This document shows, in pieces, positions 1-64,000 of a stretch of 64,000 nucleotides of DNA; position 1 is the first letter of the stretch, and each line of letters starts with the position of its first letter. The position numbers and the translations under genes are program-made. The stretch spans positions 1,950,501 through 2,014,500 of the forward strand of contig NC_030387.2 in the NCBI RefSeq assembly GCF_001625215.2, written 5' to 3'. The stretch comes from Daucus carota subsp. sativus. Its lineage: Eukaryota > Streptophyta > Magnoliopsida > Apiales > Apiaceae. The notes under the pieces were generated by a model. The model made no database searches. It was given only the letters and a program-made list of their open reading frames with translations, and was not told the DNA's origin.

Positions 1-3000
1 TCACCCAACAGGCCTAATTCAGCTCAACTAAGGACCCCAGGTGGTCAAAATGATAGCTTTTCGAGCTGTGTAACTTCAGCTTCTCTGGATACTAAGCCTG
101 GTGTGATGGGTCCTTTTACTGGGAGGGATTTGAGTGTCAAGAAACCCGAATGGCTTCGACAGAAAGCGCCTCAAGGGGGGAAATATGAGGAGGTCAAGGA
201 GACATTGTCTAGGCTTAATCTCAATACTGTTTGCCAGGAAGCTCAATGCCCCAATATTGGAGAGGTATATCAGTGTTTTGTTTTGTTAGTTACGTTGATA
301 ATTTTGTGTTTCGGGCTGTGATCGAGGTCTTTAGATTCTTCGTGGTTTTAAATTTGACTGAAATTTGATGCACATGGATATTTGAACATATAAGAAATTG
401 AATTTTAGTGAAGGAGTTATGTTGGGTGCTATTCGGGTTTATTGAGGGGTGCATTGTTATTTCCGACTTTGTAGTGGTGTTGGTAATCAGGTTTTGGTGC
501 TTTTGGATAGTATTATACATTGTCAGTACTGTTACGATCGGAGTTGAGTGTAGAGTTTGTGAGTGTACTAGTTTCTCTCATGTTAAATTTTGGGGAAGAT
601 GGAAGTGGAAGTGTTTTGAAGATTATGGCTCAAATGTGGATGAAAATTGAATTTTGTTTATATTTTACAGTGGATATATGTTAAAGCTTTCATACTTTAT
701 CTTTGTATATTTTTGTGCTGTTGAATTGATATTGGTGATTGGAGGATTACGTATGAGAACATGTGAACCATTGAAAAAATGATTTAAACTGTAAATTAAT
801 AAATATTTTATTTTTGAGCAGTGCTGGAATGGTGGCGGGGATGGAATTGCGACAGCTACGATCATGCTTCTTGGGGATACTTGCACCCGTGGCTGTAGAT
901 TTTGTGCTGTGAAAACTAGCAGAAACCCTGCGCCACCAGATCCTATGGAACCACAGAACACTGCACATGCTGTTGCTAGCTGGGGGTATGTAGGACAATC
1001 ACTCTGTATGTCATATATATGCGAACAGGCCCAAATTTGCAGTTTGAGTCATAGTGCAATATATATAAATGAAAAAGTGATGAGATAATCATTTCACATT
1101 GTGATAGGCTAATTCAGATTTTTCATGAGTTGGCCTATACGTTATTAACTTTGTAATTGAACCTTTTTTTCTTCTATCATGCAGCGTGGATTATATTGTA
1201 CTTACTAGTGTTGATCGAGATGACATCCCTGATGGTGGGAGTGGTCATTTTGCCGAAACTGTTAAAGCTTTGAAGGTAAAATTCCTCTTAGCAATTATTT
1301 ATCTTTGGATTTATGGGCGATGGAATATATTTAGACTAAAGTGCATTATTTGTACTTTGGACGACATAACACTTGTAGTACTACACTTTCAAACAAAATT
1401 ACCATCTGCGATGCTAGGGCTCATATTTTGTCACACATTTATGCATGATTCGTGCATGTCAACTGAATTTTTGAGAACTGTTTCGTCCAATTCTGTTTTC
1501 AATAATTATTTTTTTGGGTTGGAGCAAACATATATAATACAAGTATAGGTGTTGTGATGTGAATTGGATAAACAAACTGTCTCGAAATTAGCTTAAAAAA
1601 ATGAATATTGATATCACAAGGGGTAGTTTTTTAAGTTTAGTATCGCACATGGTATGTTCGCCGAAGTGCAGTTACATGTAATGCACTATACTCATACATT
1701 TAATAATGTAGAATAGGAAGAAGTTTTATACATGGTTGTTGATCTTTTGGCAGACACTGAAGCCTGACATTATGGTTGAATGTTTAACATCTGATTTCCG
1801 AGGTGATTTGAATGCTGTTTCAACGTTGGTACACTCAGGATTAGATGTCTTTGCTCATAACGTTGAGACTGTTAAACGACTCCAGCGAATTGTTAGAGAT
1901 CCTCGGGCAGGGTGAGGAGTTGCTTTTATCTTTAGTATTAGAAGCTGGAGCATATATTCCATTGCTGCACACGCTATTTATCGTACATTATATCTTTTCC
2001 TCTAATTGGTTGATGGTTTCTACAAATGCTAGGTATGAACAGAGCTTGTCTGTCCTAAAACATGCAAAGACCGACAAGGAGGGTATGATAACAAAAACCT
2101 CTATAATGTTGGGTCTTGGAGAATCTGACGATGAGCTTAAGGAAGCCATGGCTGACTTAAGGGCTATAAATGTTGATATTTTAACTCTTGGGCAGTACTT
2201 ACAAGTGAGTTAACATGCAAATTTCTTGGCACATTGCGCTTGTCATTCCAGAGTTTCTAGCCATTTAGTCACATTTGTCTTCTGGGGCATAACAAATATA
2301 CTGAATATAGATTCGCAAAAGAGATAACACCTGAATAAATCACCGAGTAGGCAGTCATAGGTCCCTAATATTGTTTATTTCCATTACGGAGGATATTAAG
2401 TGTTGGTCTTGATCATATATATAACTATGTAAAATGTTTACCCATTAACTCTCTTACTGCCATGAGCTACCTATGACATTTTTAAGCACTAATAATATTA
2501 TCATGGTCGTCGTTGAATTTCTGATTATACCATAATACAGTGATATCTATCATTATTGATGTTGAAGTATGTAAAGGGTTAGTAACTTACATCTAGATCT
2601 TTGTTTTCAAACCAGTTTATCAACAAATAATTCAATTAAGTTTGTCACTCTTAGCATGGATAAAGTAACGTCTGGTGGTTTACTCCATTAAATTAAGGGT
2701 ATAAAGTGTTCAGGCATCTAAAAGGAATTCGGTGCTCATGTGGAGCTATTAGTTTTACATACTAACTTGTGGTTGTTCTATTGGTGCAGCCAACTCCATT
2801 GCATCTCACTGTTAAAGAGTACATTTCACCAGAGAAATTTTCCTTCTGGAAAGAGTATGGAGAATCAATTGGTTTTCGTTATGTAGCTAGCGGACCCCTG
2901 GTATATACCTATATATATTTCATGAGTAGTGCTAGGTGCACATAATTGTGTACAGAAAATTTGTACATAATGACATGACAATTGATGTGGAGTGTTTTAA

Positions 3001-3597
3001 TTGGGATGGTTGATGTGAATACAGGGGCCCGTTCCAATTAAAACCCACCACATATCATTATGTACAAAATTTTGTACACAATTATGTGCACAAAGCATTT
3101 TCCATAATTCAAGATTCAGATCAATGATTTTCCATTTATTATTGTTCTTTAGGAAGCATAAATGATTTACTCTGCATAGTTTGGTAAACAAAATATATGG
3201 TAATTTAGTTGAAACTGAAATTGATATCTTGGAAATGCTGTCACTTTGATTTAACTGTAGTAAAGTTAAGATGGACCCAAATTATGGCCACCTATATGTC
3301 CCAAAAATTATTGTATATTTAAATTAGCATCTAGTCATCTAGATAAATGTTGTTTTGGTTTGTTTTGCTCAATTGTTATTAGTTAAGGTGGGAAATCTAC
3401 TAACAACTTCTTTGCAAAAAGGTTCTTAGAGCAACTTACTTTATTGTGGTAACCTGAGTTGTAATGTTGTATGTAGTATATGTTCTGAGAGCGACACTAA
3501 CATATCAACTCTTCAGGTTCGATCTTCATACAGAGCAGGGGAGCTCTACGTTAAAACCATGGTGAAAGAGAGTAACCGAAGACATATGACACAATAA
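1..3597 (+). CDS. LIP1P: Lipoyl synthase, plastidial (5' end outside window)
   Basis: This is a radical-SAM enzyme that inserts two sulfurs into octanoyl groups on plastid lipoyl proteins such as the E2 subunit of pyruvate dehydrogenase. Seven exons are read: 1-264, 822-985, 1185-1275, 1754-1911, 2033-2204, 2790-2900 and 3517-3597, all with GT-AG borders and matching phases, ending in TAA. The auxiliary-cluster motif C-x4-C-x5-C (TVCQEAQC...GEC) spans the first junction. The radical-SAM CxxxCxxC is CTRGCRFC, and the C-terminal RSSY motif is present in the last exon. The frame is open from base 1, so the start codon and transit peptide lie upstream. The stretch [20 protein letters not shown] and the core resemble the plant plastid form as I recall it, not the mitochondrial LIP1. 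Introns are 77-616 bases apart from minor error. Nothing in the visible part looks broken. Confidence 0.93.
2928..3097. mobile_element. Small foldback MITE in the last LIP1P intron
   Basis: The outer arms are about 45 bases long and inverted. The left arm contains TGCACATAATTGTGTACA, and the right arm contains its near-exact complement, ending in TGTGCACAAAGCA. The whole is about 170 bases long, has no coding capacity and lies within the intron. I could not fix a target-site duplication, so the superfamily is unassigned. Confidence 0.6.
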
Positions 3598-4687
3598 TCT
3601 TAAGCCGTGCTATAGATACACATAATACATATACCATAGTTTTGACCGGCTACTTGCTACAGTTTGGGAGCACAATCGTTGCTGTCGCTGCAATTTTGTT
3701 CTAAAGTTGACCCTGCAACTTGATAATTTACATATATTCTTTGTTATCATTCATGTCTAAATTCCCGAGCATTTCAATTCATTTTATACCAGTTCGATCT
3801 TCGTCTTCATATCGTTTACTAGTTGACAAAAGTGCTATATGCAAATGTAGTATGTACACAGTGCAATGTAACTAGAAGGTATATGTACTTGGCAAATTGA
3901 ATGTCACAGGACTGATTGATATTTTACTCCTTTGTTGCCCCATCTGTTCTCTTGACAGCAATGCAATAAGATTTACACTTGAAATTTGTTCACAAGAGTT
4001 GGTGCAAATAGACAAGAGAGAGCTGGATAGACAAGCCCATATGCAAATTCTTTGCCCTACTTCACTCTTAAGCAAAGCCATCATTCTTTTTCTCTCAAGT
4101 TCTCTTGGATCAAATCTCATTTGTATTGCCTAACTTGACAGTTTAAGCCAACAAACATAAAAATAAAAAATAAAAATCCATCTCCTTGGGCACATGCCTT
4201 GCACATAATCAGGGCATATGCTTGCACAAAACCAAACAATCAGCCAACATATTAAATTGTGTTGTCAATTCCTTATCATGTAAGAACCATGTATAACTCA
4301 ACACTCAAGTGCTTATAAATTAGTATGAGCCAGATTCGATATGCAAGTCAAATTTGGTGGGACAAATAAACAAATTTATCGGTATCAGGTCGGATATGGT
4401 TGGATATTCAGACACAAAAACTTATTTTTATATTCGGATTTGTGTTATATAAAGAAAATTATAAATAGATATAAATATTAAATTTCATAAATATACACAC
4501 TAAATTATAGTAAAGGAAATCTCATTTAGTTATTATTATTAGTATAAATTTAAATGCATCCTTAAAATATTATTATTTTTAAGTGAAAACCAGAGTTTTC
4601 AAGAAACATGTATGTGTATATATTTTACATAGATTACAGTACAAAGCACACAACTTTCGGCACATTTCTGGGTTTGGTGTTCTCTCT
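3598..4687. other. Intergenic region, LIP1P to WDR26-type gene
   Basis: This is AT-rich DNA without a convincing gene. It should hold the LIP1P 3' UTR and the promoter and first non-coding exon of the downstream gene. Two overlapping ORFs at 3872-4133, one on each strand, have no recognisable domain and are taken as chance. Confidence 0.6.
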
Positions 4688-5457
4688 GTAAGTATACATT
4701 CTTTTGCTTAAATCTTGCAACTTTTACATAAAAAATCACTGTATCTATTTCTTATTCATTGCTGATGATTTCTGGGTAATAATCTTGATTATCTAACATG
4801 GTTTATGCTTATGTGTGTATGTGTCTGATGATTTTGTGTGTAGTGATGATGTTTGAAATGGGGTTTGTGTTGTTTTGATTATCTGTTTCTTGGTTTTGTT
4901 GTTTTGGATCTGTTTGGAGTGGCTGAACTGTACTTTAGTTGTACTTTGTTGGGTATCAACCCTTGTCTGTGTGTGTTTCATGTCATGATTTCTTGTACTC
5001 ACTTAAATTGTGGCACAAAAGAGTGATATGTTTGGCATTTATTGGAAATGATTCTGAACTGGTTGCGGAAATGATCACTTGGGAAATACTAGAAAATCGA
5101 GTTTATTCTTGTCATCATTGTTGAATGCTGATATGTGATTTGGGTAATGGTGGCATTGTGTATTTCTTTATTGTTGGTGACTTTGAGGGTTTGTGTGTGA
5201 GCATGAGGTAAGTGTCAATGTCAAATCTATTCTTGATCGTTGAAATAGAAGATGATTATAATTTGGATTAGAGCGGATGGCAGTTCTGTATGAGTGGCTA
5301 GCTTGATATAATTTGTTTTCAGTCTTCTTGTATTGAAGATGCCGTTGTTGAGGTTTTGCATTGTGGTTATTCAATTTAACGGAAGATTTGTTTAGTATGA
5401 GTGCATTTTAGTTTATGCTTGTAGTTAGTGTTCATCTTTTGTTATCCAAACATACAG
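4688..5457 (+). other. Probable 5'-UTR intron of the WDR26-type gene
   Basis: A good donor (CTCTCT|GTAAGT) at 4688 and an acceptor (CATACAG) ending at 5457 enclose a T-rich stretch of about 770 bases with no protein signal. The predicted 5'-UTR exon then runs from 5458 to the ATG at 5556. Long leader introns of this kind are common in constitutively expressed plant genes. RNA evidence is absent here. Confidence 0.45.
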
Positions 5458-5555
5458 GCTCCTTCAAATTGCACCCTTCGCAGTGTTTTTGTATTAGTAA
5501 CGGTATTCTTGTCAGGCTTATTTGCTGGACATACATGGGATAAGTCGTACATTTC

Positions 5556-8500
5556 ATGGGAATAATAGAAGATAATGAACCACCCTTGAAGCGTTTGAAA
5601 GGTCCCCCGAGTGTTACAAAGGAGGGCATGCTTTATAAACTGACAGCATCAAGCTCTGCTGGCGACTCAATGGCTAGGGCACTTTCTTTCAAAAGAGACG
5701 ATGAAACAGTCGGTCTGAAAGGAATTATTAAGAAGCAGGAATTCGTGAAGATTATTAACAGAGCACTCTATTGTCTTGGTTATAGTAAGACGGCAACCGT
5801 TCTGGAAGAAGAATCAGGCGTACCATTACGCTCATCAGCCGTAAACTTGTTTATGCAGCAAGTAGTGGAGGGAAAATGGGATGAATGTCTTGCTACATTG
5901 CATCATATTGGTCTTACAGATGAAGTTATTTATAAATCGGCATCTTTTTTGTTATTGGAGCAGAAATACTTGGATCTTTTGAGGGAAGGAAAATTCATGG
6001 ACGCTCTACTTGCTTTAAGAAATGAAATTGTTCCCCTTTCTATCAATGTTGACCGAGTTCATGAACTTTCAGCCTATATTATAAACCCTTCCCAGTTTTT
6101 GGCCCTTGGACTTTCTGATCAGGACACTGCTACTGCAATCTCAAGAGCGAGCTGTTTAGAAAAATTACAGAAGTTGCTTCCTGCGGCTATCTTGATTCCT
6201 GAACGAAGGTTAGAGCATTTAATCGAACAAGCTCTTGATGTGCAGAGAGATTCTTGTGTGTTTCACAATACTCTGAATAGTGATCTATCATTGTATTCAG
6301 ATCACCAGTGCGGAAAAGATCACATTCCTTCCGAGACATTACAGGTTGGAAATGTGTATTTTTAATCATTCTGCTGTGTGTTAATTTGGTACAGAGTGTT
6401 GCCTGGTCTCTGTGTTCCTCTATCTATCAGTTGAATGACATTTAAGCTATGTTTTAGTACACAGAAGTAGGGTCGCGCTCAAGAGAGAACCAGTCCTTAA
6501 AATAGAAGAACCGCTAAGGTTCTGCTGCTGAACCCTAAATTTAAATAAATTTTTAGTATCTAAATCTAAATACATGTTTTTTTCATCGTTGTGTGTGTTC
6601 AAAAATAATTTTAAAATATAACATATAGATATTGGCATTTTTTTGCATTTGAAGTTCTGCTGCAGAACCCTAACTAATACTTAAGTTTGTTGCAGAACCC
6701 TACTTAATACTAGATATAAGGTAAGAGTTCTATGGTTCTCTCTTGAATATGACCCCACAGAAGAACCCTAACTAATACTTAAGTTCTGTTGCAGAACCCT
6801 ACTTAATACTAGATATAAGGTAAGAGTTCTATGGTTCTCTTGAATATGACCCCACAGAAGTATGCTGATTATCCTATCAATTTCTTTACGTCAGATTGTT
6901 CTGCAATAGTGCCCTACATCAAAATGGCGACCCTTTCATTATTTAAGTGTTGATATTCTATCAAGTAAATATGCTTTTTATTATTCTCTGTGAATTTAAG
7001 TAGAGTCTATGCTTATGATGTGCAAACATTATATCTTTTGATATATTGTTCTTATAAATTATAATGGTCAAGTTTTCAGTTTGAATTGTTTATTTTGTTG
7101 GAGTAGATATTGCAAGAACATAAGGATGAAGTATGGTTTCTGCAATTTTCTCATGATGGCAAATATTTGGCATCTTCCTCCAAGGATCAGACTGCTGCTG
7201 TATGGGAGGTACTTACTGTACTCACTGGTATTCAATAATGCTTTTGGTTATTTGCAAGGATCTCTTTCATAATATCTGGTACATGTGTGTGTCTGTGTGT
7301 GTGTCTGTGAGGGCGGGTAGATTGATATCATAAACCTGTATTCACAGACTTGAAAATCTTACATTATGACCCCTAATAATTTAATTGTGATAAATTGTGA
7401 TTGTAGCATTTATGGTAGCTACACTCTGGTTCTTGATAATGCTTTGACTGTTGATAGGACATCATACATATTTTAGACTGTGATTGTGTGTGCACATCTT
7501 TGGATGAAGGTAGATATACGTTCACATACTTTGAGATCCTCACTTTTATTCACATACTTTGAGAACCTCACATTTAGAGAAAGCACTTGAATGCAAGTTC
7601 TAAGTTGCATTCCTTTCATATGAATGTAAGCATGTAAGTTTTGAAATGTGGTCATCGTGTTTTGGTGCTAGAATGTTTAAAAGGCCTCACATACTTTGAG
7701 ATCCTCACGTTTCTTTACATACTTTGTAAATCGTCTAGGAGATGTTGATAATCAGTGTAAATAATGTTATAGATTGGCTTTGTAATCTTGTGTGGTGTGT
7801 TCACGAGTTATTGTATGTGTATACGAATTTGAATGTTACTGTTTGTTCAATTGAGGGAACGAAAGGGAAAATTTAATAAATTAGTGAAAATTAAAATAAA
7901 GGAACAATATAAATCTGGGTGAAGAGTTATTTGCTCAGATGAAGAGTAACAAAACTGTCTTCTTTATTTTTGACGGCTTAACTATCATCCAGGGTGACTG
8001 TCTGAGAAGAAATGCAACTACCAAAAGCAATCCCATTAAATTTTGCAACATATTTGAAAACTTAAGATGCTTTGAACATATTTATATGCAGTCCTATAAC
8101 CTTCTCTGACAAGCATGAACATAGCATGCAACAATTGTTTGTACTTTCCTTTCCTTCCTCTTTTGTAAATATATATACATACATACATATCATGGGAGCT
8201 TTCATCTTATATAATAAACAAGTACCAATAGAAAGTACTCGTCATGAATGAGTAAGGGTTCCTTAAAACAAAATTCTGCAGTGCAAATTATGTATATATA
8301 TATATATTGTTTCCAGTTCTCTTCATTATTAAACCTTTTGATATTTTTGTTTTCCTTTCCCATATAAACACTCTAGGGCTGTTCCTCCATCATGACAGTT
8401 TACAATTGCTCTTCCTCTGTGCATCTAACAAATATTGATCTCTTTTCCTTCTACTTATATTCGCTCCATACTAATATTGAGCTAGTACTTTTCAGGTGAA

Positions 8501-9487
8501 AGAGAATGGTCAGCTGATTTTGAAGCATATTTTATCAGGCCATCAAGGGGCGGTTTCCATTATCTCATGGAGACCTGATGACTCTCAACTTTTAACATGT
8601 GGAGCAGAGGAGGCTGTGAGACGCTGGGATGTTTGTTCTGGTGAATGTCTCCATGTCTATGAAAAGGCTGGTGTTGGCCTTATATCTTGTGGTTGGCTGG
8701 CTGATGGCGATGGGATTATCTCCGGAATGTCTGACAAGAGCATTTGTTTGTGGGATTTGAATGGACATGTGGTCGAATGTTGGAAAGGACAGCGCATTGA
8801 GAATATATCAGACATGGTTGTTACAAGCGATGGAAAGATTATTATAAGTATTCGTGGAGGGAATACATTACTCCTGTATAACAGGGAGTCAAGATGTGAT
8901 AAAATGATAGAAGAAGAAGAAATAATTACTTCATTCTCACTATCGAAAGACAACAAGTTCTTGCTCGTTAATATTGTGAATCAAGAAATCCATCTCTGGT
9001 GCATAGCTGGAGATCCGAAGATGGTATCCAAGTTTAAAGGCCATAAACGTACCCGATTCCTTGTGAGATCTTGTTTTGGAGGTTTTGAACAAGCATTTGT
9101 TGCCAGTGGGAGTGAAGATTCTCAGGTAATATATTTCATTTAACTATATGTCACATTTTTTTTTGTCAGCTTATGATTATTTGATTGGGAATATAACTTG
9201 ATTAGAAGGAAAAGTGTTTAGAGATATTCCTCACAAATAGAAAGCTTATATTAGAACTTTCTTTCCAGGTATATATCTGGCACAGAGGCACGGGAGAGCT
9301 TCTGGCAAAGCTTCCAGGTCATTCTGGAACAGTCAATTGTGTCAGTTGGCATCCTACTAACCCTCACATGTTGGCTTCTGCCAGTGATGATTTTACAATC
9401 CGAATATGGGGCATTACGACTCCGAAGTGTGAAGGTGCAAATCATTACAATGGGAGACATTACCATCAACCCAACGGGAGAACATGA
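5556..9487 (+). CDS. WDR26: WD repeat-containing protein 26 homologue (LisH-CTLH-WD40, GID7 type)
   Basis: This protein is a probable subunit of the CTLH/GID E3 ubiquitin ligase, where WDR26/GID7 proteins act as scaffolds that bring in substrates. Four exons are read: 5556-6344, 7107-7208, 8496-9125 and 9269-9487. All junctions are phase 0, giving 579 residues, close to the length I recall for the Arabidopsis protein. A basic patch PPLKRLKG lies near the N-terminus. A LisH-like segment falls at about 60-90 and CTLH/CRA helices at about 93-175. Seven WD40 blades run from about residue 266 to the C-terminus, with GH/WD-type ends such as [12 protein letters not shown] and [11 protein letters not shown]. 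The ATG at 5556 is chosen because it opens exon 1 and is followed directly by conserved sequence. Intron 1 carries a Mutator-like MITE (6470-6853). No defect was seen. Confidence 0.93.
6470..6853. mobile_element. Mutator-like MITE with 9-bp target duplication
   Basis: The element lies in intron 1 of the WDR26-type gene. It is flanked by identical 9-mers, ACAGAAGTA at 6461-6469 and 6854-6862. Its ends are inverted: the left end is GGGTCGCGCTCAAGAGAGAA and the right end is the complement of GGGGTCATATTCAAGAGAAC. A 98-bp tandem duplication (units starting at 6665 and 6763) lies inside the right half. It encodes nothing. A 9-bp duplication is typical of Mutator-type insertion. Confidence 0.75.
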
Positions 9488-10672
9488 TATGTTTCTTTAT
9501 GAGTCAAAATTTTCTCATCTGGAGCTTCTACCTCCCCCAACATCTCATATGTACAAAAAGATAATCTGATGGTTTTTCTAATCAACAATGTGCGAGCTGA
9601 AAGCACCTCGATGATCAAGTATCTTCCCTCTGCACTGCACTGAACAATGTAGCTTTCTACAATCTACTTGGTTTTTTCCATTGCCACTGTATGTGCTGAA
9701 AGCACCTTGATAATCAAGTATCTGGCCTCCTGTGTTGCATCAGACAATGTAGCTTATCTACGACCCTACTCGTTCTTTCTGATTGACGTAGTATGAGCTT
9801 AAAACACATCGATAATCATCTGGCTTCCTGTATTGCACTGAACAATGTAGCTCATCTCAATCCTACTAGTACCAGTATTTTCTCGCATCTATTACAAATT
9901 GTAGCAAATCTTTGCCTTGGGCTTATCTTATGGTATATTTTCTAAATAATCCTGCGCGCGCGCGCACACTATTTTGGGAGACTTGTAGCCCGAATCACTT
10001 GGTGAACAAAGATGAAAAATCTGGCTTCTGGCAGAACTGTTAATTTATTTTTATTTTTATTTTGTCAGGAACTACCTACTCGTAGATGAGTTATATCATA
10101 TATAGAATAGCTGCAATAGGATTTCTTTTATCCAACCGGAAAGATACATAAGTATATTCGGATGTTTAGATAATAAAATTTTAAAATCTCAATAGGAAAA
10201 CCCATAAAGTCTCCTTTCATGGTCCTGAAAATATAAAAAATATATAAGAATATAAGAATAATAATTTTATTTAATTAAATATAAAAAGTATATACAGTAG
10301 GGGGGGGAGGAATCCAATTATAACATAGAAATCTTGACAAAAACATAACAACTTATTTAAAAAAATAAATTGAACTTATAAAAATATGAGATAATTATAA
10401 GAAGTTAAATATCTAACCAAAGCGAGAACTTTGGATAGACACATAATCACGAAAATATTCATAAATTATTCTAAGCTTTTCTTATGTGAACAATAATAAT
10501 ATAAACTAAAACATTTATATTTTTGTCAGGAATAAATTAATCATTCTCGTTTTAATAAAACTATAATATAAATATATATTACTATATTTAACCACTAAAT
10601 TGCAAAATACTGACATTAAATTATAAATATATTAAAATAAACATTCCATAAGCAATAAATATAAACTCGCTA

Positions 10673-10715
<43 letters not shown>

Positions 10716-12117
10716 TTTATTTGATATTTAGGTTTATATATACACAAAAAATAAAATAGAGCTAACAAGCGATAGGTGCAATTTAATACAATGAATAGTA
10801 CTCCAAATAATTATAAATAAAATAATTTACTAATATATACTAGTAATCAAATATGTCTTTCCAAAAAACATGTTGATAAGAAATTTTTCAAAAAATTCAT
10901 GATCCTTAATAACTTAATCTAAAAAAACCGAGGAACAATATATGTATAACAATATTGAGACTCGTCACGAAGAACAAGAAGAACAATAAATTTTTATGTA
11001 AATTATTTGTACAAAGATTATACATGCATCACAAACAAATAATCATATATCTCAAGTTCAATAAATTTATAAGAATGCACTTTAAAACGAAGAAACGATC
11101 CAAACCTAATTTAGCAACAAAAAGATTCACAAAAAGTCCACTCATATTCCCAGGAACAATATATAACCATATGGTCAATATTTTCGTAAAGAGAACTATA
11201 CTTGGCTAATGTGGTAAAATTTAATGGTGAAGTTTAAAATTATATAAAAATTTAAACGTTAATCAACACGACCCGAGTCTCGATACCGTCATACCCAACA
11301 TCAAAAACAAAAACCAATCAATTATTTGAGTAAAAAATCTAACCGTAGCAGGTTTTTGCGAGTGGGAAGCATGAGAACCAATTGATTAATATATATAAGA
11401 ATTTGAAAACTTGATTACGACCAAGAGTTTCATCTTCTCATTGAATACTCGACGATGATAAAGAAGGTGGAGCCGATGTAGATGACTGAGTTGATATGGC
11501 TGATGTGAAACTGGTGTGTTTTGCTAAAGTTTTGCGGAACTGTTTGTTATTGTATAATATATGATATGAAAATTGATAGATGGAAGATGAGAAATATTTA
11601 AATTTTTTAAGTTGATAAATACATATATTTTATAAATATAAGTTTCGCCTATATTTAAAATACTCAAGTACAATATTATATTAGGTAGAAAAGGTACTAC
11701 AGTTGCATACTCAAAATAATTAAGTCCTTGTCCTTTTACACATAGACTTTGTTGCTTAAATTTTAACGGTGTTATGATGAGAGTGTGATCTTTAAAACAG
11801 CAGTCTTTTGAACATTTCTAATACCCTTTCTACAATTTATTCTCATTCAAAACTTTATATTCGATCATTTATTGTTTCTATTATAGTGTTTCTTTTTTTT
11901 ATCATGTTCTCTTGTGAAAAGAATAATTCAATTTCAAAATTTATGTCATGTCATCAATATTTACGGATTAATGTTAAATTTTATTTTATATTCTTATCTC
12001 AAAACCAAAACCGTGATAAAGTTTAAAACCAACACAAACCAACCCGACCTAACATAATATATGATTAATAGGGTTGGGATAAAAATATATTTTCAAGTAA
12101 ATGGGTTAGAATTCTTA
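9488..12117. other. AT-rich intergenic DNA with microsatellites
   Basis: No gene was found between the 3' UTR repeats and the Tourist-like element. It contains a short (CG)n run at about 9954-9965, a G8 run near 10302, and an (AT)n microsatellite at about 10676-10712. ORFs at 10955-11209 and 11808-12026 are A/T-biased with no domain and are treated as chance. Confidence 0.6.
9575..9868 (+). repeat. Three imperfect tandem repeats in the 3' UTR of the WDR26-type gene
   Basis: Three diverged units of about 100 bases follow the stop codon. Each contains a GAGCTGAAAGCACCTCGAT-like block, then AATCAAGTATCTGG-like sequence, then CACTGAACAATGTAGCT. They start near 9586, 9690 and 9790. They probably lie in the transcript's 3' UTR. 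No function can be read. Confidence 0.65.
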
Positions 12118-13199
12118 GAGCAAGTCCAACGATGCCCTAAAATAGTGTCCTACATTAAAATTTGAGGCATTTGATATGAAGATGTAATCCAACAATGTCT
12201 TAGTGGTGCCTCAAAACACTAGGATACACCACATGTGCCTCATTTATAAGGCACACCACACTTGTCCCAAATTATTTTAATCCATAAAATATTTACTTTC
12301 TCTCTCTTCTCACCTTTTTATATTTGGCTTATATATAATTATATTCAAATATATTGATATTTAAGTATTAAGGCAGGAAGATAAGGCATATTGTTGGAAT
12401 AGATGTATGTGCATGGTGTCCTACAAGATATTATATTTTACTAGCCTTTAACCCGTGCGAAGCACGGGCGGGTATATATTTCGTAATTTATTATTTATAA
12501 TTTAAATTTCAACATCATTTTATTAGTATTTTAGTATTAATGGATTGAATTTTAATTAAATTGTATTATTCAACTGACTATATTTTCTCCCGATTATTTG
12601 AAAATAGACAAACCCTAATAAATATATGTGTGTGTGTGTCAAAATTTTAGTACATTTGATCCGAATTTAGTACACGTAGATTTAAAAATAAAAAATCAGA
12701 AAATTTAAATCTTTTACAAATATAGCCGATCGTGTAATACCTTTGAAAGATTATTAATCTAATCAATCGAATTTCAACGTAATTTTGTAATTTTGGTTTT
12801 TTTGACAACAATAACTTTTAAGATTATGTAATGATTCGTGTTTATATTGAAATAGAACACATTAACGTTAAAAAGAGTTATATTGTTCTCGTTAAAAAAA
12901 GATATTCAAAATTGTATATTTATAATTTTATTTATAACATCATTATAATTTTTTTAATGAAATATTATAGGATAATGATTTGTTAGGAGTGTTTTTAGTA
13001 TTTGAAACTGTTTAACAATATAATACTAACAGACTTACATTTGTAGACTTGTAGTACCAAAAGGAGAGTACCAAACCAAAAAATATAACTAAAACCTTGG
13101 ACTACAAATTATACCCATGTTGGCTTATTATAGTATAGTATAGATAGTATAGATTATTATATATTTAGGGGTTCTATTAAGACACCGTTGGACTTACTC
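12118..13199. mobile_element. Tourist/Harbinger-like MITE, split by a Helitron
   Basis: The ends are inverted: GAGCAAGTCCAACGATG on the left and the complement of GAGTAAGTCCAACGGTG on the right. They are flanked by TTA at 12115-12117 and 13200-13202, the 3-bp duplication expected for PIF/Harbinger MITEs. Without the nested Helitron (12441-13144) the element is about 378 bp and non-coding. Confidence 0.7.
12441..13144 (-). mobile_element. Non-autonomous Helitron nested in the Tourist-like MITE
   Basis: Read on the minus strand it starts with TCTATACTATACTATAATAA at 13144, preceded by A. It ends with a GC-rich hairpin (CCCGTGCTTCGCACGGG), a short spacer and CTAG at 12441, followed by T. A|TC...CTAG|T with a subterminal hairpin is the Helitron signature. 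It is about 704 bp with no Rep/helicase ORF, so it is non-autonomous. A relative with the same ends lies at 29973-30377. Confidence 0.72.
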
Positions 13200-13371
13200 T
13201 TATAAATTGAACTAAATAGGTTGGGTCGTATTTTTCATGTGGCCAACCCGGGTTCACTAACTATAGTTGGATTGGATTGGGTTCGACCTGACGAAACAAA
13301 GGGGGTTAGGTCAGGCAAAGGGGGCAACTAGAGATTTTGATTATCTTCAATCGCTGAGTCTACTCAATTCA

Positions 13372-16300
13372 ATGGATGAAAAGGTACCTGTAATTTGCAC
13401 ATATATGTAAATGTAACTGTAATTTCCAAGTATTAGAAAGATTTTGTAAGTGAAAAGATCAAGATGTGTGTGTTTGTTTTTATAAGATAGGCGTGTCTGT
13501 ATGTGTCGATTCATTTTGCGTTCTCTGGTCTGCAGATATTTTCCGAATTGGAGGAGAAAATTGTAAAGAGCCTTGGCAAGAAAGATGAGGCAGTTTACAA
13601 TGAATACCAAAAAAATGTTAAAAATTATATTTTTATTGATACTGATTTGTTTGTATCGTTATCAAAAGTATTAATGTTGATTTACGGGGACCCAGTATCT
13701 GTGACTCGTCCATCCGGACGTGTGGATATGAATGCTCCTGTTATTGATGGAATGTACCCCCTCCACCTTGCTGTTCTGACATCCTCCCAACTACTAGTTC
13801 GTAGATTAATTGGATTAGATGGAGCTAGGCTCGATGTCAAGTGCTGTGGTGATCCCAATTCACCGTTTTACGGCCTCACTCCATTAGAGATGGCACTCCA
13901 AGTACTGAGGAGGTACACTGAATTCTCTGCACCCAAAATATTACTGTCTTCATAGTCATGTACCTACTATTATTTTAATTACACATTTTGCAGAAATCTT
14001 ATTCCTTGGACTCCTCAAGTGTCTGTACATGAGCTGCTTTCCATGTTTCATGGCAACGCGAAAGTGGTAACATTTTTCGTTTATATTAATATTGCAGAAC
14101 AATTCAGTTCAAACCCTGACAGTCCAAACTAAAGAAAAATCTGTATATTTACTTACAATTTCATTAACTGCAGAAATCACTCATGGAGAACATTTCTCTT
14201 CTTGCATATATTACCCCGCGGATTCGTCATCTCGTTACGGAGTATTCACTTCAGGGGAAGGTTGTTGAGCTTGCTGCTTTGCTAAAGTTGGGATCTTCGC
14301 ATCCCATTGACTACACTATTATGTATGTACCTTCTGCCGACATACCTCCCGAGCTTCATTTTGGGGTCCCCATGATGTTACGCCTGCTTGTTGCTACTAG
14401 ATCTGCCTCACTCATTAAAGAGTGCATTCAGTTATCTGCTGGTTCGAATCCCGAGGAATATGAGAACTGCAAAATAAAGCTCAAGGAAATGGATTTTATC
14501 GGGGCTTTATTGGAGTCTGCAAGGAGGGGTGATCTGAATAGATTTGATAAGGTATGTTGATGTTCTGTCCTATATTGTTTGACTTTTTGTAAATATATTT
14601 GCTACTGTATTAAGTAGTTCTCTACATAAACTAAAAGTAAACTTATATTTTAAAATATAGACTATATTCTTTTCTGCTCAAAATTGCTTAATAGTAATCA
14701 TTGACATGTTCATATGCTTTATTAATCGTATTAAAATTTTAGGTTTTGATGTGAAAAGCTACGTAATGTTACTCAGTGAAGTTTTGGACACGACACCTAT
14801 CCGAAAGTCGGGAATGAAAAAATGAAAATTGGGGACACGGGACACTATCCTATTTTTGGACACGGGTGCAGGGACACACCAGAATATACAATATAACTAA
14901 GTATGGTAAATAAGACATCTTAAACAAAAAAGTAACAATAAAACTCAGACCAAACATAGTTTTCTAAAGGATTTTGCAAACTAGGCATCTTATCTACGTA
15001 TTAAGACACACATAACTATTATTAGCACACAAGATACATATTACTACTAATACTACTATACTTCATCTTATATGACAATTATGATATTCTTATCCCGAAA
15101 TTGCCTGACAAGGGTACGAAGGCCAAAACAGAAGAGTAGAAGACTCGGAGTAACATAGGCAAAAAAACAACTTATTTTAACCTTGTAGACAGTTTAAAAT
15201 TAACCTTTAATTAGGAAAAATTAAAATGAAAACAGTGCTATAAGCGGCTGATCATACTTGGAGTTGATGTAGAATTATAAAAATAATTCTGAGCCCAACT
15301 CGCATCATAAATTTCTGGTATGGGGATTCATTTTCCTCTAAGAACCTGTAATTCTTTTCCACTTATTGACTTCTCCCCCTGTAACTCAAATTATTTTCTT
15401 TTCCTTGCAGGAACAACAGTCAACTGTCAACATCGAACTTACTGATGATATGTTGGTCGGCTCACAAGGTCGGCATCTTTCTAGATCTTCATTTCTAAAC
15501 AACGTGGTCACGTTATTGATTGGTCTGGTTATTTTTAAGCATGTTGTGTGATGCTTAATTAGTTATGCATTTTCCTAGGAGTTTAACTAATTTTTTTATA
15601 AATTATTATTTAACATTCTGTTTATCCCTGCTTCTCAAACGAGCTTAACTAATTTTTTAACATTCTGTTTATCCCTGCTTCTCAAACATCTATCTTCCGG
15701 AATATTTTTCAAAACAACAATAACCACAGATGAATCCAAGGTTAACACAGTAGCACCTTGGTACCTGAAAAACAGCTTGTTCTACATGGACTCATCAAAA
15801 TTTCAGGCTCCTGGGATTTTTAACACAATGGTAAGGGAGATTTCCAATTTTTTTTTTCTGGGTGATGAGCTTTTAGCTGTAAGTGCCATGTACATATAGT
15901 TTATATGCCCCAAGTTTTTGTCATTTTTCAATAATGAAGATTATGATCCTGGGCTCTGTTTATTCATTACTAATTCTCTGATGAATGGACTGTTTGTGCA
16001 GCGTTACTAATTTTCATGGAGTTTTATATACCATGAACTGAATTTATTACTTTTAGTCCTTTTCCATGATTTTAAACGTGCCTAAGGGTTGGATCATTGC
16101 ACATCCCCCAATCATTGCACTTTAGGTGTATAGTTTATATAGGCATTTTTTAAACAGTGTCGGAAACAACTACTTCTGGTATAGAAGTGCACATGGTATT
16201 CAAACAGAAATATAACATTATAGCCAATTCTTATCCCCTGCCATTTACATGTTTACCTGAATTTAAGTTTTCTAGACCAAAACAAGACGTTATAACATTT

Positions 16301-17911
16301 AGATTTGTAATTGTATTAGACGTCACAATTCAATACGCCATCTGTTAGCTTCACTGATACTCCCCTACTATTTGTCTTGCTTGTGGACTGTCATCGAACT
16401 CAGGAATTTTTAAGTGAAGATCTGTTTTGTACAAGTATAACCTTAAACAGATGAATGGTCAGTATCTTAAACTTGAATTTGATAAGCTATTTGATTTTCT
16501 CAACTTATCCCTTCAAAACGCCATATTAGGTTGTTATACCTGGGAGAAAAAAGAAAATTTTCAGGGTACCACCTTGGGCATTGAACAGCTCCAGTCCTTT
16601 TAATCTTTGTATAGTTTATCTTTTCTTTAAAAGTTCAAATAAAGAAATTCAAATTACTTATTTCAGTCCTTGTGTTTTTGGAAATACGTTATTGTTACAG
16701 TGCGCAAACACATATTCATTTTATGGACCTGCTTTTCTTGTTAGTTGCACCCGTGCACACACATGCAGATGTGTGCCTATGTATGTGTGTGTCCGTGCAC
16801 TTGTAGATTCACAGCAAAAGAATAAAATATGTGATTGCGAAACAGATGCCTCGTGGATATGAGGATAAGATGGAATATTATGATGGCTTTGATATCAGAA
16901 GTTGCAATGCTCTAGCAGAGACAATCTTCAGGTAACAACACTTCTCTTGATATTAGTGCAAAAAAATGTAGTGTTTATATTTGATTTGGTCGCAGAGTAC
17001 TTGATGGGAAAAAAGTGGAGGAACTCACTTTACGAGATGCTAGCGATTTCCGGGACGAGTTGGAGGATTTTCTTAAAAACAAGTTCAAGGAGGCTGTGGT
17101 TTTAACGGTAATTGGACTTTCTAGGTCTAGTAAATATTTGCAATGTGGTTAAACACAAACATCATAACTTGCTTTCTGTTTTTTTATGGAATAAGAAATA
17201 GCTAAGTTACCCGGACACGGGTATGGGTATCGGATACGGGTACAGATCCAAGAGTCAGATTCGTAGTTTTAGGATAATTAGGATCCGTGGACATGGATCC
17301 GGAATTAGACTCGGGTACGGGGACTTGGCACTTAAGCTCCACGCAAGTAAAACTTTATATAGACATTTATTGTACATTCATAAAAATAGTGTCTACTGCA
17401 CACAAATCACATATGCTGAAAATTGAAGCATAAAATCAACAAGAACAACATAGAAACAAGTCATTTATGGATCTTGATCTCTATAAACAAGTTGAAATAA
17501 CACCTAAGTTTTCATTTTGACCTGGGATGTTACAAGGTGAGGTGTCCGGTTGTAATAAGAAGGATCCGACACAGATCTCGTACCCACACCCATGTCATGT
17601 CCGGTGGACATGGGTATAGACACAAAAATGGAGAGTCCGGGTAACATAGAGAAATAGTGGTATCGAATATGTAACTTTGGGTGCAGTATGTAACTCAACT
17701 GGTCTTTCTTCTCCAGGCTTTAGAAGAGAAAGCACTTGAAAAAGAAGCCGAGAAGCAGGGGTTCATTTCGGGGTCGAGTTCGCCTGGTAGTGTTACACCT
17801 GTTTTAAAACCTGGTCATTTTTATTATCCTCTAAACAAGGCGTACGAGCGTTTGGATGTCAAAAGAATTTCAACCTCTGTATTCTCTGCTTTAAAGAAAG
17901 GAAAGACATAG
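13372..17911 (+). CDS. Ankyrin-like protein of unknown function, copy 1
   Basis: Ten exons join in phase to a predicted 454-residue protein: 13372-13383, 13536-13912, 13994-14066, 14174-14551, 15411-15468, 15730-15740 (an 11-nt microexon), 15807-15830, 16807-16931, 16996-17107 and 17717-17911. The N-terminal half has ankyrin-type blocks (DGMYPLHLAVLTSS, then a YGLTPLEMA block). The middle holds helical leucine-rich segments. The C-terminal part is charged (ALEEKALEKEAEKQ) and ends LDVKRISTSVFSALKKGKT. I do not recognise the family. The last exon is echoed by an orphan exon at 33467-33649, and the ankyrin part by the gene at 34879-38006. The ATG at 13372 is tentative because the frame stays open upstream. 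The microexon and the 24-nt exon 7 are supported only by phase and splice sites. Confidence 0.6.
17203..17649. mobile_element. hAT-type MITE in the last intron of ankyrin copy 1
   Basis: The 447-bp element starts CTAAGTTACCCGGAC and ends with the complement of CTATGTTACCCGGAC. Identical 8-bp flanks AGAAATAG lie at 17195-17202 and 17650-17657, as expected for hAT insertion. The inside is rich in GGGTA/GGACAC motifs and non-coding. A decayed relative may lie around 14757-14880 in intron 4 (GGACACGGG motifs), but its ends were not found. Confidence 0.75.
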
Positions 17912-18488
17912 ATGCCTCATTTAACCCATGCCGAATTTGATATGTATCCTATGTTATGTTTTTCGTTAATCAAGTCCCGGGGTAAGACCTAATGAATTGA
18001 ATGCCATGATGAAGATTGATTTGGGGAGGAATTTGTTGAGCACGTTTAAATTTCTGTAACGGTTTTTGGATTTTTGTCCATCTCCGGTATAAATTAAGTT
18101 ACTCTTATTATTACTATTCAACTGGTGTCTCTGCATATGCTGTCACACACCTTAGTCAAAAGTGCCTGTTGATCCATCACTAGAATAGCAGTAGGCCTTT
18201 TACTTGCCCATGAATCATAAGAAATTTAACATCTATGTAGTGCTTGCATGTGTTAAATATAATTAAAGTAAATTTCATGTAGGTGGCCAATGTATTAATT
18301 GGTTTGCACCTTGTTGGCCGATGTTGCTAATCTTGCACTATAATGGCTATATTTTAAAATTTCAAATGGGTAAATGACTTCCGTTAACTTCTGTTAGTTA
18401 AACAGAAGCACCGTTAATGACCGGTACTTAATCAGAGGGGCACTCCAGTCTTTTCATATCTCACATTATAGACATTCCATACAAGCAC

Positions 18489-18875
18489 TGTCAGGAATTG
18501 ATGAGTTTTGACCTAGTTTTGTTGCTATATTTGGTGTTTTGTGAGTTTATAAGATGATAGCTTGATAATAGAGAATCAGAGAAGAAATAGGCAGAAATGG
18601 AGATGAGAAACAGAGTTGAAGATGAGAAGAAAAACTTTAAGAACAAGATAGATTTCTAGAGAGAGAAGAGAGAGAATTGTGGAACAAGTTCCATTTCATA
18701 TATTCATCATGTATAACTTGAAATACAAAGCTTATCAAGTATTTATAAGCAAACCTCAACTATAACTAACTTCTAGTACGAAATGACACAATTACTCTTA
18801 CTAAAATGTACTACTGTGCTAAGCACTAATCCTGACTACTACTATTAGCAAGTACTGCAACTAGAAAACTAGTCA
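18489..18875 (-). mobile_element. Probable solo or truncated LTR
   Basis: This 387-bp block runs from TGTCAGGAATTG to AACTAGTCA (TG...CA ends). On the minus strand it is preceded by a purine tract AAGGAGGGAGATA that could be a polypurine tract, so it would be the 3' LTR of a minus-strand element. The adjacent minus-strand ORF (18826-19206) has a stretch NILEDTKWRSARLTM that faintly resembles the tail of a Gypsy-type polyprotein. No second LTR or target duplication was identified. Confidence 0.4.
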
Positions 18876-19589
18876 TATCTCCCTCCTTGAAAATAAAACA
18901 TGTCCTCATGGTTAATCTTGCACTTCTCCACTTTGTGTCTTCAAGTATGTTGGATAATGATTCAGGCATTGTACTTTCTTTTTCCTTAGGTGCATAGGTC
19001 ATTTCCCTTGACAAATACACAAATACAGTGGTAATTGTTGAAGCTTTGGGATACCAGTCGAAACACCTCGGAGACGTCTTAAATTTCCTCAGTCCCTCAG
19101 AATTGTATACATATGGATTAGACACGGAGACTAAGAAAAGTGTATAAAGTAGTGTAAAGTAAGAAGAAAGAGAAAGAAAAGTGGGTAAGATAATGGGACT
19201 CATCAATATATAATTGATAGATTTGGAAAAGTAAAGGGTGGGTGGGATTTTTATATTATAAAATTTTACTATTTTGAGAAAGTTTTGAAATGTATAGAAT
19301 TGAGTGGGACATTCAAAAAAGGAAAGTGTATAGAATTAAATTTTACATTATTTTCTTATAGTCTATCTTTGCTGTCTCTCGGCATTTTTTTAACAACAAA
19401 ATATACAATCTTGAATATAGAAAATTTGTTGTACTTGCGTAGCTAAAACAAATGAATCATCTTTTTTATATAATCTATTAAAATTGACTCTTGTGAGACC
19501 ACGACAATCTTGTCCTTACGATACCAACAGCACTTAAACAAAACTACATTCAATGCAACTCAATTATCAACTTCAATGATTTCTTCAAT

Positions 19590-19799
19590 TCATCCATAAT
19601 AACTAACATCCCCAATAATTGGATTTTGATCTTTTGCATTTGCAAAACTAGTGGTCAGGTTGTTAAAAAAAACTACATTGTTCCATGTCGTGCATATTGC
19701 ATCTCTTTGCTTCGTATGGAATCTGAACCCATTAACTACATAACCAGTATGTTTTTTAGCTGCTTGTTGAGACCCCTTTGCCAGACACAGACTTAGCAA
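19590..19799 (-). pseudogene. CACTA (En/Spm) transposon-related fragment
   Basis: The 69-residue minus-strand frame contains GYVVNGFRFHTKQRD followed by TTSFANAKDQNP and GDVSYYG. This matches the conserved region of plant CACTA-associated proteins near the TNP2 tail as I remember it (a G-Y-VVNG-RFHT block followed by TTSFASA-D-NP and a YYG turn). No CACTA inverted repeats or other conserved transposase parts are visible nearby, so it is an isolated relic. Confidence 0.6.
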
Positions 19800-22234
19800 T
19801 TGCTGCGAACACCCCTCTTTTTTATCAACTACAGAATTCTTTTGTGTGTGTCCTCTTCTAGTGATGGATAAAGTAGCATCCTGCCCTCATTTTAAGCATG
19901 GTATATATGAGGACTGATCCTGCTCTCATCGGTTTTATTTCGACAGTGAAAACTTAGCTAGCATCTTTTAGCTGCTTGTTGGGCTACTTCTATTTTGATT
20001 CTAGTTTGTCTAGTTTATTCAATAATTATAATCTACCTAGCATGTTTAGCTGATTCGTAGCTGCTTGTTTGGCTACTCTTTGTTGATTTTAGCTTGTGTA
20101 GTTTTTTCTTTTCTCCGGGAGGGGAGATGAGCTGATGCCTCACTCCCCTCAACAGATTTTGATTAGCTCTTCTTAATATATTTAATTTAGGAAAAATAAG
20201 AAAAAAGAAGAAACTGCTAAGTTCTAGCATCTTGATGTATTTTATAAAATATGAAAGAAGAAACTGCTAAGTGTAGTCGGTAAACTTGAAGCAAGAGTAC
20301 ATTAACTTAAAACTTAAAAAAAGTATTATTTGTTTTTTCAAATGTGAAACTAACATGGAAACCAACACCATGACTATGTTTCTTTGCCTGTTGACAAGAA
20401 TAATCTTGGTTTTAGAGTTGTGCCATCAGATTAAGAGATTATCTGCACACCATAAAATGCTCAGGCTATATATGGAAATCTCAAACAGGGGAAACTTTAG
20501 TCGATATGGAAGCATCGAGATGAGTCCATCTGCTGAAGTCTTAAGTAATGGCAGGCAAGGTTTAATCAATATCGTCATAATAAATTACTTGGCACTATTT
20601 GACTGCATATTGTTGTTTCTCCGACTATCCCTCTATTTCTTCCATAACTATGATGGAAAGGATCATTTAGATGTTTATACAGACCCTAAAAAAAATATTG
20701 TTTGAAGGCATAAAAGCTTATAAGAGAGGCAATAGAGGCCTCTTCTTTTCCCAGGGAGGGAGGGAGAGGGAGAGGGATCTGAATTGTCAAGGCATTTGTG
20801 CTGATCCTAATTCAGAAAAAGCATTTTTACTAGTATTGCTCATGATCTTGACAATTGATTACTTCTACTATGCTAGAAACCAACGGGGATGCCATGCTAG
20901 TCGATAGACACTAGCTTTCTAGGATAAAATAATAAATAAATTTCAGGAGTCCATCTTACTTGATATGTAATCTTACAAAATGATTCTGGATCCAATTAGT
21001 AAAAATTTGAAAATCTTTCTGTTAGTGTGTCTCTCCATTAGTTGTTCATAAATTTGTAACTGTCAACCTGAGGATTTAGTACTCAGCATAAATTTTTAAC
21101 AGATGCAGGTTCAGGAGCGATGATACTCTGGTCGACAATTGACTGATGCTGATCAAGTTTTTTGCTCTGGAACGGCTGTTGCTGCTCCATTTGGTAGTCT
21201 TACCTGTCAGAACAAAAAGTAGTTGGAATGACCAGTTAAATTTTAAATATCTGCGTCAACAGCAAATCATGCTTTATTCTTTTATCTGCACATTATAATG
21301 AGTTTCAATCAAGATATAAATACTGTACTACCAATCCTAATTGAAAGTGTGGAAAACAAATCTAAGCATGTACTGTCAAAGCATCACGACTACCTAAGAG
21401 CCCTCGTCAAACAATACCATCACATCCAAATTAACCCTGTCCTCTGCCTAACAGCAGTTTGCACAAGCTGACACAAGTTACTTCGGAAGTAGTGTAACTC
21501 CACATCACACACATATCTGCTACTCCTACTAAACCTGCGTATGCATCACTTCATCCTCTATTCTACTTCCAAGTGGGACATACTCTCACTAACATCAAAT
21601 TTAATACACATTGCCTAAAGTGAGAGATACACTTCCACAATCTTATGAATACGACATACACAATCTTAGATTTGGTTTGCACACTGTACCACCCAGTCAT
21701 TTTATACAACATTCATAATGCAACTGAATATATGTTAACACCATGTCAAGAGGGTGGAAAAAAGGTTGAACTAAAAATGTTCTTGGCTAGAAGCCAGCTA
21801 CATCATTCACTATATAGTTACTTGTGATTTTTGTATAGAAAAGTGATTTTTCCAATATAGATTACTGTTGCAAGCACAGACTATTTAATGCAAATGGTCC
21901 TATTGTAAGATTATAATATGTTTTCCTCAGGCAACTGTCCATTTTTGTGGTTTCTAAAACCCTAAAAAAACACAGAACGTAACTTTTCATGTACATGTCA
22001 CGAAACAAAACCGAATGGAAACCAACACAAATAGTACCAACCAGAAAGTTTACATTACATATTCAAAGTTTAAGCATAAGATAGAAATTAAAGATACTAA
22101 AATGAACATACAGTGTTCAGCAATCTTCATTACCTCACAAGAAATCTGCAAATACAAAATTAAATGTCAGAATTGACTATGCAAACCAAGTGGCACTGAA
22201 TAATTAAAAATAAAGACAAAGGAAAGAATAAAAA
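19800..22234. other. Gene-poor intergenic DNA
   Basis: No supported gene was found. The longest plus-strand ORF (20286-20705, 139 codons) has no recognisable domain or splice context. A GA-rich stretch near 20755-20777 and repeated TTTAGCTGCTTGTT phrases near 19757, 19968 and 20048 suggest a decayed repeat. Confidence 0.5.
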
Positions 22235-23137
22235 TTAAAAGACAAACCAAGTGGTATTGGATGGTAAACTTTGGAATTTTACACAATGCCTAAATCTAGG
22301 CAACTCCCTGTGAACAACATCGAATTCCTCCGATGTAACAGCATCACCAGCAACACCCGCACTCGCGAGGAGATCACAGTCCATATTCAGTTCACGGTAG
22401 AGGTGTGAAACTGAATACTCCTCGAAGGATTTCAGAAGCATACCGATGCGGCATATGATGTCCATGATGTCCTCAGGAATTTTCGAGACCTTTCCTTCTA
22501 ATACCTCGACGGCGGAGGCGCAGTCCAACTGAATCCTAACCTTTCTAATTTCACGACAAGTGACGGCAAATTCTAAGGCCTCGCGAATGGCCTGAACCTC
22601 GGCTTTTAGCGTACGTTCTCCCCTGGTGAGATTCTCAAATAAACATATACCATGTGCACTATAGCTACGTATAATGGACCCTTCTAAATCCGTGATCACG
22701 TAGCCAATCCCAAAGTTGCCTTCGTGCTTCTTCCCAATTGAAGCATCTGATCTAATACCATAACATAGTGTATCCTGGCGTAGTAGAGGGCTCAACCGTA
22801 CAATAGGAGTTGCATCCTTGTTCCCTGATCCTTCAACTTTGAGGTATAACTTGTACAGCATGTACAAAAGATCCCCGATGTCATTCATGGTGCATCTGAT
22901 ATACAACGCTATAAAAGTCTCCTTTGAAATATATCTTACAGCGGAGAATAACTTCAGACCCTCAAAGGCAACAATGTTTTCTGAATGATTGCTATCAAAA
23001 CACGACACCGCATCTTTCCATGTCACCGGAACTCCTAGATTTTTCTTAGAATTTAAGGACTTTCGATAAGAGCGGACAACTGCATCAAAGCAGAAACAAT
23101 ATAAATACAGTAACTTTTTGCTACTTAATGCATGCAT
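22235..23137 (-). CDS. RNase H-like (RVT_3 type) protein
   Basis: This is an uninterrupted 300-codon ORF from ATG. The C-terminal part, about residues 125-265, looks like the plant RNase H-like fold found in LINE-derived and free-standing proteins. Candidate catalytic acids are Asp131 (RSDAS), Glu180 (LKAEVQAI), Asp205 (QLDCAS) and Asp253 or Asp255 (NMDCDLLA), in the expected order. The N-terminal 120 residues are not recognised. No reverse transcriptase precedes it, so it may be a domesticated or truncated retroelement tail. It ends FQSLPSNTTWFVF. It lies just downstream of the last recognised exon of the chimeric gene on the same strand and could in principle be its 3' part, but no junction was established. 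Confidence 0.65.
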   Translation of the reverse strand: MHALSSKKLLYLYCFCFDAVVRSYRKSLNSKKNLGVPVTWKDAVSCFDSNHSENIVAFEGLKLFSAVRYISKETFIALYIRCTMNDIGDLLYMLYKLYLKVEGSGNKDATPIVRLSPLLRQDTLCYGIRSDASIGKKHEGNFGIGYVITDLEGSIIRSYSAHGICLFENLTRGERTLKAEVQAIREALEFAVTCREIRKVRIQLDCASAVEVLEGKVSKIPEDIMDIICRIGMLLKSFEEYSVSHLYRELNMDCDLLASAGVAGDAVTSEEFDVVHRELPRFRHCVKFQSLPSNTTWFVF

Positions 23138-23363
23138 GTTTATAAAATGAACATTTTAAAATTTAGTGGGGACGGTTAGGATTGTCACAATACTTAAATT
23201 AGTACGTCAATGCTAGATTAGAATTAGTGAATTATAGTTAGTTACCTTCCGTAAGAAACTTTTCCCTCAATCTGATAGTTAGTCTTTGCATATAATTAGG
23301 TGCAGATTTGTTTTTCTTTTTCACCAAGCATTGTAATACATATTTTTCCATTCAATAAATATA

Positions 23364-23818
23364 GGCTTAATGACCTTTTAGCCCTTGAAGTATGGGTGGA
23401 TGTTCCGATGCGGCCTCGAAGTTTAAAAACGTACTTTTCGACTCTCCAAGTACGTTTGTCGTACCTTTTAGCCCTTTTTAAAAATACCGGTATAAATCGG
23501 GGGATAAACTTGACAATTCATATTCGGGGTAAAGTTTGGGCGTACCTTTTAACCCTTAAAGTATACATCTCGTTCCTTTTAACCCCTAAAGAATACTTAA
23601 AATACATTAGATGTTCCTTTTAACCCTTAATGTTTAATGCTCCTTTTAACCCTTACATGTGAAATGTCAACTTTGTCCACCCCGTTATATACCGGTATAC
23701 GCCATAAGGGCTAAAAGGTACGACACAGATACTTTGAAGGTCGAAAGGTACGTTTTTAAACTTCGAGGCCGCATCGGAACATTCACCCATACTTCGAGGG
23801 CTAAAAGGTCATTAAGCC
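23364..23818. mobile_element. Mutator-like MITE with long inverted repeats
   Basis: The element is 455 bp, flanked by identical 9-bp repeats ATAAATATA at 23355-23363 and 23819-23827. The terminal inverted repeats are about 75-80 bp and nearly perfect. They begin GGCTTAATGACCTTTTAGCC and carry TGCGGCCTCGAAGTTTAAAA. The inside repeats the phrase CTTTTAACCCTTAA and has no coding capacity. Low divergence of the arms suggests fairly recent insertion. Confidence 0.85.
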
Positions 23819-24216
23819 ATAAATATATAGCAGGTTACATTTCTTCTTCTTCTATTGTCAAGCTAGATGGTAGTAACATTGGTCTACTATTAGTGTCAAC
23901 TGATCTTACGAATTTATGGGCTGCTAGCTATTTAATTATGAAGAGTATCTATGTTACTAAGTAGCCTGGGAAAACATATTACTCTGCATTGTCTAACAAG
24001 GCAATGACAATGGGGCTATGACCACACCACTAAGAAACAAACAGGTCAACGATTGCAATGGCATGGTAATCGATTAGATGATGCATGCAAACACTCAAAT
24101 CAAGCACAAACAAGTTGCAACAAGTCAAAATCAACATATTGCTAAATTCAAAATATAATTTACAAAAACATCAAAGTATTGTAAGCGTAAAGCCGCAAAC
24201 AAATCAATCAAGTACA

Positions 24217-24252
<36 letters not shown>
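24217..24252. repeat. (CA)n microsatellite
   Basis: This is an alternating CA run of about 17 units followed by a short AT run. It lies just 3' (minus strand) of the last recognised exon of the chimeric gene. Confidence 0.9.
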
Positions 24253-24263
<11 letters not shown>

Positions 24264-24313
24264 GTACATAGTTAGGCATGACATATTTTTGATATATAAA
24301 GCAATTATCATAC

Positions 24314-27300
24314 CCTCTGCAACACCCGGATGAGCCATGAAGTCATCTCTTGAGATGAAGGGAACCGTGACTGGATTATTGGAGTCAGGAGCACTTGAAG
24401 TTGAGGTAAAATTTGAGGACATGAAGCTGCACAATACAAAAATCGAGTCATATATAGAGGATTACATTAAACTGAAATTAAAGATTAATTTAGGTTCAAC
24501 ATAATGTAAAATATCTAATGAGTTATACATGATTAGTCACTAACGGTAATTACCCTTATAACCCTTGTTACTCTTTAAACATGAACAAAATCGGCAAACC
24601 TACCTAGGTGTCTTAATGCGGCTATTGAGAAGTTGAAGGGAGGACTTTCCATTGAGGTTGCTAACAAATCTTTTCATGCCACCACATAGGCGAAAAACCA
24701 AGTGAAGAGTAGATTCCCTCTGGATGTTGTAATCAGCAAGAGTAAAATCATTTTTAAGTTGCTTGCCTGCGAAAATGAGCCTCTGCCCGTGCAAAGGAAT
24801 ACCCTCCTTGTCCTGAATTTTAGCTCGGACACTATCAATAGTGTCCGAACTTTCTGCTTCTATGGTTATAGTCTTTGTAGTCAGGGTCTTCACAAAGATC
24901 TGCATGCCACAACGTAGGCGCAGAATCCTGTCAGACTCAGTCTCTGAAGAATCCTGTAAATGACTATTTTCTTGCCACTGCCCAAACTCGTGTGTGAACT
25001 GCACAACTTCTGTAACGAGGTAACCACTGGAGGCTGTGTACAGTCCTTGAAAGTGAATCAGAGACATGAACTTCAGAAAGCATACATCTAAAACCTTAAA
25101 ATAACTCAGGTTGGAAGCAAAAACACAATGGAACAAGAATGAGTCAATAAAAAAATTACGGGCACCAAATTATTTTCCTGCATTCTACCTTTTAAAGGAT
25201 CTGAGAACACCGTCTTTATAATCTTGTTGAATGTTGTTAAAACATGTAGTACATGTAGTTGATTTGAGGCTTGACTGCACATAACTGGCGAAAATTTGCT
25301 CTGATCTTCATTCTGTAACATGAATACAGATATAGGTTGTAGGACAACATTCTCTCAATGGATGGAACAAATTTAACAATAAATAAGCAGAATAATGTGC
25401 ATGTTGAACCCTAAAATGAGATATCGATTAAAGGAGAACAATGATAAGGAACATAATTCTCATTTTGCCACACGCCTTCAATCAACTTAAATTAGATAAT
25501 TACCTTCCCTTTTGTCCCGGTAACATGGATAAATTTAAGACCAGCTATATGTTCCTCCAAGCCTAAAATCTAAATAGCAAAGGTAAACAAGATTTTGTCA
25601 TCAGAAATTTCAGTTTTGTGAACTCAATAATATGGTAGGGGATAAAACTATAATGAGATCTTTGTAATAAACATAGTCTTAAAAACTGACTAACCACCCC
25701 ACAAAAAAATTTATTTGGAGGCACAGAAATGAGTACAACATTACATTTCTTGGAAAGTCTTTTATATCTTATCTAGTGAAGAGAGTGAATTTCGATAAAT
25801 TAGTAACTCTACAATAAAAGGTACAAGTACTGAGCTCCATTTGATTCTTTGATGTCGTTAATTTAATGCTATTATCCCATTTACAAATCAGAATTACAAT
25901 TATTAAGCTACAGCAAAATTCAAAGATAACAGAAGTATTTATTTTTTATGTTCAAAATTGTATTTGCGAAAATAAATGCAGGAAAGGAAAGTATTAATAC
26001 GGATGGTGAAACTTTTACATTAACACAACCACATGCACACACCACACGTGATTTGGTATACACAACCTTGGAAGTGTAACTGTAATCCTGCTGTCTTGTT
26101 TGAAGTTTTCTAAAATTTTCAGGTAATAGATAGATATAAAGGAACTTCTAGTTCTAGAATATGATTTTCATTATAGATGTAAAAACAGACAGAGGTAGTA
26201 CTCAACTAGAGAAGCAAATGTTCTACTCCTATATCGCAACTGCAAAATCCAGAGAGAATATCTAAAAAGCATAATAACTAGGTAATAAAGAAAAAGAACC
26301 AGAAGAGTAAATGAACATAATGTCTAGACATATGACCTTATCAGCTGCTGCTTGTAAAGTAACCTGGTCTTCCCATTCCCCAGATCTGCAAGGGCCATCA
26401 ATCAAGAAAAGTAACATTAGAATAGTTTGACAACAGCGCAAAGCATTATTGCCAATTAAGAAAGAAGAACGCTCTCTTGGAATTACAAGATAACAACTTT
26501 AAAAGAGTACCCTACTTGGCCACTTTCTCGTAATACTTCTTGTACTTATTTGGGACATAGCCTTCGTACAAAGAACGGTTATTCTTAAGCTGAAATAAAA
26601 GACACATACTAACAGTGAGCAAATAATTTACCAATACTGTTTAATATTCAAGCAAGTAATTCCCCTGTACAACATGCTGATTTTAAAAAGCAGACACAAC
26701 GACCATATACCAAAGGAATAGGTAAAAATTCATGGCTCTCTTCCTAGTAGAACTGAAAACTTTGAAAGGTGCCAGGTTATGAAGGAGACATGTGTCAGAA
26801 AAGCACTTGTATATATGTGAATATGAAATTATTTCAAAAAGAAAATTACAAAGTAAAATTGTTTCACACTAAAGTAGCAGCTGTTTTAATTCAAGCTGAC
26901 ATTTGAATTTTAAAAAAATAGCTATCACAACATTCTGAAGTTTCCGTATCAAAGATCAATCTCAAGTGTGTCCACCCTACCTTTTTTTTTGTATAGCTAC
27001 ACAAAGGAATAAAACTTGAACCTACAGCGGAAACAAAGATGTAACCTAGAATGAACCTATGACCGAGCAAATGAAGACCCAGTCCTAATTAATTCATTGC
27101 TAGTTCTACCTGCAAACCTAAATGATACATCACAGTGGAAATACGACGACTAAGCTAACTTTTGGCATCGACTCTGTTAACACATTGTTGGAAACAACTT
27201 TAAAGCTACATCAGTACTAACCTGTTTCACTACCTCCTTGCGGACATGCTTATGATACTCTGGGATGCTATAAAGTGCACGAGACTGAAAAGAGAACTCA

Positions 27301-29653
27301 CATTACTACATGTAAGTATTAAAATCTCATATCATTAACAAGAATAAAGCCAACCTGAAACTTCCCATCGCCTGTGACCTTTAATTCTAACAAATCATAG
27401 GCGTTCAGCCTAAGAGAAATTGATGCATGGAGGAAGGAAGTAATTATCAGCACATGTATGATTCAAAAAGAAGTATCATGGCATTTCAAGTGAAGCTCCT
27501 AACAAATAGTACTAAATTTGACTGACCAAACTCATAACCGTGTGACCTACAATTTAAAGAATATAGGATGTCTGCTTCACTGGTTAATGAATATCACCAG
27601 CAAACTGATGTTACAACTCCTGTGACATGACCTAAAATTTAAAGAGACAGGATCATATCGAAATTTTGAACTTATTATTTGGTTGGTTGAAAGATAAAAT
27701 TACTGTGCTACCTTGTAAGAAATTTTCACCTATTTAAAAATTGACTAGTGCAAAGATTACCTATTGCATTGATAGAGATTAAAAAGCAGGAGGGGCCAGT
27801 TGTCACTTTAAAATTTATAATATCAACAACTTTGATAAGCAAGAGTTAAAATACTTAAACTATAGTTTATAGGTAAGTTAAGGTTGCAAACATAAATTTA
27901 TTTTTGACCCTCTTGAACTAAATCAAATATACCCAATATGTTTACTTCGTAGAGTCAAATTATATGTTAATCTCAACGTTTAAAATAAACAATAAGATAA
28001 TTGTTTTGTTTAATGAGATAAAAACTTGTTTGTCACGACAATAAAGTTATATTGTTTTTTGAACTACATATACTTTACGCTCCCTGTAGTTTGATTTAAA
28101 ATCCCTAACAAATACTAGAAAAGATAACAATAATTTAACTAAAATTTTAATTAATATAACTTTTCTTTCAAATGTACCTATTTTAAGTACATCCAGAACA
28201 AAAGAAATAGTATACATTAATTAATAATTAATTCTTGTATTAAAGTTATTTTTTCCATATATCTTTAACTAAAAATTCAAAACAAATATTATATGATACA
28301 TTAGGAGTGATATGCTAGTAGCTATAGGACTTCATTATATTATATATAAAGTATAATCCCGATAAGGCTTCATCACATACATTTCTAATTATTCCAGATT
28401 AAATTTTTTACTAGAAAAAAGCTTGTGGCCTGATGAACTCCCGGATAGAAGACGCACCTTTGTAGCAGCCTTTGGTGATCCAAACTAGCATCACTTGTGT
28501 TGAGAATGTAGGTATCTATACGCGGAACATGCTGCAAGATAATGCACTTTAATGTCAACAAAAACTATGAAAAAATTCCTACAATATACAAGATAAATAC
28601 CAAAAAATGCTACCAAATGAAATAATCCAGGCGAGTTTGTGCATAGATTAGTTTATACTGTTGGATGTAACTAATAATTAAAAGAATGGAAGTGGCTATC
28701 CCATTTTATGATCTTGTAATTTACAACAACAAAAAGAGGAAAGAGACATATAAATAAACAACTAACTGACCCGAGGTGCTAAATTATTTTTAGTGAACAC
28801 TTATCACAACTATTCTAATTAGTAAAAAGTTTTGTATTTTTTGCTTATACATCAAAACACAAACAAATACTAACTAAATAATAACCTGGAAGTAATATCT
28901 ACTTCTGTTTACACACTCACATATTAATATGAGTCACACACTCACAGCACATAAAACTACTTACCAAAATTACTTATAACATTTAATCAGCATACACAAT
29001 ACATGCACGCACACATATACATGTATGTAACAACTATGCTGCCAAATAATATATAATATGTACAATAAATAGAAAAAATCTTCGCAAAATTTACCAGAGA
29101 AGAATCATAATCATCAACAATGAGAGTCTCTATCTCTGAGTCCTCAAAAACATCATCATCGATTTTGCAGCTTGGACAAAAAAGCGATGTGATTAGATTC
29201 TAGAAAATGCAAGGAAATTAAACAAGCATAGTTAACAAAGGAAAATCTAAATGCAGCAAATTTTAAGTGTAAGGAGCAAGCATGATTTCCACCAGGAATG
29301 TATTATAGAATAATTCTAATATTAAGACAGACTACTGCATTACATAATGAATTATACACATAAAACTTACCCGAAGTCTTTCCTTGATATCGATTTTATG
29401 AGGGGAGATTAATAGCCCGGTTCTAAAGTCACTTTCTCGCAGATACACATATATGGGAATATGATATGATTTCAAGAAGACAATTACAAAGTAAAATTGT
29501 GTGTAACAACTTCCGCTGACATATAAATTAAAAAAATAGCTATCACAACAGTCTGACATTTAACCTAGAATCAAGCGAGAGACGAATGACCCAGTCCTAA
29601 TTAGAAATAGAAAAACCTTACTGTAATATTTACCTCAAAATCATCGGCGGCAT
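24314..29653 (-). CDS. Chimeric gene: folylpolyglutamate synthase, OTU and polyubiquitin pieces
   Basis: Twelve minus-strand exons connect in a compatible phase: 29634-29653, 29371-29431, 29095-29199, 28458-28531, 27355-27409, 27222-27284, 26516-26589, 26337-26385, 25504-25569, 25189-25312, 24604-25045 and 24314-24426. Exon 2 ([18 protein letters not shown]) and exon 9 ([14 protein letters not shown]) match folylpolyglutamate synthase (FPGS), but in reversed order. Exons 4-8 match a plant OTU cysteine protease up to LQAAADK. Exon 11 holds one ubiquitin unit with parts of its neighbours. Exons 3, 10 and 12 are not recognised. The OTU Asp-Gly-Asn-Cys loop reads DGKF, so deubiquitinase activity is unlikely. 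The start ATG at 29653 and the 3' end are tentative; exon 12 ends in a donor and the stop was not found. It may be an expressed exon-shuffled gene or a pseudogene with a frame still open. Confidence 0.55.
24604..25045 (-). other. Polyubiquitin-derived exon
   Basis: After about 40 unrecognised residues the exon reads [19 protein letters not shown], then a full ubiquitin-like unit, then [19 protein letters not shown]. This is the end of one ubiquitin, one whole unit and the start of a third, as in a polyubiquitin gene. The first Arg-Gly-Gly is Arg-Cys-Gly and the second is Cys-Gly-Gly. The Ile44 patch and Lys48 (LIFAGKQL) are kept. Changes cluster in the loop (GIPLHGQ, LKNDF). Processing by ubiquitin hydrolases at these junctions is doubtful. 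Confidence 0.75.
26337..28531 (-). other. OTU-derived block within the chimeric gene, catalytic Cys lost
   Basis: Five exons keep the layout of a plant OTU deubiquitinase gene: [55 protein letters not shown] and [11 protein letters not shown]. In the family the catalytic loop is GDGNCQ-FRALSDQ, with an intron after CQ. Here it is [12 protein letters not shown], so the nucleophile is Phe and the following helix is shortened. The second half of the domain, including the catalytic His, is absent because the next exon is FPGS-like. Confidence 0.7.
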
Positions 29654-29972
29654 TGCTACAGTGCGTGTTGTTGTGCGCCGTGTTGTGGGTAGTAGTGTGC
29701 AATAGGCTAAAAAATAGGGTTGTAGAGTGCGGTGGTGTTTTGCGTGTTGTTGTGTGTGAGTGAGACAAACAAGACAGTGTTGTGTGTATATGAGTAGCAG
29801 GGTAGTGCAATAGGCTAAAAAACTACAGGTAACTCTTATTCAATACTCCACCACAATTGTGTGCACGGATTTGTGCATTCCACTTTTGGAGGGAATCAGA
29901 AGGGTGTGGGGTCCACCTACTAGTGACCTTTGACCTTACCGTTTTTGATTCCATAATTTCAACGTAAACATT

Positions 29973-30377
29973 GAGCCTTAAACCCGTGCGATTATATAAT
30001 TTTAAATTTATTATATATAATTTAAATTATATGTCATTTTATTAATGTTATAATATTAATGAATTGAAGTTTTATTCAATTATATTCACTCTTATAAGTT
30101 TAGCTTTAACAATATTTTTTTATATTGTAAATTATTAGTATAAATAATAAAATATTTTTTATTTTTTAACTAAGTATAAATTATATTTGAAAGAATAATA
30201 GTGGAGTACATCACATGTGTTTGTAATTTAAATTTTATAAAACTGTTTAATGATATAAGACAAGAGAACTCTACATGCTGGACTCTGGAGACTTGTAGCT
30301 ATAACGAACATGACCATACCAAAATTTTGTACGACTACAAATTATACTCATGTTGGCTTATTATAGTATAGTATAGA
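29973..30377 (-). mobile_element. Decayed short Helitron, same family as 12441-13144
   Basis: On the minus strand it begins TCTATACTATACTATAATAA at 30377, preceded by A, then GCCAACATGAGTATAATTTG, as in the copy at 13144. Its other end keeps GAGCCTTAAACCCGTGCG on the plus strand, but one hairpin arm and the CTAG are degraded. It is about 405 bp and lies 320 bp upstream of the first exon of the chimeric gene. Confidence 0.55.
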
Positions 30378-31443
30378 TAATTTGATATTCATATATTAAT
30401 AAAAAAAATTAAAATCATTAATTACTACTATTAATAATATCAAATGTACTAATTTTAATATAAAATTCAGTAATAAAAATATATATACTTCAACTAAATG
30501 AAATATTTTTCATTGTGAAGTGAATTAAAATACGAATCAAGTACATATCAAAACTATTTTACTCTAATACTGAATAAAATAAAAATAATCTGAAAAACTT
30601 GAATCAAGTGAAATAATTTTCATGTAAAAAAATAAAATACAAATCAAATAACAAATTTATAAGTCAAATAATATCCATTATACAGAATTTCTAAATACAA
30701 ACAGAAATTATAAAGGAAATATTGGAATTCTGACCACCGCATCTAGATCCAAGACGATTTGCGGCATTTGGACAAATATTATATACTGGCCAAATGTAGT
30801 GTACTTCAGATATATAAATTTAGGTACTAATCCTTTCATGAATTTTTTTTCTTTTTTAATTTTTATTGATAGAAAATATATATATATTTTTTAAAATATT
30901 AAGATAAGATGAGAATAGAAATGTAAAGTTAAGCAAGCCATTCTAAAAAATATAGTTATAGATTATATGAAATATGTATCACAAAATTCTAAGCTCGGTG
31001 TCCCCTTACGCGACCTCTCAACTTGTTTGTATTAATAAAAAATATATTATATTTATAATTTTAGGAATAACATTATATTTTAAATAAAATTTCTATGAAT
31101 AAGTTTACAACAAAATATTTATTAAATATATCAAATTAATATAATATTATAAAATATAACTTATTATAATTCTTCCTTAATATACATGTGATCTTTCTTC
31201 ATATATATACATGTTTCGGAATTCCCCCTACAAAATGAGATTAATTTTTATTGTCTTATGTGTAAGTATTGTTTGTTACGTTTACATCCAACTAGTTTTA
31301 TAGCCCGTGCAAGCTCTAACTTAGATGTTGTCACTGGGTTAAACTCCCTTATTTAGTATTTCCGAATGATTGTAATTTTGTCACATGGTAGAACAGTTCT
31401 CATAACTTAGATCTAGCAACTACATAAAGTGAATATATACTAA
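30378..31443. other. AT-rich intergenic DNA
   Basis: Very AT-rich, with no ORF of note. Near 31292-31315 the phrase CTAGTTTTATAGCCCGTGCA resembles another degraded Helitron 3' end (minus strand), but no matching start was found. Confidence 0.5.
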
Positions 31444-32829
31444 GGGGTCATTTGTTAAATCTGAACCAAAGGTTCTGGACGAGAGAACATCTGGACGATC
31501 TGGATGGTCAATGAATTTGAGTTTCTGAATGAATGATGCTGTTTGTTTGAGTTTCTGCTGATTTATCTGGATGATGATAATTTACGGATATATCATGTTA
31601 AATGTTAAAAATAGAAAACGTCAATGCTATCTACTTATTATCCCTTGTACTTGAGTGCCAAAACCATATTAATAATTTTATAAAAGAAGATTACAAAACT
31701 ATGACTACAATAAGCCACCAGTCCAGGATATACACAGAGAATATATACATGTTAATAGTCCTGTTAACTTTGAATGGTCAGTAAACTATCATATTAAATA
31801 AGAGTTCAAATCAACGAAGCAAGCAGAGGGTTAAAGAAAATTAATGAAATGATGTCCTGCATAGATAGTAACATTTAACAACAAATGCTAATGTAGATAT
31901 TTAAAATTATCTACAGCATGTTGGTTCAAACTTCAAATAGTTTAAATCCAATCATAAAAACACAAAAAATACTCTTTAAAATGAGTATGCACTTTTTTTC
32001 ACATCATCTTCTTTGTAAAAATTCTCTAAATTGAATATCCTCTTTGTACATTGGACCGAGCAGCATTAATGAAAAATAAATCACTGGTTACTTGGTATAT
32101 ATACATCTCCGATGAACTTAAGATTTTGGCACAATTCTTGCTAACATATATACTTAGGAGTAATAAAAATCAAACGCAAAAGATACATCCTACAAGATTT
32201 CAGGCTTTTAAATCAAGTGAGGATTGTACATCTATATTCTTACAGCCCTACGCAACATCTGAGTTACTACTTCAGTCTACATTTTCAAGAAAAATAACAT
32301 CTAACTATGTCATTGTTATATTCGAAGCAACAATTCTTTCCGGTGTCAAAGTAAACAGAGGATGATTGTAGATTATAATTCTTTATCTACACACAATTTA
32401 CAGGTTGCAAAGTATTGATGACTCAAACAATAAACAACACCCAGTGGAAAACAAGAGTATGCTGGTTTAAACAATTAAGATCGAGAAATCATACCTAATA
32501 GAATTAGACGTGATGACAAAAGCCTGGGAAGAGAAGAAGCCGGTTAAATACCTAAATAGCAGAAGCCATAAGAATAGGCGCCAAAAACCCTAAAAATTCC
32601 GCGAATGATTTATACAAGAGGAGCGGTTTCCCTTAGGAGTCGATGGTTTGATGAGAAATCTGGACGATTGAGCTTATGGCTTGAGGTTGTGTCGTCCAGA
32701 AGCTTTTAGGGTGTCGTCCAGTAATTTTTTTGTTGTCCAGTCCAGATACAGTGTTATCAAATGATCTCAACGAGGCCCATTCTGAATGAGCCCAAAATAT
32801 CTGTCATTCAGGGGTTATCAAACGACCCC
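31444..32829. mobile_element. Harbinger-like element without transposase
   Basis: The 1,386-bp block has short inverted ends (GGGGTCATTTGTTAAATC on the left; complement of GGGGTCGTTTGATAACCCC on the right) flanked by TAA at 31441-31443 and 32830-32832. No transposase frame was seen. The ORF at 32051-32365 has no recognised domain. TCCAGA/TCTGGA-rich segments near both ends are also inverted (GGACGATCTGG and CGTCCAG-type phrases). The superfamily call rests on the 3-bp duplication only. Confidence 0.5.
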
Positions 32830-33362
32830 TAAGTCAAGATCGTCGAGGTATATGTACAAATATAAAGTACATGCATTATATGCCAGCGCAATACACAAAT
32901 TTTAATATTCTTAATATAAAAACATATAGCTGCTATCATAGGAATTGTGTTACTGTAATAACCGGATTGGATGAGTCCCCACCAAAATAATGTATGCACG
33001 TTATTATAAACCAGGAAGATATATTTGTTGTTATAGATCCACATATAACAGATAATACACCTTAAGTGCCACACACTTCGACAATGACGAGCCACAAAAA
33101 AAGATAGATTATATGTTCATATCCATGAGCATCAAATATTCACCACAATTAGAAACAAAGCTAATAGAGGCTATGAACCAAGTTGTCGAACCATTTGAAA
33201 GCTTTTGTAGAAATCTTTGTTAAGGCAGTACTAACTTATTTTGGACGATCAACTTTGCACGTGTTAAACAGATTTTCCTCAAATAAATAACAACGTTGTT
33301 GTAAAACCACAAGCAGTCTACAGCTTAGATGTCTTCACAATAGAATTCAATTCATCGAGTCT

Positions 33363-33446
33363 TACTCCACGACTTGATCAAAATACATGGAACACATATA
33401 GAGCTACTCCACGACTTGATCAAAATACATGGAACACATATAGAGC
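33363..33446. repeat. 42-bp exact tandem duplication
   Basis: Two identical 42-bp units (33363-33404 and 33405-33446), each starting TACTCCACGACTTGATC and ending CATATAGAGC, lie just past the stop codon of the orphan exon on its 3' side. Confidence 0.9.
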
Positions 33447-33466
33447 TTGGAGGTTATACGAACCAT

Positions 33467-33649
33467 CTATGCCTTCCCTTTCTTGACAGCAGAAAAAATA
33501 GTGAATGATATCTTTTTGACATCCAGATGCTCAAACACCTCGCTGAGGGAATGAGAAAGAAAAGCAGCTGCAAGACAACAAGGCAAACTCAATCTTGGAG
33601 TTAAACATTTCTCCTCGGCTTGTTTTTTAGGTCCTTTCTCTTCTAAAGC
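33467..33649 (-). pseudogene. Orphan C-terminal exon of the ankyrin-copy-1 type
   Basis: A 61-codon exon follows a strong acceptor (CTTCTTCCAG). It reads ALEEKGPKKQAEEK at the start and LDVKKISFTIFSAVKKGKA at the end, then a stop. It matches the last exon of ankyrin copy 1 (17717-17911) at both ends, is four codons shorter, and is diverged in the middle. The other 3' exons of that gene (for example the one ending NALAETIFR) were not found upstream on this strand. It could be an alternative last exon of the gene at 34879-38006 but is more likely a leftover. Confidence 0.6.
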
Positions 33650-34878
33650 CTGGAAGAAGAAAGACAACTTACATATAGAACCAAAAGCTACAAAACTGAA
33701 TACAAACTTTCTTGTTCCATCGAAAAATAGAAAATAAGGTTCAAATTTGCATTTAACCACATTGCACATATTTATTAAACCAAGCAAGTCCACATTGCAC
33801 TGCACTATAATAATATTTAAACATGCCTATACTGACAATAATGTATTGCCAAAAGATGAGGGCTGTAGTAATTTGAATTTCTTTATTTGAACTTCAAGAG
33901 AAAAAGAAAAACTAATCAAAAGATACCATTCAATGCACCAGGTAGCAGCCACGTACCGTTAAATTATTCGTTTCCCCTCCCATGTATAACATCCTGCTAC
34001 TGATTACATGGCGTTTTGAAGGGATAAGGGGTGGTCATCACATAGCGATCTATTTCAGGTTTATACCATTCTTCTGCTTAAACTTATATTTACACAAAAC
34101 TTGACCAACAGATTTTCGCTTATTTTTTTCAGGAGTTAGATGAGAATCTACAAGGGAGACAAAGGAATAGGAGAGCACCAGTGGACCTAAGAGATGATGG
34201 ATTGAAATCCGATGCCTAATAAATTTACTTTTCCAAATGTTCGGAAGTCATGTTTTGGTCTTGAAAACTTAATTTCAGGTAAACATGCCAATGGCCGATG
34301 ATAAAAATTGGGCAATCATGTTTTATATAAGTTCAAATACTGTGTGTATTGTTATACCGGAGGGAGTTTTCGTGGACAATGTTTGAAAAATGCCCACACA
34401 GACAATAGACCTAGAGTGCAATAATTGGTGGATGTGCAATAATCCTACCCTCTACCTAGGCACAATTAATATCATAGAGAAGAACTAAAAAGTGATAAAT
34501 TAAGTTCATGGAAAAGATAAATCAATGATGAAAATCAGTAATAAATTGCACAACCATCTATTCATCAGAGAATTGGTAATGAACAAACACAGACCATGAA
34601 CATAAAGCTTTATTATAGGGAAAAACACAAACATTGCATGAACGTGGTAAGAAGCAGACATCGCTCCGAGGGATTGTCCAAAGAGGTTGATGAATAGATG
34701 GACCAACACGGGACGAAAATCCACGATGCTGATTGTATAAGAAGCTTGGGCCCACTATCCTCTGAAACATATTGCTAGTGATGCATGATGGCTATAAAAA
34801 CCCAAAGCAAAAACATGGTAGGAGTCAAAAAACACCTCGGAATAATATAGTGAGATGAATAAGATATGTACTATTCAT

Positions 34879-37800
34879 CTATTTTCTTACACTTCTCATA
34901 TTACATCTACAGAGTTGTTCACGACATGGCTTGAAGAAAATTCCTTGGCGATCCTCTTCTTCATCTAAAAAATAACAATTTATTATTAAGTTCTTAACAA
35001 ATGAAAATCAATATTTAACATTATAGCATATGTTTTTAAGTAAGAATATAACCATATTCTTGTTGCTTAAGCGTAGAGTCGAAAGGCATCAGGTCAGGCT
35101 TGGGTGAACTGTCAAGATTATTTAACGAGATTACATAATAGTGAGTGTTAAGCACTTACATCGTATTTAACAACAACAAAATCATCACAAGACTCACCTC
35201 ATTATATCGCTTATATCGCGATCATTGGTGCTCAAGCCGAATCCAGCTCCTTCAAGCAACTCTGCAACATCCGAGGAAACCTGTTCATTTGTCACCTGCA
35301 TATACAAACATTCTCTTAAATTAGAATGAGGTACACATACTACAAAACGATTTACTATCATTGACTACTATTTTTATTACGGCAAAGGAACCAAACTAAT
35401 TGTCATATTTCAAGAGGGAGAAAAATAGTATAACACAAAACTCACATCAGATATCCGATATTCTAAATAAGATTTCAAAGCAGGCCCAACCCTGTTAACG
35501 ATTTCAATCATTTGAAGACAGTATATCATTAACTCTTTTTTCCCCCGACACAACTGTAAAATCTTCGCGTGCTCTTTGCTGCCAACTAAAGCATACTCCT
35601 GATTAATTAGCATCCCAAGCTCATTCAAGATGGCTTCAGGAAACTGCAAGTTGCGTCCACTAGTGACCTTATTACATTGGTAAAAGCTCTGCATAACTCT
35701 GTCTCGGGCCAATAGCAATAGAATAGCCACCGGAACAACTTGTCCCCTTTTAACAGCACTGAAGATTGTATCGGATATGACGGTAGTGGAATCTGAGACC
35801 CCAACAAGCAAGTCAATAGTCTCGAGTGCCTCTCTCTGCAGCAGGGGAAACATGTTGCATTAACTATACAAGCCCAACTAAAAACCACATAAGATTTTAA
35901 AGTATATAGAACTGAACCATTTGAGGGAGGCACAGTGTGATGAATAACTTGTAAACAGATTTCTTTGGACTCCAGTTAATCAGATTTGTATCGCAGCTGC
36001 ATAAGAAGGGTGGGGATTTAAAACAAGAAAACTTGTATCAAACAAGAGCATGTATATTTTCAGACATCAGGGTGTCGTACGTACCTTAAACTTTCAACAG
36101 CAAACTCCATTGGAGAAATACGTGCAGCATCCACGGATCGAACATTAGGATCAGCTCCACGGTTAAGAAATAACCGGATCATACTAGGAGACAAGGAAAG
36201 GGATGCATCATGGAGGGGGTAACTTCCGTAACAATTTACAATGTTAAGCTTCATTAGCGAACCCAGCTTGCGTCTGGGAGAAAGCAACTTTGTTGCACAT
36301 TTGACGGCACGATGATGACACATCTTACCAAGAATACCATAGGGGCACATTTCAAAACTAGAATATTTCAACATCTCGTCATCATTATGATACACGATCT
36401 TTGACTTCCTCAGAAATGAATCAAAAGCATCAGCATCATCATTCTCAATGATATTCCGGATGGGACACAACTCTTTTGATGGAAAAGAACTCCAGTCCTT
36501 CGATTGACCATCACAAACCAAAAACAAGCGAAGATATACAGTCAACAACATATACATGATAAAATCAGAAAATAAAAATAGAAAAACACGTGAATTTCTG
36601 ACTACTTTGATGCACACACATGGCAAGTAAATAAATACAGTAAGAGCATCTCTAAGAGACTCTTAAATGAGCTCTTAAATTGTAATTTGAGGAAGGAGAA
36701 AGAAATTTTTGCTCCAAGAGACTCTTAGTAGCTCTTCATATCACTAAGAGCCTCTTGTTTCTCTCTCCTCTCTCCTCAAAGTTAAGAGCCACTACATAGC
36801 TCTTAACTTATTTTTTATAATAAAATACCCATTCCCTCCAATTGCATTTGAGTTTGTGTCATATACAAGTCCAAACAAGAATAAAATATTAACTTAAGAG
36901 CAATTATAAAGAATATTGTTGGAGTTGAGACTCTTAAATCTATATCAACTTACTAGGAGTCTAATATTTTATATTATATTTAGAGCATCTCCAATGGTGC
37001 TCTTAAATCACTCTTCAAAATATAATATAATATTTGACTCCTAGTGAGTTAAGACATTAAAAAAGATTTCAACTCCAATCTTCCTCTTATACTTGCTCCT
37101 TATTCATATTTTATTCATATAAATGAGAGAGAAAAGTAAAAAGAGAGAATTGTTGGAGGTAAAGTTGGAGGGAAATCAATATTATATTCATGAAAAAGAA
37201 ATTAAGAGCTCTTACATTCTCTTTAAAAGAGAGGAGAGATGATGAGCTCTTAAATTTTTAAAGAGCTTTTACGAGCCCATTGGAGCTCTAATTTTTACTT
37301 TGCTCTTTAAATTTAAAGTTAAGAGCTCATTTAGAGAGCCCCTTGGAGATGCTCTTAGGAATCAAGTAAGAGGCTGTTGGAGATGCATACCACAAAAAGT
37401 TGCAAAATTAAAATAAAAAAAAAAAAAAAAAAACCCTTTTCTACTTAGTAACAACTTATACATTCTCAGAAAATCCCTCTTGTACATTTTGGATAATGTA
37501 AATATGAACCCCACAAATAGAAATAAAAAGTGAAATTGTAATGCATTTTGGGTTGCTTAATCTTATTCTCAATCTCATTAATCGGGTGATAAAATCACAA
37601 GCATGCCTCAATACATAAGTTCTTCTCGCGGTTACCACAACAACTTGTATATACTCCGAAAAGACCTCTTATACATTTTGATAGTGTAAAGATGAACCCA
37701 GTAAACAGAAATAGAAAGTGAAATTGTGATACATTTTGGGTTGCTTAACCTAATTCGCATTCTCGTTAATTGGGTAATAGAATTTCAAGCATACCTCAAT

Positions 37801-38006
37801 ACATAAGTTCTTCTCGCGGTTACCACAACACTGCATCCTCCTGGAAACAAAGCGGGAAAACCAATAAACATATATTGAAAACCCTAGACTACAAAAATTA
37901 AAAGCGTTCGAGTAAACAAACAAATAAATATGTAACTGAAAGCAAGAATATACCTATCATCATCGTCGTCCTCGTCTTCATAAACAAATCGACTCCGCCT
38001 TCCCAT
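34879..38006 (-). CDS. Ankyrin-repeat protein of unknown function, copy 2
   Basis: Seven exons join in phase to 379 residues: 37954-38006, 37795-37840, 36085-36497, 35446-35833, 35198-35295, 35053-35108 and 34879-34964 (stop TAG). The protein starts MGRRSRFVYEDED with a run of five Asp. It has a clear ankyrin block (YGSYPLHDASLSLSPSMIRL followed by FLNRGADPNVRS), then ISPMEFAVESLREALETIDL and a helical region. The block around the exon 3/4 junction aligns with that of copy 1 at 13536-14066, so the two are divergent inverted paralogues. The C-termini differ. Intron 2 holds nested Tourist-like MITEs and a 187-bp tandem duplication that includes exon 2. No known pathway can be assigned. The consistent phase of all seven exons supports an intact gene. 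Confidence 0.65.
36644..37386. mobile_element. Tourist-like MITE interrupted by a second Tourist-like MITE
   Basis: The outer element runs from GAGCATCTCTAAGAGACTC to the complement of GCATCTCCAACAGCCTC. The inner one is 36983-37354. Both share the GAGCATCTCC-type terminus of Harbinger-related MITEs. The outer target duplication is unclear (TAA on the left, AT on the right). The whole lies in intron 2 of ankyrin copy 2. Confidence 0.55.
36983..37354. mobile_element. Inner Tourist/Harbinger-like MITE
   Basis: The 372-bp element starts GAGCATCTCCAATGGTGCTC and ends with the complement of GAGCATCTCCAAGGGG. It is flanked by TTA at 36980-36982 and 37355-37357. It is rich in AGAGCTCTTA phrases and non-coding. 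Confidence 0.75.
37451..37830. repeat. 187-bp tandem duplication covering exon 2 of ankyrin copy 2
   Basis: Two diverged direct units, starting near 37451 and 37638, share CATTTTGGGTTGCTTAA, CAATACATAAGTTCTTCTCG and CGGTTACCACAACA. The second unit holds most of exon 2 with a GT donor (GAG|GTATGC on the minus strand). In the first unit the same site reads GAG|GCATGC, so the spare exon would need a GC donor, and its 5' part is missing. Confidence 0.8.
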
Positions 38007-39937
38007 TATCAGGGTTCTTGATAGCGCTTTCTATTGTGTAATTGGGTTCAGGAGTGTGTTTGTGTTGCCTAATATTTCAACTCACAAGCTCCCCTTTGAA
38101 AATTATTATTACTGTTATGTTACACGTGAGAACACGCATTCCTATTTACTTTCCTTTAATTATTTTCCTTCATATATTTAAATTTTTATTAAAAATTAAA
38201 AATGTTGTTCAAAAAACTTAAAGGATGGGATGGACACAGTTTGGGCAAACTTAAAAAATGTTAGTATAATAATGTGTTTTGAAAAGAAGTACAAACTTAA
38301 GGTAGAGAAAGAGTGTTTCAGCTAATTTAAACAGATCAAGAGAAGCCAAACATCTTCAGCTTCTTGGAAACAAACATACAAATATCATTTACAAACATGA
38401 TTTAATTCAAATATATTTTTTGATATATATCAGAACCTATCCCATTAGTTTCTCTGTTTTAATTCCCAAAATATAAATAAAATATAATTACCTAAACTAT
38501 AGAAAATTTAAAAAATTATTTTACTCTAATGATGTACTTTATAAACATCATCTCTATATTTATTCTATTATATATATTTTTTGTCAGGTCTACATAAACC
38601 TTGATTAATTATGTTGAAATATAATATATACACTAAAAAATTTAATTTTTCAAAAATATTTATAATATAATCCATATATATATATGTGTGTGAATACTTC
38701 TGATATCTAAACTATAAAACTTAATAATTGAACAGAAAAACTCATAAATCCATAACCTAGGAAATACATGATGGTGAAAAATTTACAGCGTCAAAATGTG
38801 ATATTGAAAAATATTTAATTTAAAGAGCTTATTCGATTGAGATTTTAAAAATTTTGTTCATTTATGAAATCTGAAGGTATTCAATTAAAATTGTTTAAAA
38901 TTAATTAAAATCCTGAGATATTTAATTGAGATCTTAAGTTATGCTACAAAATCTAAGTAGTATTTAACCAGGTTTTCAAATAACGGTTAAAAATCCGATG
39001 ACATTCAATTGAGATTGTTAAGAATCCACTAAAATCTGATAATATTCCAATGCTGAAGGATTTTTTTTGGATTTTGAAAAATGTGAGATTTTATTACATT
39101 GCTTAGTGTATTTTAAAATTTTTAAATTCCCACCAAAATTCATGAGATTTTGAAGAATTATACTTATATCTTAAAGAATCTATATCAGTGCTGCGACCTT
39201 TTATCAAAAACCGCACAAAATCAAAATCAAATCCATTAAAATCCAAATATTAAAATCCAAAAAACATATAATTTTGTTTTTATATTACAAATTTATATTT
39301 TAAAAAAAATTATAGATGTATATAAATTTGTCCAAACAAATACATAAGAATTTATTATAAATAACTACTTACTAACAAATAAAAAAATAGCTAATTCTAA
39401 GTTAAGCATATTGACCATATTTTGATAGTTATGGAATTGTGTTTTTTTTAATAATAAAATTGTAATTTTGTCTAAAATATCAAGTTAAGAATTAAGACAT
39501 AAAATACTGAATTATGGATTAAATATGTTTAAAATAATAAATAAAATGGTACTCCTACGTTATCTATGCTATTTAAAAAAGGTCACTATGGTCTATGAAA
39601 GATAAGATATTCTGGCCTACAGTTCTCGAAAAAGAAAAGGCTAAATTTGGCTTTAATCACGGGGAATTATACTTGAAAATTCCAAATATTTCGCTGAATT
39701 ATGCTTCGACAGAAGTTCTACAAAAATATAGGAAGGGAAAAAAAACATACTACATAATACATATCATGATATGGGTACACATAGACATGCTAAGCTCACA
39801 CTTCACAGATGGCGGCAAAACTGTAACCGTAATTAGCCCCCAAAAATCTCCTGCAATCCATTTCACATGCTGCTAGGAAGAGCTATAAAACTTAAGTAAC
39901 AAATGGTGTCTGCTCTTTCCAGTCATGATGATGCAGA
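38007..39937. other. Intergenic DNA, promoter side of ankyrin copy 2
   Basis: AT-rich sequence with no supported gene. Around 38230-38340 a phrase TTTGGGCAAACTTAAAAAATG resembles the element at 60781 (TTTGGGCAAGCTTAAAAAAATG), so it is probably a degraded MITE. The plus-strand ORF at 39595-39876 has no domain. Confidence 0.5.
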
Positions 39938-41705
39938 TTAGCTTCGTTCAACCAGGGAGCGCAAGGTCGTCTCGACATCAGAAAGTGGCTGGCCAGCATA
40001 AAGCTGAAGTTGCCCCTTCTTCACGACAACTACCTCCATCCAATGTGACTTTACTGCCTCATCAAGGTCCTGAAATATACAGGAAATGGCATACTCTACT
40101 CTGTCTTGTTATCAATGAAAGAAGTTGGGCAAGGGTTAAAAAGCACATATCTACAATGAAGTACTAAACATCTCAATTTGGAATTTTGACCCAAATAATC
40201 ACACAAGGATATCCTTTACTAATTTACTTAATGGTGATTCCCCGCACTCTGTTAGTAAGTCAATTCTTATCTTTCACCATCTGTCCATTACCGTCATGTT
40301 AAATATACAACAGATAAGGTGGAGAAATATAAAGATTCTCACTTCTATTGGGATGGGAATTATATCTGAACTGAAGTTGTCCAGATCTTCGTAAAAGGAT
40401 TGCAGAAGTTGGTTGCATCACCACGATCTTCGAAAGCAACAACATGAGATGAGTCATCCAAGCTGTGAGAAGTGCTTTTTATCCTGTATAGTCCATTTGC
40501 TTCCTGGTCATCGCCACCTGTACGCATGACCACAGCCTGAAACAATATGTGGCCCATAAGATATGAAAAGCATGACAGCACTCATATATAATTAGCTGAT
40601 AGCCTGACATGACCAAAAAGGCAAAAAGTCTAACTGCAACCTTAGAGTGAAGTGCCAAATTTATTCAAATCATTTTCACTGTTAAAAGATTATTATTTGC
40701 ATTCCAAATCTTGTTTTAACCAAAAGTTACAAATTATGTACAACAATGTAATACACATGTCATCTCAAAGTAATCTGAAAGAAGTTTTAGAAGTCCACAC
40801 TACATCGGTTGCTTCATCATTCAAAAATAATATAATCCCAGAATAAATCAAAAAAGAGCTATGAGATTCTATGCCAATTGATACATGACCAAGAGGACGA
40901 AAGCTGCCAAGTGGCATAATCCAATATAAGTATATACCAGTATATGCAACTCATGATCTTGACAACAGACACAAAGCTCACTGCATTACCAATGCTCCTC
41001 CAGCATTTAAAAAGTTGATTTACTATCTAATAATCTACAAATTATATTATAATGAGTTTTATGTACATACTAGAACATAAGGAAGGTTCAACCACCATGT
41101 TGACCTTTGAGAACTTGCTCCATTTAGCTTATGTGATTCATCCAACTTTACAGCTTTGCCTGAAGAAATTTCATGAGACACATCCTGTGAATCACCATAT
41201 CAATATAATTTGGAAGTATATAGATTCATACATTGATTACACAAACAATGGTGAACTTGTGTATTCAGAGCTTAAAAGGTTTTTCAAGGCAGGAGAGAAA
41301 TATGAGTGTCAATTTCCGGGTACATTCAGGTACTCTCTTTACTATGGTCCAGATATTATATCACACTGCTTCGGTCATTTGGTGTAGACAAGAGAATGCA
41401 ATTTTAAGGGAGCGAGGGGAAGAAGAGTACTTCGCCCGGTAGAGCTCCTAAATATCTGTAGTCCCTGGAAATAAAATTCAACATCATTTGACCAGTTTAT
41501 CTCAAACTCTCAACTCATATGAACACTTTGAAGCAAAATTACCGATAAATACATCAATATAAGCCAAGCAAATTCTTCAATTAAGTCATTAAATTGGTGA
41601 GGTATGGTTTACTGTGCATGTAACTCTCCATGGCTAGTTGAGATGGCAACTCTTTTTTAAGTGCTGCTTCTAGATTCAAAACTTTATTATGCTTTTATAA
41701 AATAT

Positions 41706-41710
<5 letters not shown>

Positions 41711-41743
<33 letters not shown>
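41711..41743. repeat. (CT)n(CA)n microsatellite
   Basis: A compound simple repeat, CTCTCT followed by CACACA, about 32 bases, in intronic or intergenic DNA of the broken gene. Confidence 0.85.
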
Positions 41744-43655
41744 CAAATGCTGCCTCAAAACTGTCAAATCTCTAGAAAGCTCACAATACTATCCTTTTTA
41801 CTGAACAAGAATCTAAGTATCTAACCTATAATAAATGCCTAACAGATCGACCAACACTTTGATCTAAACCACCTATAGCTTCTGTTGAATCAATTTTTTT
41901 TAAAAAAAAAGGGCAGGCCCATTCAGAGGTCCTTGGAGATCGAGGTCAGCAATTAAATTGGAGCCTGATGATAGGAATTTCGCCTATAAGTGGACACCTA
42001 TAAAAAAATTTCTTCACATTTTTTGAGACAAGATATAAGCTTCAATGTGTTAATAAAACTTAAACATGACAAACTATGCTTTGCATTTAAAGACTGTTGC
42101 TATTGCATTGCAGATGGATTTATTTGTATTTTATTGTTATACTACTATTTCCTCCCCATATATAGTCAGTTATAAAGGGTGTATATAAATCTATAATGGT
42201 GAATTTTGCATAATTATAACATCTACAATGACACACAACCCAGAACAAAGAATCAAAATTTTATTTTGCATATATTTTATGTCGCTATGTGGGAATAAAG
42301 TTAACTGCAATTTAGAGTTTAATTATATAGAGGTAGAATTTTTGAATTGAAATATTTTCTTCTGGGTAGCGACATAAATCCTATGGTGGAGAAATCCTAG
42401 GGGCAGTGGTTCTTCTTCTTAAATCACCTCGCCCCTAGTAAATCCTCTGTGATGAATCACCTAAATATCTCTTCTTATTCTTTTCTATCTAGCTTAATTC
42501 TGCATCACACAACTTTTTTGCGAGAAACATAACATGTGTTGCATCATGATATACTGAGAGAGTAGAGCTAGTGTTTAGTGGCATGCATAATTACTACCAT
42601 GCTTTTTGCATATATATAATGCCCCTCCCTCATTTACAGAGTGCTTATTTTACTGGAAAGCTCATGTTTGCAATTGCACTCCCTAAGAATAGTAATTATG
42701 TTCCAGGGCGTATTAAAATATGATTCATAATGAGCACGATCAAATGAATTAATGAAACATAATTCCAATACTAATGTTAAAAAAATATGAAGTCATTCAG
42801 ATTCTTTAAGAAATTACCATTCAATGGTTCAGCTTTGCCAAGTTGTACTCTTTCCTTCCCTTTACTTGACTTCTTCCTAGTAACTTCAGTTGTGTTACTC
42901 ACATCCTCTTCCCCTGAATTAACCATATCATTCCTTACCACATCAGCATTTGGCTGTTCTACCGTCCGGACACTATCTAATAACTCCATACCATCACCGT
43001 CATCCCGTGTCTTTTCCTGAGCTTCACTGCGAAGAACTGCACTACTGTTATCAACCGCACCATCATCCAAACTCCTAAAACCTTTTGCCTCGTCAATAGT
43101 ACTACCGAATGAACTCTCAGATTCTGCCTTCTTTACTATCAACCCTTCATTAACATCCTCAGCAACTAAACCATCCTTACCACCATCATCATTCCTCATC
43201 GACAGTTTCTTTACACCCTTCCCCCGCCTCCCTAACCGCCTAATAACCTCCTTCTCGATTCGAGTTACGTCAACACCAACATCATCACCCTTCAAATGAC
43301 CATTATTCCCATTCTTCCCTTCCCTCCTCTCCTTCTCCCTCACATCCCTAGCCATCACTTGAATCTCCCCAACTTTCTTCCGCATTTCAACTTCATCAAC
43401 ATAAACTACCCCACCCCCACTAACCAAAACCCTGGACTTCCCAACCCCATTACCATTCAACCCCAAAACCCTACTTTCATCCTCACTATCCACTATCCCA
43501 TTTTGACCCGACCCGAATAACAAAACAGCAAAAATTGTCTGAACCACAAAAGCCCCAACCAAAAACAACCCAACTCTAAGAACTGTAAATTTCGAAAATT
43601 TACCTAACCCAACATTATTATTATAATCTAAAATAGAAACCTCATGTGATTTATC

Positions 43656-44220
43656 TCGGCCTGACAATTTGACACGTAACACGCTAACACGAAACCAAAC
43701 GACACGAAAAAAATGATATGGGTTTTGGTTTTTGATACACGAAAGTACACGAACACGAAATTACACGATAGATTTCGTGTCGGATATTGGTTTTCATTTT
43801 GGGTACACAAAATACACGAAATATTTGTACATAATTTTTATTATATATGTTATAATATATTATATATATAATTGTGTAAAATACACATATATTTATATGT
43901 ATATGTAAATATATATTAGAGATACATTAACAAATTTGTAGAGAATTGTATGTAAGTATAAATATATTATTCATATTTAGTAAAATTATACAGGAAAATA
44001 TATATTTAAACTATTTTTTGATTAAAATTATATTAATATGTTTGTATATAATATATACGAAAAGTACACGAAAAATACACGACACGTTTCAGATCGGATA
44101 CGGGTTTCAAATTAGGTACACGAAATCAATAACGGGCGGATACGAGATTCACCTTCGAGTACACCAAACACAAAAATACACAAAACGAAAGTATACGAAA
44201 CGAAACGATTGCCACCTCTA
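43656..44220. mobile_element. Non-autonomous hAT element inside a coding exon
   Basis: The 565-bp element starts TCGGCCTGACAATTTGACAC and ends with the complement of TAGAGGTGGCAATCG. The 8-bp flanks are GATTTATC (43648-43655) and GATTCATC (44221-44228), differing at one base. It is full of CACGAAA-type phrases and has no transposase. Removing it restores a continuous minus-strand frame (KKFDES joined to HEVSILDY), so it landed in the coding exon of the neighbouring gene. Confidence 0.85.
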
Positions 44221-44914
44221 GATTCATCAAATTTTTTCAATGTTTCCTCAATTAAAGGGTCAGGTAATGTGTCATGGGGTAGTGGGTCAATGAGAATTTT
44301 CTAAGCACTCGGAAAGGGCGGTTTAAGAAGAATTGGGTCGGGTTCTGAGAATCTTGGGTCGGAGGTAGTTTTTCTATTTTTACGGAACCTTCTTATTAAA
44401 GGAGGTGATATTGCGGATGAACGTAGAATTAGCTCTGATAGTTAGGATTAATGCCGAATTCGTGATGTACAAGGCTAGTCCTCAGCGGAGGACGACTTTC
44501 CTTCCGAATATATTAGAATCGTCTTGGTGGAAAAATCCTGAAGACTTTGGAAGAGTAGTAGATAAGCTACCACGTTGACTGTGATCTTATTTTTCAGAAG
44601 CCTACTTCTAATTGAATTAGACCTGATCTCGTAAAACTATTTGGTAGAAATGGCAAGGCATTTGCTATGACGGCCCATTTTGACCCGAGCCGAATAACAA
44701 AACAGCAAAAATTGTCTGAACCACAAAAGTCCCAACCAAAAACAACCCAACTCTAAAAACTGTAAATTTAGAAAATTTACCTAACCCAACATTATTATTA
44801 ACATTTAAAACAAAATTTATTCAAGAAAAAAAAACATTTAAAACAAAAACTTCTTGTTAAAGAAGGTGATATTGCGGATGAAGAGTAATGCCGAATTCGT
44901 GATGTACTTGAGCC

Positions 44915-45195
44915 GGCGGAACTAGTGCATGGCTGGGGTGGGCAGTCCATTCAAAATTTTTGTCAAATTTTTTATATACATTTGTTGGCTCATTTGAGTT
45001 TTAACCCAGGTAGCAAAAATAATTTAAACCTAAATCTATATTAGCATATAGGATATTGCAGCATAGCGCGAACGGCAAACACCTTGCCTCTCTGTTGTCT
45101 GACCTAGTGGCTTGCTTTGTTCTCCTTCTTCGCAACCTGTATACTCTGTGTCTTTCACCCACGCCGGTGGATTCGAAATTTTGGTTCCGCCCCTG
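44915..45195. mobile_element. hAT-like element in the duplicated block
   Basis: The ends are GGCGGAACTAG on the left and the complement of CAGGGGCGGAACC on the right, the CAGGGGCGGA type of end seen in hAT elements. The flanks are CTTGAGCC and CTTGAATC, an imperfect 8-bp duplication. The position is confirmed because it interrupts a sequence present intact at 44461-44480. Confidence 0.5.
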
Positions 45196-45264
45196 CTTGA
45201 ATCAGGAGTCAAGTAGTTAGCTTCAAGGCTAGTCCTTAGCGGAGGACGACTTTCTTTCCGAATA

Positions 45265-45514
45265 CTCCCTTCGTCCCAAAATAGTTGTCACATTTCTATT
45301 TTTGTTGGTCAAATTGACTAAGTTTTGACCAAAAATTATATCATTCATTATTTTAAAAAATTGAAACTTACATCTTAAAGCAGATTAAAAGTTATTTTCG
45401 GTGACATATTTTTTTTTTTTGTCAATTGATAAAATATTAATAAATTTTAGTCAAACTTTAGTCAATTTGACCGGTACAAAACCAAATGTGACAACTATTT
45501 TGGGACGGAGGGAG
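45265..45514. mobile_element. Stowaway MITE
   Basis: 250 bp with ends CTCCCTTCGTCCCAAAATAG and the complement of CTCCCTCCGTCCCAAAATAG, flanked by TA. It carries TTGTCACATTT just inside each end. It interrupts the duplicated block, whose undisturbed counterpart lies near 44510. Confidence 0.85.
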
Positions 45515-46251
45515 TATATTGGAGTCGTCTTGGTGGAAAAATCCTAAAAACTTTGAAAGAGTAGTAGATAAGCTATCAAATTGACTGTGATCTTATTTTT
45601 CGGAAGCCTGCTTCTAATTGAATTAGACCTAATCTCGTAAAACTATTTGGCAGAAATGACAGAGGCATTTGCTATCAAGGGGCACTTGAAGAAATGAATT
45701 TGGAATGTAGCTTTCACCCAATAATGCAAGTATTAGTCTATTATTATTAACATCCATTTGGACAGCAATGAAAAGACTATTATTGCCTCTGCGTCTCTTG
45801 GGGTTGCATGCTATGTAACCACTCATTCTACCAAATGATCAATAGCTACTCCAACCAAACAAAGGTTCTCATAACTTATTAGGAGTATATACAATTTTCT
45901 TCTCAAATGAAAAATATGTGACATATATTTATCGGTTTTTATCATTGTTCTAAAAATCTCTGATATATTTTAAAAAATTGATTAAATTTTAAAAAATATT
46001 TTACCGATTATATTTTAGTTTAACTAAAAATTATTAATTTATCAAAATTCATTTTAATAAATCTAATAAATTTAAATCGATAAATCAACGGATTAATTCC
46101 GATTTGAAAATAGCAAGAGCCTGCCTGTTTATAGAAATAAGACTGTCCACTTCTTTGAAGTGAGTGGTGACCCACGAGAATTGTTAATGTTACTTTTGTG
46201 TCTGTGGGACCCTGGAACAGACAACAACACACCCCACGTGCTACATATGTA

Positions 46252-46615
46252 CTCCCTCCGTCCCAATGAATTGTATACAGTTTCCTTTTTGGGACGTCCC
46301 ACCAATTGTATACATACCAAAAGTAGTAACTATTATAATATAAAATAACATTACACCAACTACTTTCTTCCACTATCTCCATTCTATAATAATATAAACA
46401 CTATTACACCCACTACTTTCCTCCACTATCTCCATTCTATAATAATATAAACACTATTACACCCACTACTTTCTTCCACTATCTCAAATCTATTATTAAA
46501 TATAAATGGGTCCCACCACTATACTCACTTTTCATCTAACTTTACTCATTTTTTACACTTTTTCTTGGTCTCCGTGTCCCAGCCATTTGTATACAAATGA
46601 CTGGGACGGAGGGAG
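46252..46615. mobile_element. Stowaway MITE with internal 53-bp tandem repeats
   Basis: 364 bp, ends CTCCCTCCGTCCCAATGAAT and the complement of CTCCCTCCGTCCCAGTCATT, flanked by TA. About three 53-bp units (starting near 46328, 46381 and 46434) lie inside, each with ACACCCACTACTTTC or a close variant. It is about 1 kb upstream of the pyruvate kinase ATG. Confidence 0.85.
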
Positions 46616-46825
46616 TAATGACTGATTAGATCCGTTGAGTAATTACAGTAGATGCAACCAGAGATATATAGAGATAAAGATTGTGCTTATACATTTTGGA
46701 ATTTTGTAGTATATACTTTAATACTCTAGTTAATTGTATTCAAACCTCACTTGTTCAAGTTTCAACTTTCAACTAAGCAGCAGCTTTCACTTTGCAAGAA
46801 CAAGCACTGGTTTTTCACTTTTCTG

Positions 46826-47258
46826 GTTAGTCAACTTGTTCATTTTCTCCACTTGAATCACATTATTTTCACTTTGTATTTCAAACTTTTGATTTATGTG
46901 CACATATATGATCTTGAGGTCTTGTATTTCTAGTTTGTTGTTTGTGAGATCTGCTTTGCAGATATCACTACCCTTTTGATTTTCTTGTTTAATATACTGT
47001 TTCTAGAGCAATTATTAGCAGAACCCAGATTTGGATTTTTGTTTATTAGTGTGATATTTATTGTTCTTGAATCTGGGTATGAGGTGGAAACTTGATTAGT
47101 GCTGTGTAAATGGCTTTTATGTATTAATTAAGTAGTATGTAGCATAAAGATTGGATTTTTAGTTCAAGAGAATGGTTGTGGTGTGTGAATTTGTGGCCCT
47201 TTTGACAATTTTTTGTATCTGATTGGGTTAATTACATTTTGGGTGTGGTTATCTGCAG
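46826..47258 (+). other. Probable 5'-UTR intron of pyruvate kinase
   Basis: A strong acceptor (GGTTATCTGCAG) ends at 47258, 34 bases before the ATG. A possible donor CTG|GTTAGT lies at 46826. The stretch between is T-rich with no coding signal. The donor choice is uncertain. Confidence 0.4.
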
Positions 47259-47292
47259 CACTGCAAGAAGCCTTGGTTGAGGTTCTTAAGAA

Positions 47293-49470
47293 ATGGCAAA
47301 CATAGATATTATGGGAATATTGAAGGATCTTCCCAATGATGGGGGTGTCCCAAAGACTAAAATTGTGTGCACTCTTGGTCCGGCTTCTCGGTCTGTACCT
47401 ATGGTTGAGAAGCTTTTAAGGGCTGGAATGAATGTTGCGAGATTTAATTTCTCACATGGGACACATGAGTACCACCAGGAGACCTTGAATAATCTCAGGA
47501 TTGGCATGCAAAACACTGAGATCATGTGCGCTGTGATGCTCGATACCAAGGTCAGTTCTGTTTGTTCTTTCTTTATTTTTTCATTCATAGTAGTTATTAA
47601 ATGCATTTGGTTAGAAATTCTGTACGAGTTCAAAAAAGAAGAGTAATGGAAAAGCAGGATGTAAACACATTATGGATTACTTGAAGGTTTAAGCTGATGC
47701 GAGGTTCATGCTAAGTATCTTTTAGTGTTATTGATTTTAGTCGTTGCTATTCTATTTTGTTGACTTACCACGTGGCATAGTGTATAGTCACCTATGTAAC
47801 TTAATATGAGTTTGAATTTGTTACAACTTACAAGCACATCTCATTCTCTTGAGAAGTATTACCTGCAAGCTTAAAACATAAGATGATAGTATGTTCACTT
47901 TTATAAGGCTATATGTTTGAAATTTGTCTACTTTCTTATGTAGGGACCTGAGATTCGTACTGGGTTTCTGCGTGACGAAAAACCTATTCAACTGAAGGAA
48001 GGACAAGAAATCACAATAAGCACTGATTACAGCATCAAGGGTGATGAGAAAACCATCTCTATGAGCTACAAAAAGTTGCCATTGGACCTCAAGCCTGGAA
48101 ATACTATCTTATGTGCAGATGGCACCATCACCTTTTCTGTGTTGTCATGTGATCCAGCTGCTGGAACAGTGAGATGCCGTTGTGAAAATACTGCTATGCT
48201 AGGTGAGAGGAAGAATGTGAATCTTCCTGGTGTTGTGGTTGATCTACCCACACTAACAGAGAAAGACAAGGAAGATATTATGAATTGGGGTGTTCCCAAC
48301 AATATCGATATGATTGCCCTCTCTTTTGTTCGCAAGGGTTCGGATCTTGTTAACGTGCGCAAGTTACTTGGGCCACATGCCAAGAATATACAGTTGATGT
48401 CGAAGGTATACATTCCTTTCAGTATGTATAGATTTGGCGTGGTGTTTGTTCTACCGCAAAAGTTTTGTTTTTTCCCTGCTAAATCTTTTGCAAATCCTTT
48501 TCTTTTCAACCATCCACACGAAAAAAAAATTCTTAAGCTTTCCAGTTTCCACAGAGATTTAATTTTACTAGCTGCCCAATATTATGACATTGGTGAGATT
48601 GTGTTTTCCCATTATTTTTTAAGGTCACTGCAACTAATTTTGGTTTAAATTCTACAGGTTGAGAATCAAGAGGGGGTTGTCAACTTTGATGAGATCTTGC
48701 GTGAGACAGACTCATTTATGGTTGCACGTGGTGACCTTGGGATGGAAATTCCAGTGGAAAAGATTTTCTTGGCACAGAAAATGATGATATACAAGTGCAA
48801 TCTCGCTGGCAAGCCTGTGGTAACTGCCACTCAAATGCTTGAATCAATGATCAAGTCTCCACGTCCAACCCGTGCTGAGGCTACTGATGTCGCCAATGCA
48901 GTCCTAGATGGCACTGATTGTGTGATGCTTAGTGGGGAGAGTGCAGCCGGGGCCTATCCAGAGACTGCTGTAAAAATCATGGCTCGAATTTGTATTGAAG
49001 CAGAGTCATCGCTAGACTACAGGACTATATTCAAGGAGATGATAAGAGCAACTCCACTGCCAATGAGCCCACTGGAGAGTCTTGCATCTTCAGCTGTTCG
49101 TACAGCTAATAAATCACATGCAAAACTCATTGTTGTGCTGACTCGTGGTGGGACTACGGCCAAACTAGTTGCCAAGTACAGGCCAGCAGTTCCAATCCTA
49201 TCAGTTGTTGTTCCAGAGTTGACAACAGATTCATTTGAATGGGTCTGCAGTGCAGAGACTCCAGCAAGGCAAAGCCTGATATACAGGGGATTAATCCCCC
49301 TTCTTGCAGAAGGATCTTCGAAAGCTACTGATACAGAATCAACTGATGTGATACTGCAAGCTGCTCTAAAGTCCGCTACAAAGAAAGGACTGTGCAAGGT
49401 TGGTGATGCTATTGTGGCACTTCATCGTATTGGATCTGCTTCTGTCATCAAGATATGCATAGTGAAGTAA
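47293..49470 (+). CDS. Pyruvate kinase, cytosolic isozyme
   Basis: The enzyme converts phosphoenolpyruvate and ADP to pyruvate and ATP, the last step of glycolysis. Three exons (47293-47550, 47944-48405, 48658-49470) join at phase 0 to 510 residues, the length I recall for the plant cytosolic form, with no transit peptide. Visible motifs are KTKIVCTLGPASRS, the substrate-binding ARFNFSHG, the active-site Ser-Lys-Val-Glu-Asn formed across the second junction (LMSK + VENQEG), VARGDLGMEIP and TRAEATDVANAVLDGTDCVM followed by LSGESAAG. The C-terminal domain includes VVLTRGGTTAKLVAKYRP. The ATG at 47293 gives the standard MANIDIMGIL start. No defect was seen. Confidence 0.96.
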
Positions 49471-50332
49471 TTGTGGTATGCCTAAAATGGAAACTAAAAT
49501 TCCAAAAACTGCGGCTTTTGTGTTTGTTTCTTGATCGCTCTTTGCTATTATGGATCATTATTGATTTGAGAACTATAGGTTTTGTCTTCAGTTATGGGTT
49601 TATACCCTAGAGGTGCTTATTCAGTTTTACTTCATTTGTAATATTTCAGTGAATTTTGTTGAACTCAGTGGTTTTAACTGTATGACATGCCACCATAATA
49701 ATACAGTCTTACGAGTAGAAAATGCTCCGTGACAGTTTTGCACATATCTCTTTCAAGAAAGAAATGTTAATCTTTCTGCAGTTACTGAAGTCTTGACAAA
49801 TGAATCTGTTAATTCTGTGTAGTTCAAATTTTCTTCTTTGAAGAGTCCAAATACAAAGAACTCGTACCAACTTTATATGAAAATCAGGGTGGATTTAATG
49901 ATTACATAGGTATGCTTGGAAAATACAATCAACAAAGGCCTTTGAACACCAAAACTCACCACTTGTATTACCAGATAGTAACCAAACCAATACACTTATG
50001 GAACAAACAAGCTACAATTTACATTTACAAGCAACAAAGCTAGATGCCTAGTTCGAGGTCGAAAACTTTAATTTCTTCTCTCATTTGTGTAGATGCCAGT
50101 AAAAATCCAATCAACGACATAACAGATCGATTTGTGGCGCCATTTGTTGGCTTCAAGTTTAGGTCAGGATGAAGAATCAGTAGGTAGTGAATGCTTCAGG
50201 CTAAGCTTTCAGCTTACAATAAATTTACAGAAGACAGGAATACATCCGGAGAAGACAAATGCTCTCAGTAAACTGGAATTCAGGTCCGAATAAATCACAC
50301 CTTATGTAGTCTGATATCAGTCAGTATTTAAC
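49471..50332. other. Convergent intergenic region
   Basis: This is the shared 3' space between pyruvate kinase (+) and the katanin p80 gene (-). It should carry both 3' UTRs. No further gene was seen. Confidence 0.7.
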
Positions 50333-53300
50333 TTATGATACTTCTTGGAGCGCAAGACTCAGTTCATGTGCAGACTTGGCCATGGTGCCCCCTCTTCTAT
50401 AAAATATAAATGAAGGAAACAAATTCAGTCGCATGTAATTGAACAAACTGCAAAACTGGAGCTAAATTATGAAAGCGCACCTGGTGAGAACAGGTAGACA
50501 GTGCTTAACCTTTTCAAGTTCGACATAGCAGAGATTGCAACGTTCAAGCCTTTGCTCCAGTTAAGAAATAAAGCCCTCATTAGAATAGTTACATAATAAA
50601 AGCAATTTAGCAAATTTGAGATGAGTTTGATATACACCTTTGTTCTGCCTCAATATTAACACCAACGGATGATGACGCGGATAAAGAAGAATAGATTAAT
50701 GAACCAAACACCTTCACCAGCTTAAGCAGCATTACCAGCGAAACACCCCGATGCCTATATGTAAGATAGCTAATTCTGGTAACTATTTAAAGAAACATTT
50801 TCTAAAAGCATCTACTCCCTTGGCAATTTATAATCAATCACATCAGTATATGGGACTAATAATCAAGTCACAAAGATCTAACGGAATTTCTAACGCCAAG
50901 AAGTTTAGATTACAATATGCAAGTCTGACTGAAATTTAATTAGCAAAGATTATAGTTATATACCAAGATAACAGCAACAAACAAATCAGAGAAGGTAAAC
51001 TAGAAAAGTAGGACACGTCTCAGAGTTTAAAACAATGAGAGACCCAATGAATTATATGAAAACTAGTAAGAGGGAAGCAATATAATTTTGAAGAGATCAA
51101 CTATAAGAATTAGCTAGACGATTGTAAAATTATAGAAGTAAACCGGATTGAGCGCGTCTTAAATTCATGAAGTCTAACATTTTTCTTTTTATCCTGTCTT
51201 AGGTTTATTAGTCCAGAGTTCGTCCACTAGTGCAACAAAAATATCTGTAGCTATACCACTTCATATTTGTAGTATTGTGTTCCTTTGACACAATTTCTCA
51301 AGCATAGGTGACTTTAGAGAAACTGCCAACTTCAACCCCTTGTGTCGCTCTTCAAGTAAAAGCTCCACCAAAATTTCCACAAAGATAGAAGAAAGTTTGT
51401 AAGTTAACAAATGTCTATATAATCTTGGTTGTCTTTAGTACTGCAACTTATTTTTATCATTACATCACTCTGTCAAATTTATTATTTCTGAATACAATCA
51501 CTTAACTCATTTTCACTCGGTTTGGAATATATGTGACAGACAAATATCACCAGGGCTTGGGTTGAGATTATAAAAACGATGTAATTGGGAGAATTGTATA
51601 GAAGAGAAGAAAAAGGTTACTCATACTGATCGATTTCACTTTCAAGAAGGCTTGTCAGGAGTGGCAAGACACAAGTGCATATATCCAGTGTAACAATGTC
51701 AGGTTTTTCTGCCAATATGCTAACAATATCAGCAAGGACCTGCATTATACCAGAATTGGGATCATTATAAAACGGAATGCCCACATAAACGGGCTACATT
51801 AACGCAAATATTTATACACATATATGTGTCGCACTGAGAGTGAGCAATAGATACCGTGATATAAACAAAAGCATGCAAAGTTGTCATCCAAGAAAGTGGC
51901 AGATTCGGAAATAAGCACAAATGAATACTTACAGCATTATCAGACATCTTCTCTGTCATACCAATGGCCCCTTTAATATCATTTCTTTCCCAGTATTTTT
52001 GAACCATCTGCCAGAAACACACGGACATACACATATATTCATGAGATATATGAAAACAACAATTTTGCCAACCCAATGCACTCCATTTGAGACTCTTGGT
52101 TTTACATTCTATGTTAACAAGCAAAAAAAATACTAAAATTCAACTTGCATCAAACTCAAGGAACTTGTTTCTAGTTGAATTTCCACACCAGACAGCTAAT
52201 AAACAAGAAAATAAATAAATGGCTCTACTACAACCTACTTTTTGCCAGAGGAAATCAGTTCCAGTTTTATCATTACTCCTAATTTTACATTCGATCTTAT
52301 ATAAAATTTATAAAATCTACCTTGACTTTTGCAACATGTCCTATTATAATGCATATCCTGGCATAACTGTTTACAAGGATGTAACTTGCAAGCAATAGTA
52401 AGAATAAGATTGATGGCCACTGCATCAGGTGTCTTGTATGTATAGTACCAGCCATGTTGGCAGAGATTTTGCAAGTGGTATTAATATATCGTATATTTCC
52501 CATACAACATCGACATAGTTAACTAGAAATGGAGTGGCTAAAGTGAAAATCAGAAGGTGGATGTACAGATACGAAGACAGAAGGAAGAAATTTGGGATGA
52601 CACTGAGAAATGATTGATACATCAAAAAGAACACAAGTTTGCAACCTTGATATGCAAATAAGAAGAAAAAGAATATTGCAAGGACTGTAAAAATATAAAG
52701 AAATTGAAACGCAGGTTTTAACATTTACAACTGAAATTAAACTTCCTGAAGATATGAATCATATGATAACAGCAATGGTAACCGGAAATTACCTCCAATT
52801 TTGCTAGACGTGACTGCAATGAACCAACAAATTTTTTATGTTGTTCCGTCAAAGCTGAAATAGTATCTTCCTCATTTACAGGCTCCATTTCCTTTTCAGT
52901 AGATAAAGATGTTCCTCTTATGTTAAAATTGAAACTTAAAGCAACAGATTTAAGAAAACTAATACCAATAATTGCCAACATCCCCAGTATCACATACAAA
53001 TGTAAAAAGGGGAAATGTTGATCAATTAAGAAAAAGTCTTGCATGTTCTCATAGAGCCTCTATCATAAAAATGATATTTTATACACAGTTACATGCTTTG
53101 ACATAATATTTTCCATAAGTATCAAATTATGGAAAACTGAGTGGTTTAAGCCTTAAGGTTTTTCTAATAGTCGTGTTTCTTCAAGTATGGGACTGAGTGA
53201 GCCTAGGAATGTTACATTTATTATTAACTTTTATACGACATAAGTCCTGCACATCTTTAGCAGTACATAAATTGTGAACAACAAATTTGAATAAATTTTT

Positions 53301-56300
53301 ACTTGAATTTACTAACTTAAATAAGTGAATGCTACTTTCTTAGGTGTTAACAAAATGCTTTGCAAGTTTTCAGATTACGGGATTTGGGATCTGAATTCAG
53401 ATTTGACCGACAGCCACAGGTCATTTTGTTTAGGGGGAAGGCTAACATCCGAGCTACATGTCCTTTAAAATTGTAATTTCCTTTAACCACACAATCTTTC
53501 GGTAAATTAAAAAAGAGAGTACAAACATCTTTTTCATGGAGTTGTACTGGCCAGTACTACTATTACATGGAGCCATCAAGGTATCTTCGAGATTTTTTAT
53601 TTGTATGTAACTGGTATACTGTAAATGAAATATACATTAAAGATGACGGAAAAAGAAATGTGCACAAAAGCCAAAATAACCTACCACATTAGGTAGTGTG
53701 TTGACAGAAGAGACAGCACCAGAGAGATTGCTGGAAGCAAAGCCCTTGTGACCTGGAGATCGATCTTTCTTCTCCCAGTTTGTAGGAAGAGAACGCGTTG
53801 TTGCTGTAAAATTAGTTGAGTATTATGAACAAGTCTGTGCTTAATTATTTCAGCAAAAAACATGTAGTATAGAATATCCGTCCAGGACAGTATACTTGAA
53901 AAGGAAGAGAACCTACCCGCTCGTTGACTTTCCATAGCAGAAGTATCTTGATCTTTTCTATGTGCTCGAGTCACATCTGTTACAATGATGAGGTAAAAGT
54001 AACAGTTAGAAGAATGGTTTATATTAATTGAGTATATTACTCTTGCTGAAACTTCAGCTGATTCAGAAGAAAATGAACATGGTCACGTTTACCAGGTCCT
54101 ATGACAACAGAAATATCCTAAAGGAAGAATTAAATATTATGCTTCGGTATCCGGAAGGCTCCCGCTTTTTCTGAATTTCAAGCATTCTATTATTGTTAAT
54201 TCTAAATCGAAAGCAGTTGGCGTCTACATAAGTCTCCTAAACTACTTCATCATTATCATTCTAATGGTCGGGGGAGAAGAAAAGGGAGTTCTTTGACTAA
54301 CAGATGGTTACAAATTATTATAGTTTCCGACACGCAAAATTAATAACTAGCAAGGAACAACACCAGATAATTAAGTTAAATAATTTTGCATTCTGTAATT
54401 ACTCCCTCCGTCTCAATTTACAAGTCCCTTTTGAAAAAATTATTTGTTCCAAAATACTTGTCCCTCACCCTTTAGAAAGTAATGTTTTAAATGGTTTTTC
54501 TTGAAATGCTCTTGAAACACAATTTCCAATATTTGACTAGTAGACTTATACTCACAACACATTCTAATTTGGTGCAACTATCAAGGATTGACAAGAAAAT
54601 TAAATACCCAACTAACATTTTCTTAAGATGCGTAATTTTTTCAAAAGGAACTTATAAATTGAGACGGAGGGAGTATTATATTTCACCATCATGTCGGTGG
54701 CTGCTAGGTGGCTCTGGTGCTGGTTTCATCTGAAATTTAGCAGGTACAGTAGATCTAATATCTTTCACATTTCTCTCAACTGCATAAGTTCTAATCGATG
54801 AGGTCTGAACAGCAGGAGAAGTACTACTACTAGAACCACTAAGCCCATTAGTATGGAACACTTCAGTTTCAGACTGTCCTGAAACGCTGGCCCTTCCCAA
54901 ATCATCTGTAGTACTTGAATATTTCCGAAAATCTGAAGATCTCGACTGCAAGGCTAGGGCTGTCAGTTTTGCGGAAACTCCTTCTTGCCGTAATTCAGCG
55001 ATTTGTTCCACTCTAGAATCGTTTTTAGGAACCATTACTGATGCAACATCTGACTTGTTAACAAATGAAGTATTGGGTGTTGCATGAATCTTTGGCAAAT
55101 TCCTCTCTGGAGCTGTTGTAACAGGAATGCTCAATGAACTAACTGTAGCTGTCTTTGAAACAACACTTGATGCTGTTACAGCAGAAATCCCAGGTGAACA
55201 AACTGTACTTGTCTTTATCCCAATATCCTTAATTACCCTTTGAGGTGTATTAGGTGTAGTACTCCTGGCTATAGTAAGTAAAAGACAAAAAAGAAAATAT
55301 TAGAGAAATAATTACCCTGCAGCTTAAGAAAATCAGAAAATACAGGTACCAAAACAAAAAAAGTGGTACTATCAAAAAATAGAAATAATATGTTAACTTG
55401 ATAAGTCTAATAAAATTTATCTGAATACAGATAAGTGAAACCAGAAGCACATACATGGAAAAGATTTCGACTCCTTGTTGATTAGATTGGAGTTTTGTTG
55501 CCTGGCCGTACTGGTCTTTGCAGTGTTTTCTGTCTGCGATACACTACGACTTAAATTAGCTTTTGGACCTGAAATACTATTTGATCGAGGAGTATTAACA
55601 ATTGCATATGGTTCGACACACTGCAATGGATTAGAGGTCAACATCATTACGACAATCTAAATTAGCTATTTAGGCATGGCAGGAAACACGGAGCTGTTGA
55701 TACTGGAAAGAGTTACCGATATGTCTACAACCCATACTCCAACACAACTATGATTGTAAGAACATCCAAGTAGCTTCCCCTCGTGAACATTAATATCAGA
55801 TAATCTGGACCATCCAACATCCACAGTGTCATGACATCTGATGGGTTCCCATGAAAAAACCTACATTAGATTAGAGCATCATTACTGAAGTCATGTGAAT
55901 ACATGCTATTTAAGTTAGTTGTCTACAAAAGAGGCTACCTTCAAGCTTTCATGCAATCCACAAAGAAGGTTTTTTCCATCAGGATTGAAGGTCATACATT
56001 GTACTCCAGTTGCCTGGGCTTAAACAGTTTAACTGAATGGTTAGTATATGGAAAGAATATTATAGCGCCAAATTTTACATTACTTAAATGCAGAACCAAG
56101 CTACAGAAGAAGGCACAGATGTAGTTTACCTCTGGACCAGCCGATCCTATAAATTCAAAGGTTTCAAGATCCCAAAATTTAACTGTTTTGTCAGCTGAAC
56201 CTGTGAAACATACATTGGTATCAGTAATGACCAAGCCTTTGTGATGAAAGTATATGGGGTCTTGGAGAGTTGTACATATAATAGAGATATATGGGGAGGG

Positions 56301-58554
56301 GGGGTTTATAAGCCCTGAGGGCTGAGGCCAACCCGCTTATGCTAACGAATGGGGGCACCCAAAAAAATAAATATTTAGGGGCACATTTTTCCTTAGATAT
56401 ATAAAGGAGCGAATAAAATTTTGAAAAGTATACAGACATCCACGTGACTAATGTTTAAATATCAACTAGAGTGATAAAGATAAGATTGTGATGCAGAAAA
56501 CTAATTGCAATGAAGACATAAGCCATACTACTCATTTAAGAATAATAGTTCCATATTTCTTAAACCTGTTGCTAGTAAGTACTCATTAGGATGAAAGTCT
56601 ATGCACTGGATCTGGCCTTCGTGACTCTTGAATTCATGTAAAAGCTTTCCTGCAGTGAGATCCCACAGCTGCCACAGTAGCGGTTAATTTGGATTATTGG
56701 TCAACTCGTGCAAAAGTTTATACACATTACAACTATGCCTCTAGATAACCAGGCAATTATTAACCAACTGAACAGCTAGAAATCATATACTTAAACTAAA
56801 GAGACTTTAAAAATATTACGTGTGACAAAATGTCCATGTCAAAGAGAAAGGGTGTATAAATGCACCAACATTATGATGATGACATGCACAGACATTGGGA
56901 TCCCTAACTTGCATGGATAAAGAATTTGACAAATAGTTTTGAAGCATACTATACTTTCTTGTAGGGCAGTAAACTAGCCGACCTGAGCTCAGTTTTGGAT
57001 AATGATTTAGGATCTTAAGATGTGTGAGTATGTGACTTATATGAGCTATACATGGCAACTTACATAAAAAGTGAGATAGGTCCTCTGCTTAGTTTTTTGA
57101 ACAGCTCAGCCCTTTGAGAAAAAATAAGTTTTTGTGAAATGCTATATTTGTTTATACTTCATAGCCATATCTGTGATCAGATCTATATGCACACTATCTG
57201 CATTACTGCATAACGAAGGCATTTGAACTGTATTGAAGAGATGCATGTATGTTTATATCTGTAAATAGTACATAATTCAATGAGGATATATCTACATCAT
57301 TACCCGAGATGCACTGGAGAGAGTAAATAACAAATCTAACCTTGACAGTGTTGTCCTCTCCACCGGATACGACCCAACGGCCATCTGGCGTAAATCTGAT
57401 TGCATTTACCCCTCTGGTGTGGCCCTTGTAGGTGTGAATACAACCCCCTTTTAGTCTAATGTCCCATATCTTCAAATTTGTGTCCGACGAACCAGAAGCA
57501 AAAATTTCACCGAAGGGATGAAAGTCCAAGGATATACAGTTTGATCTGTGACCAGGAAGGGTGCGAACAACTAAAGGGAGAAATTGCTGTTGTTAGCTTA
57601 GTGTGCTTATTGGATACAAATGATTCCTGCAGATGTAAAATCTCATCCACGTATATACCAAAATATATAAACATACTCTTTGCCTCCTCTAAATTCCAGA
57701 GCTTAATTGTACCGCTTGCTGCTCCCGCAGCTACAAACACTTCAGAGGAGTCAAAGCAAACAGAATCAATACCGCTAGAATGACCTGAGAGGCTCTGCAG
57801 AGAGAATTGGTAGATATTACATCAGGAGTAAACGTAAAAGGTTAAAGAAAAATCAGTATATATAAAATAAAAAAAAAAAAAACTATACTCTGGAAATCTT
57901 TAGAAGTGTCACTAATTTTTTTTACCCAAAATACCAAATTTACATAGTGGCATTTAGTACAGTTTTTGGAGAACTCCACGCGAGGAAGTGCACCACTAAA
58001 CTGATTGATGAAATTATTGTGTTATTACTTATTTCTAAGCAACAAAATGTCATCAATAGTTATATAGCTCAAAAAGGAATACAAACCGAAATAGGAACTT
58101 ACAGCAGTCGGATTTGGTTTGCCAATTGCCCAAAGATTGACCTTGTAATCTTCTCCCCCAGTTAGAAGAATTCTCGATGTCTTCCTCCCAATCTTGAGGC
58201 AATTTACACTCGTAGAATGAGCTACGAATTCCTCTATTAAAATTTTTGCAGTCAAGGTTGAACAGTACAATCCAAAACTATCACTACTCCAAAATTAACA
58301 CCCTGGTCATCAACAAATTTGCCTAATCTAATTCAACTAATAAATTTATCTGCCCAACAGATTATCCAATCAAGATATGCCGCATCACCTCAATCATAGT
58401 TTCATGTATTTACAAACTACAGATTTAAACAAAACAAAATCCTGGTAAAATTATAAGCAGAAGGTACATTTCAATTTTATAAATAGCAACAATGATAACA
58501 CCAACATAAAGGATACGCAGCTTATAAGCACGTTTGGTATTGGACAATGGACAT
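50333..58554 (-). CDS. KTN80: Katanin p80 WD40 subunit B1 homologue (KTN80 type)
   Basis: The p80 subunit targets the microtubule-severing ATPase katanin to microtubule crossovers and branch points. Eighteen minus-strand exons are read, the first at about 58517-58554, then 58103-58233, 57677-57794, 57341-57570, 56566-56668, 56130-56200, 55939-56013, 55717-55860, 55451-55620, 54687-55264, 53917-53976, 53685-53803, about 52793-52930, 51933-52007, 51621-51739, 50638-50754, 50481-50549 and 50333-50396. Phases agree except before exon 13, where a small exon is probably missed. The WD40 part is clear ([61 protein letters not shown]). The C-terminal p80 domain starts around [11 protein letters not shown]. 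The expected start ([13 protein letters not shown]) is disturbed: the ATG at 58554 is out of frame by a 7-bp near-duplication and no other in-frame ATG was seen. Confidence 0.85.
54402..54673. mobile_element. Stowaway MITE at a katanin splice donor
   Basis: 272 bp, ends CTCCCTCCGTCTCAATTTAC and the complement of CTCCCTCCGTCTCAATTTAT, flanked by TA. The element begins 12 bases past the exon 10 donor (exon end 54687, minus strand), inside intron 10. Confidence 0.85.
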
Positions 58555-59184
58555 AATGACTTTAGCACCCAAGAATAACCACTACTAACACAAAAACAAG
58601 AACAAAAGCTGCAACTTCCTATTCTTTTCTTGAAATTGAGCAAACCCCTACTTCATACTACAACTCAAAATCACTTCCTTTAGTAAAATTCTCTCGATCT
58701 CAATGACCCTTTTCTCCAATCACTCAATCTAACATCAATTTCTCACTTCCAAATCAAAACAACATAAAGGGCCACTAATTTTCCAAGAAATTAAAGAACT
58801 TTCTACTTGCAACCCTTGACAAGAGCTAACTTTTAAGACAGTTGGTGTGTAGTACTATTTTAGACTTTTAGTTAAAGAAAGTGAAGTGAAGTGTATAAAA
58901 ATTTGAAAAGGGTGGCAAGAATTAATTTTACCTCCCTTTTTGAAAATCTGTTTGTAGCAGCAGCCAAAGAAATAAAAAAAGATCAGTTCTTTATTACTCC
59001 CTCCACCTTCAACTTGAATTTTTAGGAATATTTTCACTCAACCACCGGTTTTTAATAAGTATAAGCATACCCTACACAAGTGAAGTGTGAGTTGTGACAT
59101 GTTAACTTCTCAACAACCATATTCTCGTGTGTTTTGGACGAGGCATTTTTTATGATGTTGGGTGCTCCCTCCGACTGTCTAATA

Positions 59185-59424
59185 CTCCCTCCGTCCCTTG
59201 GTTTTTTGTCGGTTAAATTAATCAAAATTTAACTGAAATTTATTAATATTTTGTTAATTAAAAAAATAAAAAAATATGTCACCGGAAATAACTTTAAATC
59301 TACTTTAAGATGTAATTTTCAGTTTTTTAAAATAATGAAAGAGTGACTTATAATCTTTGGTCAGAGATTAATCAATTTGAACAACAAAAATAGAAATGTG
59401 ACAACTAAAAAGAGACAAAATGAG
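59185..59424. mobile_element. Degraded Stowaway-like MITE
   Basis: The left end CTCCCTCCGTCCCTTGG is typical. The right end is decayed (complement of CTCATTTTGTCTCTTTTTAG). TA flanks both sides. It lies upstream of the katanin gene. Solitary CTCCCTCC ends also occur at 58997 and 59164. Confidence 0.55.
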
Positions 59425-62400
59425 TAATTTTTTATATTCTTTTTCACGTTTACACATGTTAAGATGTATATAAAATATAATATTATAATTTATTCTACTT
59501 GTGCCAAGTTCTTCACTTAAATTATTTGAATATTATTATTATTTATTGAAAGTATGACTATGTGGAAGATTTGATAAGAATTTACGAGTTTATGATGTAG
59601 AAACCATTTAGAGTACTTTAAGCTACATTTATAAGATGATTTCTATTTCTATTAGTATATTGAAGAAGGGACCGCTTTTTTAATATATGCTTTTTGCACC
59701 TAACAACATGATAGGGTCCGGTTCTCTTAGCAGATATTTTCGTGTTTATTAATTCACAGAAAAAATAGATTCTCGTATTCCCGAAGTCTTCATCCTCTTT
59801 AATATTAGTGATATCACGGTATCACCCTGAGTTCATAGTTATACAATTGATAAAAATTATTTGCTGCAAAAAAATAGATAAACTAGTCATAATGGAGTTT
59901 GTTTGTTCGAATGAGACTGGAAAATATATATAGACAACATGGATATATACTCAAACATATTACCGTCATAAAATAAAGAGGTTTAACAAGATATATTTAT
60001 GTGTCTCACAATTTTGCTAGAGATTTTGAAGAATTTAACGGTATTGATCAAAATAATGTCATTATATCATTGTTAAGTGATAAATTTGATATTTTTAAAT
60101 AAATTTAAGCGGATGGTTGATAAATGGACGGTGTCAGGTTGTTATTGGAATAAAATGGTTTCATATATCAGTGTTGGTGGTTAGCTATCACTTTGCAATC
60201 CAAAATGCTAGATGATATATCTAGCATTTATTCCTCTTTATCTCTTAACGCTACACGATCTAGTGTTTGAAATCCTAAGCGCTATTTTATGTAGCATTTT
60301 ATTCCCAAAACATAAAAATGTATCACGTTTTGTAACGTTCTTCAGACCAAAACACAACATGATTTAGTGTTTTGGTCTAAATATCAAAACGATAGACTAT
60401 TCGACTTTGATAAATGATATTTGAAATCATTTCTCTCACATTAGTAATTTTGAACATTACTCTGTGAGTTTCACGACACCTGAGCCTTTTCTTGGTGTCG
60501 AGCCTTTTCTTTTGATAATTAACCCTAAATATGTATATTTATTCCTCAATAAGGTGGACAATAAATAATTTCGGCTTTCATAGTGTGGGCTTTGTGGACT
60601 TGGACAGTTGTGTATATTGGACAGCTTACTATGTCCAAATTACCAATACATAAAATCCGTTTATAATTTTGTCCCCAATTTCCCACGGCCTTCTCCAAAT
60701 TATACAGTAGCTTTTAGGTATCTTTAGTTTTTTTCCTTAAAAAAAAAAGGTATTTTTATTTTTGCTTATAAAAAACATAGGGGCCGTTTGGGCAAGCTTA
60801 AAAAAATGACTTCTTGCTTAAACTAGAGAAGTGGAGCAGAAGTGAGAAGTAAATAAGTTAATAAAGTGTTTGGAAAAGAAGCAGAAGCTGTGAGACAAAA
60901 GCTAGCATTCTCAACTTTTTAAAAATGCTTCTACTTCTTTACACAAACGGGTCATTCTCAACTTTTTAAAAGTGCTTCTACTTCTTTACACAAACGGATC
61001 AAAAGAAGCAGAAGTCTTCTTCTGCTTCTGTGGCCATAATATTGTAAAGTTGCTTATAAAAACATACTATTGTAAAGTAAAGGCGAAATTAACATGGTAC
61101 GTGACTGTCTCTGCACCCAAGATTGCCCACCAAATTCCATCACAACTTGAATGCGTCTTGCGGTCGTAACACATTTTTATATTTCATCAAAATTACTTTT
61201 AAGCTAAACTCTTACACTATGTGATTACAATAATACAAACTTATTGCTTTCAAAAAAAAAAAAAAATACAAACTTATTATATTTCACTAATAGAATACTC
61301 CTATGTAGGAGATGCTTACTTTTTTACAAACTTTGATGAAAGAGACAATGAAAATGATGGTACAAACACAGGCGACTCAGGTTTGACCTGACTTTCAAAA
61401 ATTATTATTCCCTCCGTTTTTAAATATTTATTTTAATTTTAACATATACATTAATCTTTTTTTGATTAGGAATTTTATTTGAAAAATAATATTTGAAAGT
61501 TATATTTTCGACTATGTAGGGGGTATTTAACTGATATTTTAATGGATTAATGTATTATATATGATTTTGGTTTATGCTAATATTTGAAAAACTGTCGTAA
61601 AATTGATGTAAAGTATTTAGGATTTAATTATAATGTTTCAAAATTTTATGGATTTTGATAGGATTTTAAAAATCTTAAAATACATCGAACAATCTCAAAA
61701 ATATCGTTAGTTTATGAAGTCCCAAAAAATTCATAAATTTATGAAGTCCAAAAAATATCAATCAGCATTTGAATATCATCAGATTTTTTTGAATTTTAAA
61801 TAATATCAGTTGAATATTATCATATTTTTAAATATAATTTAGAATCTTGATTGAATAACACCATACTTTGTAGTATGATTGAAATTTTCAATTAAATACT
61901 CTAAGTATCCGATATATATTTTTTTTAATCCAAGTTCATAATACAACAGAATTTCATATATGAATTTTTTTAATTAAGATCTTAGTCGAATATATCTCAT
62001 AATGAAACCATCTTGCTACGTATGCTAAAAAATAATAAATGTATTTTTTAAAACAGAGGAAATAGTAAATTTCATAGTTTAAACTTTTGTGTAGTTTCGA
62101 TTAGTTTTTTTTCGATCCATCTAGTTTTCCCAATTAATTTTGTTTATAATTGTTTGCGGTCCTAATTCTGTCACAATATGAAATTATTGTACTATTTTGT
62201 TTGAATTATTATTGTACTATTTTGTTTGAGTGATTTGTTTTTTTTTATAAATATAGAATCATCCTAATAGTAATATAGTATCATGAATAAAAAACAATCA
62301 TTTTCCATGAAAAGGGTGGGTGTTTGTGGGGGAGTGAATAGATGAAAGCTAGGTTTCCTGTTTATATATTTTGGTTTTCACTAAACACATTCATTCTTGC

Positions 62401-63898
62401 CGTTGAGATTACTGATTTTATGTTGGAAAAAACAAACAAAACACTATTTCGTACTTTAAACAATAACCTTACTGTTAACAAGTGTTCAACTCAACTATCA
62501 TGGATAATAACATCCACCATAACTTAAACACTCCAGCTAACATGTGCTCTAAATTCTCGAATCTCAAAATTATAATTTATATTTTAAAAATTATATTATT
62601 CGAATTTTAATATCAAGATATATCCGACTAACATATCGATATTATCGAATATTTTTCCAGTTTTATTACAATTTTTTTTCCTAAAAATATTATACAGTAT
62701 CGATCTCAAAATCGTGATGTCATCAACTTGTAAATCAATATCATTCAAAAGAACAAATTGATATTGTTGAGTGTCGGACCAACAATCAATATTATTCGAA
62801 TTTATTGGTATAAATTTTTGAAAAGAGCGACAATCGATAATATTATAATATGATCATTTAATTATTGAGATTTTGAAAAAGGAGTGAAATGAAATAAAAA
62901 TCTGATAACTTGGGCATCCAATGAAAAAAAAGTGAAACAATCATTTTTACTATACATGAGTAATTATAGTTTTGTCTTTGTCATATGTGCTTGTAATTAT
63001 CTGCAAGAAAAAAATCCAAGCCAGTAGTGTCAAATATTACATGAAAAAGGTGAAGAAAAAAGCATCAAATTCTGATGGACAAAGTAAAACCAAGGTCAAA
63101 TAAGAAGTGGATTGAATTTGAGAGTGCATCATAATAATGGGGGCATCAAATGCTTATTGGGATTCGCAATATTGGTGAATTCCAAGATCTGCATGAACAA
63201 AATAAAAGAAAATAAATAAATAATAAATGTGTACTAAACATATTCATCCAATTATTTGGGACCCTTTTCTCCTTGTCTGTCTCCCTATTGGCCAAGCTTC
63301 TGTATGTCCTTTGTAATTATACACACAGACACTTACTTTTCTGTATCTATAGGTTTGCAAAAATTTGTGAGATAAGTAACAAAAATGAATCAAAAGTAGG
63401 GTGGTGGTGGTACTAGTAGTGATGAGTAAAGAACCAATTAGGCTCACTTCAGAGGACAAGTTGCATCTTATTAAAGGTTCCATCTTTTTGCTTCCATTTC
63501 TTTAAAGATACTTAAAGTTTTGATTTTTATTATGTGGTGCTTGTTTTTGGGTCATGGGGTTGTGTTTAATTGTCTAAAGATTTGATTTTGATGTTGTGAA
63601 TGAAGTGTTTATGCTGTAATTTGGAGTGGGTTGAGGTTAGGGTTTAGGTGGCTTTTGTGTTTGTTTAAGAATCTAGGGTTTGAATGAGTGGTGGGTAATG
63701 CTTTGTATCTGAATTGGGTTCTTGACATTTCAGCTTTATTGATTGAGGGGTGTTGAGAAAGAAGTAAAGTTTCGATTTTCCCTCTGAATTAGAAGCAGGT
63801 TTGCATGTTGGTAGTTCTTGAGGTTGTATGTGATTAAACAATTTGTCAGGGAGTTATGGGGGTTTAGGTGATATAGTTGGAAATTTTTAATTCGAAAG
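59425..63898. other. Gene-poor intergenic DNA
   Basis: No supported gene. It holds a GGGGCCGTTTGGGCAAGC element end near 60781 and a 47-bp tandem duplication (60907-60953 and 60954-61000, TCTCAACTTTTTAAAA units). The remainder is AT-rich. The ORFs at 60972-61169 and 62342-62527 have no recognised content. The last few hundred bases are probably the promoter and leader of the next gene. Confidence 0.55.
60907..61000. repeat. 47-bp tandem duplication
   Basis: Two near-identical units, each with TCTCAACTTTTTAAAA and CTTCTACTTCTTTACACAAA, lie in the right part of a probable MITE that begins GGGGCCGTTTGGG at about 60781. Confidence 0.85.
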
Positions 63899-64000
63899 AT
63901 GGCTGCAAAATCAAACAGTGGATACTACCTTGAGCAAAGTATGGCTCCGATTCTTAATCGGCAAATATCTTTTCAATCAAGTGCGATGGATAATACTTCA
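63899..64000 (+). CDS. Start of an unidentified protein-coding gene (cut by window end)
   Basis: The frame opens ATGGCTGCAAAATC and stays open to the window edge (34 codons), reading MAAKSNSGYYLEQSMAPIL and then NRQISFQSSAMDN. The preceding 500 bases are typical T-rich plant leader sequence, and stop codons upstream fix the ATG. The short serine-rich start does not allow a family call. Confidence 0.55.
   Translation, partial: MAAKSNSGYYLEQSMAPILNRQISFQSSAMDNTS

Follow-up and report, generated by a model that had tools for sequence, protein, structure and literature searches.

On the minus strand of the window, by which we mean the whole stretch of 64,000 nucleotides that was analysed, fragments of folylpolyglutamate synthase (FPGS), OTU deubiquitinase, and polyubiquitin genes lie in one shared orientation with introns present (Table 1). 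A preliminary description had joined these fragments into a single twelve-exon chimeric gene running from 29653 to 24314. The twelve exons with GT-AG borders are present, all 11 junctions are in phase, and three unrelated families are represented, i.e. ubiquitin (PF00240, E 1e-25), OTU (PF02338, E 2.6e-5), and FPGS/FolC (TIGR01499, E 4.3e-12, with the pieces in natural order). The accompanying proposal of capture at the DNA level, not by retrotransposition, also agrees with our results, because the captured pieces have kept their introns. The exons and phase of the chain were thus confirmed, but its end at exon 12 was not, since the next in-phase exon lies at 23079-22235; the 13 exons together, all in phase, comprise 693 codons. 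This thirteenth exon, for an RNase H-like domain, carries D, E, D, and D residues in what we take to be the expected kind of motif for that domain.

Exon 1 is probably arbitrary and has no recognised homology. Pfam searches gave only a chance-level match for exon 3 and no match up to an E-value of 10 for exons 10 and 12, and tRNA and Rfam searches of the whole window returned no match.

Table 1. Features of the array and its surroundings (exon numbers follow the proposed gene model).
Feature	Position	Strand	Remarks
Small Helitron	29975-30377	-	5' TC end at 30377; decayed 3' end at about 29975
Exon 1	29634-29653	-	ATG, 20 nt
Diverged, gapped copy of OTU intron 6 segment	29446-29603	-	Stops where the FPGS half-exon starts
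FPGS exon, 3' part	29371-29445	-	Good donor; 5' side truncated; upstream of OTU block
Exon 3	29095-29199	-	GT-AG borders; no convincing Pfam match
Exon 4, presumed OTU	28458-28531	-	Borders of the proposed exon
Exon 5, OTU	27355-27409	-	Reads GDGKFQ; weak alignment to OTUD5 (E 0.97)
Exon 6, OTU	27222-27284	-	Pfam OTU match
OTU intron 6 segment, fuller repeat copy	26811-27091	-	Compared with 29446-29603
Exon 7, OTU	26516-26589	-	Pfam OTU match
Exon 8, last OTU exon found	26337-26385	-	OTU match ends here
FPGS exon with P-loop	25504-25569	-	FolC profile match
FPGS split exon, 5' part	25390-25410	-	GSTCTLF; behind good acceptor TCATTTTAG; left out of proposed gene model
Exon 10	25189-25312	-	Source family not recognised by Pfam
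Decayed ubiquitin unit, residues 41-67	24932-25012	-	Probable; other frame than proposed exon 11
Full ubiquitin unit	24678-24905	-	61/76 residues as in plant ubiquitin (assumed reference sequence)
Third ubiquitin unit, start only	24604-24677	-	Strongly diverged; proposed donor follows
Exon 12	24314-24426	-	3' border a GT donor, not a stop; no Pfam match
Thirteenth in-phase exon	22235-23079	-	RNase H-like domain (RVT_3); open 281 codons to stop
Clean Helitron	12441-13144		Shares 15-base 5' end with the small Helitron

FPGS, OTU, and ubiquitin fragments

A single FPGS exon is present in two parts, the GSTCTLF part and the part upstream of the OTU block, and its halves stand in reversed order but in the same orientation (A-B has become B-A). 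When the three FPGS pieces were placed in natural order, they gave one FolC match of 46.1 bits covering profile positions 17-63, with a two-residue gap at the break. This value is far below the whole-protein cut-off of TIGR01499 (162.65 bits), as that of any fragment must be, and with 47 of 400 profile positions covered the domain is not complete. The two FPGS exons of the proposed model scored 12.9 and 13.2 bits each alone, and addition of GSTCTLF to the first raised its score from 12.9 to 27.6 bits. Among solved FolC proteins, the best match to the joined pieces was 6k8c (E 0.006). Pfam found no match to the FPGS pieces without GSTCTLF. Matches to annexins (best E 0.18; query with the FPGS pieces in another order) and to NCAM2 (E 1.7; query without GSTCTLF) were rejected, no FolC having been found with either query. 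An exon halved and placed in reversed order is a directly readable trace of the assembly of a patchwork.

The OTU match covers profile positions 24-78 of 128, corresponding to residues 51-104 of the joined exons 4-8, mainly in exons 6-8. Exon 4 was assigned to the OTU gene by its presumed likeness to plant OTU proteins, and GDGKFQ in exon 5 stands where we presume the catalytic DGNC motif to be expected. Activity of an OTU deubiquitinase requires a C-terminal histidine and, in the DGNC region, a catalytic cysteine. As in a plant OTU deubiquitinase gene, the exons are consecutive and their phases fit (exons 6-8 by Pfam, and presumably exons 4 and 5), but exons 4-8 contain no cysteine and the domain match breaks off at position 78. 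The junctions of this block were ready-made in one gene and are therefore not independent evidence for the chain. No stops or frameshifts were seen within the OTU and FPGS exons, which speaks against a pseudogene-like reading. The two copies of the intron 6 segment aligned with a local score of 152, compared with a best score of 65 in 280 other comparisons in the window.

In the polyubiquitin part, exon 11 probably reads its first 40 residues in a frame other than that of the decayed ubiquitin unit. Read one base off register, this upstream unit scored 27, a value attained at 3 of 127,838 window positions (the true unit, the upstream decayed unit, and one other), and it gave the sole positive score of the nine registers tested there. 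By score alone the frameshifted unit is weak, as an unrelated stretch reached 26 in the same scan, and its DNA alignment exceeded the best of simple letter shuffles by a narrow margin (-2 vs -4). The middle unit is far better kept than the preceding stretch (61/76 vs 7/27 residues), which could reflect constraint. Its openness is weak evidence, because a neutral simulation left the unit stop-free about half the time.

Open chains and the reading as a gene

The in-phase chain had been regarded as exceeding chance, and this did not hold. In dinucleotide shuffles (n = 40), scored with matrices of assumed, approximate dicot splice-site frequencies and with sites allowed as weak as the weakest one used, chains of at least 12 exons arose in 26 of 40 cases and chains of at least 1237 nt in 3 of 40. 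Outside the region, 8 of 36 half-overlapping stretch-strands reached 12 exons and 13 reached 1237 nt; by our reading, most of the latter carry ordinary genes. Phase continuity was consequently rejected as evidence for a gene, 12-exon chains arising both in shuffles and elsewhere in the window. The best chain of the region itself, with 15 exons and 1668 nt, was longer than those of all 40 shuffles (maximum 1308 nt), and at median stringency 870 nt was obtained against a maximum of 381 nt in 40 shuffles, which we take to reflect the real coding pieces of the region. The homologous pieces themselves are beyond chance, but a chain of 12 in-phase exons is not by itself. The choice of splice sites can thus produce a multi-exon frame that looks perfect.

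Nor does the locus read as a single intact gene: its frame stays open only through passing over the FPGS half-exon and through reading the ubiquitin unit, which probably carries a frameshift, in a different frame. With a score of 2.1, the acceptor at 25410 equals the one used in the proposed model, and when the half-exon behind it is included, the frame meets a stop after 243 residues. Exon 2 (29371-29422) lies within the 3' half-exon of FPGS, and its acceptor, inside FPGS coding sequence, has the lowest score of the 11 acceptors (-1.7). Skipping of the half-exon during splicing could in principle occur.

A new chimeric gene of 12 or 13 exons that is transcribed, spliced, and translated into a protein with dead OTU, ubiquitin, and RNase H-like parts, and that is kept by selection, would account for the 13 in-phase exons, a chain longer than any shuffle at both stringencies, the preservation of the middle ubiquitin unit, and the residues of the RNase H exon. 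We consider it very unlikely, as it demands both the skipped half-exon and the internal acceptor of exon 2, exon 11 probably begins in a frame other than that of its ubiquitin, the OTU exons lack cysteine, and a stop-free ubiquitin unit says little. A young selected gene, in which dead OTU, near-complete ubiquitin, and RNase H-like parts would be spliced from a circularly permuted patchwork and the ubiquitin kept through use, is likewise very unlikely in our estimation.

Assembly of the patchwork and candidate vehicles

Gene-fragment patchworks are of a known kind and are common in plants. We interpret the locus, with a probability of about 0.75, as a pseudogene-like patchwork of DNA-copied fragments that encodes no working protein and whose FPGS-OTU part passed through a circle or a tandem array. 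The fragments would have been copied from OTU deubiquitinase, FPGS, and polyubiquitin genes at least, and perhaps from an RNase H-like gene as a further source. Most likely, the FPGS-OTU part would have been closed into a circle, or arranged as a tandem array, and then opened within one FPGS exon, either ahead of its integration or in the course of it. The second half of that exon would thereby have come to lie on the upstream side of the OTU block and the first half on the downstream side. The array would presumably lack function and be free of selection. It is one split exon that points to a circle, and the simplest circle does not account for the intron 6 repeat beside the split. The order second half, OTU, first half would also result, with no circle, if an FPGS-OTU composite had been duplicated in tandem and had then lost both of its outer parts. 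However, judging from the two-residue gap, both outer breaks would by coincidence have to lie no more than about 10 bases from one and the same point in the exon, and we regard this route as rather unlikely.

The order A-B to B-A reportedly characterizes a circular-DNA-mediated duplication at KIT in cattle, and the same order is outlined for human segmental duplications (PMC7450558). As in such duplications, two adjacent blocks are reversed in order with the same orientation and little was lost at the break, but here the break lies within a single small exon, inside a multi-gene patchwork. Should a circular intermediate be borne out by donor loci, the locus would represent circle-mediated shuffling at the scale of a single exon in a plant genome. 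Among the matches listed from the literature, no title or abstract beginning mentions an FPGS-OTU-ubiquitin chimera, and FPGS occurs in none of two sets listed (15 of 143 and 8 of 44 matches).

The patchwork might also have been carried as Helitron cargo, captured stepwise, for example by read-through beyond the small Helitron, whose 3' end is decayed; such a vehicle would be compatible with the patchwork reading, and we consider it possible but doubtful. The identified pieces share an orientation and contain introns, and this minus-strand Helitron relative lies directly upstream, its 5' end matching that of the clean Helitron exactly over 15 bases. In maize, a single Helitron likewise can contain fragments of several unrelated genes, captured stepwise (PMC3288121), and Helitron-borne fragments can give rise to chimeric transcripts (PMC4528327). 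Here, however, no Helitron ends (5' TC and 3' hairpin/CTRR) were found to bracket the array; the small Helitron merely adjoins it, and the 5' end at 30377 is that element's own. A strict window-wide scan, for a G+C-rich hairpin followed by CTRR and T, revealed no Helitron 3' end downstream of the array on its minus strand: it detected five sites, none of them at 13-46 kb. The hairpin core CCCGTGC is absent from 18-24.3 kb. A CCCGTGC at 24786 belongs to the coding sequence of the ubiquitin unit and was therefore rejected as a Helitron hairpin.

Transposons with terminal inverted repeats, of the Pack-MULE or CACTA type, carry gene fragments in plants (PMC1947982 and PMC8903248), and Pack-MULE, Pack-TYPE, and Tgm-Express (CACTA) elements likewise contain exons captured from several genes. 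Such an origin of the patchwork is highly improbable, as no terminal inverted repeats with a target-site duplication above controls were found for the array. Comparison of 18-24.5 kb with 29.4-34 kb gave control levels in all but one of five settings; in the remaining one, with a 3-base duplication, there were five hits, compared with 0-3 in six controls, and none of the five had an evident transposon end. As a positive control of the same scan, a MITE at 23364-23818 was found at once.

Split FPGS exon

The preliminary description had joined twelve minus-strand exons (E1–E12, from 29653 to 24314) into an FPGS–OTU–polyubiquitin gene, and each of its two FPGS exons, E9 and E2, is so short that it scores poorly by itself (12.9 and 13.2 bits, respectively). 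Directly past E9, which encodes the P-loop, an acceptor at 25410 is followed by GSTCTLF, the expected FPGS continuation, and the addition of this motif raises the FolC score from 12.9 to 27.6 bits. The remaining 25 residues of that exon (29445-29371) are found upstream of the OTU exons, at a distance of 4 kb. Arranged in natural order, E9, GSTCTLF, and these residues yield a single FolC match (46.1 bits, E 4.3e-12, profile positions 17-63) with two residues missing, and other Mur-ligase-type models match far more weakly. A solved-structure search with this join recovered FolC proteins (best, 6k8c; E 0.006), the five alignments shown also lacking two residues; FolC was not found in this search when GSTCTLF was omitted. 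One FPGS exon was thus cut: its halves, GSTCTLF and the 25 residues, have exchanged places while keeping their orientation, and the OTU exons lie between them. TCTGC, present at both break ends, is a possible microhomology.

A circle opened inside this exon would account for the reversed halves in one step. Reversed block order is likewise seen in human duplications where, together with small changes at breaks, it is used as a sign of circular intermediates (PMC7450558; for related work, see PMC7188851). The alternative, a tandem array that then lost both outer parts, is less likely; it requires two breaks at almost one position. The simplest form of the favoured circle leaves one segment unexplained: a stretch of OTU intron 6 (27091-26811) recurs in diverged form, with gaps, at 29603-29446, just upstream of the second FPGS half-exon (the local score is 152, and none of 280 other window comparisons exceeded 65). 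This copy stops at the start of the half-exon and belongs either to a dispersed repeat or to another piece derived from OTU.

OTU and ubiquitin pieces

The joined OTU exons E4–E8 match PF02338 (E 2.6e-5, positions 24-78 of 128), mainly in E6–E8, with no match to the last 50 profile positions; E4 and E5 are putative OTU exons, by their likeness to plant OTU proteins. OTUD5 aligns weakly (E 0.97). OTU proteins have a catalytic DGNC motif, at the place of which GDGKFQ is found, and cysteine is absent from E4–E8; the predicted product of these exons cannot be an active OTU protease. Neither the OTU nor the FPGS exons contain stops or frameshifts, which counts against reading the array as a pseudogene-like patchwork of gene fragments.

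The ubiquitin sequence is unmistakable (PF00240, E 1e-25, with solved ubiquitins also matched), but in the proposed frame the first 40 residues of the "ubiquitin exon" E11 do not match ubiquitin. A different frame holds residues 41-67 of a probable upstream unit, positioned as the next unit predicts except for one missing base. Their score of 27 was reached at 3 of 127838 window positions (the true unit, the upstream unit, and one other), and only one of nine registers tested at that place was positive; an unrelated nearby stretch scored 26, so the unit is not outstanding by score alone and is called because of its position. None of 500 simple shuffles, with a mean of -35 and a maximum of -4, attained the -2 of its anchored DNA alignment. 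The start of E11 is thus probably out of frame with this unit. The middle unit shows 15 changes in 76 residues against plant ubiquitin, and the stretch before it is far worse kept (7 of 27 identical). Constraint on the middle unit is possible and would count against the patchwork reading; since simulated neutral change of equal amount left no stop in about half of the cases, its open frame does not establish constraint, and the units may already have been unequal in the donor polyubiquitin. A near-palindrome within the ubiquitin unit (24822-24851) is probably due to chance.

Proposed exon chain and chance expectation

All twelve exons were located on the minus strand of this AT-rich window (G+C 0.20-0.42 per kb), with AG before E2–E12 and GT after all twelve, and the phase agrees at every junction, as had been described. 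E12 ends in a donor without a stop, and a thirteenth in-phase exon (23079-22235), containing an RNase H-like domain (PF13456, E 1.1e-11), adds 281 codons, giving a full frame of 693 codons. No source was found for E3, E10, and E12, for which Pfam gave no convincing match. This open frame can hardly be regarded as one gene: the E2 acceptor falls within FPGS coding sequence and is the weakest of eleven (-1.7, by approximate dicot matrices), the skipped acceptor at 25410 scores the same as the one used (2.1), and E11 probably begins out of the ubiquitin frame. With acceptor 25410, the frame stops after 243 residues, and no donor ahead of this stop is as strong as the weakest in the model (best -1.3 versus 0.7).

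When the length of open chains was maximised by a dynamic search, with sites no weaker than those of the proposal, 26 of 40 dinucleotide shuffles contained 12 exons or more, and three reached or passed the proposed total of 1237 nt. The region's own optimum (1668 nt, 15 exons) and its 870 nt at median stringency exceeded all 40 shuffles (maxima 1308 and 381, respectively). Elsewhere in the window, 12 exons were reached by 8, and 1237 nt by 13, of 36 half-overlapping stretch-strands, the latter mostly gene-bearing. These results indicate real coding pieces in the region, as in gene-bearing DNA. The in-phase run, previously held to argue against chance, was obtained via freely chosen sites and is no evidence for a gene; the junctions within the OTU block are inherited ready-made from the OTU gene.

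Mobile elements and neighbouring features

Possibly, a Helitron carried the array and its far end was lost or is unrecognised: a decayed element lies directly upstream, and maize Helitrons capture gene fragments stepwise (PMC3288121; plant gene capture by transposons is reviewed in PMC13317346), but a strict scan located no Helitron 3' end downstream of the array. Near the array, inverted repeats accompanied by a target duplication did not stand out from controls, except at the 3-base setting (5 hits versus 0-3). Another Helitron-like 3' end, ACTAG then CCCGTGC, without an evident hairpin partner, is present at 31291-31310.

Transposable elements and ankyrin-like frames around the array
Feature	Position	Strand	Remarks
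Non-autonomous Helitron, clean	12441-13144	minus	intact 3' hairpin and CTAG end
Related non-autonomous Helitron	29975-30377	minus	decayed 3' end; directly upstream of array
MITE, 455 bp	23364-23818 (with flanks, 23355-23827)		between E12 and RNase H exon
Weak ankyrin-match frame	13491-13952	plus	below Pfam cut-offs
Weak ankyrin-match frame	36063-36662	minus	below Pfam cut-offs

The long inverted ends of the MITE begin GGCTTAATGACC, and its 9-base target duplication, ATAAATATA, is perfect; by these signs it is Mutator-like. The open frame 22235-23155 holds the RNase H-like domain with D, E, D, and D in a motif of the expected kind; it may represent a LINE remnant or an independent gene. Neighbouring genes include pyruvate kinase and WD40 proteins, and the genes and transposons together give the window a plant-like character. 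The two ankyrin-like frames flank the array, one on each side, in opposite orientation; together with inverted repeats of 76-77% (16224-16367/34168-34311 and 17712-17805/33561-33654), they suggest a putative inverted gene pair around the array.
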